Origin: Buchnera aphidicola (Mindarus abietinus)
GTDB lineage: Bacteria > Pseudomonadota > Gammaproteobacteria > Enterobacterales > Enterobacteriaceae
Length of the DNA: 64,000 bases
Direction: 5' to 3'
Assembly: GCF_964059085.1 (NCBI RefSeq)
Contig: NZ_OZ060398.1
Location: 75,364 to 139,363 of the forward strand
The number at the start of each line of letters is the position of its first letter. Position 1 is the stretch's first letter. Positions 1 through 64,000 of the stretch are shown piece by piece. The translations under genes and the position numbers were made by a program. The notes beneath the pieces were generated by a model. It saw nothing but the letters and a program-made list of their open reading frames with translations. It had not been told where the DNA came from and did not search any database.

Positions 1-323
1 AAAAAAAGAAAAAAAAACTATTTTTTTTTGTATAATTTTTAGAAAAAGATCTTTAAGTAAAAAAAAACTTTTTTTAAAAATACAAATTAAATAAATATTG
101 TTTTATAAAATAATAATTTTATTTAACTAAGAATATTTAATAATTTAAAAAATAGAATTTTAGCTAATAATAAAACTATTTAAAAAAATAAAATAAGTTA
201 AATTTATTTAACATTTTAAAAATATTTGTTTTATATTAAATAATATTAATGATATTTTTATATCAAATAATTTAATATTATAATTTTTTTAACATTATAA
301 AAAGTATATTGGGTAAATTATTT
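1..323. other. Non-coding A/T-rich stretch upstream of fliO
   Basis: This is almost pure A/T sequence with long A and T runs. I see no open frame worth calling on either strand and no trace of a FliN or FliM C-terminus, which would be the expected upstream neighbour in Enterobacterales. The promoter or upstream end of the fliOPQR unit should lie here, but any TATAAT-like match is meaningless at this base composition. Confidence 0.6.
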
Positions 324-671
324 ATGCATGAGATGAAAAAAATTTTGAATATGTACTCTATTTTTTTTAAAAAAAATATTATTGAATATAAAAATTTTTT
401 ATTAATATTAATATTAATATGTTTATTTTTGTTTATTTTTTTTATTTTTAAAAAAGAAAATATTTTTAAAAAAAAAAAACATATTAAAATTATTTCTAAA
501 ACTTTTATAGGTTTAAATAATTACATATTAATTATTGAATTTTATCAAATAATACTTGTATTGGGTATAACTAAAAATAATATAACATGTTTGCATAAAA
601 TCTTACCTGAATACAGAATACATGACAAAAATTTATCTGTTAAAGGTGATAAAAATGCTAAAAAAAAGTAA
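324..671 (+). CDS. fliO: FliO-like flagellar export-apparatus assembly protein
   Basis: About 115 residues with one strong transmembrane segment at roughly residues 20-43, followed by a basic linker and a short beta-rich cytoplasmic domain. The stretch around [13 protein letters not shown] and [11 protein letters not shown] matches the family pattern in which a 'shared-secretion beta' domain ends in an LGV/LGI turn. FliO is a small membrane protein that stabilises FliP during assembly of the flagellar export gate. It lies directly upstream of fliP and overlaps it by 17 bases, which supports the assignment more than similarity alone. A TTG at 309 is in frame, but ATG 324 (or 333) is the likelier start. 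The coding sequence carries a 12-A homopolymer at 468-479 that is in frame. FliO is poorly conserved, so the name rests partly on context. Confidence 0.7.
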
Positions 672-1425
672 TAGTTATTTTTTTAGAAAATTTAATTTTT
701 TTCCATTATTTTATTTTTTTTCTTTCTTTTTTTCATCATCAGTTTATGGAAAAAATTCGAACGCTATTCTCGATAATGTCTTAAATAATAATAATGAATA
801 TTTTTCATCTTCTATAAAAATATTTATAATTATAGCGTTGTTAACATTTTTTCCGGCTGTTTTGTTAATGATGACTAGTTTTACTAGAATTATCATTGTT
901 TTCAGTTTGTTAAGAAATGCGTTAGGTATACCTTACTCTCCTTCTAATCAAATAATAATTGGTCTTTCTTTATTTTTAACATTTTTTATCATGTCTCCTG
1001 TTTTTAATCAGTCATATAATGAAGCTTATATTCCTTTTATTGAAAATAAAATTTCAATAAAAAAAACTTTTCATAAAAGTATAAAACCTTTTAAAGAATT
1101 TATGTTAAATCAAGTAAAAGAATCTGATCTTATAGCATTTTCTAATATTTCTCATACATTTGTATTTAAAAAAAAAGCAGATGTTCCTATGAATATTTTA
1201 TTACCATCTTTTATTATAAGTGAATTAAAAACTGCTTTTCAGATAGGATTCACTATCTTTATTCCTTTTTTAATTATAGATTTGGTAGTAGCTAGTGTTT
1301 TGATGTCTTTGGGCATGATGATGGTACCTCCATCAACTATTTCTTTGCCTCTTAAATTAATGCTTTTTGTTTTAGTGGACGGATGGCAATTATTAGTTCT
1401 TTCATTAGTAAATAGTTTTAATTAA
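655..1425 (+). CDS. fliP: Flagellar export gate protein FliP
   Basis: About 256 residues. The N-terminus is a hydrophobic, signal-peptide-like stretch ending near VYGKN, which is typical of FliP. It is followed by the conserved membrane core ([26 protein letters not shown], then [14 protein letters not shown] and VDGWQLL). FliP forms the central pore ring of the type III export gate with FliQ and FliR. ATG 655 is preferred over the upstream in-frame ATG 622 because AAAGGTG lies about nine bases before it and the signal-like region then starts normally. It overlaps the end of fliO. Length and motifs look fully functional. Confidence 0.95.
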
Positions 1426-1497
1426 TAATTAATATTAAAATTTTTTTTTAACTAAAATATTTTCTTTAAATGTTAAAAAAAATAAAAAAGGAATCGT

Positions 1498-1752
1498 ATG
1501 TCTTCTGAATATATTTCTTTAATTTTTCATGAAGCTTTAAAAGTGATTCTGATGTTATCTTTACCACTGTTATTAGTTTCATTAATTACAGGATTAATTA
1601 TTGGCGTTTTACAAGCTGTAACACAAATTAATGAACAAACTTTATCTTTTATTCCGAAAATGTTTTCGGTAATTATCACTTTGATTATTTTAGGGCCTTG
1701 GATGCTAAGAATTATAAAAGATTATATATATTTTTTATTTAATAACTTTTAA
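1498..1752 (+). CDS. fliQ: Flagellar export gate protein FliQ
   Basis: 84 residues, close to the family's usual 89, with two transmembrane helices (about residues 13-38 and 52-76). The family signature between them is seen as SLITGLIIGVLQAVTQINEQTLSFIPK. FliQ packs around FliP in the export gate of the flagellar basal body. An AAAAAGGAATC ribosome-binding region lies just before the ATG. It sits between fliP and fliR as in E. coli. Confidence 0.95.
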   Translation: MSSEYISLIFHEALKVILMLSLPLLLVSLITGLIIGVLQAVTQINEQTLSFIPKMFSVIITLIILGPWMLRIIKDYIYFLFNNF

Positions 1753-1766
1753 CTGAATAATTAAAA

Positions 1767-2522
1767 ATGTTAAATAACTATTTAGAAGAGCTATTAAGAG
1801 AATCCAATTCTTTTATTTATTCTTTAATAAGAATTTTTTCATTTATAATCATAGTTCCAATTTTAGGTAATAAGGTTATAAACTATAAGATTAAATTTTT
1901 ACTTTCAATATTAATTAATTATTCTTTGGAAGTTAATAAATTTTATTTAAATTTTTCATTATTTTCATCGAAAGGAATTTTAACTTTAATAGAACAAATT
2001 CTGATCGGGTGTGTAATGGGCTATTTTTTTGTTTTATTTTTTTCAATATCTAGAATAGCAGGAGAAATAATAAGTGTACAGATGGGATTATCTTTCTCTG
2101 CTATATTTGATCTGAATTCTCGTTTAAATAGTTTAATTCTTTCAAGATTAATTAATTTACTTACAAATTTTTTATTTCTTTCATTTAATGGACATATTAT
2201 AATAATAAAAATTATTGTTAAAAGTTTTCAGATTTTTCCTATACAAAATATTTTTTTTTCAAAAAAAATATTTTTTAATTTAGTTATTTTTTTTGGTCCA
2301 ATATTGTTACAAAGTTTAATGCTCATATTTCCTATTTTAATATGTTTATTGTTGATAAATATTATTATTTCTTTTTTAAATCGTATTTGTTTTCAGTTAT
2401 CTATTTTTTCAATTGGCATTCCTATTACATTATCTATTGGAATAATAATGTTGTTATATTTTATTCCGATAATTTCTTCAGTATATGAAACATTTTTTTT
2501 TAACTTATTAGATAAATTATAA
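1767..2522 (+). CDS. fliR: Flagellar export gate protein FliR
   Basis: 251 residues, mostly hydrophobic with about six membrane segments. The family-typical region GEIISVQMGLSFSAIFDLNS lies near residues 93-112. FliR completes the FliP5-FliQ4-FliR1 pore. It starts 14 bases after the fliQ stop, so the two are co-transcribed. The N-terminal half is divergent compared with free-living relatives, but the frame is unbroken. In Buchnera, flagellar basal bodies without filaments are known on the cell surface, so these genes probably serve export rather than motility; that role is inference. Confidence 0.92.
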   Translation: MLNNYLEELLRESNSFIYSLIRIFSFIIIVPILGNKVINYKIKFLLSILINYSLEVNKFYLNFSLFSSKGILTLIEQILIGCVMGYFFVLFFSISRIAGEIISVQMGLSFSAIFDLNSRLNSLILSRLINLLTNFLFLSFNGHIIIIKIIVKSFQIFPIQNIFFSKKIFFNLVIFFGPILLQSLMLIFPILICLLLINIIISFLNRICFQLSIFSIGIPITLSIGIIMLLYFIPIISSVYETFFFNLLDKL

Positions 2523-2565
2523 TTTTTTATTGTAGATTTTTTTAAATTTGATAATAAAAAATTAT
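2519..2565. terminator. Probable bidirectional terminator between fliR and rpmG
   Basis: A 13-bp perfect A/T stem (2519-2531 with 2553-2565) with a 21-base loop lies between the converging fliR and rpmG and overlaps both stop codons. T tracts flank it in both directions. Its position supports a shared terminator, although A/T hairpins arise easily by chance in this genome. Confidence 0.45.
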
Positions 2566-2732
2566 TTTTTTATTTTTTTTTCAATGTATAAAACATGTTT
2601 TTTAATTTTAGGATCGTATTTTTTTAGTTCTAGTTTTTTTGGTTTAGATCTTTTGTTTTTTGTAGTGGTATAATAATGTCCTGATCCACTAGAAGATACT
2701 AGTTTTATTTTTTCTCTAACTTTTTTAGCCAT
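2562..2732 (-). CDS. rpmG: 50S ribosomal protein L33
   Basis: 56 residues, read on the reverse strand. The start is [15 protein letters not shown], then [10 protein letters not shown] and the C-terminal [20 protein letters not shown]. This matches the enterobacterial 55-residue L33 almost along its whole length. L33 is a small protein of the large ribosomal subunit near the E site. An AGGAGAAT-like ribosome-binding site (GGAGAA on the reverse strand) precedes the ATG. It lies just downstream of rpmB, the standard rpmB-rpmG pair. Confidence 0.95.
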
Positions 2733-2772
2733 AAATTCTCCATATTTTTCTTATGTTGTATATGTATTAATT

Positions 2773-2997
2773 TTATATTTTTTTTTCTTTTTTTAAAAAA
2801 TAAAGTATACCTTTTTTATCAATTAAACGAATAGCTTTGGTTGATACTCTCAATTTTATAAATTTTTTTTGTTCGCTAACCCAAAATCTGTGTACCTGTA
2901 GATTTGGTAGGAATTTTCTTTTAGTTGCATTCATTGCATGAGAACGATTGTTTCCTGACATTGGTTTTTTTCCGGTAATTTTACAAATCTGCGACAT
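2773..2997 (-). CDS. rpmB: 50S ribosomal protein L28
   Basis: 74 residues beginning [20 protein letters not shown], with the family core [18 protein letters not shown] and the C-terminal [16 protein letters not shown]. coli L28 is 78 residues. An in-frame ATG nine codons upstream (3024) is ignored because the family begins at the chosen Met. It is the first gene of the rpmB-rpmG pair; L28 is a late-assembling large-subunit protein. No anomalies are visible. Confidence 0.96.
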
Positions 2998-3096
2998 TTT
3001 TATGTTTCCTAAATAAAAATACAAAATTTTAAAAAAAATAATTTTTAGATATAAGAAATATTTTTTTTAAAAAATAAGTGATAGCTATTTTAAAAT

Positions 3097-3636
3097 TTAC
3101 ATAGAAGAATTTTTTTTATTTTTTTTTAAAGAAGAGAAAATTTCTTTTTTTGCTTCTTCACAGTTAGACCATTCTATATTTTTAACCCATTTTCCAGATT
3201 CTAAATCTTTATAATGTGAAAAAAAATGTATAATTTTCTTTTTTAATGTTTTTGAAAGATCATCTATATCCTTTATATGATTATATCTATCACTAATTTT
3301 TTCATCAGGAACAGCAATAATTTTATTATCTTTTCCTGATTCATCAATCATTTTTAATAGACCTATAGGTCGGCATAAAATTACAGAACCTGGTAGGATG
3401 GGGTAAGGTGATGGAACTAAAGCATCCAAAGCATCTCCATCTTGAGACTTTGTTTTATTTATATACCCGTAGTTACAAGGATAAAACATAGGAGTAGAAA
3501 TAAAACGATCAACGAATAGAACACCTGTTTTTTTATCAACTTCATATTTTACAGGTGTTGAATTAGCAGATATTTCGATAACAACATAAATATTTTGGGG
3601 AACTTTTTTTCCAGCAGGAATAATATTTAAATTCAT
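3097..3636 (-). CDS. ppa: Inorganic pyrophosphatase
   Basis: 179 residues, starting MNLNIIPAGKKVPQNIYVVIE. It hydrolyses pyrophosphate to two phosphates in the cytoplasm, pulling tRNA charging and nucleotide polymerisation forward. The metal-binding aspartates of the DGDALDALVPSPYP segment (family DxDxxD pattern) and the downstream KDIDDL region are present, as is FFSHYKDLESGKWVK near the C-terminus. The longer frame starting at 3684 adds 16 residues with no counterpart in the family, so the start at 3636 is chosen. It is monocistronic and divergent from pmbA. Confidence 0.96.
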   Translation of the reverse strand: MNLNIIPAGKKVPQNIYVVIEISANSTPVKYEVDKKTGVLFVDRFISTPMFYPCNYGYINKTKSQDGDALDALVPSPYPILPGSVILCRPIGLLKMIDESGKDNKIIAVPDEKISDRYNHIKDIDDLSKTLKKKIIHFFSHYKDLESGKWVKNIEWSNCEEAKKEIFSSLKKNKKNSSM

Positions 3637-3907
3637 AATTTTTCTTAATTTTTTTATTAGTCTCATTAATAATATTAATATCAATTATTATTTATAATAG
3701 CAAAAAAAATGGTAAAAAAACAATTTTTTATTTTTTGATTTTATAAAAATTTAGTATTTTCAATTTTAATTAAATTAATTTTTCGTTTCTAGAATTAAAC
3801 TTCTAGCACTAATAAGAAATATTTGATAAAGTTTTGTTAGAAACTACGTACCTTTTAAAAAAAATGCTTTTCTTAAATTTTTTTTTTAAATAAAAGGAAT
3901 TTTTATA

Positions 3908-5251
3908 ATGAATATTTTTCATTCGGTAAGTACAGAAGAACAATTATTAAAAGATAAGATAGTAACGATTTTGGGTCTAATTAAAAATAGAGTTGAAAAT
4001 GCAGCTGTAAGTATTACAAGAATCACAGGTATTAATATAAATATACGATTTGGAAAATTAGAGAATATAGAATTTCATAACGAATCTAATTTAACTATTA
4101 CAGTTTTTAATAAAAATAAAACAGGCACTGCTTATTCCTCTGATTTAAGTATTAATGGAATTAAAAAAACTATAGAAGGAGCTATTAATATTTCTAAATA
4201 TACAACGCAAGATGTTTTTTCTGGCTTACCAGAAGTAGAGTTATTAGCATTTAAAGTAAAAAAAATTAATTTGTTTTATCCCTGGATTTTTGACTTAAAA
4301 AAAGCTAAAAATTTAGCAATATTAGCTGAAGAGACATCTTTTAAATTTGATAAAAAAATTGTAAATTCTGAAGGAAGTTCTTTTAATGCTTACGTAACTA
4401 CAAAAGTATTTGGAAATACTTATAATATGATTCAATCATATCATACTAGTCAGTATTCTTTATCAAGTTGTGTAATAGCAAAAGATAAAAATGATATGCA
4501 AAGAGATTATGAATATTCTCTTGTAAGAGATATGAAAGATATAAAAAGTCCAGTTTGGATAGGAAAAAAAAGTGCAAAAAAAGCTTTATCTCGATTATCT
4601 CCTACTAAAATTAAAACAATGAAATCTTCTATTATTTTAAATCCTGATGTAGCAGCGGAAATTTTATCGTCTTTTTCTTTTGCAATTAGTGGAGAAAATG
4701 TATATAAAAAATCAACATTTTTATTAAATTACTTAGAAAAAAAAATATTTCCTGATTGGTTAAATATTCATGAAGACCCAAATTTAAGCAAAGGAATAGA
4801 ATCTAAACCATTTGATAATGAAGGAGTCAAAACTAAATTCCGTTATATAGTTAAACAAGGAATATTGAGAACATGGTTATTAAATAGTTATTCAGGTAGA
4901 AAATTAGGGAAATTAAGCACTGGAAACTCAGGAGGAATTCATAATTGGATAGTTACTCCTGCTTTAAAAGTAAATTTCAGTAGTTTACTAAAGATTATGA
5001 AAACAGGATTATTTATAACCGAATTATTAGGTGATGGAATTAATTTAATTACAGGTGATTATTCATATGGAGCAGTAGGATTTTGGGTATCAGATAGTAA
5101 AATTCAATATTCTGTTAGTGAAATTACTATATCGGGAAATTTAAGAGATTTATTTCTTAATATAGAAAGTATAAGTGATGAGCTAAATAATAGAAATTGT
5201 ATACAATGTGGTTCTATATTAATATCAGATGTTCAAATATCAGGAATTTAA
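3908..5251 (+). CDS. pmbA: Metalloprotease subunit TldE (PmbA)
   Basis: 447 residues, near the 450 of E. coli PmbA/TldE. The U62-family architecture is visible: an N-terminal beta-rich domain (TRITGININIRFGKLENIEF), a middle segment, and a C-terminal domain with SSFSFAISGENVYKKSTFL and GNSGGIHNWIV. TldE is the non-catalytic partner of TldD; the HExxxH zinc motif belongs to TldD and is absent here as expected. The heterodimer degrades small or unfolded peptides. TldD is not in this window. An AAAGGAA ribosome-binding site precedes the ATG. Confidence 0.92.
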   Translation: MNIFHSVSTEEQLLKDKIVTILGLIKNRVENAAVSITRITGININIRFGKLENIEFHNESNLTITVFNKNKTGTAYSSDLSINGIKKTIEGAINISKYTTQDVFSGLPEVELLAFKVKKINLFYPWIFDLKKAKNLAILAEETSFKFDKKIVNSEGSSFNAYVTTKVFGNTYNMIQSYHTSQYSLSSCVIAKDKNDMQRDYEYSLVRDMKDIKSPVWIGKKSAKKALSRLSPTKIKTMKSSIILNPDVAAEILSSFSFAISGENVYKKSTFLLNYLEKKIFPDWLNIHEDPNLSKGIESKPFDNEGVKTKFRYIVKQGILRTWLLNSYSGRKLGKLSTGNSGGIHNWIVTPALKVNFSSLLKIMKTGLFITELLGDGINLITGDYSYGAVGFWVSDSKIQYSVSEITISGNLRDLFLNIESISDELNNRNCIQCGSILISDVQISGI

Positions 5252-5298
5252 GAAAAATAATTTTTTTATTTACTTTTATATAAAATTTTAAAGAAAAA

Positions 5299-5664
5299 GA
5301 AGTTGACCTATAAGCCGGGTTTTGTTTTAGGTAGTCATTTCTCTAGACTAACAATCGCTTGTTAGTTCAAGCAGCTTACCCAGGTTTTTAAGTAAGGGCT
5401 ATAACTTTTTTTACCTTATTTAGCTTTGCTCCAAGTGGAGTTTACACTGCCAAAATTATTACTAATTTTGCGGTGAGCTCTTACCTCACCTTTTCACCCT
5501 TCCCGAATTATAAATATTTTTTTAAAAAATCGGAGGTTTTTTTCTGTTGCACTATTCGTAGGTTCACACCTCCCAGACATTATCTGGCACTTTTAGCCCT
5601 TTAGAGCCCGGACTTTCCTCTCCTAATAAATATTTAAATTAGCAGCGACTACCCGGTCAACTTC
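5299..5664 (-). ncRNA. rnpB: RNase P RNA (M1 RNA)
   Basis: About 366 nucleotides on the reverse strand. The 5' end GAAGTTGACCGGGTAGTCGC (from 5664 down) pairs with the 3' end carrying AACCCGGCTTATAGGTCAAC, forming helix P1 and the 3' conserved block. The bacterial type A signatures GAGAGGAAAGTCCGGGCTC and the ACAG/GGTAAACTCCA-type core are recognisable. The most conserved stretches keep their GC content while the peripheral stems are A/T. It is the catalytic RNA that trims the 5' leaders of tRNA precursors. Ends are estimated from P1 and may be off by a few bases. Confidence 0.95.
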
Positions 5665-5977
5665 TTTAGTAGAAATATATATTTTTTTAAAGAAAATATA
5701 TTTTCGTATTAAGAATGTTTTAAATAAAATTTTATCATATATTATTAGATATAAATATCTTTATGTGCTTTTATTTGGTTTAGAAAAAGTTTTAATAAAC
5801 TATTGATTAATAATTATTAAAAAAAAATTGGTTTTTTTAAAAAAAATATTTTTTCAAATTTAAATATAAAAAAAATTTTTTTTAATTTTGATTATTATCA
5901 GTAAATTAATTTCAAAAAAAATTAATTATTTTTTTTGATTATGTATAAATAAATATTTATTATAAGGTGTATTAAAT
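5665..5977. other. Non-coding spacer between rnpB and fabB
   Basis: 313 bases between divergent transcripts. It should contain the rnpB promoter (reverse) and the fabB promoter (forward), but no hexamer stands out from the A/T background. The only site I trust is the TAAGGTG ribosome-binding sequence at 5962-5968 before the fabB GTG. No gene remnant is seen. Confidence 0.55.
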
Positions 5978-7210
5978 GTGAAAAGAGTTGTTATTACAGG
6001 ATTAGGAATTATTTCTAGTATTGGAAATAACGTTCAAGAAGTATTGCTAGCATTAAAAAAGCAAAAATCAGGAATAATTTTTTCTGATTTTATGAAAAAA
6101 ATAGGTATGAGTAGTCAAATTTGCGGTAATATAAAATGCAATCTAGATATGTTTGAAAAAATTTATAAAAAAAATATTCGGTTTATGAATACTTCTTCAG
6201 CATATGCATATTTAACAATGTTAGAAGCAATTAAAGATTCTAATCTTACAGTAAACATTTTTAAAAAAAATTCTCGGGTAGGACTTATAACAGGTTCTTC
6301 GATGAATCAAGAAAATAGATATGATCTATTGAATGGAAGAGAGAATAAAAATATAAAAAGAAAAAAATTCCCTAACACATATTCTTTATTACAAACAATG
6401 ACATCAAATTTATCAGCTTGTCTTTCTACTTTTTTTAATATTTATGGAATTAGTTATTCTATTAGTTCTGCTTGTTCTAGTTCAGCACATTGTATAGGAA
6501 ATGCCTATAATTTAATTCAAACAGGAAAACAAGATATTATTTTTGCTGGGGGTGCTGAAGCATTAAGTAAAGAATTAATGTTAAAATTTGATGCAATGAA
6601 AGTATTGTCAAAAAAAAGAAATAATATACCTGAGAAAGCTTCTAGAGCTTATGATATTGATAGAGATGGTTTTATCATATCCGAAGGATCAGGAATAATA
6701 GTATTAGAAGAATTAAGTCATGCTTTGTCTAGAAATGTTGAGATATACGGAGAAATCATAGGATATGGATTTAGTTCAGATGGAAAAAATATGGTTAAAC
6801 CATCAGCAAAAGGAGCAATTAGATGCATGAAATTAGCTTTAAGTACAATTAATTTTCCTATTGATTATTTAAATACACATGCAACATCTACAAAAATAGG
6901 AGATGTTTCTGAATTATTGAGCGTTAAAAAAACATTTGATAAGAAAAATATTCCACTAATTTCTTCAACTAAAAGTTTAACAGGTCATGCGTTAGGAACG
7001 GCTGGAGTACATGAATTAATTTATTCTATTTTGATGTTAAAATATAATTTTATTGTTCCAAGTATTAATATTTCTAACTTAGATCCTATTGCTAAAGATT
7101 TTCCTATAGTTCAAAATTTTAGACAGTTTAATCTTAAAACTATTATGTCTAATAGTTTTGGATTCGGAGGGACTAATGTTTCTTTAATTATAAAAAAATT
7201 TTTTTCTTAA
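5978..7210 (+). CDS. fabB: 3-oxoacyl-[acyl-carrier-protein] synthase I
   Basis: 410 residues. It starts at GTG (MKRVVITGLGIISSIGNN) with TAAGGTG upstream. It is a condensing enzyme of fatty acid elongation. The Cys-His-His catalytic triad is visible: Cys in SSACSSSAHCIG, His in NTHATSTKIGD, and His in TGHALGTAGVHE. The C-terminal NSFGFGGTN is intact. Fatty acid synthesis is much reduced in Buchnera, and the other fab genes are not in view, so substrate supply cannot be judged here. It is a single gene with its own spacer on each side. Confidence 0.96.
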   Translation: MKRVVITGLGIISSIGNNVQEVLLALKKQKSGIIFSDFMKKIGMSSQICGNIKCNLDMFEKIYKKNIRFMNTSSAYAYLTMLEAIKDSNLTVNIFKKNSRVGLITGSSMNQENRYDLLNGRENKNIKRKKFPNTYSLLQTMTSNLSACLSTFFNIYGISYSISSACSSSAHCIGNAYNLIQTGKQDIIFAGGAEALSKELMLKFDAMKVLSKKRNNIPEKASRAYDIDRDGFIISEGSGIIVLEELSHALSRNVEIYGEIIGYGFSSDGKNMVKPSAKGAIRCMKLALSTINFPIDYLNTHATSTKIGDVSELLSVKKTFDKKNIPLISSTKSLTGHALGTAGVHELIYSILMLKYNFIVPSINISNLDPIAKDFPIVQNFRQFNLKTIMSNSFGFGGTNVSLIIKKFFS

Positions 7211-7367
7211 TTTTTTTTTAAAAAATATTAAATATTATTTAAATTTTTTTTAAAAAAAATTTTTTTGAAAAAAAATATTTTTTTATTAAGTTTTATTTAT
7301 ATCTTACTATAACAGTTTTATTTTTTGAATATAAATATTTAATTTTAAAAAGAGGTTTTTGTTTATA

Positions 7368-8318
7368 ATGAATCAATTACAAAGTTTAAAGAAAATTACG
7401 ACCGTTGTTGCTGATACAGGAGATATTAAATTTATTCAAAAGTATCAACCAAAAGATGCGACTACTAATCCAACACTTATTTTACAAGCTATTAATTTGC
7501 CTTGTTATCAGAATCTTATTATTTCTGCTATAAAATATGCTAAATTAATAGGTGGAAATTATCAAAAAAAAATTACTAATGCCAGTGAAAAAATTTCAGT
7601 TTTAATTGGTTCAGAAATATTAAAATATATACCAGGAAAAATTTCTACAGAAGTAGATGCTAGGTTATCTTTTAATAAAGAAGCATGCATTGAAAAAGCA
7701 AATTCAATCATAAAAATGTATGAAGAAGAAGGTATCAATCGATCTAAAATTTTAATTAAATTAGCAGCTACTTGGGAGTGTATTTCTGCAGCTAAAGAAT
7801 TGAAAAAAGACAATATTAATTGCAATTTAACCTTATTATTTTCTTTTGCACAAGCTAGGGCTTGCGCAGAAGCGGAAGTTTTTTTAATCTCTCCTTTTGT
7901 AGGAAGAATTTATGATTGGTATCAATCAAAGATTCCTAATAGTATTTATTCAGTTAAAACAGATCCAGGAGTGTTATCTGTTCAAAAAATTTTCAATTAT
8001 TATAAAGAAAACAATTATAAAACAATTATTATGGGTGCTAGTTTTAGAAGAATAGAACAAATATTAGCATTAGCCGGATGTGATTATTTAACAATTTCTC
8101 CTCCTTTATTAAAAGAATTAGAGAATAATATAAAAAATGTAAAGCAAGTTTTAAATTATAAAAAAAAATGTTATAAAAATAGAAAAATTTTATCAGAATC
8201 TGAATTTAGATGGGATCATAATCAAGATTCTATGGCTGTTGAAAAATTATCAGAAGGCATTCGAAAATTTGCTCAAGATCAAGAAAATCTAGAAAAAATA
8301 TTGTCAAAAAAATTTTAG
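7368..8318 (+). CDS. talA: Transaldolase
   Basis: 316 residues, equal to the usual TalA/TalB length. Starts [19 protein letters not shown] at ATG 7368; the TTG nine bases upstream is not needed. The Schiff-base lysine lies in [10 protein letters not shown], and [10 protein letters not shown] and DPGVLSV are typical. It transfers a dihydroxyacetone unit from sedoheptulose-7-phosphate to glyceraldehyde-3-phosphate, giving erythrose-4-phosphate for the shikimate route. The pairing with the following transketolase gene matches the E. coli talA-tktB order, hence the symbol. Confidence 0.93.
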
Positions 8319-8384
8319 TTTTTTTATTTAATTTTATTTTTTGAACTTTTTTTAAATAGTTAAAACAACTTTTTAAGGATTAAT

Positions 8385-10382
8385 ATGTATTCAAGAAAAG
8401 AATTGGCTAATGCAATTAGAGCATTAAGTATAGATATGGTTGAAAGGGCTAACTCTGGTCATCCTGGAGCTCCTATGGGTATGGCAGATATAGCAGAAGT
8501 ATTATGGAGAGATTTTTTTAAGCATAATCCTTTAAATTCAAAGTGGGCAAATAGAGATCGATTTGTTCTTTCAAACGGACATTCTTCTGCTTTATTATAC
8601 AGTCTTTTACATCTTACAGGTTATAATTTATCCATAAAAGAATTAAAAAATTTTAGAAAATTAGGTTCAAAAACGCCAGGACATCCTGAATTTGGTTGTA
8701 CAGAAGGTGTTGATATTACAACAGGTCCATTAGGGCAAGGATTAGCTAATGCAGTTGGAATGGCTATATCTGAGCGTACTTTAGGTGCCTATTTTAATCG
8801 AAAAAATTATTCTATAGTAGATCATTATACTTGGGTGTTCGTAGGGGATGGTTGTTTAATGGAAGGAATTTCCCATGAAGCTTGTTCATTAGCAGGCACA
8901 TTAAGCTTGGGAAAATTAATAGTATTTTATGACAGTAATAAAATATCCATAGATGGCCCGGTTATAAATTGGTTTAGTGAAAATACAAAAAAACGTTTTG
9001 AAGCTTATAATTGGCATGTGGTAGAAGCAGATGGACATAATACTTTATCAATTTCTAATGCAATCAGAGCAGCTAAACAAAATATTAATAAACCATCATT
9101 AATTATTTGTAACACAATCATTGGATTTGGTTCACCTAATAAAGCTAATCAAGAAATTGTTCATGGTGCTCCTTTAGGAAAAATTGAATTAGAATTAACA
9201 AAAAAAAATATGGGTTGGAAATATTCAGATTTTTTTATACCTAAAGAAATATATTCTCTTTGGAATGCTGAAAAAAAAGGTAAAGAAATAGAAGAAAAAT
9301 GGAATAATATTTTTAAAAATTATGAAAAAGAATATCCTGATTTAGCATTAGAGTATAAAAGAAGAATAAATAATTTACTTCCAAAAAATTGGAAGAAAGA
9401 AATAAATAGTTTAATTAGTACTTTACAGGAAAATTCTGAAACTATTGCTACAAGGCAAGCATCGCAAAAAGTTTTATCATTCATTGGAAAAATATTACCA
9501 GAATTAATTGGTGGTTCTGCTGATTTATCTCCTAGTAATTTAACAATTCATCATAATTCTGTTTCTATCAAAAACAATCATAATGGAAATTATATACATT
9601 TTGGAGTTAGAGAATTTGGAATGACAGCTATTTCTAATGGAATTTCAGTTTATAGAGGTTTTATTCCATATACTGCTACTTTTTTAGTTTTTTCAGAATA
9701 TGCAAAAAATGCCATTAGAATGTCCGCATTAATGAAAACTAAACAGATTTTTATTTATACTCATGATTCCATAGGACTAGGAGAAGATGGTCCAACACAT
9801 CAACCTATTGAACAGTTAACACATTTACGATTAACTCCAAATTTAAGTGTATGGAGACCTAGTGATCAAGTTGAAACTGCTGTAGCATGGAAGTGTGCTA
9901 TAGAAAACGAAAGCGGTCCCACTGCTTTAATTCTATCTAGGCAAAATTTAATTCAATTTAATAGAAATAAAGAACAATTAAAAAATATTTCTAAGGGAGC
10001 GTATATTATTAAGGATACTGATAAAAATAAAATTGATTTAATTTTAGTTTCAACAGGTTCTGAATTATCTTTAACATTAGAAGTATCTAAAAAAATTGAT
10101 TCTTTAGGATACTCTAGCAGAGTAATATCAATGCCTTCTGCAGATACATTTGATAAACAAAATATAGAATATAAACAATATCTTTTTCCTGAAAAAGTTA
10201 TAAAAAGAGTAGCTATTGAGGCTGGAATAACGGATTTTTGGTATAAATATGTTGGTTTAAATGGAAAAATAATAGGGATTAATAGATACGGAGAATCAGC
10301 TGCTGGTGAAGTTTTATATTCTGAATTTGGATTTACAATAGAAAATATTGTGAATAAATTAAAATTAATATTAAATAAATAA
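8385..10382 (+). CDS. tktB: Transketolase
   Basis: 665 residues, full length. Domains in order: the thiamine-diphosphate-binding PP domain with [16 protein letters not shown], the [13 protein letters not shown] motif near residue 153 and the active-site histidines; the Pyr domain with [13 protein letters not shown] sequence (HFGVREFGM) and [10 protein letters not shown]; and the C-terminal domain. It interconverts pentose and hexose phosphates and depends on thiamine diphosphate and Mg2+. A TTTAAGGATT ribosome-binding region precedes the ATG. It lies 66 bases after talA, probably the same transcript. Symbol tktB is chosen from synteny with E. coli. Confidence 0.95.
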
Positions 10383-10498
10383 TTGGATATTCTAATTTTC
10401 TGATTTTTTTTTAAAATAATGATTCTATTTAAAACATTAGATATATATTAATAGTATTAAATAAAAAAATATTAATTTTTTATTTATTAAGGCATTTA

Positions 10499-11629
10499 AT
10501 GAAAAAAAATTTTATTGTTGAATTAGCAAAACAATTAATTTCTATACCCTCTATAAGTCCAGCAGATTTGGGTTGTCAAGAAATTATTTCAAATAGATTA
10601 AGGTCTATAGGATTTACTGTAGAACATATAAATATTAATAACACTTCGAATATCTGGGCTTTTAGAGGAAAAGGAAAAAATTTAACATTTGCAGGACATA
10701 CAGATGTTGTATCTGCTGGAAAAAAAAATTTATGGAAATTTCCTCCATTTAGTCCTACTATTGAAAATAATACACTTTTTGGAAGAGGCGCGGTTGATAT
10801 GAAGGGTGCTTTAGCTGCAATGATAATAGCAGCTGAAAATTTTATTTATTTAAATCCTAATCATAAAAATCGATTATCTTTCTTAATAACTTCTGATGAA
10901 GAATCGCTCGCAATTGATGGAACTAAAGCTGTTATAAAAAAATTGATATCTAGAAAAGAAAATATAGATTACTGTATTTTAGGAGAGCCTTCTAGTAATA
11001 TTAAAGTAGGTGATTCTATAAAAAACGGTAGAAGAGGTTCAATAACAGGGTATTTAAAAATTTTAGGCGTTCAAGGACATGTAGCTTATCCTAAATTTTC
11101 AGATAATCCTATTCATAAATCTATTTCTTTTTTAAAAGAATTAATTTCGCATGAATTTGATAAAGGAAATGATTTTTTTCCGTCTACAAATATGCAGATA
11201 GTTAAAGTTGAATCTAATTCAAATTCGGAGAATTTAGTTCCAAATGAGTTACTTATAATATTTAATATTCGATTTAGCCCGGTTATTACCGTTCAAGAAA
11301 TAAAAAAATATTTTCAAAAAATATTACTTAAATATAAAATAAAATATTTTATTGACTGGAAATTATCAGGTCTTCCATTTTTTTCTACTCCTGGAATATT
11401 AACAAAAGTAGTTACTAAAGCTATTCAATATACTAATAAAATTACACCTATATTATCAACAGCAGGAGGAACTTCGGATGGTCGATTTATCTCTTTAACA
11501 GGTGCTGAAATTATTGAATTAGGACTTTTAAATAAAACTATTCATAAAGTTAATGAGTGTGTTGAAATAGAAGATTTATGTATTTTGAGTAAAATATATG
11601 AATATATTATGAATAAATTAGTTGCTTAA
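10499..11629 (+). CDS. dapE: Succinyl-diaminopimelate desuccinylase
   Basis: 376 residues; zinc metallopeptidase family M20. It removes succinate from N-succinyl-LL-diaminopimelate, a late step to meso-diaminopimelate and lysine. The first metal-binding motif FAGHTDVVSAG, the following GRGAVDMKGALAAM, the catalytic ITSDEES glutamates, GEPS and the C-terminal IHKVNECVEIEDL are all present. TAAGGCATTT lies before the ATG. It is a lysine-pathway gene together with dapA next door on the opposite strand and dapB at the far end of the window. Confidence 0.96.
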   Translation: MKKNFIVELAKQLISIPSISPADLGCQEIISNRLRSIGFTVEHININNTSNIWAFRGKGKNLTFAGHTDVVSAGKKNLWKFPPFSPTIENNTLFGRGAVDMKGALAAMIIAAENFIYLNPNHKNRLSFLITSDEESLAIDGTKAVIKKLISRKENIDYCILGEPSSNIKVGDSIKNGRRGSITGYLKILGVQGHVAYPKFSDNPIHKSISFLKELISHEFDKGNDFFPSTNMQIVKVESNSNSENLVPNELLIIFNIRFSPVITVQEIKKYFQKILLKYKIKYFIDWKLSGLPFFSTPGILTKVVTKAIQYTNKITPILSTAGGTSDGRFISLTGAEIIELGLLNKTIHKVNECVEIEDLCILSKIYEYIMNKLVA

Positions 11630-11680
11630 ATTATTTTGTGTAAATAAATATTGTTACTACTTACATAGTATAAATTTTTA

Positions 11681-11713
11681 TTATACGGAGCATTATTATA
11701 ATGCTCCGTATAA
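11681..11713. terminator. 13-bp hairpin downstream of dapE
   Basis: A perfect 13-bp stem (11681-11693 with 11701-11713, arm TTATACGGAGCAT) and a 7-base loop. It contains the G/C core CGGAGC, which is rare in this spacer, so it is not a chance A/T repeat. It sits about 50 bases beyond the dapE stop. No long T run follows on either strand, so it may act as a transcript-stabilising 3' hairpin or a weak terminator. Confidence 0.6.
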
Positions 11714-11879
11714 GATTCTATCTATTGTTAATAACAATAATTTTTCATTGAATTTATTTATCAAAGTTCAATTAAGTTAGTTTTACGGTTATTAATATAT
11801 AATTGTAAATATAAATTTTTTTATTTTTTAATTCAAATTATATAATTTAAGCATGTTTAAAAGGAAATTTTTAATTTAA

Positions 11880-11913
11880 AAAAATATTTTTTGTATATAC
11901 AAAAAATATTTTT
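11880..11913. terminator. 34-bp perfect palindrome after dapA
   Basis: A perfect palindrome without spacer, centred between 11896 and 11897 with GTAT/ATAC at the centre and A/T arms. It begins 33 bases beyond the dapA stop on the reverse strand, so dapA termination is the simplest role. Read as RNA, each arm carries a U run. Confidence 0.5.
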
Positions 11914-11945
11914 GAAATTTAATAAGATACTCTTTTTCAATTCGA

Positions 11946-12833
11946 TTATTCTGAAGATAATAAATTTATTTTTTTTAAAATATTTTTTAAAGCAATTTTA
12001 GTAGAATTAGAAATTTGAATCATTGGTAGTCTAAGAGTATCAGTTAATATTAAATTAAGCTTTTTAGCTGCCCATTTAATAGGCATTGGATTTGGTTCGA
12101 TAAATAAAATTTCATGTAAATCTGTTAATTTTTTATTAATTTTTTTAGCAGAATTAAAGTCTTTTTTTAAAGCTAACTTACACATTTCTGACATTTCTTT
12201 TGCTGCTATGTTCGCAGTTACTGAAATTACTCCATCTCCTCCTAATTGTATAAAATCAAGAGCACTAGAATCATCTCCACTGAATAATAAAAATTTTTTA
12301 GAAACATAATTTCTAATATTATTTACTCTTGATAAGTCCCCGGAAGCTTCTTTTAAACCTATAATATTTTTTAGTTTAGATAATTTAATTACAGTCTTAG
12401 GTAATAAATCACAACCTGTTCGTGAAGGTACATTATAAAGAATTTGTGGAATTTTAGTATTTTCAGAAATTAATTTAAAATGCTGATATAAACCTTCTTG
12501 AGTAGGACGGTTATAATAAGGAGTAACACTTAAACAACCAGAAATTCCAGAATTTTTTAATCTTTTAGTTAATGATATTGCTTCCGATGTTGCATTAGCT
12601 CCTGTACCAGCAATAATAGGAATTTTTCCATCAGCTATTTCCACAGTATGCATAATTAAATTAAGGTGTTCATTTTGATTTAAAGTAGCTGATTCTCCAG
12701 TTGTTCCAACAGATACAATAGCGTTTGTTCCGGACTTAATATGATAATTAATTAATTTTTTTAAACTATTTTTACAAATATTTCCTTTTTCATCCATTGG
12801 AGTAATAAGAGCTACAATACTTCCTTTAAACAT
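11946..12833 (-). CDS. dapA: 4-hydroxy-tetrahydrodipicolinate synthase
   Basis: 295 residues from [17 protein letters not shown], equal in length to the enterobacterial enzyme of 292. It condenses pyruvate with aspartate semialdehyde, the first committed step to lysine and diaminopimelate. The Schiff-base lysine is in [10 protein letters not shown] and the catalytic tyrosine in [25 protein letters not shown] and YYNRPTQEG are also intact. An upstream in-frame ATG at 12917 would add 28 residues absent from the family, so 12833 is chosen. It is transcribed divergently from bcp. Confidence 0.97.
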
Positions 12834-13215
12834 TTTTAATTTTTCCCAAAGGTAAATTTTATATAGCACGTTTGAAAAGGTATGTAAAAAGCAAGTAGAA
12901 GATTGTATGCTTAACACATAATTAATTTTATTAAATTTAAAACAATTTTTTTAAACAAAACTAAAGATTTTTTTTGATGGTATTAAAAAAATCTTACTTT
13001 TTATTTTTCATACTTAACATATTTATATCTTTCTTAAAAATTTTAATAATAGTTTTATGATACAGAAAATTTGAATTTTTAGAAAGATATAATGATATTA
13101 TCAATATAATAGCATTTTTTACTTTTTTAATTTAGATTTTTTTATAATCAATATTATTGATTAAAAAAAAATATTTTTATATTTTTTTATTAATTATTAA
13201 TGCGGAGAAACATTA
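12834..13215. other. Divergent promoter spacer between dapA and bcp
   Basis: 382 bases without a credible gene. It holds an 11-bp A/T hairpin (12964-12974 with 12985-12995, loop of 10) and an 8-bp inverted repeat at 13145-13163 (TAATCAAT, 3-base loop, ATTGATTA) some 50 bases before bcp. Promoters for both flanking genes must lie here but cannot be fixed by eye. Confidence 0.5.
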
Positions 13216-13689
13216 GTGAAAAAATTAGAAGTTGGAGATATGGCCCCGAAATTTTTTTTATTAGATCAAGATAATGCTTTAGTATCTTCAGATCATTTTT
13301 TAGGGAAAAATGTATTACTTTTTTTTTATCCTAAAGCTATGACTCCTAGCTGTACAATACAAGCATGTAATTTAAGAGATAAATTAGAAAATTTTAAATA
13401 TTTTAATACAGAAATTATTGGAATAAGTACTGATAAACCAAAAAAATTGCTAAGATTTATGGAAAAGGAAATGTTAAATTTTACCTTACTATCAGACTTT
13501 GAACATAAAGTAAGTAAAAAATTTGGTGTTTGGAAAAAAAAAACTTTTATTGGAAAAGATTATTATGGAGTTGATAGAACTAGTTTTTTTATTGATTCTA
13601 CCGGTTTTATTAGAAAAATATTTAATAATTTTCAGGCTAATACTCATCATGAATTAGTCTTAAACTATATTAAGTTAAATTTACGTTAA
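13216..13689 (+). CDS. bcp: Thiol peroxidase, BCP-type peroxiredoxin
   Basis: 157 residues starting at GTG with GCGGAG upstream. It is a cytoplasmic peroxiredoxin that reduces hydrogen peroxide and organic hydroperoxides. The peroxidatic cysteine lies in PKAMTPSCTIQAC, with the second (resolving) cysteine five residues later. GISTDKPKKLLRF, NFTLLSDFEH and a conserved RTSFFID follow the family pattern. It has a transcription unit of its own, facing aroC. Confidence 0.95.
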   Translation: MKKLEVGDMAPKFFLLDQDNALVSSDHFLGKNVLLFFYPKAMTPSCTIQACNLRDKLENFKYFNTEIIGISTDKPKKLLRFMEKEMLNFTLLSDFEHKVSKKFGVWKKKTFIGKDYYGVDRTSFFIDSTGFIRKIFNNFQANTHHELVLNYIKLNLR

Positions 13690-13754
13690 ATAATTTATTA
13701 TTAATTTTTAAAAAAATAAATTTTTTAAAATAATTTAATTGTTTTAAGTAGAAA

Positions 13755-13787
13755 AAATGCTACTAAATTATTAGTTTAGTAGCATTT
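13755..13787. terminator. Bidirectional terminator between bcp and aroC
   Basis: A perfect 13-bp stem (13755-13767 with 13775-13787, arm AAATGCTACTAAA) and a 7-base loop, between converging genes. A runs on the left and T/A-rich sequence on the right give U tracts in one direction. The arm includes GC pairs, so this is a well supported structure. Confidence 0.7.
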
Positions 13788-13868
13788 AAATTAAAAAAAA
13801 TTATAAATTTATATGAAAATTTATGTTTTTAAAGAAAAAATAGGTACTGAAATTTTAATTTAATAAAA

Positions 13869-14933
13869 TTAAATTTTATTACATTGAGCTCTATATCTCA
13901 ATAAATGATCCATTAAAACAATAGCGACCATAGATTCAGCAATTGGAACTGCTCTAATTCCTACACAAGGGTCATGTCTTCCTTTAGTAGAAATTACACT
14001 ATTATTTCCATAAATGTCTATTGTTTTTCCAGGAATTCTAATGCTAGAAGTTGGTTTCAAAGCAATTGTTGTTAGAATAGGTTTTCCATTACTAATTCCA
14101 CCGAGTATTCCCCCAGCATGATTACTTATAAATTTTTGATTATTAATTTCATCTCTATGTTGAGAACCTTTTTGGTTTATTACAGAAAAACCATCTCCTA
14201 TTTCTATCCCTTTAACGGCATTAATGCTCATTAATGCATGAGCTAAATCAGCGTCTAATCTATCAAATACTGGTTCTCCTAATCCAACTGGAACATTTTC
14301 TGAAATTATAGTTATTTTTGCTCCAATAGAATTTCCTTCTTTTTTTAATAATCGTATGAAACTTTCAATTTTTTTAACTTTTTTAGAATCAGCACAAAAA
14401 AATGGATTATTTTTAACTTCATCCCATGATTTTAAGTCACAAATAATATTTCCTAGTTGAGCTAAATATCCTCGAATAAGAATATTATGTTTTTCAAATA
14501 AATATTTTTTAGCTATTGCACCAGCTGCAACTCTCATAGTTGTTTCTCTAGCTGAAGAGCGTCCTCCCCCTCTATAATCTCTAATACCATATTTTTTATA
14601 ATAGGTGTAATCTGCATGACCTGGACGAAATAAATTTTTATTATTTTCATAATCTTTTGATCTTTGATCGGTATTATGGATAAGTAATCCAATACTAGTA
14701 CCAGTAGTAATTCCATTAAATAACCCTGATAAGATTTGTACTTTATCTTCTTCTTTTCTTTGGGTTGTATATTTAGAACTTCCTGGTTTTCTTCTATCAA
14801 GTTCTTTTTGCAAATCTTTTTCGGATATTTTTATTCCTGGAGGCACGCCATCAACAATACAACCTAATGATTCTCCATGTGATTCTCCAAAAGTAGTAAT
14901 ACAAAAATTTTTTCCAATAGTATTTCCGGCCAT
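13869..14933 (-). CDS. aroC: Chorismate synthase
   Basis: 354 residues, near the 361 of E. coli. It makes chorismate from 5-enolpyruvylshikimate-3-phosphate using reduced FMN. The three family signatures are present: [18 protein letters not shown], the [19 protein letters not shown] region and the C-terminal [17 protein letters not shown]. The start [10 protein letters not shown] is the family start. Chorismate feeds phenylalanine and tryptophan provision to the host, linking it with aroH at 39.8 kb. Confidence 0.97.
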
Positions 14934-15135
14934 TTTGAAATCCTTGTTTATATTTAATAATAAGCATATTGTTTTTTTAATTTAAAAAAAATTTTTTTTG
15001 CTGTAGTATTAATATACTTTTTTATAATAAAATTATTATAATTAGTTTAATTTTTTAAAAATCTTATTTTATTTAAGATAATTAAAAGCTTAATAATATT
15101 TTTGTATGAAAAGTATAATGGTAATTAAAAAAATT

Positions 15136-15666
15136 ATGGAAAACAATAAAACATTTTTATTAAGTGATTTTTCATTATTTCGAAAATCTTTAAAAGGTAT
15201 TAATGAAATAAAACAAGATACAATATTTCATTATAAAAATTCTTATGAAAAGAATTCTGTATTTTTAAAACGTAAAATATTTGAGCATGATTTGAATTCT
15301 CATTTATTATCGAACAGTAAATTAACTCATAAAGTAAAGAATAATCCTATTTCATATGTACGAAATATAAGTGAAAAAAATAAATTAAAAAAAATAAAAA
15401 AAGGAAAATATATTCCTGAAATTACTCTTGATTTGCATGGTTTAAATCAATTGCAAGCCAAGAAAGAATTAGGAATATTAATTTCTGTCTGTCTTGAAGA
15501 AAATATATTTTGTGCATGTATAATACATGGACATGGAAAAAATATTCTTAAAAAACAAACTTCTTTTTGGTTATCTCAACATCCAGATATTATTGCTTTT
15601 TGTCAAGCGCCTAAAAGTTTAGGAAATTCAGCAGCGTTAATTGTTTTAATTGACTGTTTAATTTAA
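15136..15666 (+). CDS. smrB: Ribosome rescue endonuclease SmrB
   Basis: 176 residues from MENNKTFLLSDFSLFRKS; from this Met the spacing to LFR equals that in E. coli SmrB, so it is preferred to the upstream ATG at 15106. A variable N-terminal region (about 1-85) contains IKQDTI. The Smr domain follows with LDLHGLNQLQAKKELG, CACIIHGHGKNILKKQT and WLSQHP. The DLHG and HGHG motifs that define Smr nucleases are intact. In E. coli, SmrB cleaves mRNA between collided ribosomes to start rescue. It is divergent from aroC and upstream of the his operon. Confidence 0.92.
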   Translation: MENNKTFLLSDFSLFRKSLKGINEIKQDTIFHYKNSYEKNSVFLKRKIFEHDLNSHLLSNSKLTHKVKNNPISYVRNISEKNKLKKIKKGKYIPEITLDLHGLNQLQAKKELGILISVCLEENIFCACIIHGHGKNILKKQTSFWLSQHPDIIAFCQAPKSLGNSAALIVLIDCLI

Positions 15667-15743
15667 ATTTTTTTTATTTTTTTCATTTTTCTAAAAAAAT
15701 TTATTTTTTTATTTACATAAAATTTTTTTTTATTTTAAATAAA

Positions 15744-15779
15744 AATTATTAATTTTAAATAATTAATAATTCTTTTTTG
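15744..15779 (+). terminator. Hairpin plus T tract in the hisG leader
   Basis: An 11-bp A/T stem (15744-15754 with 15761-15771) and a 6-base loop, followed by C and a run of six T. It lies about 75 bases after smrB and 63 bases before hisG. It may end smrB transcription or be the remains of the his attenuator. There is no ATG between 15667 and 15841, so no His-rich leader peptide is encoded. Confidence 0.45.
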
Positions 15780-15841
15780 TTTTTTATAAAAAATACATTT
15801 TTCTTAAAAAATTTATTAAATTTACTAAATAAGGAAAAAAA

Positions 15842-16744
15842 ATGCTAGAGAAAAATTCTCGTGTTCGAATTGCTATGCAAAAATCAGGCAGACTAAGTGA
15901 CGATTCTAAAAAATTATTAACTCGTTGTGGGATTAAAATTAATTTACAACAAAAAGGTTTAATTGCTTTTGCTGAAAATATGCCTATTGATATTATGTAT
16001 GTTAGAGACGACGACATTCCTGAGTTAGTTATTCAAGGAGTAGTTGATTTAGGAATTGTAGGAAAAAATGTATTAAAAGAAAATTTTTTAAATAGAAAAG
16101 AAAAATTAAAAAAAAATTTATATAATATATTATGTGATCTTGATTTTGGAACATGTAGATTATCATTGTCAATTCCATTAAATGTAAAGTATTGTAATAT
16201 ACAATATTTTCAAAATACGCGTATAGCTACATCTTATCCTAATTTGCTAAAGAATTTTTTAGATAAAAAAAAAATTCAATTTAAATTATGTTCATTAAAT
16301 GGATCTGTGGAAGTTGCTCCAAGGTTAAATTTGGCTGATGCTATATGTGATTTAGTTTCTACAGGTGCTACTCTTAAAGAAAATGGACTATATGAAGTAG
16401 AAACAGTTTATATTTCTTCAGCTTGCCTTATTAGTAGATTAGGAAAAATGTCGATTTTTAAGGAAAATATAATTAATAAATTAATAACACGTATTCAAGG
16501 TGTTATTAAAGCAAGAGAATCTAAATATATTATGTTACATGCTCCAATTTCTAAGTTAGACAAAGTTGTTTCATTATTACGAGGAGCTGAAAATCCAACA
16601 ATTTTAAAATTAGCAAATGATAAAACAAAAGTAGCTATGCATATGGTTAGTAGCGAGACTTTGTTTTGGGAAACTATGGAAAAATTAAAAAATTTAGGTG
16701 CCAGTTCTATATTAGTTTTACCAATTGAAAAAATGATGGAATAA
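15842..16744 (+). CDS. hisG: ATP phosphoribosyltransferase
   Basis: 300 residues, the long form that carries its own C-terminal regulatory domain. It joins ATP and PRPP, the first and feedback-controlled step of histidine synthesis. The N-terminal [14 protein letters not shown], the catalytic-core [18 protein letters not shown] loop, and a C-terminal ACT-like domain (about residues 225-300, [33 protein letters not shown]) are visible. The first gene of an eight-gene operon. The allosteric domain is retained although leader-peptide attenuation appears lost. AAGGAAA precedes the ATG. Confidence 0.97.
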
Positions 16745-16749
16745 ATAAA

Positions 16750-18069
16750 ATGATACAAAGAAATATTATTATTTGGGATAAATTAAATTTAGAAGAGAAA
16801 CAAAAAGTTCTAACTAGACCTCATTTAAAAAATTCGAATTTAGTTAGTCAAACAGTTTCTAGTATTATTAATGATGTAAAACAGTTTGGAGATAAAGCAA
16901 TTAAAAAATATACTAGAATATTTGACAAACTTGAAATAGAAAATTTTCTTTTAAATCAAGAAAACGTTTCTATTGATTCAATAAATATAAAAAATAATGT
17001 CAAAAATTCTATTTTAATTGCTTTTAAAAATATAGAATTATTTCATAAATTGAAAAATAAATTAAAAAAAGAAGTAGAAACACAACCTGGAATTAAATGT
17101 TCTAGATTAGTATTACCAATTCAATCGGTTGGATTATATGTTCCAGGTGGTTCTACATCTTTATTTTCTACTGCTTTAATGTTAGCAATACCAGCTAAAA
17201 TTGCTAAATGTAAAAATATTGTTATTTGCTCTCCTCCTCCAATTTCTCGTGAATTATTATACGTAGCTAAATTGTGCGGAGTACATAAAGTATTTCAAGT
17301 TGGTGGTGCTCAAGCTATAGCAGGATTAACATTTGGGACTGAAACAATTCCTAAAGTTGATAAAATATTCGGTCCAGGAAATGTATATGTTACAGAAGCA
17401 AAATTACAGGTAAGTAAATCTTTTTATAATGTTGATATTGATATGATAGCTGGACCATCAGAATTATTAATACTTGCTGATTATACAGCTAATCCTGAAT
17501 TCATCGTGGCTGATTTATTTTCTCAAGCAGAACATGGTCCTTCTTCTCAAGTTTTATTAGTTACTTCATGTAAAAAAATAGCCACATTAACTTTATCTAT
17601 TTTACTAAAAAAATTAGAGTTTTTTTCTGATGTACATGTAATTAGAAAATCAATTATGAATAGTAGAATAATTTATTCAGAAAGTATGGAAGAGTGTATT
17701 AGCATAGTAAATAGATATGGTCCTGAACATTTAATTATTCAAACAAATTCACCTAAAAAAGAATTGAGTAATATTAACAACGCAGGTTCAATTTTTCTAG
17801 GGAAATGGTCTCCCGTTTCTGCTGGAGATTACGCGTCAGGAACAAATCATGTTTTACCTACTTCAGGTTCTGTAAATACTCGTTCTGGGTTATCAGTTTC
17901 GGACTTTCAAAAACAGATTACAGTACAGGAATTAAGTAAACAAGGATTAAAAAATTTATCGAGTACTATTCAAACATTAGCTAAGCAGGAAAAAATGAAT
18001 GAGCATTCTAATGCTGTACAAATTAGGATAGATAGTTTTAATTTATTAAAGGAAAATTATGATATTTAA
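16750..18069 (+). CDS. hisD: Histidinol dehydrogenase
   Basis: 439 residues, near the 434 of E. coli. It carries out the last two steps of histidine synthesis, oxidising histidinol to histidine with NAD+ and zinc. Signatures include VGLYVPGGSTSLFSTALM, VGGAQAIAGLTFGTETIPKVDKI, GPGNVYV, IDMIAGPSELLI, FSQAEHGPSSQ, and the C-terminal SAGDYASGTNHVLPTSG with catalytic histidines. It starts five bases after hisG and overlaps hisC by 11 bases. Confidence 0.97.
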   Translation: MIQRNIIIWDKLNLEEKQKVLTRPHLKNSNLVSQTVSSIINDVKQFGDKAIKKYTRIFDKLEIENFLLNQENVSIDSINIKNNVKNSILIAFKNIELFHKLKNKLKKEVETQPGIKCSRLVLPIQSVGLYVPGGSTSLFSTALMLAIPAKIAKCKNIVICSPPPISRELLYVAKLCGVHKVFQVGGAQAIAGLTFGTETIPKVDKIFGPGNVYVTEAKLQVSKSFYNVDIDMIAGPSELLILADYTANPEFIVADLFSQAEHGPSSQVLLVTSCKKIATLTLSILLKKLEFFSDVHVIRKSIMNSRIIYSESMEECISIVNRYGPEHLIIQTNSPKKELSNINNAGSIFLGKWSPVSAGDYASGTNHVLPTSGSVNTRSGLSVSDFQKQITVQELSKQGLKNLSSTIQTLAKQEKMNEHSNAVQIRIDSFNLLKENYDI

Positions 18070-19126
18070 TATTAAAAAATTAGTTCAACCTCATCTACGT
18101 AAATTTCTTCCTTATCAATCTGCTAGAAGAATAGGGGGTAAGGGAGATATATGGTTAAATGCTAACGAATCACCTTTTTCTATTAACTATTTAACAAAAA
18201 AAAATAATTTAAATAGATATCCTGAATGTCAACCTAAAAATGTTATATTAAAGTATGCAAATTATTCAAAGGTTAATGTTAAAAATATATTAGTAACTAG
18301 AGGATCGGATGAAGGAATAGATTTACTAAATAGAACATTTTGTATACCGAATAAAGATTCAATTATGATTTTCCCGCCGACCTACGATATGTACTCGGTT
18401 TCTGCTAGAATAATGGGAATTAATGTTAAACAAGTTCCATTACTAAAAAATTGGAATCTTGACATATTAAATATTAAATTAAATATTAAAAATGTAAAAA
18501 TAATTTATCTATGTAGACCAAATAATCCTACTGGAAATTGTTTTGATGATAAAATTTTAAAAAAAGTATTAGAAATTGCTGATAGAAAGGCAATTGTAGT
18601 AGTCGACGAAGCATATATTGAATTTTGTTATAATAAAACTATTACTTCTTGGTTATACGATTATTCTAATTTAGTTATATTAAGAACATTTTCAAAAGCG
18701 TTTTCTTTAGCAGGTCTACGATGTGGATTTCTTTTAAGTAATGAAAACATAATTAAAATATTATCTACGATAATACCACCCTATCCTATATCTACTCCTA
18801 CTTCAGAAATAGCAGAAGAAGCGTTAAATAAAAAAAATATTAATACTATTAAAAATAATATAGTTTTATTAAACCAAAATAAAGACTGGTTAATACAATC
18901 TTTAAAAAATAATATTTTAGTTGAAAAAATATGTCATAGTGAAGCTAATTATATTTTAGTAAAATTTTATCTTTCAGATAAAGTATTTACATTTCTTTGG
19001 AATGAAGGAATTGTAGTTCGTAATCAAAGTGAAAAAACTAATTTGAAAGGATATTTAAGAATTTCTATTGGAACAAAAAATGAGTGCAGAAAATTGATTG
19101 ATTCTTTAAATTTATTAAAATTATAA
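18059..19126 (+). CDS. hisC: Histidinol-phosphate aminotransferase
   Basis: 355 residues. A pyridoxal-phosphate class II aminotransferase that converts imidazole acetol-phosphate to histidinol-phosphate. Seen: WLNANESPF, LNRYPECQP, CRPNNPTGN, the VVVDEAYIEF aspartate and the PLP lysine in RTFSKAFSLAGLRCGF. In Buchnera a broad-range aminotransferase may also serve other amino acids; that is inference. The ATG lies inside the last codons of hisD, indicating translational coupling. Confidence 0.97.
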   Translation: MIFNIKKLVQPHLRKFLPYQSARRIGGKGDIWLNANESPFSINYLTKKNNLNRYPECQPKNVILKYANYSKVNVKNILVTRGSDEGIDLLNRTFCIPNKDSIMIFPPTYDMYSVSARIMGINVKQVPLLKNWNLDILNIKLNIKNVKIIYLCRPNNPTGNCFDDKILKKVLEIADRKAIVVVDEAYIEFCYNKTITSWLYDYSNLVILRTFSKAFSLAGLRCGFLLSNENIIKILSTIIPPYPISTPTSEIAEEALNKKNINTIKNNIVLLNQNKDWLIQSLKNNILVEKICHSEANYILVKFYLSDKVFTFLWNEGIVVRNQSEKTNLKGYLRISIGTKNECRKLIDSLNLLKL

Positions 19127-19158
19127 TTTCATTAGGCTTATTATTATTGAGAAAACAT

Positions 19159-20229
19159 ATGTATAAAAAAATTCTATTTATTGATAGAGATGGAACATTA
19201 GTATCTGAACCAATAGATAATTTTCAAATTGATAGATTAGATAAAATTAAATTAGAAAAAAATGTTATTCCTTCTTTAATTTTATTACAGAAAAAAAAAT
19301 ATAAATTGGTAATGATTACAAATCAAGATGGATTAGGTAGTTCCTCATTTCCTTTAAAAGACTTTGATAAAACTCATAATTTTATAATTGATATTTTTCT
19401 TTCACAAGGTATTTTTTTTCAAAAAATACTGATTTGCCCTCATAAAGAAATAGATAATTGTGAATGCAGAAAACCTAAAACTAAATTAGTTGATTCATTT
19501 TTATTAAATAATAAAATATCACTGAAAGAAAGTTACGTTATTGGGGATCGAAAAAGCGATATGGAGTTTGCAAGGAATATAGGAGTTACAGGTTTACATT
19601 ATAAAGAAAAATTTGATTGGAATCAAATTACTCATAATATTTTAATTAAAGAAAAAAATAGAACGTTTAAAATAAAAAGAAATACAAAAGAAACTAATAT
19701 AGAAATAGAAGTTTGGATAGATGAAAAAAAAGAAAATGATATTCATACAGGAATTAAATTTTTTGATCATATGTTAGAACAAATATTTGTACATTCAGGA
19801 ATTTCAGCGAAAATAAAAGTTTGTGGAGATATAAAAGTAGATGATCATCATACTGTAGAAGATACAGGAATAGTATTAGGTACAGTTTTAAAAAAAGCGT
19901 TAAAAGATAAAATAGGTTTAAATAGGTTTGGTTCTTATGTCCCTATGGATGAAAGCTTATCTTCTTGTATAGTAGATATTTCAGGTAGACCGTATCTTAA
20001 TTTTAAGGCAAAATTCACTTATCAATATATAGGTTCTTTAAGTACTCAAATGATTGAGCATTTTTTTTATTCTTTAACTTATTCGATGAATATAACATTG
20101 CATTTAAAAGCAAAAGGAAAAAATGATCATCATATAGCAGAGAGTTTATTTAAATCATTTGGATTTGCTTTAAAACAAGCATTTCAAATTAACGGAAATT
20201 TTATACCTAGCTCAAAGGGTCTTTTATAA
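19159..20229 (+). CDS. hisB: Bifunctional histidinol-phosphatase / imidazoleglycerol-phosphate dehydratase
   Basis: 356 residues with both enterobacterial domains. Residues 1-165 are the HAD-type phosphatase (LFIDRDGTLV with the nucleophile Asp, MITNQDGLG, CPHKEIDNCECRKPK zinc loop, VIGDRKSDM). Residues 168-356 are the dehydratase (FFDHMLEQ, DDHHTVEDTGIVLG, MDESLSSC, IEHFFYSL, GKNDHHIAESLFKSFG). ATG 19159 is chosen over TTG 19147 because MYKKILFIDRDGT matches the family. Its stop overlaps the hisH start by one base (TAATG). Confidence 0.97.
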   Translation: MYKKILFIDRDGTLVSEPIDNFQIDRLDKIKLEKNVIPSLILLQKKKYKLVMITNQDGLGSSSFPLKDFDKTHNFIIDIFLSQGIFFQKILICPHKEIDNCECRKPKTKLVDSFLLNNKISLKESYVIGDRKSDMEFARNIGVTGLHYKEKFDWNQITHNILIKEKNRTFKIKRNTKETNIEIEVWIDEKKENDIHTGIKFFDHMLEQIFVHSGISAKIKVCGDIKVDDHHTVEDTGIVLGTVLKKALKDKIGLNRFGSYVPMDESLSSCIVDISGRPYLNFKAKFTYQYIGSLSTQMIEHFFYSLTYSMNITLHLKAKGKNDHHIAESLFKSFGFALKQAFQINGNFIPSSKGLL

Positions 20230-20819
20230 TGAAAGTTATGATCCTTAATACAGGATGTGCTAATTTAGCATCTTTGAAATATTCAATTAAAAAATTGGGA
20301 TTTAACGCAATCATAAGTTCAAATATAGATAAATTATCGACATCCGATAAATTATTTATACCGGGAGTAGGAACACCTATGGCTGCAATGAAAAAAATTA
20401 AATTAAATAATTTATATTCATTTATTAAAAATTATAAAGGACTAGTATTAGGAATTTGCTTAGGAATGCAATTATTATGTCATGTTAGTGAGGAGTGTTT
20501 AGGTGTAAAGATGTTAGATGTATTTAATGTAAAAGTAATTCGTATAAAAGCTGAAAATATTTTTTTACCTCATAATGGCTGGAATACAGTAAATTGGGAT
20601 AATAAAAATATTTTATTTAAGAATATTAATGAAAAAGAAAGATTTTATTTTTTACATAGTTACGCTTTGCCAATCAATAAATATACCGTTTGTCGATCAA
20701 ATTATGGAATTAATTTTTCTGCTGCTATACAAAAAAATAATTTTTTTGGGGTTCAATTTCATCCTGAAAAATCAGGTTCTGCCGGGTCTAAACTAATAAA
20801 AAATTTTTTAGAGATATAA
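20229..20819 (+). CDS. hisH: Imidazole glycerol phosphate synthase, glutaminase subunit
   Basis: 196 residues, equal to E. coli HisH. Class I glutamine amidotransferase: nucleophile Cys in LGICLGMQLL and the His/Glu pair in VQFHPEKSG. It releases ammonia from glutamine and channels it to HisF. Start coupled to the hisB stop; ends one base before hisA. Confidence 0.96.
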   Translation: MKVMILNTGCANLASLKYSIKKLGFNAIISSNIDKLSTSDKLFIPGVGTPMAAMKKIKLNNLYSFIKNYKGLVLGICLGMQLLCHVSEECLGVKMLDVFNVKVIRIKAENIFLPHNGWNTVNWDNKNILFKNINEKERFYFLHSYALPINKYTVCRSNYGINFSAAIQKNNFFGVQFHPEKSGSAGSKLIKNFLEI

Positions 20820-20820
20820 T

Positions 20821-21558
20821 ATGATTATCCCATCTATCGATATAATTAAAGGAAAAGTAGTACGTTTGTATCAAGGAAAATATGATCAAATTAAAGAGTA
20901 TAATAAAGATGTTCAATTTTATATTGAAAAGTATCGAACTCATCAAGTAAAAATGGTTCATTTAGTAGATCTTGATGGAGCAAGAAATCATCTTAGCAAA
21001 CAAACAGCTTTTTTAAAAAATATATTAAAAAAAAATCCAAATTTTTTTCAAATCGGAGGAGGCATAAAAAAATCCGAAGACATAGAAATGTTATTAGATT
21101 TTGGAGCAAAACGAGTGGTAATTGGATCATCAGCATTAAATAATATGAATAAAGCAAAAAAATGGTTTAAAACATATGGTTCAGAAGTTATAACTTTAGC
21201 TATTGATGTACATATTCACAATAATTTTTTTAAAGAAGTTGTTATTTCTGGTTGGAAAAAAAGAACAGGAATAAGTTTAGAATACGTTATTTCTGAGTTT
21301 TCCCCCTTTGGTTTAAAACATGTATTGTGTACTGATATATCTAAAGATGGAACTTTATCTGGTCCAAACTTTTTTTTATATAAAGAAATTTCAAAAAAAT
21401 TTCAACATATTAAATTTCAGGCTTCTGGAGGAGTAAGTTCATTAAAAGATATTTCTATTCTTAGAAAAAATGGAATTAAAAAAATTATAGTAGGAAAAGC
21501 ATTATTAGAAAATAAATTTACATTATTAGAGGCTAAAAAATGTTGTCAAAAAGAATAA
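20821..21558 (+). CDS. hisA: ProFAR isomerase (1-(5-phosphoribosyl)-5-[(5-phosphoribosylamino)methylideneamino]imidazole-4-carboxamide isomerase)
   Basis: 245 residues, full length for this (beta/alpha)8 barrel. Both phosphate-binding halves are visible, and catalytic aspartates lie in [18 protein letters not shown] and [23 protein letters not shown] and ASGGVSS are the phosphate grips. It opens the ribose ring of ProFAR by an Amadori rearrangement. The 3' end overlaps hisF by 19 bases. Confidence 0.96.
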
Positions 21559-22316
21559 TTCCATGTTTAGATGTAAAAGATGGTTTAGTTGTTAAAGGAA
21601 TTCAATTTTTGAATCATAAACTAATAGGCAGTATATTACCTCTAATAAAAAAATACATTAAAGAAGGAGCAGATGAATTAGTTTTTTATGATATTGAAGC
21701 TTCTACAAAAGATAGAACAGTTGATAGAAGTTGGGTGTCTAAAATTGCAAAAATCATTGATATTCCATTCTGTGTTGCTGGAGGTATAACTAGCTTAAAT
21801 ACGGCATTAGAAATTCTTTCTTTAGGAGCGGATAAAATATCTATTAATTCTCCAGCAATAATGAATCCTAATTTAATTAATAAAATAGCAGAATATTGTG
21901 GAGTTCAATGTGTAGTAGTAGGAATTGATTCATGGTTTGATCATATTGATAAAGTATATCGCGTAAAAAAATATACAGGAGATCCTAATAGATCAAAGAT
22001 TACTAATTTAGAAACTATCAAATGGATACAAGAAGTACAAAGTAGAGGTGCTGGAGAAATTGTATTAAATGTAATGAATCAAGATGGTATGATGAAAGGA
22101 TATGATTTACAACAATTGATCAAAGTTAGAGAAATATGTAAAATTCCCCTAATCGCTTCAGGAGGTGCTGGGAAAATGGAAGATTTTTATAAAGTATTTA
22201 GTGAGTCTAATGTAGACGGGGCATTAGCGGCTTCTGTATTTCATAAAAATTTTATTAACATTAGGGATCTTAAGAAATTTTTATTTGATAGAGGAATAGA
22301 AATTAGAAGATGTTAG
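21540..22316 (+). CDS. hisF: Imidazole glycerol phosphate synthase, cyclase subunit
   Basis: 258 residues. The catalytic aspartates are in [16 protein letters not shown] and in [22 protein letters not shown] and [11 protein letters not shown] are the phosphate-binding loops, and ALAASVFH ends the barrel. It uses ammonia from HisH to form imidazole glycerol phosphate and AICAR. It overlaps hisA by 19 bases and hisI by 7 bases, the tight packing usual for this operon. Confidence 0.97.
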
Positions 22317-22942
22317 AACATGAAGATTTATACCTTAAAATAAATTGGAAAAAAGTTAATAACCTTGTTCCAGCAATAATTCAGAATCAATCTTCTGGAA
22401 CTATATTAATGCATGGATATATGAATAAAGAAGCATTATTAAAAACTCAAAAAACAAAATTAGTTACATTTTATTCTCGTACTAAAAAAAGATTATGGAC
22501 TAAAGGAGAAACTTCAGAAAATTATTTAAAAGTAAAAAAAATATTTTTAGATTGTGATGCTGATGCAATTTTAATATTAGTATCGGCTTTTAAAAATACA
22601 TGTCATTTAGAAAAAGAAAGTTGTTTTGATAATAAAAATACTATTTTTTCTTTTTTATATACCTTAGAGAAAATATTAGAAAATAAAAAAAAATATAATT
22701 TAGATGATTCATATACAAATAAATTATATAAAAAAGGTATTTGTAGAATTGCTCAAAAAGTTGGTGAAGAAGCTATTGAGGTTGTTATTGCTGCAATTTC
22801 AAAGAATAAAAAAGAATTAATTAATGAATCTTCGGACTTAATATATCATCTTTTAGTTTTATTAAAAAAAAGTGATTTAAATTTAGATGTTATTATTAAA
22901 AATTTGATATATAGATCAAAAAAAAATAATATTTTTTTATAA
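22310..22942 (+). CDS. hisI: Bifunctional phosphoribosyl-AMP cyclohydrolase / phosphoribosyl-ATP pyrophosphatase
   Basis: 210 residues with two domains (HisIE). Residues 1-115 form the cyclohydrolase ([56 protein letters not shown] zinc ligands). Residues 118-210 form the pyrophosphatase ([24 protein letters not shown] segment, [17 protein letters not shown]). It is the last gene of the his operon and completes the route; all eight genes are intact and in the E. coli order. Confidence 0.96.
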
Positions 22943-23046
22943 AAAAATTTAATAATTGATTTTTATTTCTGTAAATATTTATTAATAAGTAAAATTTAAT
23001 AGTTTTTATTTTAAATAATAGTTGATTTTATTTTAAAAGGATAATT

Positions 23047-24456
23047 ATGTTAAAAAAACAAATTGGTGTAATAGGCATGTCAGTAATGGGAAAAAATTTA
23101 GCTTTGAATCTTGAAAGCAAAGGGTATTCAGTATCTATATTTAATAGAAGCAAGGAAAAAACTAAAAAAGTAATATTAGAAAATAAAGAAAAAATGTTAT
23201 TTCCATTTTTTAATCTTTCTGAATTTATTAATTCCTTAGATTATCCTAAATGTATTTTTTTAATGGTTCAGGCAGGAATAGCTACTGATGAAACCATTGC
23301 TAGTGTAGTGCCTTTTTTAAAAAAAGGAGATGTTTTAATAGATGGAGGCAATACTTTTTATCTTGATACAATTCGAAGAGATGATGAATTATCTAAAATA
23401 GGAATTAATTTTATTGGTGCTGGAATATCTGGTGGAGAGGAAGGAGCATTAAAAGGTCCTTCAATTATGCCAGGTGGTTCAAAAGAAGCATATAATTTAG
23501 TCTCTCCTATACTAAAAAAAATTTCTGCAAAGTTTAATAATGAATCTTGTGTAACTTATATAGGTCCAAATGGTTCTGGACATTATGTAAAAATGATTCA
23601 TAATGGAATCGAATATGGAGATATGCAGTTAATTTCAGAAGCATACTTTTTATTAAAATCTGTATTAAAATTAAATAATAAAGAAATTTCTGATGTTTTT
23701 TCTGATTGGAATAAAGGGGAACTTAATAGTTATTTAATAGATATCACCAAATATATTTTTTTAAAAAAAGATCAAAAAAATATCGATTTGATAGATATGA
23801 TCTGCGATAATGCTGAAAATAAGGGCACTGGTAAATGGGTAGCTAAAGATGCTTTAAATCTTGAAGAACCTTTATCTTTAATTACTACTTCCGTTTTTTC
23901 TCGTTATTTATCTTCTTTAAAAGATCAACGTGTTTTAGCGTCAAAAATATTAAAAGGACCAGAAAAAAAATTTTGTTTAAGAAATGAAAGAAAAATTTTT
24001 ATCGAAAAAATACGAAGAGCATTATATTTAGGTAAAATTATTTCGTACGCTCAAGGATTTTCACAATTAAAAAAAGCATCTGAGAAGTATGATTGGAATT
24101 TAAATTATTCAGAGATAGCTAAAATTTTTAGAGCAGGATGTATTATTAGAGCCGACTTCTTACAAAAAATAACCGATGTTTATTCAGAAAAAAAAGTTGT
24201 TATTAATTTACTTTTAACTTCATATTTTAAAAATATTGCTAACAAATATCATGTTGATTTAAGAGATATCGTTTCATTTTCAGTTAAAAATGGGGTTCCA
24301 ATTCCTGCATTTTCCTCAGCTATATCATATTATGATACTTATCGCTCAAAATTTCTACCTGCTAATTTAATTCAAGCGCAAAGAGATTTTTTTGGAGCAC
24401 ATACATATAAGCGTATAGATAAAAAAGGAAATTTTCATACTAATTGGTTAATTTAA
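23047..24456 (+). CDS. gnd: 6-phosphogluconate dehydrogenase, decarboxylating
   Basis: 469 residues, full length. N-terminal Rossmann fold with [18 protein letters not shown], then [18 protein letters not shown], the substrate motif [21 protein letters not shown], catalytic [14 protein letters not shown], and the C-terminal [12 protein letters not shown] and [16 protein letters not shown]. It produces ribulose-5-phosphate, CO2 and NADPH. Located 104 bases after hisI, near his as in E. coli. An AAAAGGATAA ribosome-binding region precedes the start. Confidence 0.97.
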
Positions 24457-24534
24457 TTTTTTTTTTTAGTTTCTTTGAAATTTTTAAATATAAAATTTTT
24501 GATATATAAAAATATATATTTTTTCTTTAAGGTT

Positions 24535-24554
24535 CCAGAGATATAAATCTCTGG
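24535..24554 (+). terminator. Hairpin downstream of gnd
   Basis: An 8-bp perfect stem (arm CCAGAGAT, 24535-24542 with 24547-24554) and a tetraloop ATAA, with G/C pairs that stand out in the spacer. The T run afterwards is interrupted (TAATTTT), so termination efficiency is uncertain. Confidence 0.55.
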
Positions 24555-24663
24555 TAATTTTAAAGAACTAAATTTTTTTAAAAAAAAGATTACTTTGCAT
24601 ATAAAAAAATTTATGAAACTTTATAAAAAATAATAGATTATAAAAAAATATAGGAATAGAATT

Positions 24664-25245
24664 ATGCGTTTATGTGATCAAGAAATAAAAAATTGGTTAA
24701 AAGAAAAGAAATTAATTATAAATCCTTCTCCTGATGAATCTTCAATTACTGGGGTAACTGTTGACATTCGTTTAGGAAATAGATTTAGAAAATTTAATAA
24801 TAAAAAAGGTTCTTTCATTGATTTAAGTGCTAAAAAAAAAGATATCGCTTTAGAAATAAAAAAAAATATAAGTCATGAAATTCTTGTTAAAAATGAAGAT
24901 GTCTTCATTATATCTCCAAAGGAATTTATTCTTGCTACTACTCTAGAAAATTTTAGTATTCCCGACAATTTGGTAGGCTGGTTAGATGGTAGATCATCAT
25001 TAGCTCGATTAGGATTAATGATTCATGCAACTTCTCATCGTGTAGATCCAGGTTGGAAGGGAAATATAGTTTTAGAATGTTTTAATTCAGGAAATATAAA
25101 ATTAGCTTTGAGACCAGGAATGTTCATAGCTGCTTTGAGTTTTGAAATATTGTCTCAATCAGTATTATATCCGTATAGTTCTAAGAATAGAGCAAAGTAT
25201 TATCGTCAAAATAACATAATATTAAGTCGTATTGATCAAGATTAA
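24664..25245 (+). CDS. dcd: dCTP deaminase
   Basis: 193 residues, exactly the E. coli length. It deaminates dCTP to dUTP, the main source of dUMP for thymidylate. The catalytic-site segment GWLDGRSSLARLGLMIH, the nucleotide-binding HRVDPGWKGNIVLE and the C-terminal lid are present. It has its own spacer with hairpins on both sides. No irregularities. Confidence 0.96.
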   Translation: MRLCDQEIKNWLKEKKLIINPSPDESSITGVTVDIRLGNRFRKFNNKKGSFIDLSAKKKDIALEIKKNISHEILVKNEDVFIISPKEFILATTLENFSIPDNLVGWLDGRSSLARLGLMIHATSHRVDPGWKGNIVLECFNSGNIKLALRPGMFIAALSFEILSQSVLYPYSSKNRAKYYRQNNIILSRIDQD

Positions 25246-25247
25246 AC

Positions 25248-25274
25248 AATAAATAATTTTTTAGATTATTTATT
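25248..25274. terminator. Bidirectional A/T hairpin between dcd and thiD
   Basis: A perfect 10-bp stem (25248-25257 with 25265-25274) and a 7-base loop TTTTTAG, in the 51-base gap between converging genes. Position favours a shared terminator. Confidence 0.5.
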
Positions 25275-25296
25275 ATTTAATTAAGGAGATATATAT

Positions 25297-26097
25297 TTAC
25301 CACCATTCATAAAAATGGTGAATAGGGCCTCTTCCCTTTCCAACAGACAATTTTTTAGAGTTTAAAATAGCTCCTTGTAGCCAATTTTTAGCTTTTTTAA
25401 TGGCATCAATCCAATTTTTATAATTTGGTTTTATAGTAGCTAATGCTGATGACAAACAACATCCTGTACCATGGGTATTAAGAGTATCAATTTTTTTACT
25501 AAAAAATCTTTTTTCTATTTTATTAGTAAATAACCAATCAGGACAATTAATATTATTTAAATGGCCACCTTTTAATAAAACAGCTTTACTTCCTAATTTT
25601 AATAATTTTCTACCTTGAATTTGCATATCTTCTTCACATTGAGCTATTCTACAATTTAATAAAATAGATGCTTCCAATAAATTAGGAGTAATTATTGAAG
25701 AAATAGGTATTAAATAATTAATTAAAGTTTTAATTGAGTTTTTAGATAATAATGGAAATCCATTTTTTGTATACATAACAGTATCTAGTACGATACAAGA
25801 TAATTTAGTTTCTTCTAATCTTTTAGAAATACATTTAATAGTTTTTGAATTTCCAACCATTCCAATTTTACAACTATGTATTTCTACATCGTTTAAAACA
25901 GAGTTTAATTGTGTTAAAACTAATTTGCTATCAAGAGGTAGAATTGATTGAACAGAACAAGTATTTTGAGCAACAATAGCTGTAATAATGCTAGCACTAT
26001 AAGCTTTTAAAGCAGAAATAGTTTTTATGTCTGCTTGAATCCCTGCTCCCCCTGAGGGATCTGTTCCAGCAATGGTAAGTATATTAAGAGGTTGCAT
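25297..26097 (-). CDS. thiD: Hydroxymethylpyrimidine / phosphomethylpyrimidine kinase
   Basis: 266 residues, the same length as E. coli ThiD and conserved to the last residues (HHFYEWW). Ribokinase-fold kinase with TIAGTDPSGGAGIQADIKT at the N-terminus, ITPNLLEASILL, VLLKGGH, and the anion-hole/base motif NTHGTGCCLSSALA. It phosphorylates hydroxymethylpyrimidine twice for thiamine synthesis; relatives also phosphorylate pyridoxal. It is the only reverse-strand gene between gnd and metG, and no other thiamine gene is in this window. The frame is clean and composition matches neighbours. Confidence 0.93.
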   Translation of the reverse strand: MQPLNILTIAGTDPSGGAGIQADIKTISALKAYSASIITAIVAQNTCSVQSILPLDSKLVLTQLNSVLNDVEIHSCKIGMVGNSKTIKCISKRLEETKLSCIVLDTVMYTKNGFPLLSKNSIKTLINYLIPISSIITPNLLEASILLNCRIAQCEEDMQIQGRKLLKLGSKAVLLKGGHLNNINCPDWLFTNKIEKRFFSKKIDTLNTHGTGCCLSSALATIKPNYKNWIDAIKKAKNWLQGAILNSKKLSVGKGRGPIHHFYEWW

Positions 26098-26193
26098 ACA
26101 TTTGATATCTTTTATATAAAAATGATAACTATTATATAAAATATATTAAATATTTAAAATATTTAATTTTTAAAAAATATTTCATGGTGAAAA

Positions 26194-27837
26194 ATGATTA
26201 ATAAAGAAAAAAAAATGTTAGTTACTTGTGCTTTTCCATATGCTAATGGGCCTATACATTTAGGCCATATGTTAGAACATATACAAGCAGATATTTGGGT
26301 AAGATATCATAGAATGCGTGAAAGAGAAGTGTGGTTTATTTCAGCTGATGATAGTCATGGTACAGCAACCATGTTAAAAGCAGAAACATTTAATATAAGT
26401 CCGGAAAAATTAATTTTAGATAGTTATAAACAACATAAATTAGATTTATTAAATTTTAATATTTCGTATGACAATTATTATTTAACTCATAGTAAAGAAA
26501 ATAAATTTTTTTTAAAAAAAATTTTTTCTAAACTAGATAAAAAAAAATTATTTGAAATAAAAGTTATTAATCAATTGTACGATTCAAAAAAAAATATATT
26601 TTTACCCGATCGATATATCAAAGGAATTTGCCCTGTTTGTTTAGAAAATAATCAATACGGAGATAATTGTGAAAAGTGTGGATCTACTTATTCAACAATG
26701 GATGTTATTGATCCAAAATCAGTTATTTCTAATACAACTCCAGTTATCAAAAAGTCTACTCATTTATTTTTTAAATTAAAAAAATTTACTAAAATGTTAA
26801 AAATTTGGATAGCGTCTGGAGTATTACAAAAATCAGTAATGAATAAAACTAAAGAATGGTTTAAGAATGGTTTAAAGAATTGGAATATTTCAAGAGATGC
26901 TCCATATTTTGGATTTAAAATACCAAATTTTTTAAATAAATATTTCTATGTTTGGTTGGATGCACCTATTGGTTATATAAGTACTTTTAAAAATTTATGT
27001 AATAAAAATAATAATATTAATTTTGATGAATTTTGGAAAAAAGATTCTACTTCTCAAGTATTTCATTTTATAGGAAAAGATATTATTTATTTTCATAGTT
27101 TATTTTGGCCAGCTATATTAGAAGCTAGTTCTTTTAGAAAACCCACAAAAATTTTTGTTCATGGATATTTAACTAATAATGGAAAAAAATTTTCAAAATC
27201 TAAAAATTCTTTTATAAAATCATCAGATTGGCTTAAATATTTTAATTCTGATAGTTTAAGATATTACTATGCTAGTAAGTTATCTTCTACTATAGAAGAT
27301 ATTGAATTTGATTTAAAAGATTTAGTTCAAAGATTTAATTCAGAAATAGTTAATAAAGTTATTAACTTAGCATCTAGAAATGCTAAATTTATTAATTATA
27401 ATTTTAATAATTCGTTATCCTCCAGTATTGATGAACCAAAATTATTTTCTTTATTCTATAAAGAATCGAATGTAATCGAAAGTTTTTATAAAAAAAGAGA
27501 ATATTTTTTAGTTATTAAAAAAATTATGTTTTTTTCCGATTTAGCAAATAAATATATTACAGAACAATCACCTTGGAAAATTGCTAAAAACAATTCTAAA
27601 AGTTTGAAGTTACAATCAATATGTTCTATGGGAATTAATTTATTTAGAATTATTATAATTTGGCTAGCTCCTATTATGCCTGATTTATTTTTAAAAGTTG
27701 AAAAATTTTTGAATACAAAATTGTTATGGAAAGAAATTTCTATTCCTTTACTTGATCATAAAATTTCTTTATTTACGCCTTTATATAAACGTTTAGAAAT
27801 GTCAAATACTGATTTTTTTTTCTGTAAAAAAAAATAA
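26194..27837 (+). CDS. metG: Methionyl-tRNA synthetase, short form
   Basis: 547 residues against 677 in E. coli. Intact catalytic core: FPYANGPIHLGHMLEHIQAD (HIGH-type), the zinc knuckle pair CPVCLENNQYGDNCEKCG, ISRDAPYFGFKIPN, YVWLDAPIGY and the KMSKS loop as KFSKS. The helical anticodon-binding domain follows (LASRNAKFINY, ICSMGINLFR). The protein stops just after the LYKRLEM linker, so the C-terminal OB-fold tRNA-binding/dimerisation domain is missing. ATG 26194 has GGTG just upstream; ATG 26215 is an alternative start. It charges both initiator and elongator tRNA-Met. Confidence 0.96.
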   Translation: MINKEKKMLVTCAFPYANGPIHLGHMLEHIQADIWVRYHRMREREVWFISADDSHGTATMLKAETFNISPEKLILDSYKQHKLDLLNFNISYDNYYLTHSKENKFFLKKIFSKLDKKKLFEIKVINQLYDSKKNIFLPDRYIKGICPVCLENNQYGDNCEKCGSTYSTMDVIDPKSVISNTTPVIKKSTHLFFKLKKFTKMLKIWIASGVLQKSVMNKTKEWFKNGLKNWNISRDAPYFGFKIPNFLNKYFYVWLDAPIGYISTFKNLCNKNNNINFDEFWKKDSTSQVFHFIGKDIIYFHSLFWPAILEASSFRKPTKIFVHGYLTNNGKKFSKSKNSFIKSSDWLKYFNSDSLRYYYASKLSSTIEDIEFDLKDLVQRFNSEIVNKVINLASRNAKFINYNFNNSLSSSIDEPKLFSLFYKESNVIESFYKKREYFLVIKKIMFFSDLANKYITEQSPWKIAKNNSKSLKLQSICSMGINLFRIIIIWLAPIMPDLFLKVEKFLNTKLLWKEISIPLLDHKISLFTPLYKRLEMSNTDFFFCKKK

Positions 27838-27860
27838 TATTATTGATTTGATTTACATTC

Positions 27861-29180
27861 TTAAAAAGGAAATTTATCTTTTTTTTCTTTGATTGAATTA
27901 GTCCAAGAAATATACAAATTTGAATTTATTTTTTTTGTATGTATTACAAATACACCTAAAGCACTAATTAATTGATTATCGTAGTATAAAATAGGAATTT
28001 TGTTTCTTAACCATGGAGGAATGCTATACATTTGCCATATTTTTTTTATAGTTATTGCTTTTTTTTGTTCAGAAAAAAAAATTTTTTCATTTTTTTTTAC
28101 ATGAAAACGAATTTGTATATTTTCTTTTTCTTTAGGATAAGGAATTTTCATTCCTAGTTTATTAATTATTAATTTTCCTAAATTATAAGGCAAATTTATT
28201 GAATTTTTAAAATTTTTCCAAAGTAAAATTTCTTTTTTGATAGAAGGAAAAGTTTTAGTCCAATATAAAGCATCATTATATTTTTGTATTTCAAAGTTTT
28301 TAAAACATATTTTTATGTTTTTTTTATTTTTATTTGATACTAGTTGAATAAATATTTGTTTAATGAAATTGTTATTCGGACAAATTAAACTATTTTTTTT
28401 AATCCAATTTCTTAATATAAGTTTTTGAATAGGTTTATTTATTTTTTTTAATTGGGTAATATTCAACCCGTTATTGATTAAAGATAAATTTTTAATTTTT
28501 TCGGTTATTAGTTGATTTATTATTGATTCTTGTTCTTTAAAAATAAGCATACTTTTATAGCAATTTTTTAAAAAAAAAGGCCATCTTTTTTTAAATTTAG
28601 GAATAATTTCTTTTCTTAAAAAATTTCGTTCAAATTGAATATTTTTATTACTAGGATCTTTAATCCATATTAATTGATTTTCAATAGCTATTTTTTTTAG
28701 TTGACATTTTTTTATTTTTAAAAAAGGTCGAATTATTTTATTTTTAGAAAGATGAATTATTTCAGATATTCCCGAAAGACCCTTTGAGCCACTAGCTCGT
28801 TTTAAACATAAAAAAAAGGTTTCGATTTGATCGTCTAAGTGATGAGCCGTAAGAATTATTTCATTAGGATAAGAGTTTTTAATTATCTTTTTATATCTTA
28901 ATAGTCTAGCTTTTTCTTCTATCCCTGTTGTTTTTGATAAAAATATTTTTTTAATAATTAATTTTACACCAAATTTATCACATTCTTTTTGGCAAAATTC
29001 AACCCAAAAATTTGAGGAAGGATGTAAATTATGATTTATATGGATAGCACGTAATTTTATAGATGAATATCTTTTTTTTAATTCTAATAATTTATGTAAT
29101 AGAACAGTAGAATCTAAGCCACCACTATATGCTACTAAAAATTTTTTGTTTTTTTTAATTTCTTCATTTAGAATTTGCAT
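27861..29180 (-). CDS. tilS: tRNA(Ile)-lysidine synthetase
   Basis: 439 residues. PP-loop ATPase motif SGGLDSTVLLHKL near residue 20, then AIHINHNLHP, the conserved TAHHLDDQIETFFL and the RPFLKIKK region; the C-terminal tRNA-binding domains are divergent but present (IPPWLRNKIPILYYD). It changes the wobble C34 of tRNA-Ile(CAU) to lysidine so that it reads AUA, a codon used heavily in this A/T-rich genome. It converges with metG, 23 bases apart. Confidence 0.94.
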   Translation of the reverse strand: MQILNEEIKKNKKFLVAYSGGLDSTVLLHKLLELKKRYSSIKLRAIHINHNLHPSSNFWVEFCQKECDKFGVKLIIKKIFLSKTTGIEEKARLLRYKKIIKNSYPNEIILTAHHLDDQIETFFLCLKRASGSKGLSGISEIIHLSKNKIIRPFLKIKKCQLKKIAIENQLIWIKDPSNKNIQFERNFLRKEIIPKFKKRWPFFLKNCYKSMLIFKEQESIINQLITEKIKNLSLINNGLNITQLKKINKPIQKLILRNWIKKNSLICPNNNFIKQIFIQLVSNKNKKNIKICFKNFEIQKYNDALYWTKTFPSIKKEILLWKNFKNSINLPYNLGKLIINKLGMKIPYPKEKENIQIRFHVKKNEKIFFSEQKKAITIKKIWQMYSIPPWLRNKIPILYYDNQLISALGVFVIHTKKINSNLYISWTNSIKEKKDKFPF

Positions 29181-29239
29181 GTTATATAAATTAAAAATTA
29201 ACTAATTATTGTTTTTGAGTTATTAATTTTAAATTACTA

Positions 29240-29314
29240 TGCGTTTAAGTGGATTTGAACCACTGACCTTCTTCATGTCATAAAGATGCTCTAACCAGAC
29301 TGAGCTATAAACGC
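29240..29314 (-). tRNA. tRNA-Val (anticodon GAC)
   Basis: Reverse-strand cloverleaf: acceptor GCGTTTA/TAAACGC, D arm GCTC...GAGC, anticodon stem TCTTT/GAAGA with one G-U pair, loop ATGACAT giving anticodon GAC, T arm AGTGG TTCAAAT CCACT. Discriminator base A. It closely resembles the E. coli valV/valW tRNAs. The 3' CCA is not encoded; the following bases read TAG on this strand. Confidence 0.97.
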
Positions 29315-29418
29315 AATTTTTTTATTTTTATAATAACATCAATTAAATTTTAAATAAAATAAAAATTCTTAAATAAAATTATATTTATTTTTTTAATAAG
29401 AATTTTAAGGAAAAAATT

Positions 29419-30036
29419 ATGTTTTCTGGAATTGTACACGGTTTTACTAAATTAGTAAAAATTGAAAAAAAAGATCAATATCGTACATATATTTTTAAAT
29501 TTAAAAAATATCAGATAAAAAATTTAAAATTAGGAAATTCAATTTCACATAATGGATGTTGTCTTACAGTTTCTAAAATTAATAATAATTATATTAGTTT
29601 TGATATAATTAAGGAAACACTAAATAATACAAATTTAAAAATTTTGAAAATAGGAGAATATGTAAATTTTGAAAGAGCTGCTAAATTCGGTGATGAAATA
29701 GGAGGACATATAGTTTCTGGACATGTTATTACTATGGCTAAAGTTAAAAAAGTTATAAATCAAAATGATAGTTATTTGATTTGGTTGACAGTACTAAATA
29801 CTAGTATAATGCAATTTATTTTACATAAAGGTTTTATTTGTATAGATGGAATTAGCTTAACCATAGCAAAAATAAAAAAGAATAGTTTTTGTGTATATTT
29901 AATTCCTGAAACGTTAAGAGTAACTACTATTAAAAATAAAAGAAAAAATGATTATTTAAATTTAGAAATAGATTACTTTACACAAACTATTGTTTCTACA
30001 GTGAATACATTAACTAAATTAAAAAAAAATTTATAA
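29419..30036 (+). CDS. ribE: Riboflavin synthase alpha chain
   Basis: 205 residues with the two tandem lumazine-binding barrels. Repeat 1 starts MFSGIVHGFTKLV with LGNSISHNGCCLTV and DIIKETL. Repeat 2 carries GDEIGGHIVSGHV, FICIDGISLTIAKI and YLIPETLRVTT. It dismutates two molecules of 6,7-dimethyl-8-ribityllumazine into riboflavin. It lies just after the tRNA-Val gene and before rsxA. Riboflavin is a vitamin Buchnera is known to supply; the flavoproteins of the neighbouring Rsx complex also need it. Confidence 0.95.
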   Translation: MFSGIVHGFTKLVKIEKKDQYRTYIFKFKKYQIKNLKLGNSISHNGCCLTVSKINNNYISFDIIKETLNNTNLKILKIGEYVNFERAAKFGDEIGGHIVSGHVITMAKVKKVINQNDSYLIWLTVLNTSIMQFILHKGFICIDGISLTIAKIKKNSFCVYLIPETLRVTTIKNKRKNDYLNLEIDYFTQTIVSTVNTLTKLKKNL

Positions 30037-30107
30037 AAAAATTAAGAATTTTAAATAATTTTATTTATTATATATAATTATTATATGTTGTTTTTTAGGT
30101 AGAATTT

Positions 30108-30689
30108 GTGAAAGAATATTTTTGGATCTTTATTAGCAATATTTTAATTGATAATTTGATTTTATCAAAATTTTTAGGAATGTGTCCGTTTATGGGAGTT
30201 TCTCAAAAGATAGAGAATTCTATTGGAATAGGATACGCAACAATTTTTGTTATTACATTAACTTCAGTATTATCATGGATAACTAATTTTTTTATTTTAA
30301 AACCATGTAATTTAATGTATTTAAATACCATGTTTTACATATTATTGATTGCTGTTAGCGTTCAATTATTAGAAATAATTATTCGTTCGATAAGTTTTAA
30401 AATGTATAATTCGTTAGGAATATTTTTACCTTTAATAACAACTAATTGCGCTGTTTTAGCAGTTCCTTTGGTTAGTTTAAAGTTAAATAGTTCATTTTTA
30501 GAAAATTTTGTTCAAGGAATAAGTTCTTCTATAGGGTTTTTTGTGGTTATAACCATATTTTCTAGTCTTCGTAATCGGATTTCTAGAATTAATACTTCAT
30601 ATGCATTTAAAGGAGTTCCGGTTTCTCTTGTAACTGCTGCTATAATTTCCATAGCATTTATGGGATTTAACGGATTAATAAAATTTTGA
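30108..30689 (+). CDS. rsxA: Electron transport complex subunit RsxA
   Basis: 193 residues, the E. coli length, with about six transmembrane helices. It starts at GTG (MKEYFWIFISNIL) with TTAGGT upstream. Conserved FLGMCPFMGVS and SLGIFLPLITTNCAVL are present. It is an integral subunit of the Rsx/Rnf complex, which couples ferredoxin and NADH redox chemistry to ion movement; in E. coli it keeps the SoxR regulator reduced. The stop overlaps rsxB by four bases. First of six rsx genes. Confidence 0.96.
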   Translation: MKEYFWIFISNILIDNLILSKFLGMCPFMGVSQKIENSIGIGYATIFVITLTSVLSWITNFFILKPCNLMYLNTMFYILLIAVSVQLLEIIIRSISFKMYNSLGIFLPLITTNCAVLAVPLVSLKLNSSFLENFVQGISSSIGFFVVITIFSSLRNRISRINTSYAFKGVPVSLVTAAIISIAFMGFNGLIKF

Positions 30690-31198
30690 TATTCAACATA
30701 TTATTAGCAATATTTACTTTTACTATTTTAACCTTATTATTAGGTATGATTTTAAGTTTTTTCTCTTTTTTTTTAGCAGTAAAAAAAGATAAGTTTATAG
30801 AAAAAATAGATGATTTATTGCCTCAAACACAATGTGGACAATGTGGTTATCCAGGCTGTTATCTGTATGCTGAGGCTATTTTAAAAAATAAAGAAGATAT
30901 TAATAAATGTACTCCTGGAGGTCATGAAACTTATTTAAAAATAGCCAAAATTTTAAAAATTGAAATTAATCGTAATTCTATTAAATATAATCGATTTAAT
31001 TCTAAATTAATAGATCATACAGTAATCATTGATGAATTAAATTGTATAGGTTGTGCTAAATGTTTAAATATATGTCCTATAGATGCTATTGTTGGTTCGT
31101 TTGGTTTTTTACATACTGTGTTACAAAAATTTTGTACAGGTTGTGATTTATGTGTATCCATATGTCCCATGGATTGTATAAAAAGAAAGAAATTATAA
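30686..31198 (+). CDS. rsxB: Electron transport complex iron-sulfur subunit RsxB
   Basis: 170 residues, shorter than the 192 in E. coli at the C-terminus. An N-terminal membrane anchor (about 1-30), then CGQCGYPGC for the N-terminal 4Fe-4S cluster, and two ferredoxin motifs CIGCAKCLNICP and CTGCDLCVSICP. All cluster cysteines are present. The start is not obvious: no ATG precedes the membrane anchor, so TTG 30686 overlapping the rsxA stop is assigned. The next gene follows after two bases. Confidence 0.93.
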   Translation: MIFNILLAIFTFTILTLLLGMILSFFSFFLAVKKDKFIEKIDDLLPQTQCGQCGYPGCYLYAEAILKNKEDINKCTPGGHETYLKIAKILKIEINRNSIKYNRFNSKLIDHTVIIDELNCIGCAKCLNICPIDAIVGSFGFLHTVLQKFCTGCDLCVSICPMDCIKRKKL

Positions 31199-31200
31199 TT

Positions 31201-32796
31201 ATGAATATTATTCAAATTTTAAAAAAAAAATTTTTAAAGTTATTTTTTTTAAAAAAGAATTTTTTAGTTTTAGGAGTTAATCTTTTTTCAAAAAAATATT
31301 TATCTATTAATTCTCCTTTAAAAAAAAGTTCTCTTCCTACTTACTTAAAAATAAATTTACCTGATATATTTTTACATAAAGAACGAATATGTATTGAATC
31401 AGGAGATTTTGTATTAAGAGGAGAATTATTAATTAAAGGAGATCATTTAACAGTTCCTATTAATTCTCCTACATCGGGTTATATAAAAATTGAGTATTAT
31501 TTAGATAATATTAAAGAATCTTCTTTTACAAAAATAAAAAGTATAATTATTTATCCAGATAAAAGAGATTCTTGGAAAAAATTAAAATTTTTAACAGATT
31601 ATTATAATTATTCTTCTTCAATTTTAATAAATCGTATTTATATAGCAGGAATTGTAGGTTTAGGAGGAGGAAAATTTCCGTCTTTTTTAAAATTACGTTT
31701 ATCAATTAAACATAATGTTAAAACGTTGATAGTTAATGGTATGGAAAGTGATCCCTTTATATCTTCAGATAGTATCTTAATTCTTGAAAAGATTAATGAA
31801 ATTATTTTAGGATGTAAAATTATTTCTCATATTTTACATATAAAAAAAGTAATTTTTGCAATATCTGAAAATAATTTGCAATGTATTAAAATTTTAGAGC
31901 AAGTAATTTTAGAAGTTTCTAACTTTAGCTTATATATTTTACCATCGATATATCCTTTAGGAAGTTCAAAATTATTAATTAAAAAAATATTTGGAATTGA
32001 AATTCCGAAAAATTTTAGATCATTTAATATTGGAATAATAGTACATAATGTTGGAACAATATACGCTATTAAAAGATCAATAATAAATGGAGAAGTATTT
32101 ACACAACGAGTAGTTACAGTAACAGGAATTTCTTCTTTGATAAAAAAAGGGAATGTATGGATAAGAATAGGTACACCAATAAAATATATTATAGATACTT
32201 TTTGTGTTACTAATAAAAGAATAAAAAATATTTTGATTAATGGATCTATAATGGGAATGGAAATTAATAAAAATATAGAATCCTATATTTCTGCAGAAAC
32301 AAATTGTGTAGCTATATTTTTTAGAATTAAAAATAGTTCTAAAATAATAGAGAAGGAATGTATTTTTTGTTCAAAATGTTCCGAAGTATGTCCTATAAAT
32401 TTATTACCGCAAAAGCTATATTGGTATATTAAAGAAGAAAATCATATTAAAACAAAAGAGTATAATATTAATTCTTGTATTGAATGTAAAAGTTGTGAAT
32501 TGGTTTGTCCCAGTAATATTTCATTAGTTAAATACTATAAGAAAGAAAAAAAAATAGTGCAAAAAAAAGATAGAGAAGAGTTGTTTACTAAACAATTGAA
32601 AACTCGTTTCAAAGAACATAATACTAGAAAGTTGATTGATAAAAGAAATATTAATTTTTTTTCTATAAATAAAAAGCATAAAACAAAAATTAAATTTAAA
32701 CTTACTAAAGAAAATAGTTTATTTAAAACAAAAAAAGATAAAAGAAAATATATTCAAGATGCGTTTTTACGTGTAAAATCAAGAAAAAAAATATAA
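31201..32796 (+). CDS. rsxC: Electron transport complex subunit RsxC, short form
   Basis: 531 residues from MNIIQILKKK, against about 740 in E. coli. The NADH/FMN-binding part is kept (AGIVGLGGGKFPSFLKL, NGMESDPFI). Two 4Fe-4S motifs follow near residues 380-440: CIFCSKCSEVCP and CIECKSCELVCP. The long alanine/lysine-rich repeat tail of the E. coli protein is missing; instead a lysine-rich tail of about 80 residues ends the protein. A ten-A tract lies at 31221-31230 near the start. It is the peripheral NADH-side subunit of the complex. Confidence 0.94.
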   Translation: MNIIQILKKKFLKLFFLKKNFLVLGVNLFSKKYLSINSPLKKSSLPTYLKINLPDIFLHKERICIESGDFVLRGELLIKGDHLTVPINSPTSGYIKIEYYLDNIKESSFTKIKSIIIYPDKRDSWKKLKFLTDYYNYSSSILINRIYIAGIVGLGGGKFPSFLKLRLSIKHNVKTLIVNGMESDPFISSDSILILEKINEIILGCKIISHILHIKKVIFAISENNLQCIKILEQVILEVSNFSLYILPSIYPLGSSKLLIKKIFGIEIPKNFRSFNIGIIVHNVGTIYAIKRSIINGEVFTQRVVTVTGISSLIKKGNVWIRIGTPIKYIIDTFCVTNKRIKNILINGSIMGMEINKNIESYISAETNCVAIFFRIKNSSKIIEKECIFCSKCSEVCPINLLPQKLYWYIKEENHIKTKEYNINSCIECKSCELVCPSNISLVKYYKKEKKIVQKKDREELFTKQLKTRFKEHNTRKLIDKRNINFFSINKKHKTKIKFKLTKENSLFKTKKDKRKYIQDAFLRVKSRKKI

Positions 32797-32906
32797 CTTT
32801 TATTATAGTTTATAACTGATTTAAAAGAAATGTTTGATTAATTCATATTTTATTTTCTATCTGTAATTTACAAATAATATTTATATTTAATAATAAAGTA
32901 ACTTAT

Positions 32907-33956
32907 ATGATTATTTTTTCTTACATTTATAAAAAAAATAGTATAAATCAAATTATGATTTATGTAATTCTAGCAATGTTTCCTGGAATTTTAATAAAAT
33001 CTTTTTATGATAATTATAGTACATTAATTCAAATAATATTATCTATAATTGCGGTTACAATATTAGAAATAATTATTTTAAAATTAAAAGGAAAAAATAT
33101 AAAAGATATATTTGAAGATTTTTCTTTTATTGTTACAGCTATTTTAATAGGTGTAAGCATACCTTCCTTTTCATCTTGGTGGATTAATGTAATTGGTATT
33201 TTTTTTTCTATTATTTTTGCTAAAGAAGTATTTGGAGGATTTGGAAAAAATATATTTAATCCTGCAATGGTAGGATATGCAGTATTATTAATTTCTTTCC
33301 CAGATTTTATGAGTTATGTAGTTATACCTTATAAATATATTGCTCAATATATGCATTTTTCAGATACTTTTAAAAGTATATTATCAAATAATTCTATTAA
33401 TTATTGGAAATCTTTTGAAAATTCTATAAATCAAATTGATTTTATAACTCAACCTACTCCTTTAGATTATCTTCGAAGTTACAAAGTTGAAAATCAAAGT
33501 TTTTTTATAAATTTTTTAAGGGAAAAAAATAAATATTGTTTTTTTAATTTTTTAATTTCTCGAAACATTAATATTGCTTTTTTTTTAGGAGGTTTATTTT
33601 TAATTTATAAAAAAGTTATTAGTTGGAGAATTTCTTTTTCATTTTTAGTAACATTTATTTTAGTATCTGAATTAGGTTGGATGTTTCTTGGAGATAGATC
33701 AATATCTCCTTATATACATTTATTTTCTGGATCGACTATGTTAGGTGCATTTTTTATAGCAACAGATCCTGTAACTACATGTTGTACTAACGCAGGAAAA
33801 ATTATTTTTGGAATAATAATTGGTCTTTTAGAATGGATTATTCGAACATTTGGTGGATATCCAGATGCGATGGCTTTTTCTATATTACTTGCTAATATGC
33901 TAGTACCTTTATTGGAGTATTATACTCAACCTGTTATTTATGGAAATAAAAAATAA
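32907..33956 (+). CDS. rsxD: Electron transport complex subunit RsxD
   Basis: 349 residues, near the 352 of E. coli, with about nine membrane helices. Conserved GKNIFNPAMVGYAVLL and the flavin-attachment-like motif in FSGSTMLGAFFIATDPVTT, where FMN is bound through the threonine in family members. GGYPDAMAFSILLANM near the C-terminus is typical. A 110-base gap separates it from rsxC, longer than the other gaps in the cluster. Confidence 0.95.
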   Translation: MIIFSYIYKKNSINQIMIYVILAMFPGILIKSFYDNYSTLIQIILSIIAVTILEIIILKLKGKNIKDIFEDFSFIVTAILIGVSIPSFSSWWINVIGIFFSIIFAKEVFGGFGKNIFNPAMVGYAVLLISFPDFMSYVVIPYKYIAQYMHFSDTFKSILSNNSINYWKSFENSINQIDFITQPTPLDYLRSYKVENQSFFINFLREKNKYCFFNFLISRNINIAFFLGGLFLIYKKVISWRISFSFLVTFILVSELGWMFLGDRSISPYIHLFSGSTMLGAFFIATDPVTTCCTNAGKIIFGIIIGLLEWIIRTFGGYPDAMAFSILLANMLVPLLEYYTQPVIYGNKK

Positions 33957-33962
33957 TCAAAA

Positions 33963-34595
33963 ATGTTAATAAAAATATTTTTAAATTTAGCTAAAATTGG
34001 TTTTTTTGCTATTTTTTTCTCTGGAATTACAGCGTTTGTATACGAGCATACAAAACCTATTATTTATAAAAACATTCAAGAAAAAGAAAAAAAAATTTTG
34101 AAAACAATTTTCAATAATTATAAATATGATAAAAGTATTAAATATAATTGCCATATAACTTCTAACAAATTACTTGGAGATAAAAAACGTCATCGTATTT
34201 GGTTAATTAAAAGAAAAAATAAATTATATGGAATGATAGTAGAATCAGTAGCATTAAATGGATATTCTGGATCGATAAAAATGATAGTAGGAAGCAATTT
34301 TTCAGGAAAAATTTTTGGAGTTAGAGTTTTAGAACATCGCGAAACACCTGGATTAGGTGATAAAATTGACTTAAAAATATCTAATTGGATTACTTTTTTT
34401 TCTAATAAAAATATTTTTGATTTAATTGATAGAGGAAAATTTGCTTTAAAAAAAGATGGAGGTATAATAGACCAGTTTACCGGAGCTAGTATAACGCCTA
34501 GAGCAGTAATTAATCAAATTAAAAATTCAGTTATATTTATATCAAAACAAAAAGATACTCAATTTCTTCAAACTTGTAACAATGAAAAAAAATAA
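33963..34595 (+). CDS. rsxG: Electron transport complex subunit RsxG
   Basis: 210 residues: one N-terminal transmembrane helix (about 8-26) and an outward-facing FMN-binding domain with VALNGYSGSIKMIVG, VLEHRETPGLGDKI and the flavinylation motif DQFTGASITPRAV. In most relatives this motif reads S/T-G-A-T and FMN is attached to the last Thr; here that position is Ser. It starts six bases after rsxD and overlaps rsxE by 14 bases. Confidence 0.95.
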   Translation: MLIKIFLNLAKIGFFAIFFSGITAFVYEHTKPIIYKNIQEKEKKILKTIFNNYKYDKSIKYNCHITSNKLLGDKKRHRIWLIKRKNKLYGMIVESVALNGYSGSIKMIVGSNFSGKIFGVRVLEHRETPGLGDKIDLKISNWITFFSNKNIFDLIDRGKFALKKDGGIIDQFTGASITPRAVINQIKNSVIFISKQKDTQFLQTCNNEKK

Positions 34596-35256
34596 ATTAA
34601 TGAAAAATAAATTTTTTTATCAAATTTGGAAAAGAAATATTATTCTAGATAAATTATTAGGATTATGTCCTACATTAGCTATTACAACTAATGCATCTAA
34701 CGCATTAGGATTAGGTTTATCTACAATGATAGTGTTGTTATTAACAAATAGTATAATTTCTAGTGTAAGAAATTGGATTCCAAATGATCTTCGTATTCCT
34801 ATTTATATGATTATTATTTCTTCAATTGTTACTTGTTTAGATTTTTTAATAAATGCTTATTCTTTTAGTTTACATGAATCACTAGGAATTTTTATTCCAT
34901 TAATTATCACTAATTGTATAGTTTTAAACTCTGCTGAAGAAATAAGAAAAAAAGAAAAGATATATATTTCATTAATTAATAGTTTCATAATAGGAATTGG
35001 AGCTACCATTTCTATGGTAATTTTAGGAATTTTTAGAGAAATATTAGGTCAAGGTACTATATTTTCTAATGTGGATAATTTATTAGGTTCCTTTTTTAAT
35101 TTTCTTTATTATAAATTTATAAATTCATCTTCATTATTTATATTAGCAACTTTACCTCCTGGTGCTTTATTTATTTTAAGTTTATTAATAGCTATGAAAA
35201 GAACAGTAAAAAATAAAAGTATTAAACGTATAGATTGTATTGTAAATTACAAATAA
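34582..35256 (+). CDS. rsxE: Electron transport complex subunit RsxE
   Basis: 224 residues, six predicted membrane helices, homologous to RsxA as in all Rnf complexes (LLGLCPTLAITTNASNALGLG, SLGIFIPLIITNCIVLN, LREILGQGT-like FREILGQGTIF, LPPGALFI). ATG 34582 overlaps rsxG; ATG 34600 is an alternative that fits the family length less clearly either way. Last membrane subunit of the complex; nth follows 37 bases on, as in E. coli. Confidence 0.95.
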   Translation: MKKNKLMKNKFFYQIWKRNIILDKLLGLCPTLAITTNASNALGLGLSTMIVLLLTNSIISSVRNWIPNDLRIPIYMIIISSIVTCLDFLINAYSFSLHESLGIFIPLIITNCIVLNSAEEIRKKEKIYISLINSFIIGIGATISMVILGIFREILGQGTIFSNVDNLLGSFFNFLYYKFINSSSLFILATLPPGALFILSLLIAMKRTVKNKSIKRIDCIVNYK

Positions 35257-35293
35257 TTTCTATGTGTTTAGATATGTAAGTGACATATAGATT

Positions 35294-35935
35294 ATGAATA
35301 AAAAAAAAAGATATAAAATATTACTAGAATTTGAAAAAGATAATCCAAATCCAAAAATAGAACTTATATTTTCTTCTACATTTGAATTATTAATTTCTGT
35401 AATTTTATCAGCACAGACAACAGATAAGCAAGTGAATAAAGCAACTCGAAAATTATATTCTGTTGCCAATACCCCTTATCAAATTTTAGATATAGGAATA
35501 GAAAAAGTTAAATATTATATAAAAAATATTGGTTTGTTTAATATAAAAAGTCAATATTTAATCGAAACTTCTAAAATATTAATAAATAAATATAATGGTT
35601 TAGTTCCGAATACTCGAAAAAAATTGATGATGCTACCAGGTGTAGGCAGAAAAACAGCTAATATTATTTTAAATGTAGCTTTTAAAAAGAATACTATTGC
35701 TGTAGATACTCATGTTTTTAGAGTAGTAAATCGTATAAATTTTGCTTCAGGAAATAATGTTTTTATAGTAGAAAAAAAACTAATTAAGTTAATCCCATTA
35801 AAATTTAAATACTATGCTCATTCTTGGTTCGTATTGCATGGAAGATATATTTGTTTAAAAAAAAATCCAAAATGTAGTATATGTATTATATCAAAACTTT
35901 GCGAGTTTTTTAAAAAGAATCGTTATCTTAATTAA
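35294..35935 (+). CDS. nth: Endonuclease III, base-excision repair
   Basis: 213 residues. DNA glycosylase/AP lyase for oxidised pyrimidines. Helix-hairpin-helix with the catalytic lysine in LPGVGRKTANIILN, the catalytic aspartate in AVDTHVFRV, and the C-terminal 4Fe-4S loop with cysteines spaced C-x6-C-x2-C-x5-C (CLKKNPKCSICIISKLC). The VLSAQTTD start of the fold (ILSAQTTD) is intact. Together with nfo at 53.5 kb it forms a minimal base-excision pathway. Confidence 0.96.
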   Translation: MNKKKRYKILLEFEKDNPNPKIELIFSSTFELLISVILSAQTTDKQVNKATRKLYSVANTPYQILDIGIEKVKYYIKNIGLFNIKSQYLIETSKILINKYNGLVPNTRKKLMMLPGVGRKTANIILNVAFKKNTIAVDTHVFRVVNRINFASGNNVFIVEKKLIKLIPLKFKYYAHSWFVLHGRYICLKKNPKCSICIISKLCEFFKKNRYLN

Positions 35936-36046
35936 AAGATTAAATATTTTGTTAATATTTAACATAATTTGATATTGAATTTTTTAATACTGTAAAAAAC
36001 ATCAAAAAATATTTTTATATTTTTTTACAATATTAGGAGAAAAATA

Positions 36047-37315
36047 GTGAATTTGAATATAGTTTCTGAATTAAAAAACAGAGGTTTAATTCATAACTTA
36101 ACTAAAGAAACAGAATTTTTAACAATACTTCTAGAAAAGAAAATAAAAGTATATTGTGGATTTGATCCTACAGCAGATAGTTTGCATTTGGGACATTTAT
36201 TGCCTTTAATTTGTATGAAAAGGTTTCAAAAAAATGGACATAAATTAGTTTTTTTAGTAGGGGAAGCAACAAGTTTAATAGGAGATCCAAGTTTTAAGGA
36301 AAAATCTAGAAAATTGAATTCTATTTTTCATATGGAAGCTTTTAGTAAAAAAATTAAGCATCAAATTTTTAATTTTTTTAAAAGAAATAAAAATTCTTCT
36401 AATTTAACAATATTAAGTAATTTAAATTGGTTTAAAAAAATGAATTTATTAGATTTTTTATCCAATATAGGAAAGTATTTTTCAATAAATTCAATGATTA
36501 ATAAAGAATCTGTAAAAAAAAGAATCAAAAGGATTGATCAAGGAATAGCATTTTCTGAATTTTCTTATAGTTTATTACAAGCCTATGATTTTTTAAAATT
36601 ATATCAACAAAAAGGAGTTATTCTTCAAATAGGAGGATCGGATCAATGGGGAAATATTTCTTCTGGAATTAATTTAATTAGAAAAGTTACTAAAAAAAAA
36701 GTTTTTGGATTAACTATTCCTTTGTTAATGCAATCTAATGGGTTAAAATTTGGGAAAACAGAAAGAGGAACAATTTGGTTGGATTCAAAAAAAACTAGTG
36801 CTTATAAATTTTATCAATTTTGGATTAATGTATCTGATAATAATATATATGATTATTTACGGAAATTTACTTTTTTAAAAAATTCAGAAATTGATAACTT
36901 TGAAGGTAAAAAAAATTTTGAAAAACATGTATTCTTAGCAAAGCAGAAATTAGCAGAAAATGTTACTACATTAGTACATGGAAAAGAAAAGTGTGAATCT
37001 GCAAAAAGAATTACTCAATCTATTTTTTTTAATAGTATAGAAAATATGAAAAAAATTGATTTTTTTCAATTAAAGCAAGATGGTATTCCTACAGTAAATT
37101 TATTAAATTCTGACGATTTACAAGAAGCTTTAGTAAAATCAGGTTTATCCTCTTCTAGAGGACAAGCGAGAAATATGATTTTAGCTAATGCTATTTATGT
37201 AAATCATAAAAAAGAAAAAAATATAAAATATAAATTTAATTGTCAAGACAAAATATTTGGAAAATATACTCTTTTAAGAAGAGGAAAAAAAAGTTATTGT
37301 TTAATATGTTGGTAA
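36047..37315 (+). CDS. tyrS: Tyrosyl-tRNA synthetase
   Basis: 422 residues, near the 424 of E. coli. Starts at GTG with AGGAGA upstream. Catalytic HIGH-type motif in HLGHLLPL, tyrosine-pocket YSLLQAYDF and IGGSDQWGNI, and the KMSKS-type motif KFGKTE. The C-terminal S4 RNA-binding domain (about residues 355-422) is present with SSSRGQARNMILANAIYVN. Nothing unusual. Confidence 0.96.
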   Translation: MNLNIVSELKNRGLIHNLTKETEFLTILLEKKIKVYCGFDPTADSLHLGHLLPLICMKRFQKNGHKLVFLVGEATSLIGDPSFKEKSRKLNSIFHMEAFSKKIKHQIFNFFKRNKNSSNLTILSNLNWFKKMNLLDFLSNIGKYFSINSMINKESVKKRIKRIDQGIAFSEFSYSLLQAYDFLKLYQQKGVILQIGGSDQWGNISSGINLIRKVTKKKVFGLTIPLLMQSNGLKFGKTERGTIWLDSKKTSAYKFYQFWINVSDNNIYDYLRKFTFLKNSEIDNFEGKKNFEKHVFLAKQKLAENVTTLVHGKEKCESAKRITQSIFFNSIENMKKIDFFQLKQDGIPTVNLLNSDDLQEALVKSGLSSSRGQARNMILANAIYVNHKKEKNIKYKFNCQDKIFGKYTLLRRGKKSYCLICW

Positions 37316-37365
37316 AAATGTTTTTTTTAAGTAAAAAGACAAATTTCATTTATATATAAATATAT

Positions 37366-37743
37366 TTATTCGGATAAGGTGAAGCTTTCCCCACAACCGC
37401 AAAATTTTTTTATTTTAGAATTCTTAAATTTAAACACTTGATTCATTCCTTCTTTTACAAAATCTATTTTAGTATTAATTAAAAAAGGAATAATTTTTAT
37501 AGGAATAAATATGTTAAAACCATTTTTTAAAAAAAATATTTCTTTTTCTTTTTTATTTTTTGCTATTTCTAAAATATATTTAAATCCTGCACAACCTGTT
37601 TTTTTTAGATTAATTCTAATCCCTTTTCCTAAAGGATTTTTTTTTATAAGAAATTTAATTTGTTTTTCTGCCGCGTTGGTAATTTTAATATTTTTACATT
37701 GATGATAAGAATCTAATTCAAATTTAATATTTTTATCAATCAT
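37366..37743 (-). CDS. sufA: A-type iron-sulfur carrier SufA
   Basis: 125 residues. HesB/IscA fold with the three cluster-binding cysteines in KKTGCAGFKY and KKFCGCGES. The FVKEGMNQVFKFKNSK segment before the last motif matches SufA better than IscA or ErpA, and ydiK next door is close to suf in E. coli too. It delivers 4Fe-4S or 2Fe-2S clusters to apoproteins such as Nth or RsxB/C. The upstream in-frame Met (37803) adds an unrelated lysine-rich stretch and is rejected. ErpA is the alternative name. Confidence 0.85.
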   Translation of the reverse strand: MIDKNIKFELDSYHQCKNIKITNAAEKQIKFLIKKNPLGKGIRINLKKTGCAGFKYILEIAKNKKEKEIFFLKNGFNIFIPIKIIPFLINTKIDFVKEGMNQVFKFKNSKIKKFCGCGESFTLSE

Positions 37744-38062
37744 AAAAAATTTTCCTTTTTTATTTTTTTTAAATTTAAAGAAAGTATTGTAAATTAATTT
37801 CAAAGTAATATTATGATATAATTAATAGTTAAAAATAAATATAAATTATGAGTTTAAAAAAATATTCTTATAGATTATTTGATGTCTACATTTTATGTAT
37901 TATTATATAAATAATTATTTTTTTTAATATTTTTTATTAATAAAATAGAAAAATATTAAATGAAATTAATTAGTTTTATAATAATTTAATTTTTATAAAG
38001 TGTAAAGTACAGTTTTTTTATATAAAAAATAATTTGAACACAATTGAGGTATGATTTTTTAT
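37744..38062. other. Divergent spacer between sufA and ydiK
   Basis: About 319 bases with promoters for both genes presumably inside. A TTGAGG sequence lies at 38044-38049, 13 bases before the chosen ydiK start. No other gene, repeat or Fur/IscR-like site can be supported. Confidence 0.5.
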
Positions 38063-39181
38063 ATGCGAAATACAGAAGAAGGTATGGATTTACCGCAGTC
38101 TGTTTTTTCTTTTATGTTTATAGCTTTAATGATGTTTATTAGTTTTTGGGTACTTCGTCCTTTTTTATTGAGTTTTTTATGGGCTAGTATGGTGGTGATA
38201 GCAACTTGGCCTCTTATGTTAAAAATTCAAAATTTGTTAGGAGGAAAACGTTTTTTAGCAGTAGGTGTTATGACTACTGGATTACTAATTCTATTGTTTG
38301 TTCCTGTAATATGTGTAATTAATAGTTTAATTGATACTAGTATTCCTTTTATTAATTGTTTTATATCTGGAAATTTTAGCTTTCCTAATTTAATTTGGTT
38401 GCAGGATATACCAATTATAGGAAAAAAATTATTTTTTTCTTATCAAAAATTATTAAATGGAGGAGGAGGATTATTAATTAGCCAAGTACAACCTTATATA
38501 GGGAAAACAACTTATTTTTTTGTAACTCAAGTTGAAAATATTGGTCATTGCTTTATACATCTTGTTTTTACAGCAATATTCAGTACTTTTCTTTATTGGA
38601 AAGGAGAAAAAATTGCCCATGTTCTACGATATTTTGCTTTTAGATTAGCAGATCAATCAGGAGATGCAGTAGTTTTATTAGCAGGTCAGGCTGTTAGATC
38701 TGTTGCTTTAGGTGTTGTTGTAACAGCATTTATTCAAGGAATGTTAGCTGGAATGGGATTAGTAATTTCAGGTATTCCTTATTCTGCTTTATTGATGTTA
38801 TTAATGTTTTCATTGTGTTTAATTCAGTTAGGTCCATTACCTGTATTAATTCCAGCTATAATTTGGTTGTTTTGGAAAAATGATGTTACGTTAGGAACGA
38901 TTCTGTTAATTTGGAGTTTTTTTCTTTTTATTTTAGATAATATATTACGTCCAATGATTATAAGAACAGGAGCAGATTTACCTATAATATTAATTTTATC
39001 AGGAGTAATAGGAGGGTTATTAGCGTTTGGAATGATAGGATTATTTATAGGCCCTGTTGTGTTGCTAATTTCTTATCGATTAATTACATCTTGGATGAAT
39101 GAAACTTCATATTCGGGATCAATATCCAAAAAAGTAATATATCAATTAAAAAAAAATATCTATAAAAAGAATATACAATAG
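38063..39181 (+). CDS. ydiK: AI-2E family transporter-like membrane protein YdiK
   Basis: 372 residues, eight predicted membrane helices in the PerM/AI-2E pattern: two pairs at the N-terminus, a long loop, then the conserved VALGVVVTAFIQGMLAGMG, LGPLPVLIPAIIWL and GADLPIILILSGVIGGLLAFGMIGLFIGPVVL. The start at 38063 gives the same distance to the first helix as in E. coli YdiK; ATG 38051 is the alternative. Substrate unknown; family members export small molecules. Its retention in such a small genome suggests a useful transport role, but I cannot name it. Confidence 0.92.
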   Translation: MRNTEEGMDLPQSVFSFMFIALMMFISFWVLRPFLLSFLWASMVVIATWPLMLKIQNLLGGKRFLAVGVMTTGLLILLFVPVICVINSLIDTSIPFINCFISGNFSFPNLIWLQDIPIIGKKLFFSYQKLLNGGGGLLISQVQPYIGKTTYFFVTQVENIGHCFIHLVFTAIFSTFLYWKGEKIAHVLRYFAFRLADQSGDAVVLLAGQAVRSVALGVVVTAFIQGMLAGMGLVISGIPYSALLMLLMFSLCLIQLGPLPVLIPAIIWLFWKNDVTLGTILLIWSFFLFILDNILRPMIIRTGADLPIILILSGVIGGLLAFGMIGLFIGPVVLLISYRLITSWMNETSYSGSISKKVIYQLKKNIYKKNIQ

Positions 39182-39753
39182 TCAGGAGGAGGGATTTATT
39201 TCAGTATATTTTTTTTTAAAATTATAAATTAGTAGTTATTAACTAATAATTTAATATATATAATATTAAAAATATTTATTTTTATATATTGAAAGTTAAT
39301 GTTATGTTTTTTATAAATAAAAAACTAAAAATTTTTTAAAAAACCTACATTAAGCATGCAATTTAAATTTTTTTTATTAAATACTTTTTAAAATTTAAGC
39401 AATTTAAACATATAAAAATGTAATTATTAATATCTAGATGCAAATTTATATTAAATTAAAAAATATTTTTCAAAAAATGTTTTTAAATATAAAAAATATA
39501 TTGGTACTAATTAAATATATGAAAAAATGCATACAAATTATTAAAAATATAAAAATATTTTATTAAAAAAATTTTTTTCTTTATTTTCTTTTGAAAAGAA
39601 TTTATATGATTTTAAAGAAAGTATATATATTTTTATAACTTATATAATTTATTAATATAGATAAATATCTTTTGTAATTAATAATTATTAATAAATAATT
39701 AATTATGACTTATTATTCTTTTCAGAATACAAAAAACTCATTTAGAGAAAAAA
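39182..39753. other. Longest gene-free stretch, between ydiK and aroH
   Basis: 572 bases with no credible gene on either strand. A very strong ribosome-binding-like sequence (AGGAGGAGG, 39184-39192) sits right after the ydiK stop but only a 12-codon frame from a non-standard start follows. The rest is A/T with short weak inverted repeats. It may be a decayed gene plus the aroH promoter region. Confidence 0.5.
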
Positions 39754-40800
39754 ATGAAAAAAACAGATGAATTGCGTACAATAAGGATAGATCCATTAAT
39801 TACCCCTGTAGAATTAGCCAAACATCATTCTATCACTTCTGAAATTATGGATAATGTTATTAGTGCTAGAAAAAATGTTGCTAATATTATTACTGGAAAA
39901 GATTCACGTTTATTAGTTATTGTAGGGCCATGTTCAGTACATGATCCTGTAGCTGCTGTTGAATATGCTAACAAATTAAATACTTTGAGAAAAAAATATT
40001 CCTCTACTCTTGAAATTATTATGAGGACTTATTTTGAAAAACCTAGAACAGTAGTTGGTTGGAAGGGTTTAATTTCAGATCCTAATTTGGATAGTTCGTT
40101 CGATGTAAATTATGGATTGTCGATAGCTAGAAAATTATTATTAGATATCAATAAATTAGGCATGCCCGCAGCAACTGAATTTTTAGATATGGTTATAGGT
40201 CAATTCATAGCAGATCTCATTAGTTGGGGAGCAATTGGAGCTAGAACAACAGAAAGTCAAATTCATCGAGAAATGGCTTCTGCGCTATCTTGTCCTGTTG
40301 GTTTCAAAAATGGAACAGATGGAAATATTAGAATAGCAATAGATGCAATTCGAGCAGCTCAAGCAAGACATTTATTTCTAGCACCCGATAAACATGGAAA
40401 AATGACGATTAATCATACCAGTGGTAATCCTTTTTCTCATGTTATCATGAGAGGAGGTAAATCCCCAAATTATCATTCAGAAGATATTCTTTTTGCTGTT
40501 AAGCAACTAAAAGAATTTAATCTTTTAGAATATTTAATGGTTGATTTTAGTCATGGAAATTGTTTAAAAGAACACAAACGTCAATGTTCAGTATCGGATT
40601 CAATCTGTAAACAAATAAAAGATGGATCTAAATCTATATCTGGAGTTATGATTGAGAGTTTTTTAAAAGAAGGGTCACAGGAAGTTATAGAAGGTCAGAT
40701 TTTAAATTATGGTCAATCTATTACTGATCCTTGTTTAGGTTGGGATGATACTGTAATTATATTAAAAAATTTATCTAATGCGGTAAGTAGTCGATTTTAA
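39754..40800 (+). CDS. aroH: 3-deoxy-7-phosphoheptulonate synthase (AroH type)
   Basis: 348 residues, exactly the length of E. coli AroH. It joins phosphoenolpyruvate and erythrose-4-phosphate, the entry to the shikimate route. Signatures: LLVIVGPCSVHDP, MRTYFEKPRTVVGWKGLISDP, IGARTTESQIHREMAS, PVGFKNGTDGN, VDFSHGN and SITDPCLGW. MKKTDELRTIRIDPLITP at the N-terminus fits the tryptophan-sensitive AroH rather than AroF or AroG. Single gene with a strong terminator. Confidence 0.95.
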   Translation: MKKTDELRTIRIDPLITPVELAKHHSITSEIMDNVISARKNVANIITGKDSRLLVIVGPCSVHDPVAAVEYANKLNTLRKKYSSTLEIIMRTYFEKPRTVVGWKGLISDPNLDSSFDVNYGLSIARKLLLDINKLGMPAATEFLDMVIGQFIADLISWGAIGARTTESQIHREMASALSCPVGFKNGTDGNIRIAIDAIRAAQARHLFLAPDKHGKMTINHTSGNPFSHVIMRGGKSPNYHSEDILFAVKQLKEFNLLEYLMVDFSHGNCLKEHKRQCSVSDSICKQIKDGSKSISGVMIESFLKEGSQEVIEGQILNYGQSITDPCLGWDDTVIILKNLSNAVSSRF

Positions 40801-40806
40801 TTTTTT

Positions 40807-40838
40807 AATGCTAGTCAAAAAATAGACTAGCATTTTTT
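40807..40838 (+). terminator. Rho-independent terminator of aroH
   Basis: A perfect 10-bp stem (arm AATGCTAGTC, 40807-40816 with 40825-40834), loop of eight A/T bases, followed directly by TTTT. It begins seven bases after the aroH stop. Classic form and one of the best terminators in the window. Confidence 0.85.
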
Positions 40839-40956
40839 AATTTAATTTTCTGACATTAGTAATTACTACATAATTTTTAATCAAATTTAATAATTTAAAA
40901 TAATTTTTATTATATTAAAAACATTTTAATAAAAAAATAAAATTAAGGATTTCTAA

Positions 40957-42882
40957 ATGCCCATTATCACGTTTCTTGATGGTCATCATCAAGTTTACAA
41001 TAAATCAGTTTCATTGTTAGAAATTGCTGATAATGCTGGATTTAATGTTTCTAAAATTATTATAGCAGGTATTGTTAATAATATTCTTGTAGATATAGAA
41101 ACAATAATTAATGAAGATAGCAATGTAGAATTTGTTACAATTAAAGATAAATTAGCTTTAAATCTTATTCGGTTTTCTACCATGCAGCTTTTAGCATATT
41201 CTGTAAAAAAAATTTGGCCGGATGCAAAAATAGCAACTGGGTCTATTACAGAAAATGGTTTTTATTATGATTTTGATTTAAATCGATCCTTAACATTACA
41301 GGATATCGAATTGATTCAAGAAAAAATGAAGAAATTATCTCAAAAAAAATATAAAATAATAAAAAAACAAGTTCAATGGAATGAAGTTTACGAGTTATAT
41401 AAAAAAAAACAAGAATTGTATAAAATCGATGAACTTGAAAAAAAATATAAAAATATAGAAACATTATTTCTATATTATCATGAAAAAAATGTTGATTTTT
41501 ATGGACCACAGGTAGCAAATATTAAGTTATGTCGATTTTTTAGATTATTGAAAGTTTCAGGTGCTTACTGGAAGAAAAATAAAGATAATAAAATGTTACA
41601 ACGTATTTATGGAACTGCATGGGTTAATAAAGAAGAATTAAGAAAATATTTGTTAAATCTTAAAAAATCAAAAGAATGTGATCATCGAAAAATTTCTAAA
41701 AAATTAAATTTATTTCATATTCAAAAAGATTCTCCGGGAATGGTTTTTTGGCATGATAGCGGGTGGATTATTTTTAGGGAATTAGAGAATTTAATTCGAT
41801 CGAAATTAGTAACTTATAAATATCAAGAAGTAAAAAGTCCACTGATAATGGATAAAATTTTATGGGAAAAAAGCGGACATTTAGAAAATTATTTCGAAAA
41901 TATATTTAGTACAATTTCTGAAAATAAAATTTACTGTATTAAACCTATGAATTGTCCTGGACATATACAAATATTTAATACTGGAATCAAGTCATATAGA
42001 GATCTTCCTATTAGAATGGCAGAATTTGGAATTTGTCATAGAAATGAATCTTCAGGTTCTTTACATGGTTTAATGAGAGTTAGATCGTTTACACAAGATG
42101 ATGGACATATATTTTGTACTCCCGATCAAGTTCGGTCAGAAATTACTAATTGTATAAAAATGATTTATGACATCTATCATCTATTAGGATTTGAAAAAAT
42201 TCAAGTTAAATTATCCACTAGACCAAAGCAAAGAATCGGTAGTAATTTTGTTTGGGATCAAGCAGAGTTAGACTTATCTGAAGTATTAAAAGAAAATAAT
42301 ATAAAATTTAAATATCAAATCGGAGAAGGAGCATTTTATGGTCCAAAAATAGAATTTTCTTTTTCCGATAATTTACAACGAATTTGGCAATGTGGAACTA
42401 TTCAACTTGATTTTTATTTACCTGAACGATTAAATGCTTTTTATATAAATAAAAAAAATAAAAAAAAGCCAGTAGTATTAATTCATAGAGCAATTTTAGG
42501 TTCGATGGAAAGATTTATTGGAATTTTAATAGAAGAATATAAAGGAAAATTTCCAACTTGGTTATCTCCCATACAAGTAGCAATAATTAATGTCAATCAA
42601 ATTCATGTTAATTATGCAAGGAAATTAGCTAAAAAAATGTTAGAATTAGGAATTCGTGTTAAATTAGATTTAAGAAAAGAATCTGTTAGCTTTAAAATTA
42701 GGTATTATACAACAAAATATATTCCTTATATTATAATTTGTGGAGATAAAGAAGTAAGAGACGATTTAGTTTCGTTTCGAACGAGTCAAGGAAATAATAT
42801 AAATAATCTTAAATTTAAAACTTTTCTTAAAAGAATAAAAGATGAGATTTTCACTCGTAGTTTTTTGCAAATGGAGGAATAA
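40957..42882 (+). CDS. thrS: Threonyl-tRNA synthetase with degenerate editing site
   Basis: 641 residues, one short of E. coli's 642. Domains: TGS (1-62), N2 editing domain (about 63-225), class II catalytic core (about 240-535) and anticodon-binding domain (540-641). The catalytic zinc ligands are kept (Cys in PMNCPGH, His in TQDDGHIF, His in VLIHRAILGSMERF). The editing-site metal residues are not: E. coli His73, His77, Cys182 and His186 correspond to Phe73, Gln77, Tyr182 and Gln185, and one residue is deleted between the last two. It starts the thrS-infC-rpmI-rplT-pheST cluster. Confidence 0.97.
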   Translation: MPIITFLDGHHQVYNKSVSLLEIADNAGFNVSKIIIAGIVNNILVDIETIINEDSNVEFVTIKDKLALNLIRFSTMQLLAYSVKKIWPDAKIATGSITENGFYYDFDLNRSLTLQDIELIQEKMKKLSQKKYKIIKKQVQWNEVYELYKKKQELYKIDELEKKYKNIETLFLYYHEKNVDFYGPQVANIKLCRFFRLLKVSGAYWKKNKDNKMLQRIYGTAWVNKEELRKYLLNLKKSKECDHRKISKKLNLFHIQKDSPGMVFWHDSGWIIFRELENLIRSKLVTYKYQEVKSPLIMDKILWEKSGHLENYFENIFSTISENKIYCIKPMNCPGHIQIFNTGIKSYRDLPIRMAEFGICHRNESSGSLHGLMRVRSFTQDDGHIFCTPDQVRSEITNCIKMIYDIYHLLGFEKIQVKLSTRPKQRIGSNFVWDQAELDLSEVLKENNIKFKYQIGEGAFYGPKIEFSFSDNLQRIWQCGTIQLDFYLPERLNAFYINKKNKKKPVVLIHRAILGSMERFIGILIEEYKGKFPTWLSPIQVAIINVNQIHVNYARKLAKKMLELGIRVKLDLRKESVSFKIRYYTTKYIPYIIICGDKEVRDDLVSFRTSQGNNINNLKFKTFLKRIKDEIFTRSFLQMEE

Positions 42883-42888
42883 AGTATT
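42873..42888 (+). promoter_or_regulatory. Ribosome-binding site and AUU start of infC
   Basis: GGAGG (42873-42877) lies inside the thrS 3' end, eight bases before the ATT codon at 42886-42888. This non-standard start codon is the basis of infC autoregulation in E. coli, since IF3 itself rejects AUU initiation. Confidence 0.9.
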
Positions 42889-43428
42889 AAAGGCGGAAAA
42901 AGAATACATTCATCAAGAATGAATCGAATTAATCAAGAAATTCGAGCATCGGAAGTTCGTTTAACAGATGTTAAAGGCGATCAAATAGGTATTTTTAGTT
43001 TAAAAGATGCTTTAAAAAAAGCCGAAATTTTAGGAGTAGATTTAGTTGAAATAAGTCCTAATGCAACTCCACCAGTATGTAAAATGATGAATTATGGAAA
43101 ATTTTTATATGAAAAAACTAAATTGCTTAAAGAACAAAGAAAAAAGCAGAAGATTATTCAAATTAAAGAAATAAAATTTCGTCCTAGTACTGAAGTTGGA
43201 GATTATGCGGTAAAACTAAAAAAATTAATACGATTTTTGAAACATGGCGATAAAGTTAAAATCACATTACGTTTTAGAGGAAGAGAAATGGCGCATCAGG
43301 AAATAGGAATTAATATGTTAAAAAGAATAAAAAATGATTTGTTCCAATTTTCTGTTATAGAATATTTTCCTCGTAAAATAGAAGGTCGTCAAATGGTAAT
43401 GATTTTATCACCTAAAAAAAATAAATAA
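42886..43428 (+). CDS. infC: Translation initiation factor IF-3
   Basis: 180 residues, the E. coli length, only if translation starts at ATT 42886. The in-frame residues before the first ATG (42919) read [10 protein letters not shown], matching the conserved KGGKR start of IF3, so the ATG is not the start. N-domain with [14 protein letters not shown] and [26 protein letters not shown]-domain with [17 protein letters not shown] and [12 protein letters not shown]. It prevents premature subunit joining and checks initiator tRNA. It begins three bases after thrS. Confidence 0.96.
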
Positions 43429-43479
43429 AAAAAAATTTCTAAAAACATAATTTTTTATTAACAGAGAATAATTATTTTA

Positions 43480-43677
43480 ATGCCAAAAATTAAAACTTTA
43501 AAAAGTGCAGCTAAGCGCTTTAAAAAAACCGAATCAGGTAAATTTAAACGAAAACAAGCAAATTTAAGACATCTTTTAACAAAAAAAACAACTAATAGAA
43601 AACGTCATTTAAGATCGAAGATAGTTGTTTCTAAAAGTGATATCAACCGAATTATATCTTTTTTACCTTATGCATAA
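43480..43677 (+). CDS. rpmI: 50S ribosomal protein L35
   Basis: 65 residues, equal to E. coli. [20 protein letters not shown] at the start and [17 protein letters not shown] in the middle are diagnostic. It lies between infC and rplT as in most Proteobacteria, in the L20-autoregulated operon. A weak AGAGAA precedes the ATG. Confidence 0.97.
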
Positions 43678-43736
43678 TATCATAAACTAAAATACTAATA
43701 CAAGCATGTTCCATCGAGCATGTAGGGAGTTAAAAA

Positions 43737-44105
43737 ATGGCTCGTATAAAAAGAGGAACAGTCGCTCGAGCTCGTCATAAAAAAACTTTAAAAGAAGCAA
43801 AGGGGTATTATGGTGCTCGATCTAGAGCATATAGAATAGCAAATCAAGCTGTTATTAAAGCTGGTCAATATGCTTATAGAGATAGACGTCAAAAAAAACG
43901 TAAATTTCGTCAACTTTGGATTATAAGAATTAACGCTGCTATTCGATATCATCAAATGTCATACAGTAATTTTATTTTTGGTTTAAAAAAATCGTTAGTT
44001 AATATTAATCGAAAAGTTTTATCAGACATTGCAATTTCTGATAAGCTAGCTTTTAGCTTGCTAGTCAAAAAATCACAGTTAGCTTTGGAGAATACGTCCG
44101 CATAA
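43737..44105 (+). CDS. rplT: 50S ribosomal protein L20
   Basis: 122 residues. [61 protein letters not shown] core (seen as consecutive conserved segments) and the C-terminal globular domain are intact. L20 starts 50S assembly and in E. coli represses its own operon by binding mRNA. The spacer before it has an unusual GC-rich islet, and TAGGGAG serves as the ribosome-binding site. Confidence 0.97.
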
Positions 44106-44143
44106 ATTTTTTCTTAATTTATATAACTAAATAAAAAAAAAAC

Positions 44144-44180
44144 AAGAGGAGGGAACTTTATATTCCCTCTTTTTATTTTT
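44144..44180 (+). terminator. Terminator/attenuator-like hairpin before pheS
   Basis: A 12-bp stem with two G-U pairs (44144-44155 with 44163-44174, core GAGGGAA/TTCCCTC), a 7-base loop and a T-rich tail. It occupies the place of the pheST attenuator of E. coli, but no PheM-like Phe-rich leader frame with a start codon precedes it. It probably ends or trims the rplT transcript. Confidence 0.8.
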
Positions 44181-44227
44181 TCATTTTTTTAAAAAATGAT
44201 AGATAAAGATTAATAAAGGTAATAAAA

Positions 44228-45232
44228 TTGAGCATATATGATGAAATTACATCGGTTTTAAAAAAAACTAAATTATTTAAAACTAACATTATAAAAATAA
44301 AAGATATTAAAGAATTAGAATTAAAAAAAATAATCTTTCTTGGAAAAAAAGGAATTTTTTCTGAAATTTTTAAAAAAATGTCTTGTTTATGTCAATTAGA
44401 AAGAAAAAAATGGAGCATAGAAATAAATAAAATTAAAAAAGAAATTCAATATTTGATTAAATCTAAAGAAACTAAAATTTTAAACTCAAATTTACAAAAT
44501 AAAATTAATTCAGAAAAGATAGATGTTACCCTTCCTTGTAAACGATTTAATATTGGTTCTATACACCCAATTAGTAAAACCATATATGAAATAGAAGATT
44601 ATTTTTCTAAAATGGGTTTTAATGTAGTTAATGGTAATTTCGAAATAGAAGATGAATATCATAATTTTGATGCTCTTAATATTCCTAAAGATCATCCAGC
44701 AAGAGAATCTCATGATACTTTTTGGATAAATAACAATTATTTATTACGAACTCAAATGTCTAGTATGCAAATTAGAATACTAAAAGAAAATAAATTTCCT
44801 GTGAAAACATTAGTATCAGGAAAAGCTTATCGTAATGATTACGATGCTAAACATACTCCCATGTTTCATCAAATAGAAGGACTAGTTATTGATAAAAAAA
44901 TAAATTTTTCTAATTTAAAATGGATAATGAGTTCATTTATCGATTCTTTTTTTAAAGAAAAAGTAACTAAACGTTTCAGAAGTTCTTTTTTTCCATTTAC
45001 AGTACCTTCAATGGAAGTTGATATTTTAAAAGAAGAAAAATATTGGATAGAAATATTAGGTTGTGGAATGGTGCATCCTACAATTTTAAAAAAAATAAAT
45101 GTTAATACTGATAAATATCAAGGATGTGCATTTGGAATGGGAGTAGAAAGACTAGTAATGTTACGTAATAAAGTTACTGATATTCGTTTATTTTTTGAAA
45201 ATGATTTGCGTTTTTTAAAACAATTTAAATAA
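44228..45232 (+). CDS. pheS: Phenylalanyl-tRNA synthetase alpha subunit
   Basis: 334 residues. Starts at TTG (MSIYDEI) with AAAGGTAA upstream; no ATG fits. An N-terminal coiled coil (about 1-90), then the class II catalytic domain with IEDEYHNFDALNIPKDHPARESHDTFW in separate conserved pieces, LLRTQMSSMQIR, RNDYDAKHTPMFHQIEGL, EILGCGMVHP and GMGVERLVMLR. It pairs with PheT into an alpha2-beta2 enzyme. pheT follows after about 20 bases. Confidence 0.96.
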   Translation: MSIYDEITSVLKKTKLFKTNIIKIKDIKELELKKIIFLGKKGIFSEIFKKMSCLCQLERKKWSIEINKIKKEIQYLIKSKETKILNSNLQNKINSEKIDVTLPCKRFNIGSIHPISKTIYEIEDYFSKMGFNVVNGNFEIEDEYHNFDALNIPKDHPARESHDTFWINNNYLLRTQMSSMQIRILKENKFPVKTLVSGKAYRNDYDAKHTPMFHQIEGLVIDKKINFSNLKWIMSSFIDSFFKEKVTKRFRSSFFPFTVPSMEVDILKEEKYWIEILGCGMVHPTILKKINVNTDKYQGCAFGMGVERLVMLRNKVTDIRLFFENDLRFLKQFK

Positions 45233-45252
45233 AAAATTAGGTGATATTTTTA

Positions 45253-47655
45253 ATGAAATTTAGTAAAAAATGGTTATTTGAGTGGATAAATCCTTTAGTT
45301 AATGGTGTAGAAATTTGTAATCAAATGACTCAAGCTGGATTAGAATCAGAAATATTGATTAATAAATCGAATCAATTTAAAAAAATAGTAGTAGGAAAAA
45401 TTATATATTGTGATATACATCCTAAATCTAAGAAATTAAAAATTCTTCAAGTTAAAATAGAAAAAGAAAAAAATATTCAAGTTATTAGTAATGCTAAAAA
45501 TTGTAAAATAGGAATAAAAGTTGCTGTAGCTGTCAAAGGAAGTACAATTTTTAAAAATAAAAAAGTTTTTTCAAAAGTAATAATGAATGAATTATCCGAA
45601 GGAATATTGTGTTCATTTCAAGAATTAGGCATGTTTGATAACTATACCAATAATATAATTGAATTACCTTTTAATGCTTTAATTGGAGAAGATGTACAGA
45701 AATATTTTCCTTTAAATGATTCTATTATCAATATTAGTATTCCTTCTAATCGTGCTGATGTATTAGGAATTATTGGTATAGCAAGAGAAGTATCTGTTTT
45801 AAATAATTTAAATTTTTTTCAACTAAAAAAAAATTTTTTACCTGTTAAAATAAAAAGTTTAGGAAATATTAAAATATTAACTTGTAAAGAGTCTCCAAAA
45901 TATATAGGGAGAATTATTAAAAATGTTAATTTATCGGTAGATACTCCTTTTTGGATGAAAGAAAAATTAAGAAGTTCTCATATTTTTTTAGAAAAAAATA
46001 TTATTTTTAATATTATTAATTATGTATTGATTGAATTAAATCAACCTTTACATATATGTTCCTGGAACAGTAATAATATAAATTTAAAAGTTCGATTTTC
46101 TAAAAAAAATGAGATATTTAAAATAAAAGAAAAAAAATCAATCATTTTAGAAAAAAAAATAGTTGTTGTTACAAATAAAAAATCAGAAATAATTTTTATA
46201 CCTTCTGGTTTAAATTCAAAAGATAATGCAATTTCTTTTAATACTAGCAATGTTCTTTTAAGTAGTATTTTTTTAACTCCTGAATATGCTAAAACTTTAT
46301 CAAATCATAAATATATTTCTCATAAGATTCTAGAAACGTATAAAAGAGGAATAGATTTTAAGTTACAAACTTATGCTGTAGAGTATGCTACTGCATTAGT
46401 AGTACAAATTTGTGGAGGTTTTTCAGGATCGATTATAAAAGAGAATGTATTCTCTAATTATTTTAAAGAAAAAAAAGTTTTTTTACATTTAGAAAAAATT
46501 AAAAAAATTTTAGGATATACAATAAATATTATTGAAATAAAAAAAATTTTAATTAATTTAGGATTTGAATTATCAGAGTACAAAGATAATATTTGGAGAG
46601 TAATTATACCTACATGGCGTTATGATCTTTTTTTTGAAGAAGATATTATTTCTGAAATAATTCGAATAAAAGGATGTAATAAAATTCTTTCTACTCCAAT
46701 AAAATCAAAAAATATTGTTAATAAAAAAAATGAGCTTTTATTTTGTTTAAAAGACATAAAAAATATGTTTCTTTATAAAGGTTATAGTGAAATAATCAGT
46801 TATTCTTTTATAAATCCTTTACAGCAAAATTATTTTATTAAAAATGAAAAAACAATCAATTTATTAAATCCTATTTCAATAGAAATGTCTTCTATGAGAC
46901 AAACATTATTTGTTGGTTTATTAAACACTATTGCATATAATCAAAATAGACAAGAAACATCTATTCGTTTATTTGAAACAGGTTTATGTTTTAAAATTAA
47001 TGAAAATAAAGAATTTGAAATAAAACAAGAATTATTTATTTCTGGAGCAATAAGCGGGGCTATAACAGAGAAACATTGGAATATAGCAGATAGAAAATTA
47101 AATTATTTTGATTTGAAAGATGATTTAGAATCTATGTTTTTTTTAACGGGTTATCATTCTAGTATTTCTTTTTTTCCTAAAATTTTCCCTGGATTACATT
47201 GTCAACAAAGTGCAGAAATATTATTAAATGACATATCAATTGGGAGAATTGGTACTTTAAACCCAATTTTAATTAAGAAATTTAATTTAAAAGATATTGT
47301 TTTTTTATTTGAAATATCAATTAAAAATTTATTTCCTTTCAATTTTTTTAGTATTAAAAATATTTCCGTTTATCCAAGTAGTAATAAGGATATATCATTC
47401 TTAATATCTGATAAAATTTTTTTTAATGATGTTTACAAAGAATGTCAATTAATATCACCTAAAAATATAAAAAAAGTTTCTTTAATAGATATATATACTG
47501 ATAAAAAATTTTTTAAAGGAATGAAAAGCATGACAATTAGTTTATTTTTTCAAAATCAGTTTAAAACGTTAATGGAAGATGAAATTTTAAAGTTAGTAGA
47601 AAAATGTATTTTACGATTAAAAGCCAAGTTTAATATTATTTTAAGAAATAAATAG
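45253..47655 (+). CDS. pheT: Phenylalanyl-tRNA synthetase beta subunit with degenerate editing domain
   Basis: 800 residues from MKFSKKWLFEW, close to 795 in E. coli; AGGTGA lies before this ATG, so GTG 45241 is rejected. Order: EMAP/tRNA-binding domain (about 40-150), B3/B4 editing domain (about 215-410), B5 (about 410-480), catalytic-like domain and C-terminal anticodon-binding domain. Most of the family is well kept, but the B3/B4 editing pocket is not: positions matching E. coli Gly318, Glu334 and Thr354 are Asn321, Ser337 and His357, and the conserved MGGIFGG loop is lost. Confidence 0.96.
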   Translation: MKFSKKWLFEWINPLVNGVEICNQMTQAGLESEILINKSNQFKKIVVGKIIYCDIHPKSKKLKILQVKIEKEKNIQVISNAKNCKIGIKVAVAVKGSTIFKNKKVFSKVIMNELSEGILCSFQELGMFDNYTNNIIELPFNALIGEDVQKYFPLNDSIINISIPSNRADVLGIIGIAREVSVLNNLNFFQLKKNFLPVKIKSLGNIKILTCKESPKYIGRIIKNVNLSVDTPFWMKEKLRSSHIFLEKNIIFNIINYVLIELNQPLHICSWNSNNINLKVRFSKKNEIFKIKEKKSIILEKKIVVVTNKKSEIIFIPSGLNSKDNAISFNTSNVLLSSIFLTPEYAKTLSNHKYISHKILETYKRGIDFKLQTYAVEYATALVVQICGGFSGSIIKENVFSNYFKEKKVFLHLEKIKKILGYTINIIEIKKILINLGFELSEYKDNIWRVIIPTWRYDLFFEEDIISEIIRIKGCNKILSTPIKSKNIVNKKNELLFCLKDIKNMFLYKGYSEIISYSFINPLQQNYFIKNEKTINLLNPISIEMSSMRQTLFVGLLNTIAYNQNRQETSIRLFETGLCFKINENKEFEIKQELFISGAISGAITEKHWNIADRKLNYFDLKDDLESMFFLTGYHSSISFFPKIFPGLHCQQSAEILLNDISIGRIGTLNPILIKKFNLKDIVFLFEISIKNLFPFNFFSIKNISVYPSSNKDISFLISDKIFFNDVYKECQLISPKNIKKVSLIDIYTDKKFFKGMKSMTISLFFQNQFKTLMEDEILKLVEKCILRLKAKFNIILRNK

Positions 47656-47765
47656 TTTTTTATTAAAATTTTTACTTTTTGAAATATATATTTTTATACA
47701 TTTTATTAAAAATATGATAATTTAATAAATTAAATAAAAAATTTATATGTCTTATTCAATAAAAT

Positions 47766-48842
47766 ATGTATTATTTTTCTGATTTTGATTTTTTTTTACC
47801 TAAATCTCATATACCTTATTATCCGCTTCCATCAAGAAGCGAAAGCCGATTATTATTAGTTAACGGTGAAAATGGAAATATTAAACATACTTTTTTTAAA
47901 AATATTATTAATTATTTTAATCCTGAAGATTTGTTAATATTTAATAATACTAAAGTTATTCCGGCTAGAATTTTTGGAATAAGAGAAAAAACAGGCGGAA
48001 AAGTAGAAATTTTTGTTTTGGAAATAAAAAATGATACTACAGTAATAGCAAAAATTCGATCATCTAATTTTTCTAAAATAGGAGATGTTTTTATATGTGG
48101 GGAAAAAGATAAATTTTATTGTTCTATAATATCAATAAAAAAAAAATGTTTTGAAATAAAATTTCATAATATAAAAAAAGTGTTAGACTTATTATATTGT
48201 TTAGGACATGTTCCTCTACCTCCTTATATTCATCGAAAAGATAATATTCATGATAAAATTTCTTATCAAACGATTTATGGTAGTGAACCAGGGTCGATAG
48301 CTGCCCCTACTGCAGGTTTACATTTTGATCATTTTTTATTAGATAAATTAAAAAAAAGAAATTTTCAATTTGCATTTATCACTTTACATATTGGTTTAGG
48401 AACATTTCAAACGATTAAAACAAATAACATTAAAGATCATGTAATGCATTCAGAATATGTAAGAATAAATTCAGAAGTTATAGATAAAATAGAAAAATGC
48501 AAAAGGGGAGGGAATCGAGTTATAGCTGTCGGAACTAGTACAATAAGAGCTCTTGAAACTCTTCAAATTTATAGAAAAAAAAACAAGAGAAAAATTTCTT
48601 TTTTTGGAAAAACAAATATTTTTATTTACCCTGGCTATAAGCATACTATGGCTGATGCGTTAATAACAAATTTTCATCTTCCAAAATCAACATTGATATT
48701 ATTAGTAGCTTCTTTTTTAGGTTGTAAAAATACCATTAATGTTTATAAAGAAGCGATCAAGAAAAAATATAGATTTTTAAGTTACGGAGATGCAATGTTC
48801 ATTACCAAAAAAAAAAAAATGAAAATAAAAATGTTTTTTTAA
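47766..48842 (+). CDS. queA: S-adenosylmethionine:tRNA ribosyltransferase-isomerase
   Basis: 358 residues. It transfers and rearranges the ribosyl part of SAM onto preQ1 in tRNA to form epoxyqueuosine. Conserved FNNTKVIPARIFG, GHVPLPPYI, EPGSIAAPTAGLHF, TLHIGLGTFQTI, HSEYVRIN and YPGYKHTMADALITNFHLP. Two long coding A runs occur: ten at 48137-48146 and thirteen at 48807-48819 near the 3' end, where they encode a lysine run. No internal stop in the sequence. Upstream partner of tgt, as in E. coli. Confidence 0.95.
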   Translation: MYYFSDFDFFLPKSHIPYYPLPSRSESRLLLVNGENGNIKHTFFKNIINYFNPEDLLIFNNTKVIPARIFGIREKTGGKVEIFVLEIKNDTTVIAKIRSSNFSKIGDVFICGEKDKFYCSIISIKKKCFEIKFHNIKKVLDLLYCLGHVPLPPYIHRKDNIHDKISYQTIYGSEPGSIAAPTAGLHFDHFLLDKLKKRNFQFAFITLHIGLGTFQTIKTNNIKDHVMHSEYVRINSEVIDKIEKCKRGGNRVIAVGTSTIRALETLQIYRKKNKRKISFFGKTNIFIYPGYKHTMADALITNFHLPKSTLILLVASFLGCKNTINVYKEAIKKKYRFLSYGDAMFITKKKKMKIKMFF

Positions 48843-48878
48843 TTAAATAATAGATACTTAAATCTTATTACCTTATAA

Positions 48879-49991
<1,113 letters not shown>

Positions 49992-50335
49992 AAAAATAGC
50001 AGTATTTTTTTAATAAAATATTAACTATTATTAGTTAATAACTTTTATCATGTTTTTTATGAATTTTTATATTTTTTATCTAAATAAAAGATAATAAAAA
50101 GAAATAAATATTTATTAAATAATTAATAATTTTTTTCTAATTTTTTATGTTTAAAAAATATTTTAAAAGAATTAATTAAATCTATGTTTTTATATATTTT
50201 TTTACTAAAATATATTATATATATCATATAGATATATATAACATATATTTATTTTTTTTTAAAAGAAAATAAAAGCATTGAATAATTTACTTTTTATAAA
50301 AAATAGTTAAGTTAAAACAACTAATTTAATTTAAG
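49992..50335. other. Gene-free stretch between tgt and glyS
   Basis: 344 bases of A/T sequence between converging genes, with TA-repeat-like stretches around 50210-50250. yajC would follow tgt in E. coli; I find no frame or motif of it. No strong terminator with G/C pairs is seen. Confidence 0.55.
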
Positions 50336-52288
50336 TTAAATTAATAACGAAAAGTTTGTAATTTTTAAAAAAATTTTCTTTATTTTTTGTAAAAGTAATA
50401 AACGATTTAAACGAATATCTTGGTTTTCATGATAAATGATTGTTGTTTTAAAAAATTTTTCTATAAAATTTTGTAAATTAATTATTTCAAGTAATGAGTT
50501 TTTATATTTTTTTTTGTCTAAAAGTTCATTTATTATTTTTTTTGACCTTTTAAAAGCATGAAATAATTCTATTTCACTTAAATCAATTAAAATTTTTTCA
50601 TTAATAGTAGTATTAATTTTTTCTTTATTTTTTTTTAATATATTTTGAATTCTTTTATAAATTGCAATCAGTAATATTAGCTCACTTTTTAAAGAAGATA
50701 TTTCAATTATTCTATTATTAATTTCTATTAATTTTTCTAATTCTAAGGACAAAACAGATTTAATTATTTTAATAGAATATCCTTGATCTTTATAAAAATT
50801 AAATAATCGATTTAAAATAAATTGTTTTATTTGAAATATTATTTTTTTATTATTACTTAAAGGAATGTAATCAATTGATTTTTTAATTAATTCAGTTAAA
50901 TTGATATTAATTTGATTAAATAAAATTATTTTAATTATTCCTAAAGCTGCTCTTTTTAATGAAAAAGGATCTTTTTCTCCCGAAGGTATTTTATTAATTG
51001 AAAACATACTAGAAATAGTATCAATTTTATCTGCTATTAATAAAGTACAGGATACTGGATGAGATGGAATTTTTTTATTTCTTTTGAATAAATAATACTG
51101 TTCTTTAATAGCGTTAATTACTGGAAGAGATTCGTTATTATATGCAGCATAATAACTACCTATAATACCTTGTAATTCTGGAAATTCAAAAACCATGTTA
51201 GTAACAAGATCGCATTTTGATAACATAGAAGCACGAATAGCGTCTTTTAGATCTGCTTTAGTAAAAATAGAAATCCATTCTGATAATTTTTTTAATCGTA
51301 TTGTTTTATCGAATATAGTTCCTATTTTTTCTTGAAATATTATATTTTTTAAATTAGGAAGATAATTTTCTAATTTTATAAAACTATCTTTTTTTAAAAA
51401 AAATTCAATATCTAATAATCGTGAATGTATAACAGTTTCATTTCCAAAAATAATTTTTTTACTATTTTTTGTAATAATATTAGTGACAATTAAAAAATAG
51501 TTTTTTAACTTATTAGATTTTTCATATATTGGGAAACATTTCTGAATTTTTTGTATAACATGAATTAATATTTTTAATGGAATTTTTAGAAATTTTTTTT
51601 CAAATTTTCCTATTAAAATATCAGGCCATTCTACCAATGAGGTTGTTTCTTCTAATAAATTTTTATTAATTTTACAAATTCCATTTATTTTTTTTGTTTT
51701 TTTTAACATTTTCTTGAGTATTATTTTTTTTCTTTCTTCATAATCCGGTATTATTTTTCCTTCTTTCTTTAATAAAGAAGGATATTCTTTCGCATGAGTT
51801 AAAGTAATTTTTTGATTATGCATTAATAAATGCCCTGTAGTTGTTCGAGTAGCTGAAATATTAAATAATTTAATATCAATAATTTCTTTATTCAATAAAG
51901 CTAAAATATTTCTAACAGGTCTATAAAATCTGTATTCATTACTATCCCATTTCATTAATTTAGAAGAAATAATTTTTTTAATAGAAAAGTTAATGATTTT
52001 AGATAAAAAATAAATAACTTTTTTAGGATTTTTTTTTTCTTTCTCATTTAATTTTACTAAACTAATTATTTTTTTTTCTTTAGAAAAACTATAGTAATTT
52101 TCATTACTTAATAAATATAGTTTAATTGCTAGTCTTCTTGGTGTTGTAAAGCAAAATATTTTTTCATATTTTATATGATAAACAATTAATAATTTTTTAA
52201 AATTATTAAAAAAAGATTCTGATAGGTCTCGAAGTATATCTGCAGGAAGTTCTTCTGTTCTTAATTCAAATAAAAATATTTTTTTCAT
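50336..52288 (-). CDS. glyS: Glycyl-tRNA synthetase beta subunit
   Basis: 650 residues against 689 in E. coli, with an even spread of small deletions. FELRTEELPADILRDL at the start, RPVRNILALL, SLVEWPDILIGKFE, FLVTNI-type FLIVTNII, the HD-like SKCDLVTNMVFEFPELQGIIGSYYA, LLIADKIDTISSMF, and PSGEKDPFSLKRAALGIIKI are conserved. The C-terminal anticodon-binding domain is strongly diverged but in frame. It partners GlyQ, whose gene lies 26 bases upstream. Confidence 0.95.
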   Translation of the reverse strand: MKKIFLFELRTEELPADILRDLSESFFNNFKKLLIVYHIKYEKIFCFTTPRRLAIKLYLLSNENYYSFSKEKKIISLVKLNEKEKKNPKKVIYFLSKIINFSIKKIISSKLMKWDSNEYRFYRPVRNILALLNKEIIDIKLFNISATRTTTGHLLMHNQKITLTHAKEYPSLLKKEGKIIPDYEERKKIILKKMLKKTKKINGICKINKNLLEETTSLVEWPDILIGKFEKKFLKIPLKILIHVIQKIQKCFPIYEKSNKLKNYFLIVTNIITKNSKKIIFGNETVIHSRLLDIEFFLKKDSFIKLENYLPNLKNIIFQEKIGTIFDKTIRLKKLSEWISIFTKADLKDAIRASMLSKCDLVTNMVFEFPELQGIIGSYYAAYNNESLPVINAIKEQYYLFKRNKKIPSHPVSCTLLIADKIDTISSMFSINKIPSGEKDPFSLKRAALGIIKIILFNQININLTELIKKSIDYIPLSNNKKIIFQIKQFILNRLFNFYKDQGYSIKIIKSVLSLELEKLIEINNRIIEISSLKSELILLIAIYKRIQNILKKNKEKINTTINEKILIDLSEIELFHAFKRSKKIINELLDKKKYKNSLLEIINLQNFIEKFFKTTIIYHENQDIRLNRLLLLQKIKKIFLKITNFSLLI

Positions 52289-52314
52289 AGTATAAGTCCT
52301 CTTAATAAAAATCG

Positions 52315-53187
52315 TTATAGGTTTTTATATTTAGTGGCTATTTCTTTAGTTAATGCACGTATAAAAAGAATTTTTTTTTGTCTTTCTGAAGAAGACATAG
52401 TTTTTTTAGCATCTAACAAATTAAAATTATGTATAGCATATAAAGCATGTTCATATGATGGAATTAATAATGCAGGATTAAGAGATAATAATCTTTTAGA
52501 TTCTAATAAATGATTTTCAAAAAGATTTAGTAATAATTGAATATTAGAATGTTTAAAATTATAAGAAGATTGTTCTATTTCATTTTTAAGAAATAAATCT
52601 TTATAAGTAATACTATTTTTTTTATTTTTACTCCAGATTAATTTATATACGTTTGTAACGTTTTGTATATACATACAAATTCTTTCTAGTCCATATGTAA
52701 TTTCAACTGTAATAGGATCACAGTGTAATCCTCCTACTTGTTGAAAATATGTAAATTGAGTAATTTCCATTCCATTTAACCATACTTCCCATCCAACCCC
52801 CCAGGCTCCTAAAGTAGTATTTTCCCAATTATCCTCTATAAAACGTATATCATTTTCAGAAGGATCAATAAAAATATGTTTTAGAGATTCTAAATAAAGT
52901 TCTTGAATATTTGATGGAACTGGTTTAATTATAATTTGAAATTGATAGTAATGTTGTAAACGATTATTATTTTTTCCATATCTTCCATCATAAGGTCTTC
53001 TAGAAGGTTGAATATATCCAAATTTAGCAGGAGTACTATTTATAGTAGAAAAGAATGTTTTGTGATGAAATGTACCTGCTCCAACAGAAATATCAAGAGG
53101 TTGAATAATAGTACATCCATTTTCAGTCCAAAAATTTTCTAATTTATGAATAGTTTCATAAATAGTTAAATATTTTTTTTTTTTCAT
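52315..53187 (-). CDS. glyQ: Glycyl-tRNA synthetase alpha subunit
   Basis: 290 residues. Class II catalytic subunit: [46 protein letters not shown] in conserved pieces, [86 protein letters not shown]. All motifs for glycyl-adenylate formation are intact. First gene of the glyQ-glyS pair; divergent from nfo. Confidence 0.97.
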
Positions 53188-53362
53188 TTTTTTCTCATAA
53201 GGTTAATTATAAAAATTAGATATTAATTATTAATTAATAGTAAAAAACTATGCTTTTATAAAAAATTTTATTTTAATTCTTTAAATATTAATTAAAGAGT
53301 ATTATTTACATTAATAATATAATCGTTTATAAATTATATATTAATAAAAAATAATTTTATTC

Positions 53363-53398
53363 AATAAATATTTTTTTTTAATAAAAAAAATATTTATT
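53363..53398. repeat. 16-bp A/T hairpin in the glyQ-nfo divergent spacer
   Basis: A perfect 16-bp stem (53363-53378 with 53383-53398) and a 4-base loop TAAT, in the 289-base spacer between divergent genes. It cannot be a terminator for either flanking gene by position. Another small inverted repeat (TATGTT...AACATA) lies close by at about 53407-53426. Confidence 0.6.
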
Positions 53399-53476
53399 AA
53401 AAAAATATGTTGTTCTTTTAACATATAGTACTATACATATATATATCATTATTATTTTTTTGGATTAGTTAAGAAT

Positions 53477-54313
53477 ATGAAATATATAGGAGCACACGTA
53501 AGTGCTGCAGGCGGATTAAAAATGGCAGTTATTAGAGCTCATGAACTGGGTGCAACTGCTTTTTCATTTTTTACTAAAAATCAAAGAAGGTGGAAATCTT
53601 TACCGTTAAGTGAATTAGAGATATTAGATTTTAAAACTGCATGCACTAAATATAAATTTAAAAAATCTAAAATACTACCTCATAGTAGTTATTTGATTAA
53701 TTTATGTCATCCTGAAAAAAAATTATTAAAAAAATCTAGAAAAGCATTTATTGATGAATTATATCGTTGTCAGCAACTAGGTTTATTATATTTAAATTTT
53801 CATCCAGGTAGTTTTTTAAGAGAAATTAATAAAGATAAATCTTTACAACTTGTTTCAGATTCGATTAACATAGCTTTAGAAAAAGTAAAAGGAGTAAGTG
53901 CAGTAATAGAAAATACTGCTGGACAAGGAACCAATATAGGGTTTTGTTTCGAGCAATTATTTAAAATAATACAAAAAGTTGATGATAAATCAAGAGTAGG
54001 AATATGTATAGATACATGTCATCTGTTTTCTTCTGGATATGACTTAAGAACAGAAAAAGATTGTAGGAATACGTTTAAATTATTTAAAGAAATTATAGGA
54101 TTTAAGTACTTAAAAGGAATGCATTTAAATGATTCTAAATCAACTTTTAATAGTCGTTTAGATCGTCATCATAATTTAGGAAAAGGAAATATAGGAATAA
54201 TTCCTTTTAATTGGATTATTAAACAAAAAGAATTTGAAAATATTCCTTTAATTTTAGAAACTACTGATTCTAGTTTGTGGAAACAAGAAATATCTTTATT
54301 ACAATCCATGTAG
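53477..54313 (+). CDS. nfo: Endonuclease IV
   Basis: 278 residues, near the 285 of E. coli. Zinc-dependent AP endonuclease. Conserved [10 protein letters not shown] at the start, [67 protein letters not shown] and [12 protein letters not shown], which together carry the three-zinc ligand set. ATG 53477. Complements Nth in base-excision repair. Confidence 0.96.
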
Positions 54314-54398
54314 TATTTGTTTTTGATTTGTAAAAATTATTAACTTTTTATAAAAATTAATATATAAAATTTATGTTTTTATTTCATAGGAATAAATA

Positions 54399-54674
54399 AT
54401 GTTAACTATTCATGCTGTAGAAAGAAAAAAAATAGGAAAAAGTGCTAGCAGACTTTTACGAACAAATAATAAATTTCCAGCTATAGTGTATGGAAAAAAA
54501 AAACCTATTTTGCACATTCAAATAGATGATAAGATTATTATCAATTTAAAATTTAATAAAAAAGAAGTAGAATTAATTGTTTCTGAAAAAAAATATATTG
54601 TTATAATTAAAGAAATTCACTATCATGCATTTAAACCTAAAATAACACATATAGATTTCATCTATGTGAACTAA
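54399..54674 (+). CDS. rplY: 50S ribosomal protein L25
   Basis: 91 residues, near the 94 of E. coli, short form without the CTC extension. Conserved KKIGKSASRLLR, FPAIVYG and the C-terminal HIDFIYV. L25 binds 5S rRNA. ATAGGAATAA precedes the ATG. A tRNA-Pro gene follows after 67 bases. Confidence 0.94.
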   Translation: MLTIHAVERKKIGKSASRLLRTNNKFPAIVYGKKKPILHIQIDDKIIINLKFNKKEVELIVSEKKYIVIIKEIHYHAFKPKITHIDFIYVN

Positions 54675-54741
54675 ATTAAAATGTTAATATATTTTATTTT
54701 TTATAAATGTTTAATACAATAGAAACTATTTAAATAAATTT

Positions 54742-54815
54742 CGGCACGTAGCGCAGTTTGGTAGCGCACTGTCATGGGGTGTCAGTGGTCGAGGGTTCAA
54801 ATCCCTCCGTGCCGA
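54742..54815 (+). tRNA. tRNA-Pro (anticodon GGG)
   Basis: Cloverleaf: acceptor CGGCACG/CGTGCCG, D arm GCGC...GCGC, anticodon stem CTGTC/GTCAG with a T-T mismatch that E. coli ProL also has, loop ATGGGGT giving anticodon GGG, T arm GAGGG TTCAAAT CCCTC. Discriminator A. The CCA end is not encoded. It closely matches E. coli proL and would read CCC and CCU. Confidence 0.97.
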
Positions 54816-54872
54816 TTATTTTAAAAATATAGTATTTAACTTTTACAAATTTTTTTAAATGAATATTTTTTA

Positions 54873-55637
54873 TTAAAAAGAAATAATTTTTATTATCGCA
54901 TGTCTTAAAAATGATATTTTTGGATGAAATTGAAGTAAAATAAATCCAATAGATCCAAAAAAAATTAATATATATCCAATATAATTAATTTTTTTTATTG
55001 ATAATGATAGGGTTAATAGTTGATTAGAGTTTTTATGTCTATTTATCCATAAAAACCATATTCCACTAGAAAATATTAAAAGTATTGTTAATAATATCCA
55101 TTTAAGATTATCATCATTTCCATTATAATTTGGGGAATCTATTACTATTCCTGTTATAATTCCGGGAAAAAAACAAATAGGAGGCCATAACAAACAGCCA
55201 ATCATATCAGGAATTATAAATTTTTTAAAAGATAATTTTAACATTCCTGAAACCATTGGAATTAGAGCTCTGGTAGGCCCAATAAAACGACCAATCAGTA
55301 TTGTTGCCATACTATGAGTACGAACAGTATTTTGTATTTTTAAAAGAACAGATTCATATCTTTTTATATTTTTTAAAAAATACAACCAGTGCTTAAATTT
55401 TAAACCTAGAAAATAGGATAAACAATCTCCAAGTAAACATCCTACACTACTTGTTACCCATGCTGAATAAAAATTTAAACTTTGATTGCCTATTAAAGTA
55501 CCTATCATAGACATAAAAACAATGCCTGGTAAAAACAAACCAATTATTGCTAATGATTCCAAAAAAGAAATTATAATTATAATTATATAAGAATAAGTTA
55601 AAGATTGCAGCAATAGTAATTTTAACCATGATTCCAT
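54873..55637 (-). CDS. yabI: DedA-family membrane protein YabI
   Basis: 254 residues, the E. coli length. DedA/SNARE-associated fold with FLESLAIIGLFLPGIVFMSMIG at the N-terminus, GCLLGDCLSYFLG, and the family signature ILIGRFIGPTRALIPMVSGML, followed by DMIGCLLWP. Two further helices end the protein. DedA proteins are inner-membrane and linked to lipid recycling and membrane potential; polyprenyl-phosphate flipping is reported for some members. The exact function of YabI is unknown. Confidence 0.93.
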   Translation of the reverse strand: MESWLKLLLLQSLTYSYIIIIIISFLESLAIIGLFLPGIVFMSMIGTLIGNQSLNFYSAWVTSSVGCLLGDCLSYFLGLKFKHWLYFLKNIKRYESVLLKIQNTVRTHSMATILIGRFIGPTRALIPMVSGMLKLSFKKFIIPDMIGCLLWPPICFFPGIITGIVIDSPNYNGNDDNLKWILLTILLIFSSGIWFLWINRHKNSNQLLTLSLSIKKINYIGYILIFFGSIGFILLQFHPKISFLRHAIIKIISF

Positions 55638-55793
55638 AAATTCTCATTTCATTTATATTAATTTATGTTTTATATATTTTATACTTTATCGAAAAAAATA
55701 AAATTTATATTTTTTATTATTTTATAAAAAATATTTTTTACAAAAAAAAAATAATTTATGCTGTATTTTTTAAAAAAAAATGAGTTATATTAT

Positions 55794-56609
55794 ATGCAAA
55801 AAAAAATGCAATCATTTCAACCTTCTAAAAAATTAGGACAAAATTTTTTAGTTGATAAAAATTTTATTAGTAAAATTGTTAATAGTATTAACCCAAAATT
55901 AGGAGAGATTTTGTTAGAAATTGGTCCTGGATTAGGTTCTTTAACCTTTCCTATATTAGAATATATAGAAAAGCTATATGCTATAGAAATTGATAAAAAT
56001 TTGTCAAAAAAATTAAAAAATTTTTTTCCTTCAAAAAAATTGGTAATTTTTTCTAAAAATGTTATGAAATTTAATTTTTTAGAATTTTATAGGAAAAATA
56101 ATAAACCAATACGAATTTTTGGAAATTTACCATATAATATTTCAGTATTTTTATTACTAAAATTAATAGAATTTAGTAGTATTATAAAAGATATGCATTT
56201 TATGTTTCAAACAGAAGTAGCAAATCGTATTCAGGCTCATCCCAATAAAAAAAATTATGGAAAATTAAGTGTTATTATTCAGTATTTTTTTAAAGTCACT
56301 CCAATATTAGATATTTCTAAACAATCTTTTTTCCCTATTCCTAAAGTTAATTCTTCTTTTATTCGTTTACAGCCACATATTTGTTCTCCTTATTATGTGA
56401 AAAATGTTAAGATATTATCTTATATTACTAATATAGCATTTTCTCAAAGGAGAAAAATAGTTCGACATAGTTTATCAAAACTATTTTCTGAAAAAAAATT
56501 ATATGATTTAGGGATTAATCCTTTACTAAGAGCTGAAAATATATCAATATCTGAATATTGTCGTTTAACTGATTATTTAGTTAAAAAAAATTTTTTAATT
56601 CCAAAATGA
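55794..56609 (+). CDS. rsmA: 16S rRNA dimethyladenosine transferase
   Basis: 271 residues from MQKKMQSFQPSKKLGQNFL; ATG 55806 is an alternative, while the frame's first ATG (55758) adds unrelated residues. SAM-binding EIGPGLGSLTFP, catalytic GNLPYNISVFLL (NLPY motif), QTEVANRIQAHP, FSQRRKIVRHSLSKLF near the C-terminus. It dimethylates two adjacent adenines at the 3' end of 16S rRNA (KsgA). apaH follows, but apaG, which lies between them in E. coli, is missing. Confidence 0.95.
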   Translation: MQKKMQSFQPSKKLGQNFLVDKNFISKIVNSINPKLGEILLEIGPGLGSLTFPILEYIEKLYAIEIDKNLSKKLKNFFPSKKLVIFSKNVMKFNFLEFYRKNNKPIRIFGNLPYNISVFLLLKLIEFSSIIKDMHFMFQTEVANRIQAHPNKKNYGKLSVIIQYFFKVTPILDISKQSFFPIPKVNSSFIRLQPHICSPYYVKNVKILSYITNIAFSQRRKIVRHSLSKLFSEKKLYDLGINPLLRAENISISEYCRLTDYLVKKNFLIPK

Positions 56610-56702
56610 AAAATTTTTTATATTTAGTTTTTAAAATATAATAAAAAATTTATTAAAAATATTTTTTGTTAGTTACATTTTTAATTATTTAGGAAAAAAT
56701 AA

Positions 56703-57509
56703 ATGAGTAATTATTTTGTAGGAGATGTTCATGGTTGTTATAAAGAATTAAAATTGTTATTAGAACAAGTTAAATTTAATCCGTCTAAAGATGTACTTTG
56801 GTTAAGTGGAGATTTAGTTTCAAGAGGCCCTGATTCTTTAAGTGTTCTCCAATATATTTTTTCATTGGAAAAATCAGCGAAAATAGTGTTAGGAAATCAT
56901 GATTTAAATTTGTTATTGATACATTCTGGATTAAGAAAGCATACTAAAAAAGATAATTTAACTAAATTATTAAAATCAAGCGACCTTGATGAATTAATTA
57001 GGTGGTTACGAAATCAACCCTTATTAAGAGTAGAAGAAGAAAAGAAAATACTAATCTCTCATGCTGGAATTTCTCCTCAATGGAATATTGAAACAGCAAA
57101 AAAATGTGCTAAAGAATGTAAACTATTATTAAAGAAAAAAAATTATTTTAATATTCTAAATTCTATTAGAGGAGATTATCCAAATTATTGGAAAGATAAA
57201 TTAACTGGAATTTTCCGATTTAGATTTTCTGTAAATGTCTTAACGAGAATGCGATATTGTTATTTAGATGGTAGCTTAGAAATGAATTCTAAAGAAAATC
57301 CATCTTTTATTAAAAAAAAAATTAAACCTTGGTATGAAATTAAAAACCCTGCTATTAGCGAAAATTATAAAGTTTTTTTTGGACATTGGTCAACTTTATC
57401 AGGAACTAAAACTCCAGATTGGGTAATACCATTAGATACAGGTTGTTGTTGGGGAGGAGGATTAACAATGTTTCGATTTGAAGATAAAAAAAAATTTGTT
57501 CAATTTTGA
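56703..57509 (+). CDS. apaH: Diadenosine tetraphosphatase
   Basis: 268 residues. Calcineurin-type phosphoesterase with VGDVHGCYKEL, WLSGDLVSRGPDS and LGNHDLNLL metal motifs near the N-terminus, ISHAGISPQW, and the C-terminal FFGHWSTL and PLDTGCCWGG. It cleaves Ap4A and also removes Np4 caps from RNA in E. coli. Converges with folA, nine bases apart. Confidence 0.96.
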   Translation: MSNYFVGDVHGCYKELKLLLEQVKFNPSKDVLWLSGDLVSRGPDSLSVLQYIFSLEKSAKIVLGNHDLNLLLIHSGLRKHTKKDNLTKLLKSSDLDELIRWLRNQPLLRVEEEKKILISHAGISPQWNIETAKKCAKECKLLLKKKNYFNILNSIRGDYPNYWKDKLTGIFRFRFSVNVLTRMRYCYLDGSLEMNSKENPSFIKKKIKPWYEIKNPAISENYKVFFGHWSTLSGTKTPDWVIPLDTGCCWGGGLTMFRFEDKKKFVQF

Positions 57510-57518
57510 TATTTAAGT

Positions 57519-58022
57519 TCACTTGGTTTTTCTAACTAATATATTAAAGCAGAATTCTATTTTTTTTAAATCAGAAAAATAGTAATTCTTTTTATAAAAA
57601 GTTGCTTTCCATATGTTTTTGTTTAAAAAATTGGGGAAATATGAGTCTCCTTGAGTATAAAGATTAATACTTGTAATATATAATTTATCAACATAAGGGA
57701 ACATTTGGAAATAGATACTTGATCCACCAATAATCATAATTTCTTTTTTTTTGTTTTTCATCTCGAATTGAAATAATTCTTTAATAGATAAAAAAGAAAT
57801 AACTCCCTTAGTAGTAATCGGATTACTACTAATGATGATATTTTTTCGCATAGGTAAGGGTTTACAATGTAATGTTTCCCAAGTTTTTCGACCCATTACA
57901 ACATATTTATTAATAGTATTTTTTTTAAACCAATATAAATCTTCTGGTATGTACCAAGGTATTTTTTGTTTAAATCCTATTACTAAATTTTTACTTACAG
58001 CAGCTATTAAACTAAAAGTCAT
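57519..58022 (-). CDS. folA: Dihydrofolate reductase
   Basis: 167 residues against 159 in E. coli. [16 protein letters not shown], active-site aspartate in [48 protein letters not shown] and GDSYFP are conserved. It regenerates tetrahydrofolate. The start overlaps the end of carB by 11 bases, so it probably belongs to the dapB-carAB transcript. Confidence 0.96.
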
Positions 58023-61000
58023 ATTTTTTTTTATGTATTTCTTGTAATGAACATATTTTTTTTATGGGATCATTATTAAGTGCCATAATAGTTGCAAATG
58101 CTCCATTTAAAGTAGAATCATAATGTATTTTATATTCTAAAGCATTAGAACATATTAATTTAGATTCTTCAATTTCTTTATAAGAATTAGAAATATTGAT
58201 TATATATGAATATTCTTTATTTTTTAATCTGTCTTGGATATTAGGACGGCCTTCATTAATGTTATTAACAAATCTTGAGTAAATTCCAGCTTTTTTTAAA
58301 ATTTTAAATGTTTCATGAGTAGAGTCTAACTTAAAACCTATTTTTTTTAATTTAATAGCTAAGTTAATAATATTTGTTATATTGTTTTCTTTTGTTGCAG
58401 ATAGTAGAGCTCTACCGGGTAATTTTACGCTTATTTGAGCACCTAATAATGCTTTAGAGAAAGCAGCTGAGAAATTTTTACCTATCCCCATAACTTCTCC
58501 AGTGGATCTCATTTCGGGACCTAGTAATGGATTAACTTTATCAAATTTATTAAAAGGAAGTACTACTTCTTTTACAGAGTAAAAAGAAGGAATAATTTCT
58601 TTTGTAATACCTTGTAAAATTAGACTTTTTCCAACTATAGTTAAAGCAGAAATTTTTGCTAATGCTATTCCTGTAGCTTTAGAAACAAAAGGTATGGTTC
58701 TAGCCGCTCTTGGATTAACTTCTAAAACATATAATTTTTTATTCTTAATAGCGAATTGAATATTTATTAATCCTAAAACTGATAATTCAAAAGATATTTT
58801 TTTTACTTGAATTCTAATTTTTTCTAGTATTTTTTTATCTAAAGTATAAGTAGGTAAAGAACATGCAGAATCTCCAGAGTGAATTCCAGCTTGCTCGATA
58901 TGTTCCATAATACCTCCGATTAAAACATTTTTTCCGTCGCATACAGCATCTACGTCGACTTCAATAGCACCTTGTAAATAATGATCAAGTAAGATAGGAA
59001 TATTTTTTAATGAAATAGCTTTATTTTTAAAGTATTTTATTAAATAATTTTCATTATATATGATTTCCATTGAACTTCCGCCTATTACATAAGATGGACG
59101 TACTATAATAGGATAACCAATATTTTTTGCTTCGCATAAAGCTTCTTTTAAATTAATAACAGTTGAATTTTTAGGTTGTCTTAATCCTAATTTTTTTATC
59201 ATTAACTGGAATTTATTTCGATCTTCCGCTTTATCTATGTTTTCTGGACTTGTTCCAAGTATTTTAACATTTTCTTTTTGAAGAAGTTTAGCTAATTTTA
59301 AGGGTGTTTGTCCGCCATATTGAATAATTACTCCATATGGTTTTTCTATTCTAACAATTTCTAATACATTTTCTAACGTAACGGGTTCAAAATATAATCG
59401 ATCAGAAATATCATAATCAGTAGAAACTGTTTCTGGATTACAATTAATCATAATTATTTCAAATCCAGAATTTCGTAGTGACAAGGCAGCATGAACACAA
59501 CAATAATCGAATTCAATTCCTTGACCTATTCTATTAGGTCCTCCTCCTAATATTATAATTTTTTTATTATTGTTAGTAGGATGTGATTCACATTCCTCTT
59601 CCCATGTTGAATACATATATGCTGTTTCTGTAGAAAATTCTGCGGCACAAGTATCTACACGTTTATATACAGGATGTAAATTATATTGTTCTCTTTTTTC
59701 TCTAATTTCTTTTTCTGAACATTTTATAATGAAAGCTATTCTTTCATCAGAAAATCCTTTTCTTTTTAAAAAATATAAATAATTTTTATTAATTTCAGAA
59801 ATTTTTGTTTTTTTTAGTTTTTCTTCTATATCAATTAATTCTTTTATTTGTACTAAAAACCATGGATCTATTGAAGTTAACTTGTAAACATTGTGAATAG
59901 ATATACCTGCTCTAAAAGCATCCCCGATATACCATAATCTTTCGGATCCAGGATTTTTTAATTCGAATTTAATTTGAGTTAAATTATTTTCATAATTTTT
60001 AGAAAATTTAGAATTAAAACCAGTGGTATTAGTTTCTAATCCTCGTATAGCTTTTTGAATAGATTCTTGAAAGGTTCTTCCTATTGCCATAACTTCTCCG
60101 ACTGATTTCATCTGAGTAGTTAATCGATCATTACAACCTTTAAATTTTTCAAAATTAAATCTTGGTATTTTTGTAACGATGTAATCAATAGAAGGTTCAA
60201 AAGAAGCAGGAGAAGATTTACTAGTGATATCATTTCTTAATTCATCAAGAGTAAAACCTACTGCTAATTTAGCAGCAATTTTAGCAATTGGAAAACCTGT
60301 TGCTTTAGATGCCAAAGCAGAAGATCTAGAAACTCTAGGATTCATTTCAATAACTATCATTTTTCCATTTTTAGGATTTACTGCAAATTGAACATTCGAA
60401 CCTCCTGTTTTTAATCCAATTTCTCGTAGAATTTTTATGGAAGCATTTCGCATTAATTGGTATTCTTTATCAGTTAAAGTCTGAGCAGGCGCTATAGTAA
60501 TAGAATCTCCAGTATGTATCCCCATTGGATCTAAATTTTCTATAGAACATACAATAATACAATTATCATTTTGGTCTCTTACTACTTCCATTTCGTATTC
60601 TTTCCATCCAATTAATGATTCATCAATTAATAACTCATGAGTTGGGGAAAGTTCAATTCCTTTTTCACAAATTTCTTTAAATTCTTCATGGTTATAAGCA
60701 ATTCCTCCTCCAGATCCACCCATTGTAAAAGAAGGTCTAATAATGCAAGGAAAACCAATTTTTTTAGATGTTTGGTAAGCATCTTTCATATTATGTGCAA
60801 TTCCTGATTTAGGTGTTTTTAATCCTATTTTTTTCATTAATTTTTCAAATAATTTTCTATTTTCAGCTTTTTCTATTGCATCAGCAGTTGCTCCTAGCAT
60901 TAGTACTTTATTATCAGATAATATTCCTCTATTTTCTAATTCTAAGGCACAATTAAGAGCAGTTTGACCTCCCATAGTAGGTAACAAGGCATTCGGTTTT

Positions 61001-61242
61001 TCTTTTTTAATAATTTTTTCAATAATTTTCCAATGAATTGGTTCAATGTAAGTAACATCAGCCATATCGGGATCAGTCATTATAGTAGCAGGATTCGAAT
61101 TAACTAAAATAGTTTTATATCCTTCTTCCCGTAATGCTTTACACGCTTGAGCACCAGAATAATCAAATTCGCATGCTTGTCCAATAATTATTGGACCTGC
61201 TCCAAGAATTAAAATTGAATTAATATCAGTTCTTTTGGGCAT
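58012..61242 (-). CDS. carB: Carbamoyl-phosphate synthase large subunit
   Basis: 1076 residues, nearly the 1073 of E. coli. Two homologous ATP-grasp halves: N-half with [70 protein letters not shown] (in pieces); C-half with [54 protein letters not shown] [27 protein letters not shown]. The allosteric MGS-like domain ends the protein. It makes carbamoyl phosphate for arginine and pyrimidines. Overlaps carA by 17 bases. In the C-half GGR of relatives reads GGS. Confidence 0.97.
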
Positions 61243-62410
61243 TTTTATTTTTTCCTGAATTTTTTTGGTTTAAATATATTTTTATTAAATTAATAAAATC
61301 ATTAAATAGTAATGCAGAATCATGCGGTCCTGGACTAGCTTCAGGATGTCCTTGAAAACTAAATACAGGTTTTTTGTTCCACTTTATTCCTTGAATAGAA
61401 TTATCGAATAGTGACCTGTGAGTTATTTTAATATCTTTAGAAATTGATTTAGCATCTATCGTAAATCCATGATTTTGAGATGTGATCATAACGGAATTAG
61501 AAATTATATTTTTTACAGGATGATTTGCTCCATGATGTCCAAACTTCATTTTAATTATTTTAGCTCCACTAGCTAATGCTAGAAGTTGATGACCTAAACA
61601 AATCCCAAACATAGGAATATTTATCTTTAAAAATTTTTTTATGGTATTTATAATGTATTCACATGGCCTAGGATCTCCAGGACCATTAGATAAAAAAATT
61701 CCATCTGGAGATAATTTCATAACTTTTTCAAAACTAGTTTTTGCAGGAACAACAGTAAGGGAACAATTCCTATCAGCTAACATTTTTAACATGTTTTTTT
61801 TTATGCCAAAATCATAAACAATTATGTTAAAAAATATTTTTTTATTGTCAATAATAATATTATTATTTTTAATTTTTAAAGGACTTAGATTTTCTTTCCA
61901 TTTATAAGTAGAAAGAGTAGAAACGTTTTTAACTAAATCTAAACCTTGTAAACCCATAAATTTTTTAATTTTAAATTTAGCTTTTTCTACGTTTTTATAT
62001 TCTTTTCCGCAAATAATACATCCATTTTGAGATCCCTTTGTTCGTATGATACGAGTCAGTTTTCTTGTATCTATATCGGAGATACATAAAATATTATTTT
62101 TTTTTAAATATTCTGGTAAAGTAGTAATGCTTCTATAGTTACTAGAAATTAAAGAAATATCTCTAACAATTAAGCCTTTAGCATAAATTTTATTTGATTC
62201 TTCGTCTTCTAAATTTACACCAACATTTCCTATATGAGGATGAGTTAATACAATTAGTTGATTAGAATATGAAGGATCAGTCAGTATTTCTTGATAACCA
62301 GTCATAGAAGTATTAAATACAACTTCCCCTACAGTGGAGCCAGTTTTTCCAACAGATTTCCCATAAAATATAGTTCCATCTTCTAGAACTAATATTGCCG
62401 ATTTTCTCAA
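61226..62410 (-). CDS. carA: Carbamoyl-phosphate synthase small (glutaminase) subunit
   Basis: 394 residues from TTG 62410 ([12 protein letters not shown]). GGAG seven to eight bases upstream fits this start, while a TTG four codons earlier (62422) would place the GGAG inside the gene. N-terminal domain with [21 protein letters not shown] [33 protein letters not shown]; glutaminase domain with [10 protein letters not shown], nucleophile Cys in [10 protein letters not shown], and [13 protein letters not shown] carrying the His and Glu. It supplies ammonia to CarB. Confidence 0.96.
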
Positions 62411-62513
62411 ATGAAACTCCAATTATTAAAATTAATGGTTTAAAAATATTTTAAAAAATATATTTTTTATATAAATAATACTAAAAATTAGTAAATTTAT
62501 CTATTTTTTAAAT

Positions 62514-63323
62514 TTATATTTTAAGCACATCTTCCATATTAAAATATCCGATATCTTTTTTTAAAATCCACTTTAAAGCTTTTATAACTCCATTAGCGAA
62601 AAGAGCTCTGTTACTTGCTTTATGAGTTATTTCTATTCTTTCTCCAGAACTTGCAAACATAATTGTATGTTCTCCGATAATATCTCCTCCTCTAATTGTA
62701 GAAAATCCAATTTTTTTTGTTGGTCTTACTCCGATTTTTCCTTTTCTTTCATATATAGAATGATTTTCTAGTTTCCATTTCATTGTATCAGCAATTTTTT
62801 TACCTAACATCAAAGCGGTTCCAGAAGGAGCATCTATTTTTTTATTATGATGATATTCTATGATTTCAACATCAGAGGTAGAAATTAATGTTTTTGTAAT
62901 TTTTTCTAATGTATTTAGAATTAAATTAATTCCTATGCTAAAGTTAGCTGAAAAAATAATAGCTATTTTTTTAGAGCTTTTTTTTATTTTTTCAATTTCT
63001 GATTTTTTAAATCCAGTAGTTCCAATAATCATTTTTTTTTTGTATTTTTCACAAAGAAAAAGATTATTTAATGTTGCAGATGTAGAGCTAAAATCAATTA
63101 AAATATCAAAAAATTCTATTTTTTCCTCTAAATTATCACTAGTAACAATATTACTATTTTTAATACCTAAAATTTTTCCTATATCTTTTCCAATATTAGG
63201 ATCATTTTTTTTAACAATAGCAGTTGTTATATTGAAGTTTGAATTTTGATGAATTTGTTTTATTATTATCTTTCCCATTTTTCCTAATGCACCGAAAATT
63301 GCAATTCTTGTATATTTTTCCAA
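62514..63323 (-). CDS. dapB: 4-hydroxy-tetrahydrodipicolinate reductase
   Basis: 269 residues, near the 273 of E. coli. Rossmann segment IAIFGALGKMGKIIIKQI, then LIDFSSTSATL, GTTGFKK, SANFSIGINL, catalytic EYHHNKKIDAPSGTAL and the C-terminal SFSTIRGGDIIGEHTIMFA in pieces. It reduces the product of DapA. It is 104 bases upstream of carA in the same direction, the E. coli order dapB-carA-carB. Confidence 0.96.
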   Translation of the reverse strand: MEKYTRIAIFGALGKMGKIIIKQIHQNSNFNITTAIVKKNDPNIGKDIGKILGIKNSNIVTSDNLEEKIEFFDILIDFSSTSATLNNLFLCEKYKKKMIIGTTGFKKSEIEKIKKSSKKIAIIFSANFSIGINLILNTLEKITKTLISTSDVEIIEYHHNKKIDAPSGTALMLGKKIADTMKWKLENHSIYERKGKIGVRPTKKIGFSTIRGGDIIGEHTIMFASSGERIEITHKASNRALFANGVIKALKWILKKDIGYFNMEDVLKI

Positions 63324-63746
63324 AATTTTTTCTCTTTTTTATTTTTTTAATATTTTTATTATACCTATAAAACAATTATTGTCATAAATATTCTAAAATG
63401 GGAAATTGTATTTTTTACTATTAATATTTTTAAAATTTATATTTTATAAAAAAAATACTTATAATTTTTTATATAAATCATTTTTTATTTATATAGGATA
63501 ATAAAACATGTAGATTGCTTATCTTTTTAGATTTTTATTAAAAAAATAATAATTTTATTTATTATAAATTATGAATTTAAAAAATACTGTCTTATTAAAT
63601 ATTTCAAAATATATTTTGAAATATTTATATTTGAAATATTTAATGTTTAAAAAATTAAATTTTAAATTTAAAAAAGGATAGTTCTTTTTATTTTTTTAAA
63701 AATAGAAGACTTTTTTAGAAAAATACTTATTTTTATAAATTTTTTT
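63324..63746. other. Gene-free stretch between ileS and dapB
   Basis: 423 bases. In E. coli lspA, fkpB and ispH follow ileS before dapB; none has a frame here. The stretch holds a long A/T palindrome (63596-63627) followed by an extra copy of its half (around 63630-63643). Otherwise nothing is recognisable. Confidence 0.55.
63596..63627. repeat. 32-bp A/T palindrome with extra half-copy
   Basis: A perfect inverted repeat, arms of 15 bases (TAAATATTTCAAAAT and its complement) around a central AT. A further TTTGAAATATTTAA repeat follows directly. It lies about 120 bases past the ileS stop, so it may end ileS transcription or belong to the dapB promoter region. Confidence 0.6.
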
Positions 63747-64000
63747 TTATAGAAAGAATCTTTCTTCACCGTTTCCAAAAACATTTTTTTTACATCTATT
63801 ACAAATTTTTTTTATTTTATTTTCTTGTTTTATTTTTTTTTCTGAAATAAAATAATGCCAGCATCGAAGACATTTTTTTCCTTTTATTTTTTCTAAAAAG
63901 ATTTTCAAATCTTTTATTTTGGTACTTTGATAAGCACTTTCAGGAGCTTTGGAATATTTTTGTATTTTTGCTTCAGACGTTAAAAATATAAATTTTAGTT
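63747..64000 (-). CDS. ileS: Isoleucyl-tRNA synthetase, C-terminal part (partial)
   Basis: The last 84 codons of a reverse-strand gene that runs off the right edge. The C-terminal zinc finger is recognisable: KCLRCWHYF followed by ICNRCKKNVFGNGEERFF and the stop. This is the Cys4 zinc-binding tail of IleS needed for aminoacylation in E. coli. The catalytic and editing domains lie outside the window and cannot be judged. Confidence 0.92.
   Translation of the reverse strand, partial: LKFIFLTSEAKIQKYSKAPESAYQSTKIKDLKIFLEKIKGKKCLRCWHYFISEKKIKQENKIKKICNRCKKNVFGNGEERFFL

Follow-up and report, generated by a model that had tools for sequence, protein, structure and literature searches.

The 64,000-nucleotide stretch of DNA analysed here, hereafter the window, carries thrS, the gene for threonyl-tRNA synthetase (ThrRS), in a frame that is open and free of frameshifts and stops (Table 1). 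A phmmer comparison with E. coli ThrRS (1qf6) aligned window residues 1-641 to residues 1-642 from end to end, which bears out the statement of an initial annotation of this DNA that the editing domain is full length. Present in the protein are the full-length N1-N2 fold, the anticodon-binding domain and a class II core with the zinc ligands C334, H385 and H511 (E. coli numbering); with these three residues kept, the earlier claim of an intact synthetic site, with charging expected to work, also stands. The genome comprises 551,523 bases (97.9% complete) and contains no second ThrRS, the sole other match to ThrRS being the ProRS gene. The nearest relative in the protein search (P0002, 82% identity) is the ThrRS of a congener, G002, and from the name of that relative, Buchnera aphidicola, we infer that this reduced genome is host-bound. 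Upstream, between an aro gene and thrS (40801-40956), we noted a GCTAGTC..GACTAGC hairpin followed by T's, which is terminator-like and kept in the three congeners; outside this hairpin, the thrS leader is mostly unconserved among them.

Table 1. Features of the window discussed in the text, with coordinates in window positions.
Feature	Position	Strand	Basis
thrS, threonyl-tRNA synthetase, 641 aa, single copy	40957..42882	+	ORF, ATG start; PDB and Pfam matches
N2 editing domain, window residues 63-223 (E. coli 63-224)	41143..41625	+	
Codon 73, TTT, Phe (E. coli H73)	41173..41175	+	alignment, codon reading
Codon 77, CAG, Gln (E. coli H77)	41185..41187	+	alignment, codon reading
Codon 156, AAA, Lys, kept (E. 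coli K156)	41422..41424	+	alignment, codon reading
Codon 180, GAT, Asp, kept (E. coli D180)	41494..41496	+	alignment, codon reading
Codon 182, TAT, Tyr at E. coli C182/R183, one residue deleted	41500..41502	+	phmmer, MAFFT, codon reading
Codon 185, CAG, Gln (E. coli H186)	41509..41511	+	alignment, codon reading
Cys333 (E. coli C334), synthetic-site zinc ligand, kept	41953..41955	+	alignment, codon reading
His384 (E. coli H385), synthetic-site zinc ligand, kept	42106..42108	+	alignment, codon reading
His510 (E. coli H511), synthetic-site zinc ligand, kept	42484..42486	+	alignment, codon reading
pheT, PheRS beta subunit (match span), editing residues G318, E334, T354, A356 replaced	45253..47646 (= G000:C1:120616-123009)	+	

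The HxxxH and CxxxH site that marks an editing-competent ThrRS (H73, H77, C182 and H186) reads F, Q, absent, Q in the window protein, and alignment and codon readings together confirm the original observation that all four residues are lost. The position of the one-residue deletion is ambiguous between C182 and R183, with phmmer and MAFFT both putting the gap at C182; under either placement there is no Cys at the C182 site. The proposed replacement of Cys182 by Tyr thus holds as far as the missing Cys goes, but Tyr is one of two readings, as the gap may sit at C182 itself. K156 and D180, which we take to be relevant to ThrRS editing, are retained. Both congeners carry the losses as well as the deletion (by MAFFT, Y, Q, -, Q in G001 and F, Q, -, Q in G002). 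Since these are shared and the frame is open, a sequencing or assembly error at codons 73-186, named at the outset as a possible refutation, is ruled out.

The four-residue loss is part of a broad decay of N2 rather than a surgical hit. Among positions invariant in a reference set of 29 sequences (E. coli and 28 loci, one of them, L018 from G049, belonging to a reduced genome), the window protein keeps 56/99 in N2, 17/26 in N1, 32/52 in the anticodon-binding domain and 164/199 in the catalytic core. If losses fell at random within N2, all four catalytic positions would be lost with a probability of 0.033; given this value and the 56/99, we therefore place the loss within the wider decay of the domain. 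At the same time, N2 is under purifying selection, with omega far below 1 in both clades fitted, and this selection is weaker than on the core. A GY-type codon model yielded, for N2 and catalytic core respectively, 0.109 and 0.046 in the window genus and 0.15 and 0.04 in 35 genomes of a related genus, all of these being rough values because the synonymous sites are close to saturated and three genomes enter the fit for the window genus. Within the 35-genome set, 119/162 N2 sites were individually under purifying selection (uncorrected p < 0.05), and 27% of N2 sites fell in the most constrained class. In the predicted structure, the window N2 still adopts the fold of the E. coli editing domain. 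Because N2 is less constrained than the core, part of its constraint may reflect fold stability only. The initial description of a domain stripped of its chemistry is accordingly right for the four named residues, but it overlooks the retained K156 and D180 and the purifying selection on N2.

The loss extends well beyond this gene. We took ThrRS DNA for 82 of the 149 family genomes in the search, namely 28 top-scoring loci outside the window genus, all 53 others of ≤2.4 Mb (G049 falling in both groups), the window genome G000 and G001; with thrS of G002 added from a separate search, the residue readings cover 72 rows from 71 distinct genomes, and the remaining 67 family genomes, each at least 2.7 Mb, lie outside this reading. 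The four-residue site (HHCH) was kept in E. coli and in 28/28 of the top-scoring loci. In the small-genome set (53 family genomes of ≤2.4 Mb plus three of the window genus), N2 was absent in 11 and G104 was left unread, while HHCH was complete in 15/44 and incomplete in 29/44, the window genus included; the three synthetic-site zinc ligands were kept in 72/72 rows. We scored N2 as absent where it lay outside the open reading frame of the core and where ten N1-N2 queries gave no tblastn match up to E 0.01 in the stretch examined. Two of these 11 cases carry a qualification: G007 has one weak match (E 0.002, 27% identity), and a match in G117 ran through 13 stops to residue 124 and may be a remnant. 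G104, with seven in-frame TGA codons in its thrS match, was excluded from the residue counts for ThrRS as well as from those for AlaRS.

Relatives of the window genome are labelled here as Buchnera-type from a FastTree tree of the ThrRS core and AlaRS, together with similar contig positions of thrS and alaS; as deep branches of this tree are poorly supported, we count genomes and make no claim as to the number of independent losses. In a one-per-genus Buchnera-type sample supplemented with the two congeners, 14/15 genomes encoded a full-length ThrRS and the fifteenth (G121) lacked N1-N2. The 14 full-length proteins kept H73 in 0/14, H77 in 3/14, C182 in 2/14 and H186 in 0/14. The alignment across many Buchnera lineages and other small genomes, suggested earlier as a check, thus came out in favour of the loss, and since none of the 14 full-length lineages sampled retains H73 or H186, the loss is probably old. 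What had been presented as a feature of this ThrRS is real here, but it extends across the clade and is accompanied in this genome by damage to other editing sites. Nine other genomes were missing exactly one of the four residues, which was H73 in seven. The related genus (36 genomes, 35 read; G157 was left out as its thrS match comes in two overlapping pieces) mostly displayed Y-Q-D-Q at the site (22/35), with Q186 in 35/35, D182 in 34/35, Q77 in 33/35, and D180 and K156 in 35/35 and 34/35. Position 73 drifts in this genus (Y 25, C 3, R 3, H 2, S 1, N 1), and H73 and H77 each persist in 2/35. Among the best 120 of 7998 scored proteins in the protein search, HHCH was found in 82/120 and in 0/20 of those named Buchnera. 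A contig search gave 80 loci with 41-47% identity, whose titles point mostly to other Proteobacteria; these loci were left out of the counts.

AlaRS carries a homologous HHCH editing site, and the two enzymes fare very differently in the same genomes of ≤2.4 Mb: the site was kept in 51/54 for AlaRS vs 14/54 for ThrRS. The three AlaRS exceptions are a gene cut by a contig end (G008, counted as lost though its second piece carries CGGTH) and truncated genes in G079 and G124; G053 (87% complete) had no match, and G150, G161 and G168 were left out. For LeuRS, IleRS, ValRS, PheRS and ProRS, we read signature positions that we take to be the catalytic residues of the editing sites. The window genome keeps the editing residues of IleRS, ValRS and AlaRS and has lost the signature residues of LeuRS and PheRS along with K279 and H369 of ProRS. 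Its LeuRS (L318) has lost the threonine-rich editing peptide; its PheT displays G318N, E334S and A356I, with T354 replaced by K or H depending on the alignment and H265 kept; its IleRS retains TTT, H333 and D342 but reads TTTIWS instead of TTTPWT.

The same split recurs in 18 Buchnera-type genomes (the above 15 plus a further three from the related genus). All 18 kept the IleRS signature (T241, T242, T243, H333, D342), and 17/18 kept that of ValRS (TTRPET, K277, T279, D283). The LeuRS signature (TTRPDT, D345) was complete in 0/18, in a graded decay (e.g., T247 kept in 13, D345 in 12), and the PheRS-beta residues (G318, E334, T354, A356) were likewise complete in 0/18. Ten other small genomes exhibited a softer split, with complete IleRS in 6, ValRS in 8, LeuRS in 2 and PheT in 1. 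For ProRS, H369 was lost in all 23 Buchnera-type genomes examined, which comprise the window genus and 20 members of the related one; loss of ProRS editing in the relatives is nevertheless uncertain because E218, K279 and D350 were mostly kept (in 22, 20 and 22 of the 23). The window ProRS (L007) is 567 aa long and carries K279Q and H369F, that of G002 (L385) has 574 aa and H369F, and that of G001 (L384) has 436 aa without the editing insertion. Taken from these signatures, editing loss is probably selective: kept for Ile, Val and Ala codons, and lost or damaged for Thr, Leu, Phe and probably Pro codons.

How severe the ThrRS loss should be can be gauged from E. coli. According to PMC4041444, H73A lowered the editing kcat 7000-fold, H186A 70-fold, and C182A or C182S more than 500-fold; the E. 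coli changes were to Ala or Ser, and the window has Phe, Gln and Tyr instead. Because H73, C182 and H186 are singly worth 70- to 7000-fold, the window ThrRS should be unable to edit by the E. coli mechanism. The same paper reports one zinc per monomer of purified E. coli ThrRS and an editing site without tight zinc binding; it still calls the editing site a putative metal site and treats its residues as catalytic in a proposed substrate-assisted mechanism, so that the wording of the initial annotation, which called them metal residues, does not hold up. We consider it likely that post-transfer editing would be dead and that N2 would be kept as a module for handling or binding tRNA. Post-transfer editing would then run at or near zero, N2 would help to position tRNA(Thr) for charging, perhaps also for pre-transfer hydrolysis of Ser-AMP, and some serine would be tolerated at threonine codons. 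Serine misincorporation at these codons is a reasonable prediction from the residues lost, though pre-transfer editing of Ser-AMP or discrimination by EF-Tu could blunt it. PMC4267643 discusses both of these safeguards and states that pre-transfer editing alone fails to prevent mischarging; it also reports that changes of editing-domain residues in yeast hurt tRNA-dependent pre-transfer editing, which speaks against the pre-transfer part of our retention idea. The N1-N2 region is missing from the gene in 11/53 family genomes of ≤2.4 Mb, and hence the domain is not strictly needed for charging. We considered autoregulation unlikely as a reason to keep N1-N2, for no E. coli-like leader stem-loop is common to the three congeners. 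The 160 bases upstream of thrS align among these mainly at the terminator-like hairpin and the ribosome-binding site (by eye), and Rfam gave no match over 39100-45600 up to E 0.1.

A bolder reading, to which we give a rather low chance, is that the pocket has been rewritten and frozen, such that N2 would have acquired a new function, itself conserved, at the 3' end of the tRNA, and that the split would be a stable one in which editing for Ile, Val and Ala is indispensable and for Thr, Leu, Phe and Pro is not. Such a function might be the holding of tRNA(Thr) for charging, pre-transfer proofreading, or hydrolysis by new chemistry. The window genus and the related genus do share Q77 and Q186, with position 182 deleted in the window genus. 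Alternatively, N2 could be dead weight, useless and merely not yet deleted, as the absence of N1-N2 in those 11/53 genomes, including the Buchnera-type G121, and the retention of 56/99 invariant positions in N2 vs 164/199 in the core might indicate. We find this unlikely in view of the omega values far below 1 in both clades, the 119/162 N2 sites under purifying selection (uncorrected p < 0.05, 35-genome set), and a window gene devoid of frameshifts and stops.

Quite unlikely, too, is the narrower proposal that a rewritten N2 pocket still hydrolyses Ser-tRNA(Thr), or performs another reaction at the tRNA end, with different residues. It draws on the near fixation of the new residues in the 35 genomes of the related genus (Q186 in 35, D182 in 34, Q77 in 33, beside D180 in 35 and K156 in 34) and on the finding that the four to eight N2 positions that were replaced and then fixed (thresholds of 34 and 33 of 35) include two or three of the catalytic four. 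In this post hoc test, with L018 removed from the reference set, the hypergeometric P for catalytic positions among those replaced and then fixed was 0.046, 0.034, 0.016, 0.037 and 0.18 at thresholds of 31, 32, 33, 34 and 35 genomes. However, position 73, the most damaging single change quoted for E. coli, drifts in that very genus, and position 182 is deleted in the window genus, where a D182 pocket is thus absent. With 27% of N2 sites in the most constrained class anyway, and with P values that are post hoc and in one case 0.18, a rewritten pocket stays a lead.

Clearance of Ser-tRNA(Thr) in trans by a separate factor, whether encoded by the symbiont or supplied by the host, is very improbable: trans factors are known elsewhere (archaeal ThrRS-ed, ProXp-ST and the Anabaena apo-T1 ThrRS, as described in PMC7373986 and PMC4787780), but no AlaX, PF04073, PF02580 or second ThrRS was found in the 97.9% complete genome. 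In detail, a profile search of the window genome placed tRNA_SAD only in AlaRS and ThrRS, with no AlaX, and neither a YbaK/ProX-type deacylase (PF04073) nor a DTD-type deacylase (PF02580) was found there. With none of these three families found, Ser-tRNA(Thr) would be held down by pre-transfer editing, EF-Tu or substrate levels, or would simply be tolerated.

Degeneration of editing domains in host-restricted bacteria was reportedly described by Melnikov et al. in PNAS in 2018. The window ThrRS joins this already published loss, being alike in its small host-bound genome, mutated synthetase editing sites and intact core enzyme (as cited in PMC11020763, PMC6918089 and PMC7373986). Mycoplasma, an independent lineage, is described as having degenerate editing sites in the same three synthetases, ThrRS, PheRS and LeuRS (Li et al. 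2011, via PMC6918089 and PMC7373986; also PMC4014445). In PMC7373986, an upper limit of tolerance is inferred from Mycoplasma, for which the loss of three or more editing functions in one genome is not known; unlike Mycoplasma, the window genome is damaged in three synthetases and probably in a fourth (ProRS), so that this limit may be too low for insect symbionts. Yeast mitochondrial MST1 is, according to PMC4267643, likewise a working ThrRS without post-transfer editing, but it lacks the whole editing domain, whereas the window N2 is full length and constrained. N2 editing is impaired as well in the Anabaena ThrRS T2 (PMC4787780), but there the HxxxH and DxCRGPH motifs survive, the defect stems from an insertion, and T2 is a second copy for which T1 provides back-up; the window ThrRS, by contrast, is the sole copy and has lost the motifs.

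A search by title and start of abstract, mostly covering papers outside subscription, returned no paper on editing by Buchnera ThrRS. Within the same coverage, we found in print neither a Buchnera-wide division of editing into lost (Thr, Leu, Phe, probably Pro) and retained (Ile, Val, Ala) functions nor constraint on an editing-dead N2, and either may be published in subscription papers. The case offers a specific and testable instance of tolerated mistranslation in a well-studied mutualist. In addition, the retention of AlaRS editing vs the loss of ThrRS editing, at homologous HHCH sites in the same genomes, amounts to a natural experiment on which translation errors are unaffordable.

Several minor observations arose from the same data. 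In the related genus (g74; L142, L183-L212, L267-L270), N2 residue Y104 is replaced by Cys in 32/35 and by Ser in 3/35, and is kept in the window genus; H81Y and M190I were likewise replaced and then fixed in g74. The third entry in the protein search, P0003 (ENA, 839 aa; 1120 bits, 57% identity over 76% of the query), has an intact HHCH and an odd length and score, and is perhaps a fused or duplicated record. The Buchnera-type G157 (L271, G157:C1:3400-6000) carries its thrS match in two overlapping pieces, as by a frameshift. Finally, the 258 kb contig of G104 (L155), from the same family, contains 7 in-frame TGA codons in its thrS match and 5 in its alaS match (G104:C1:135237-137462), which suggests that TGA may be read as an amino acid in this genome.
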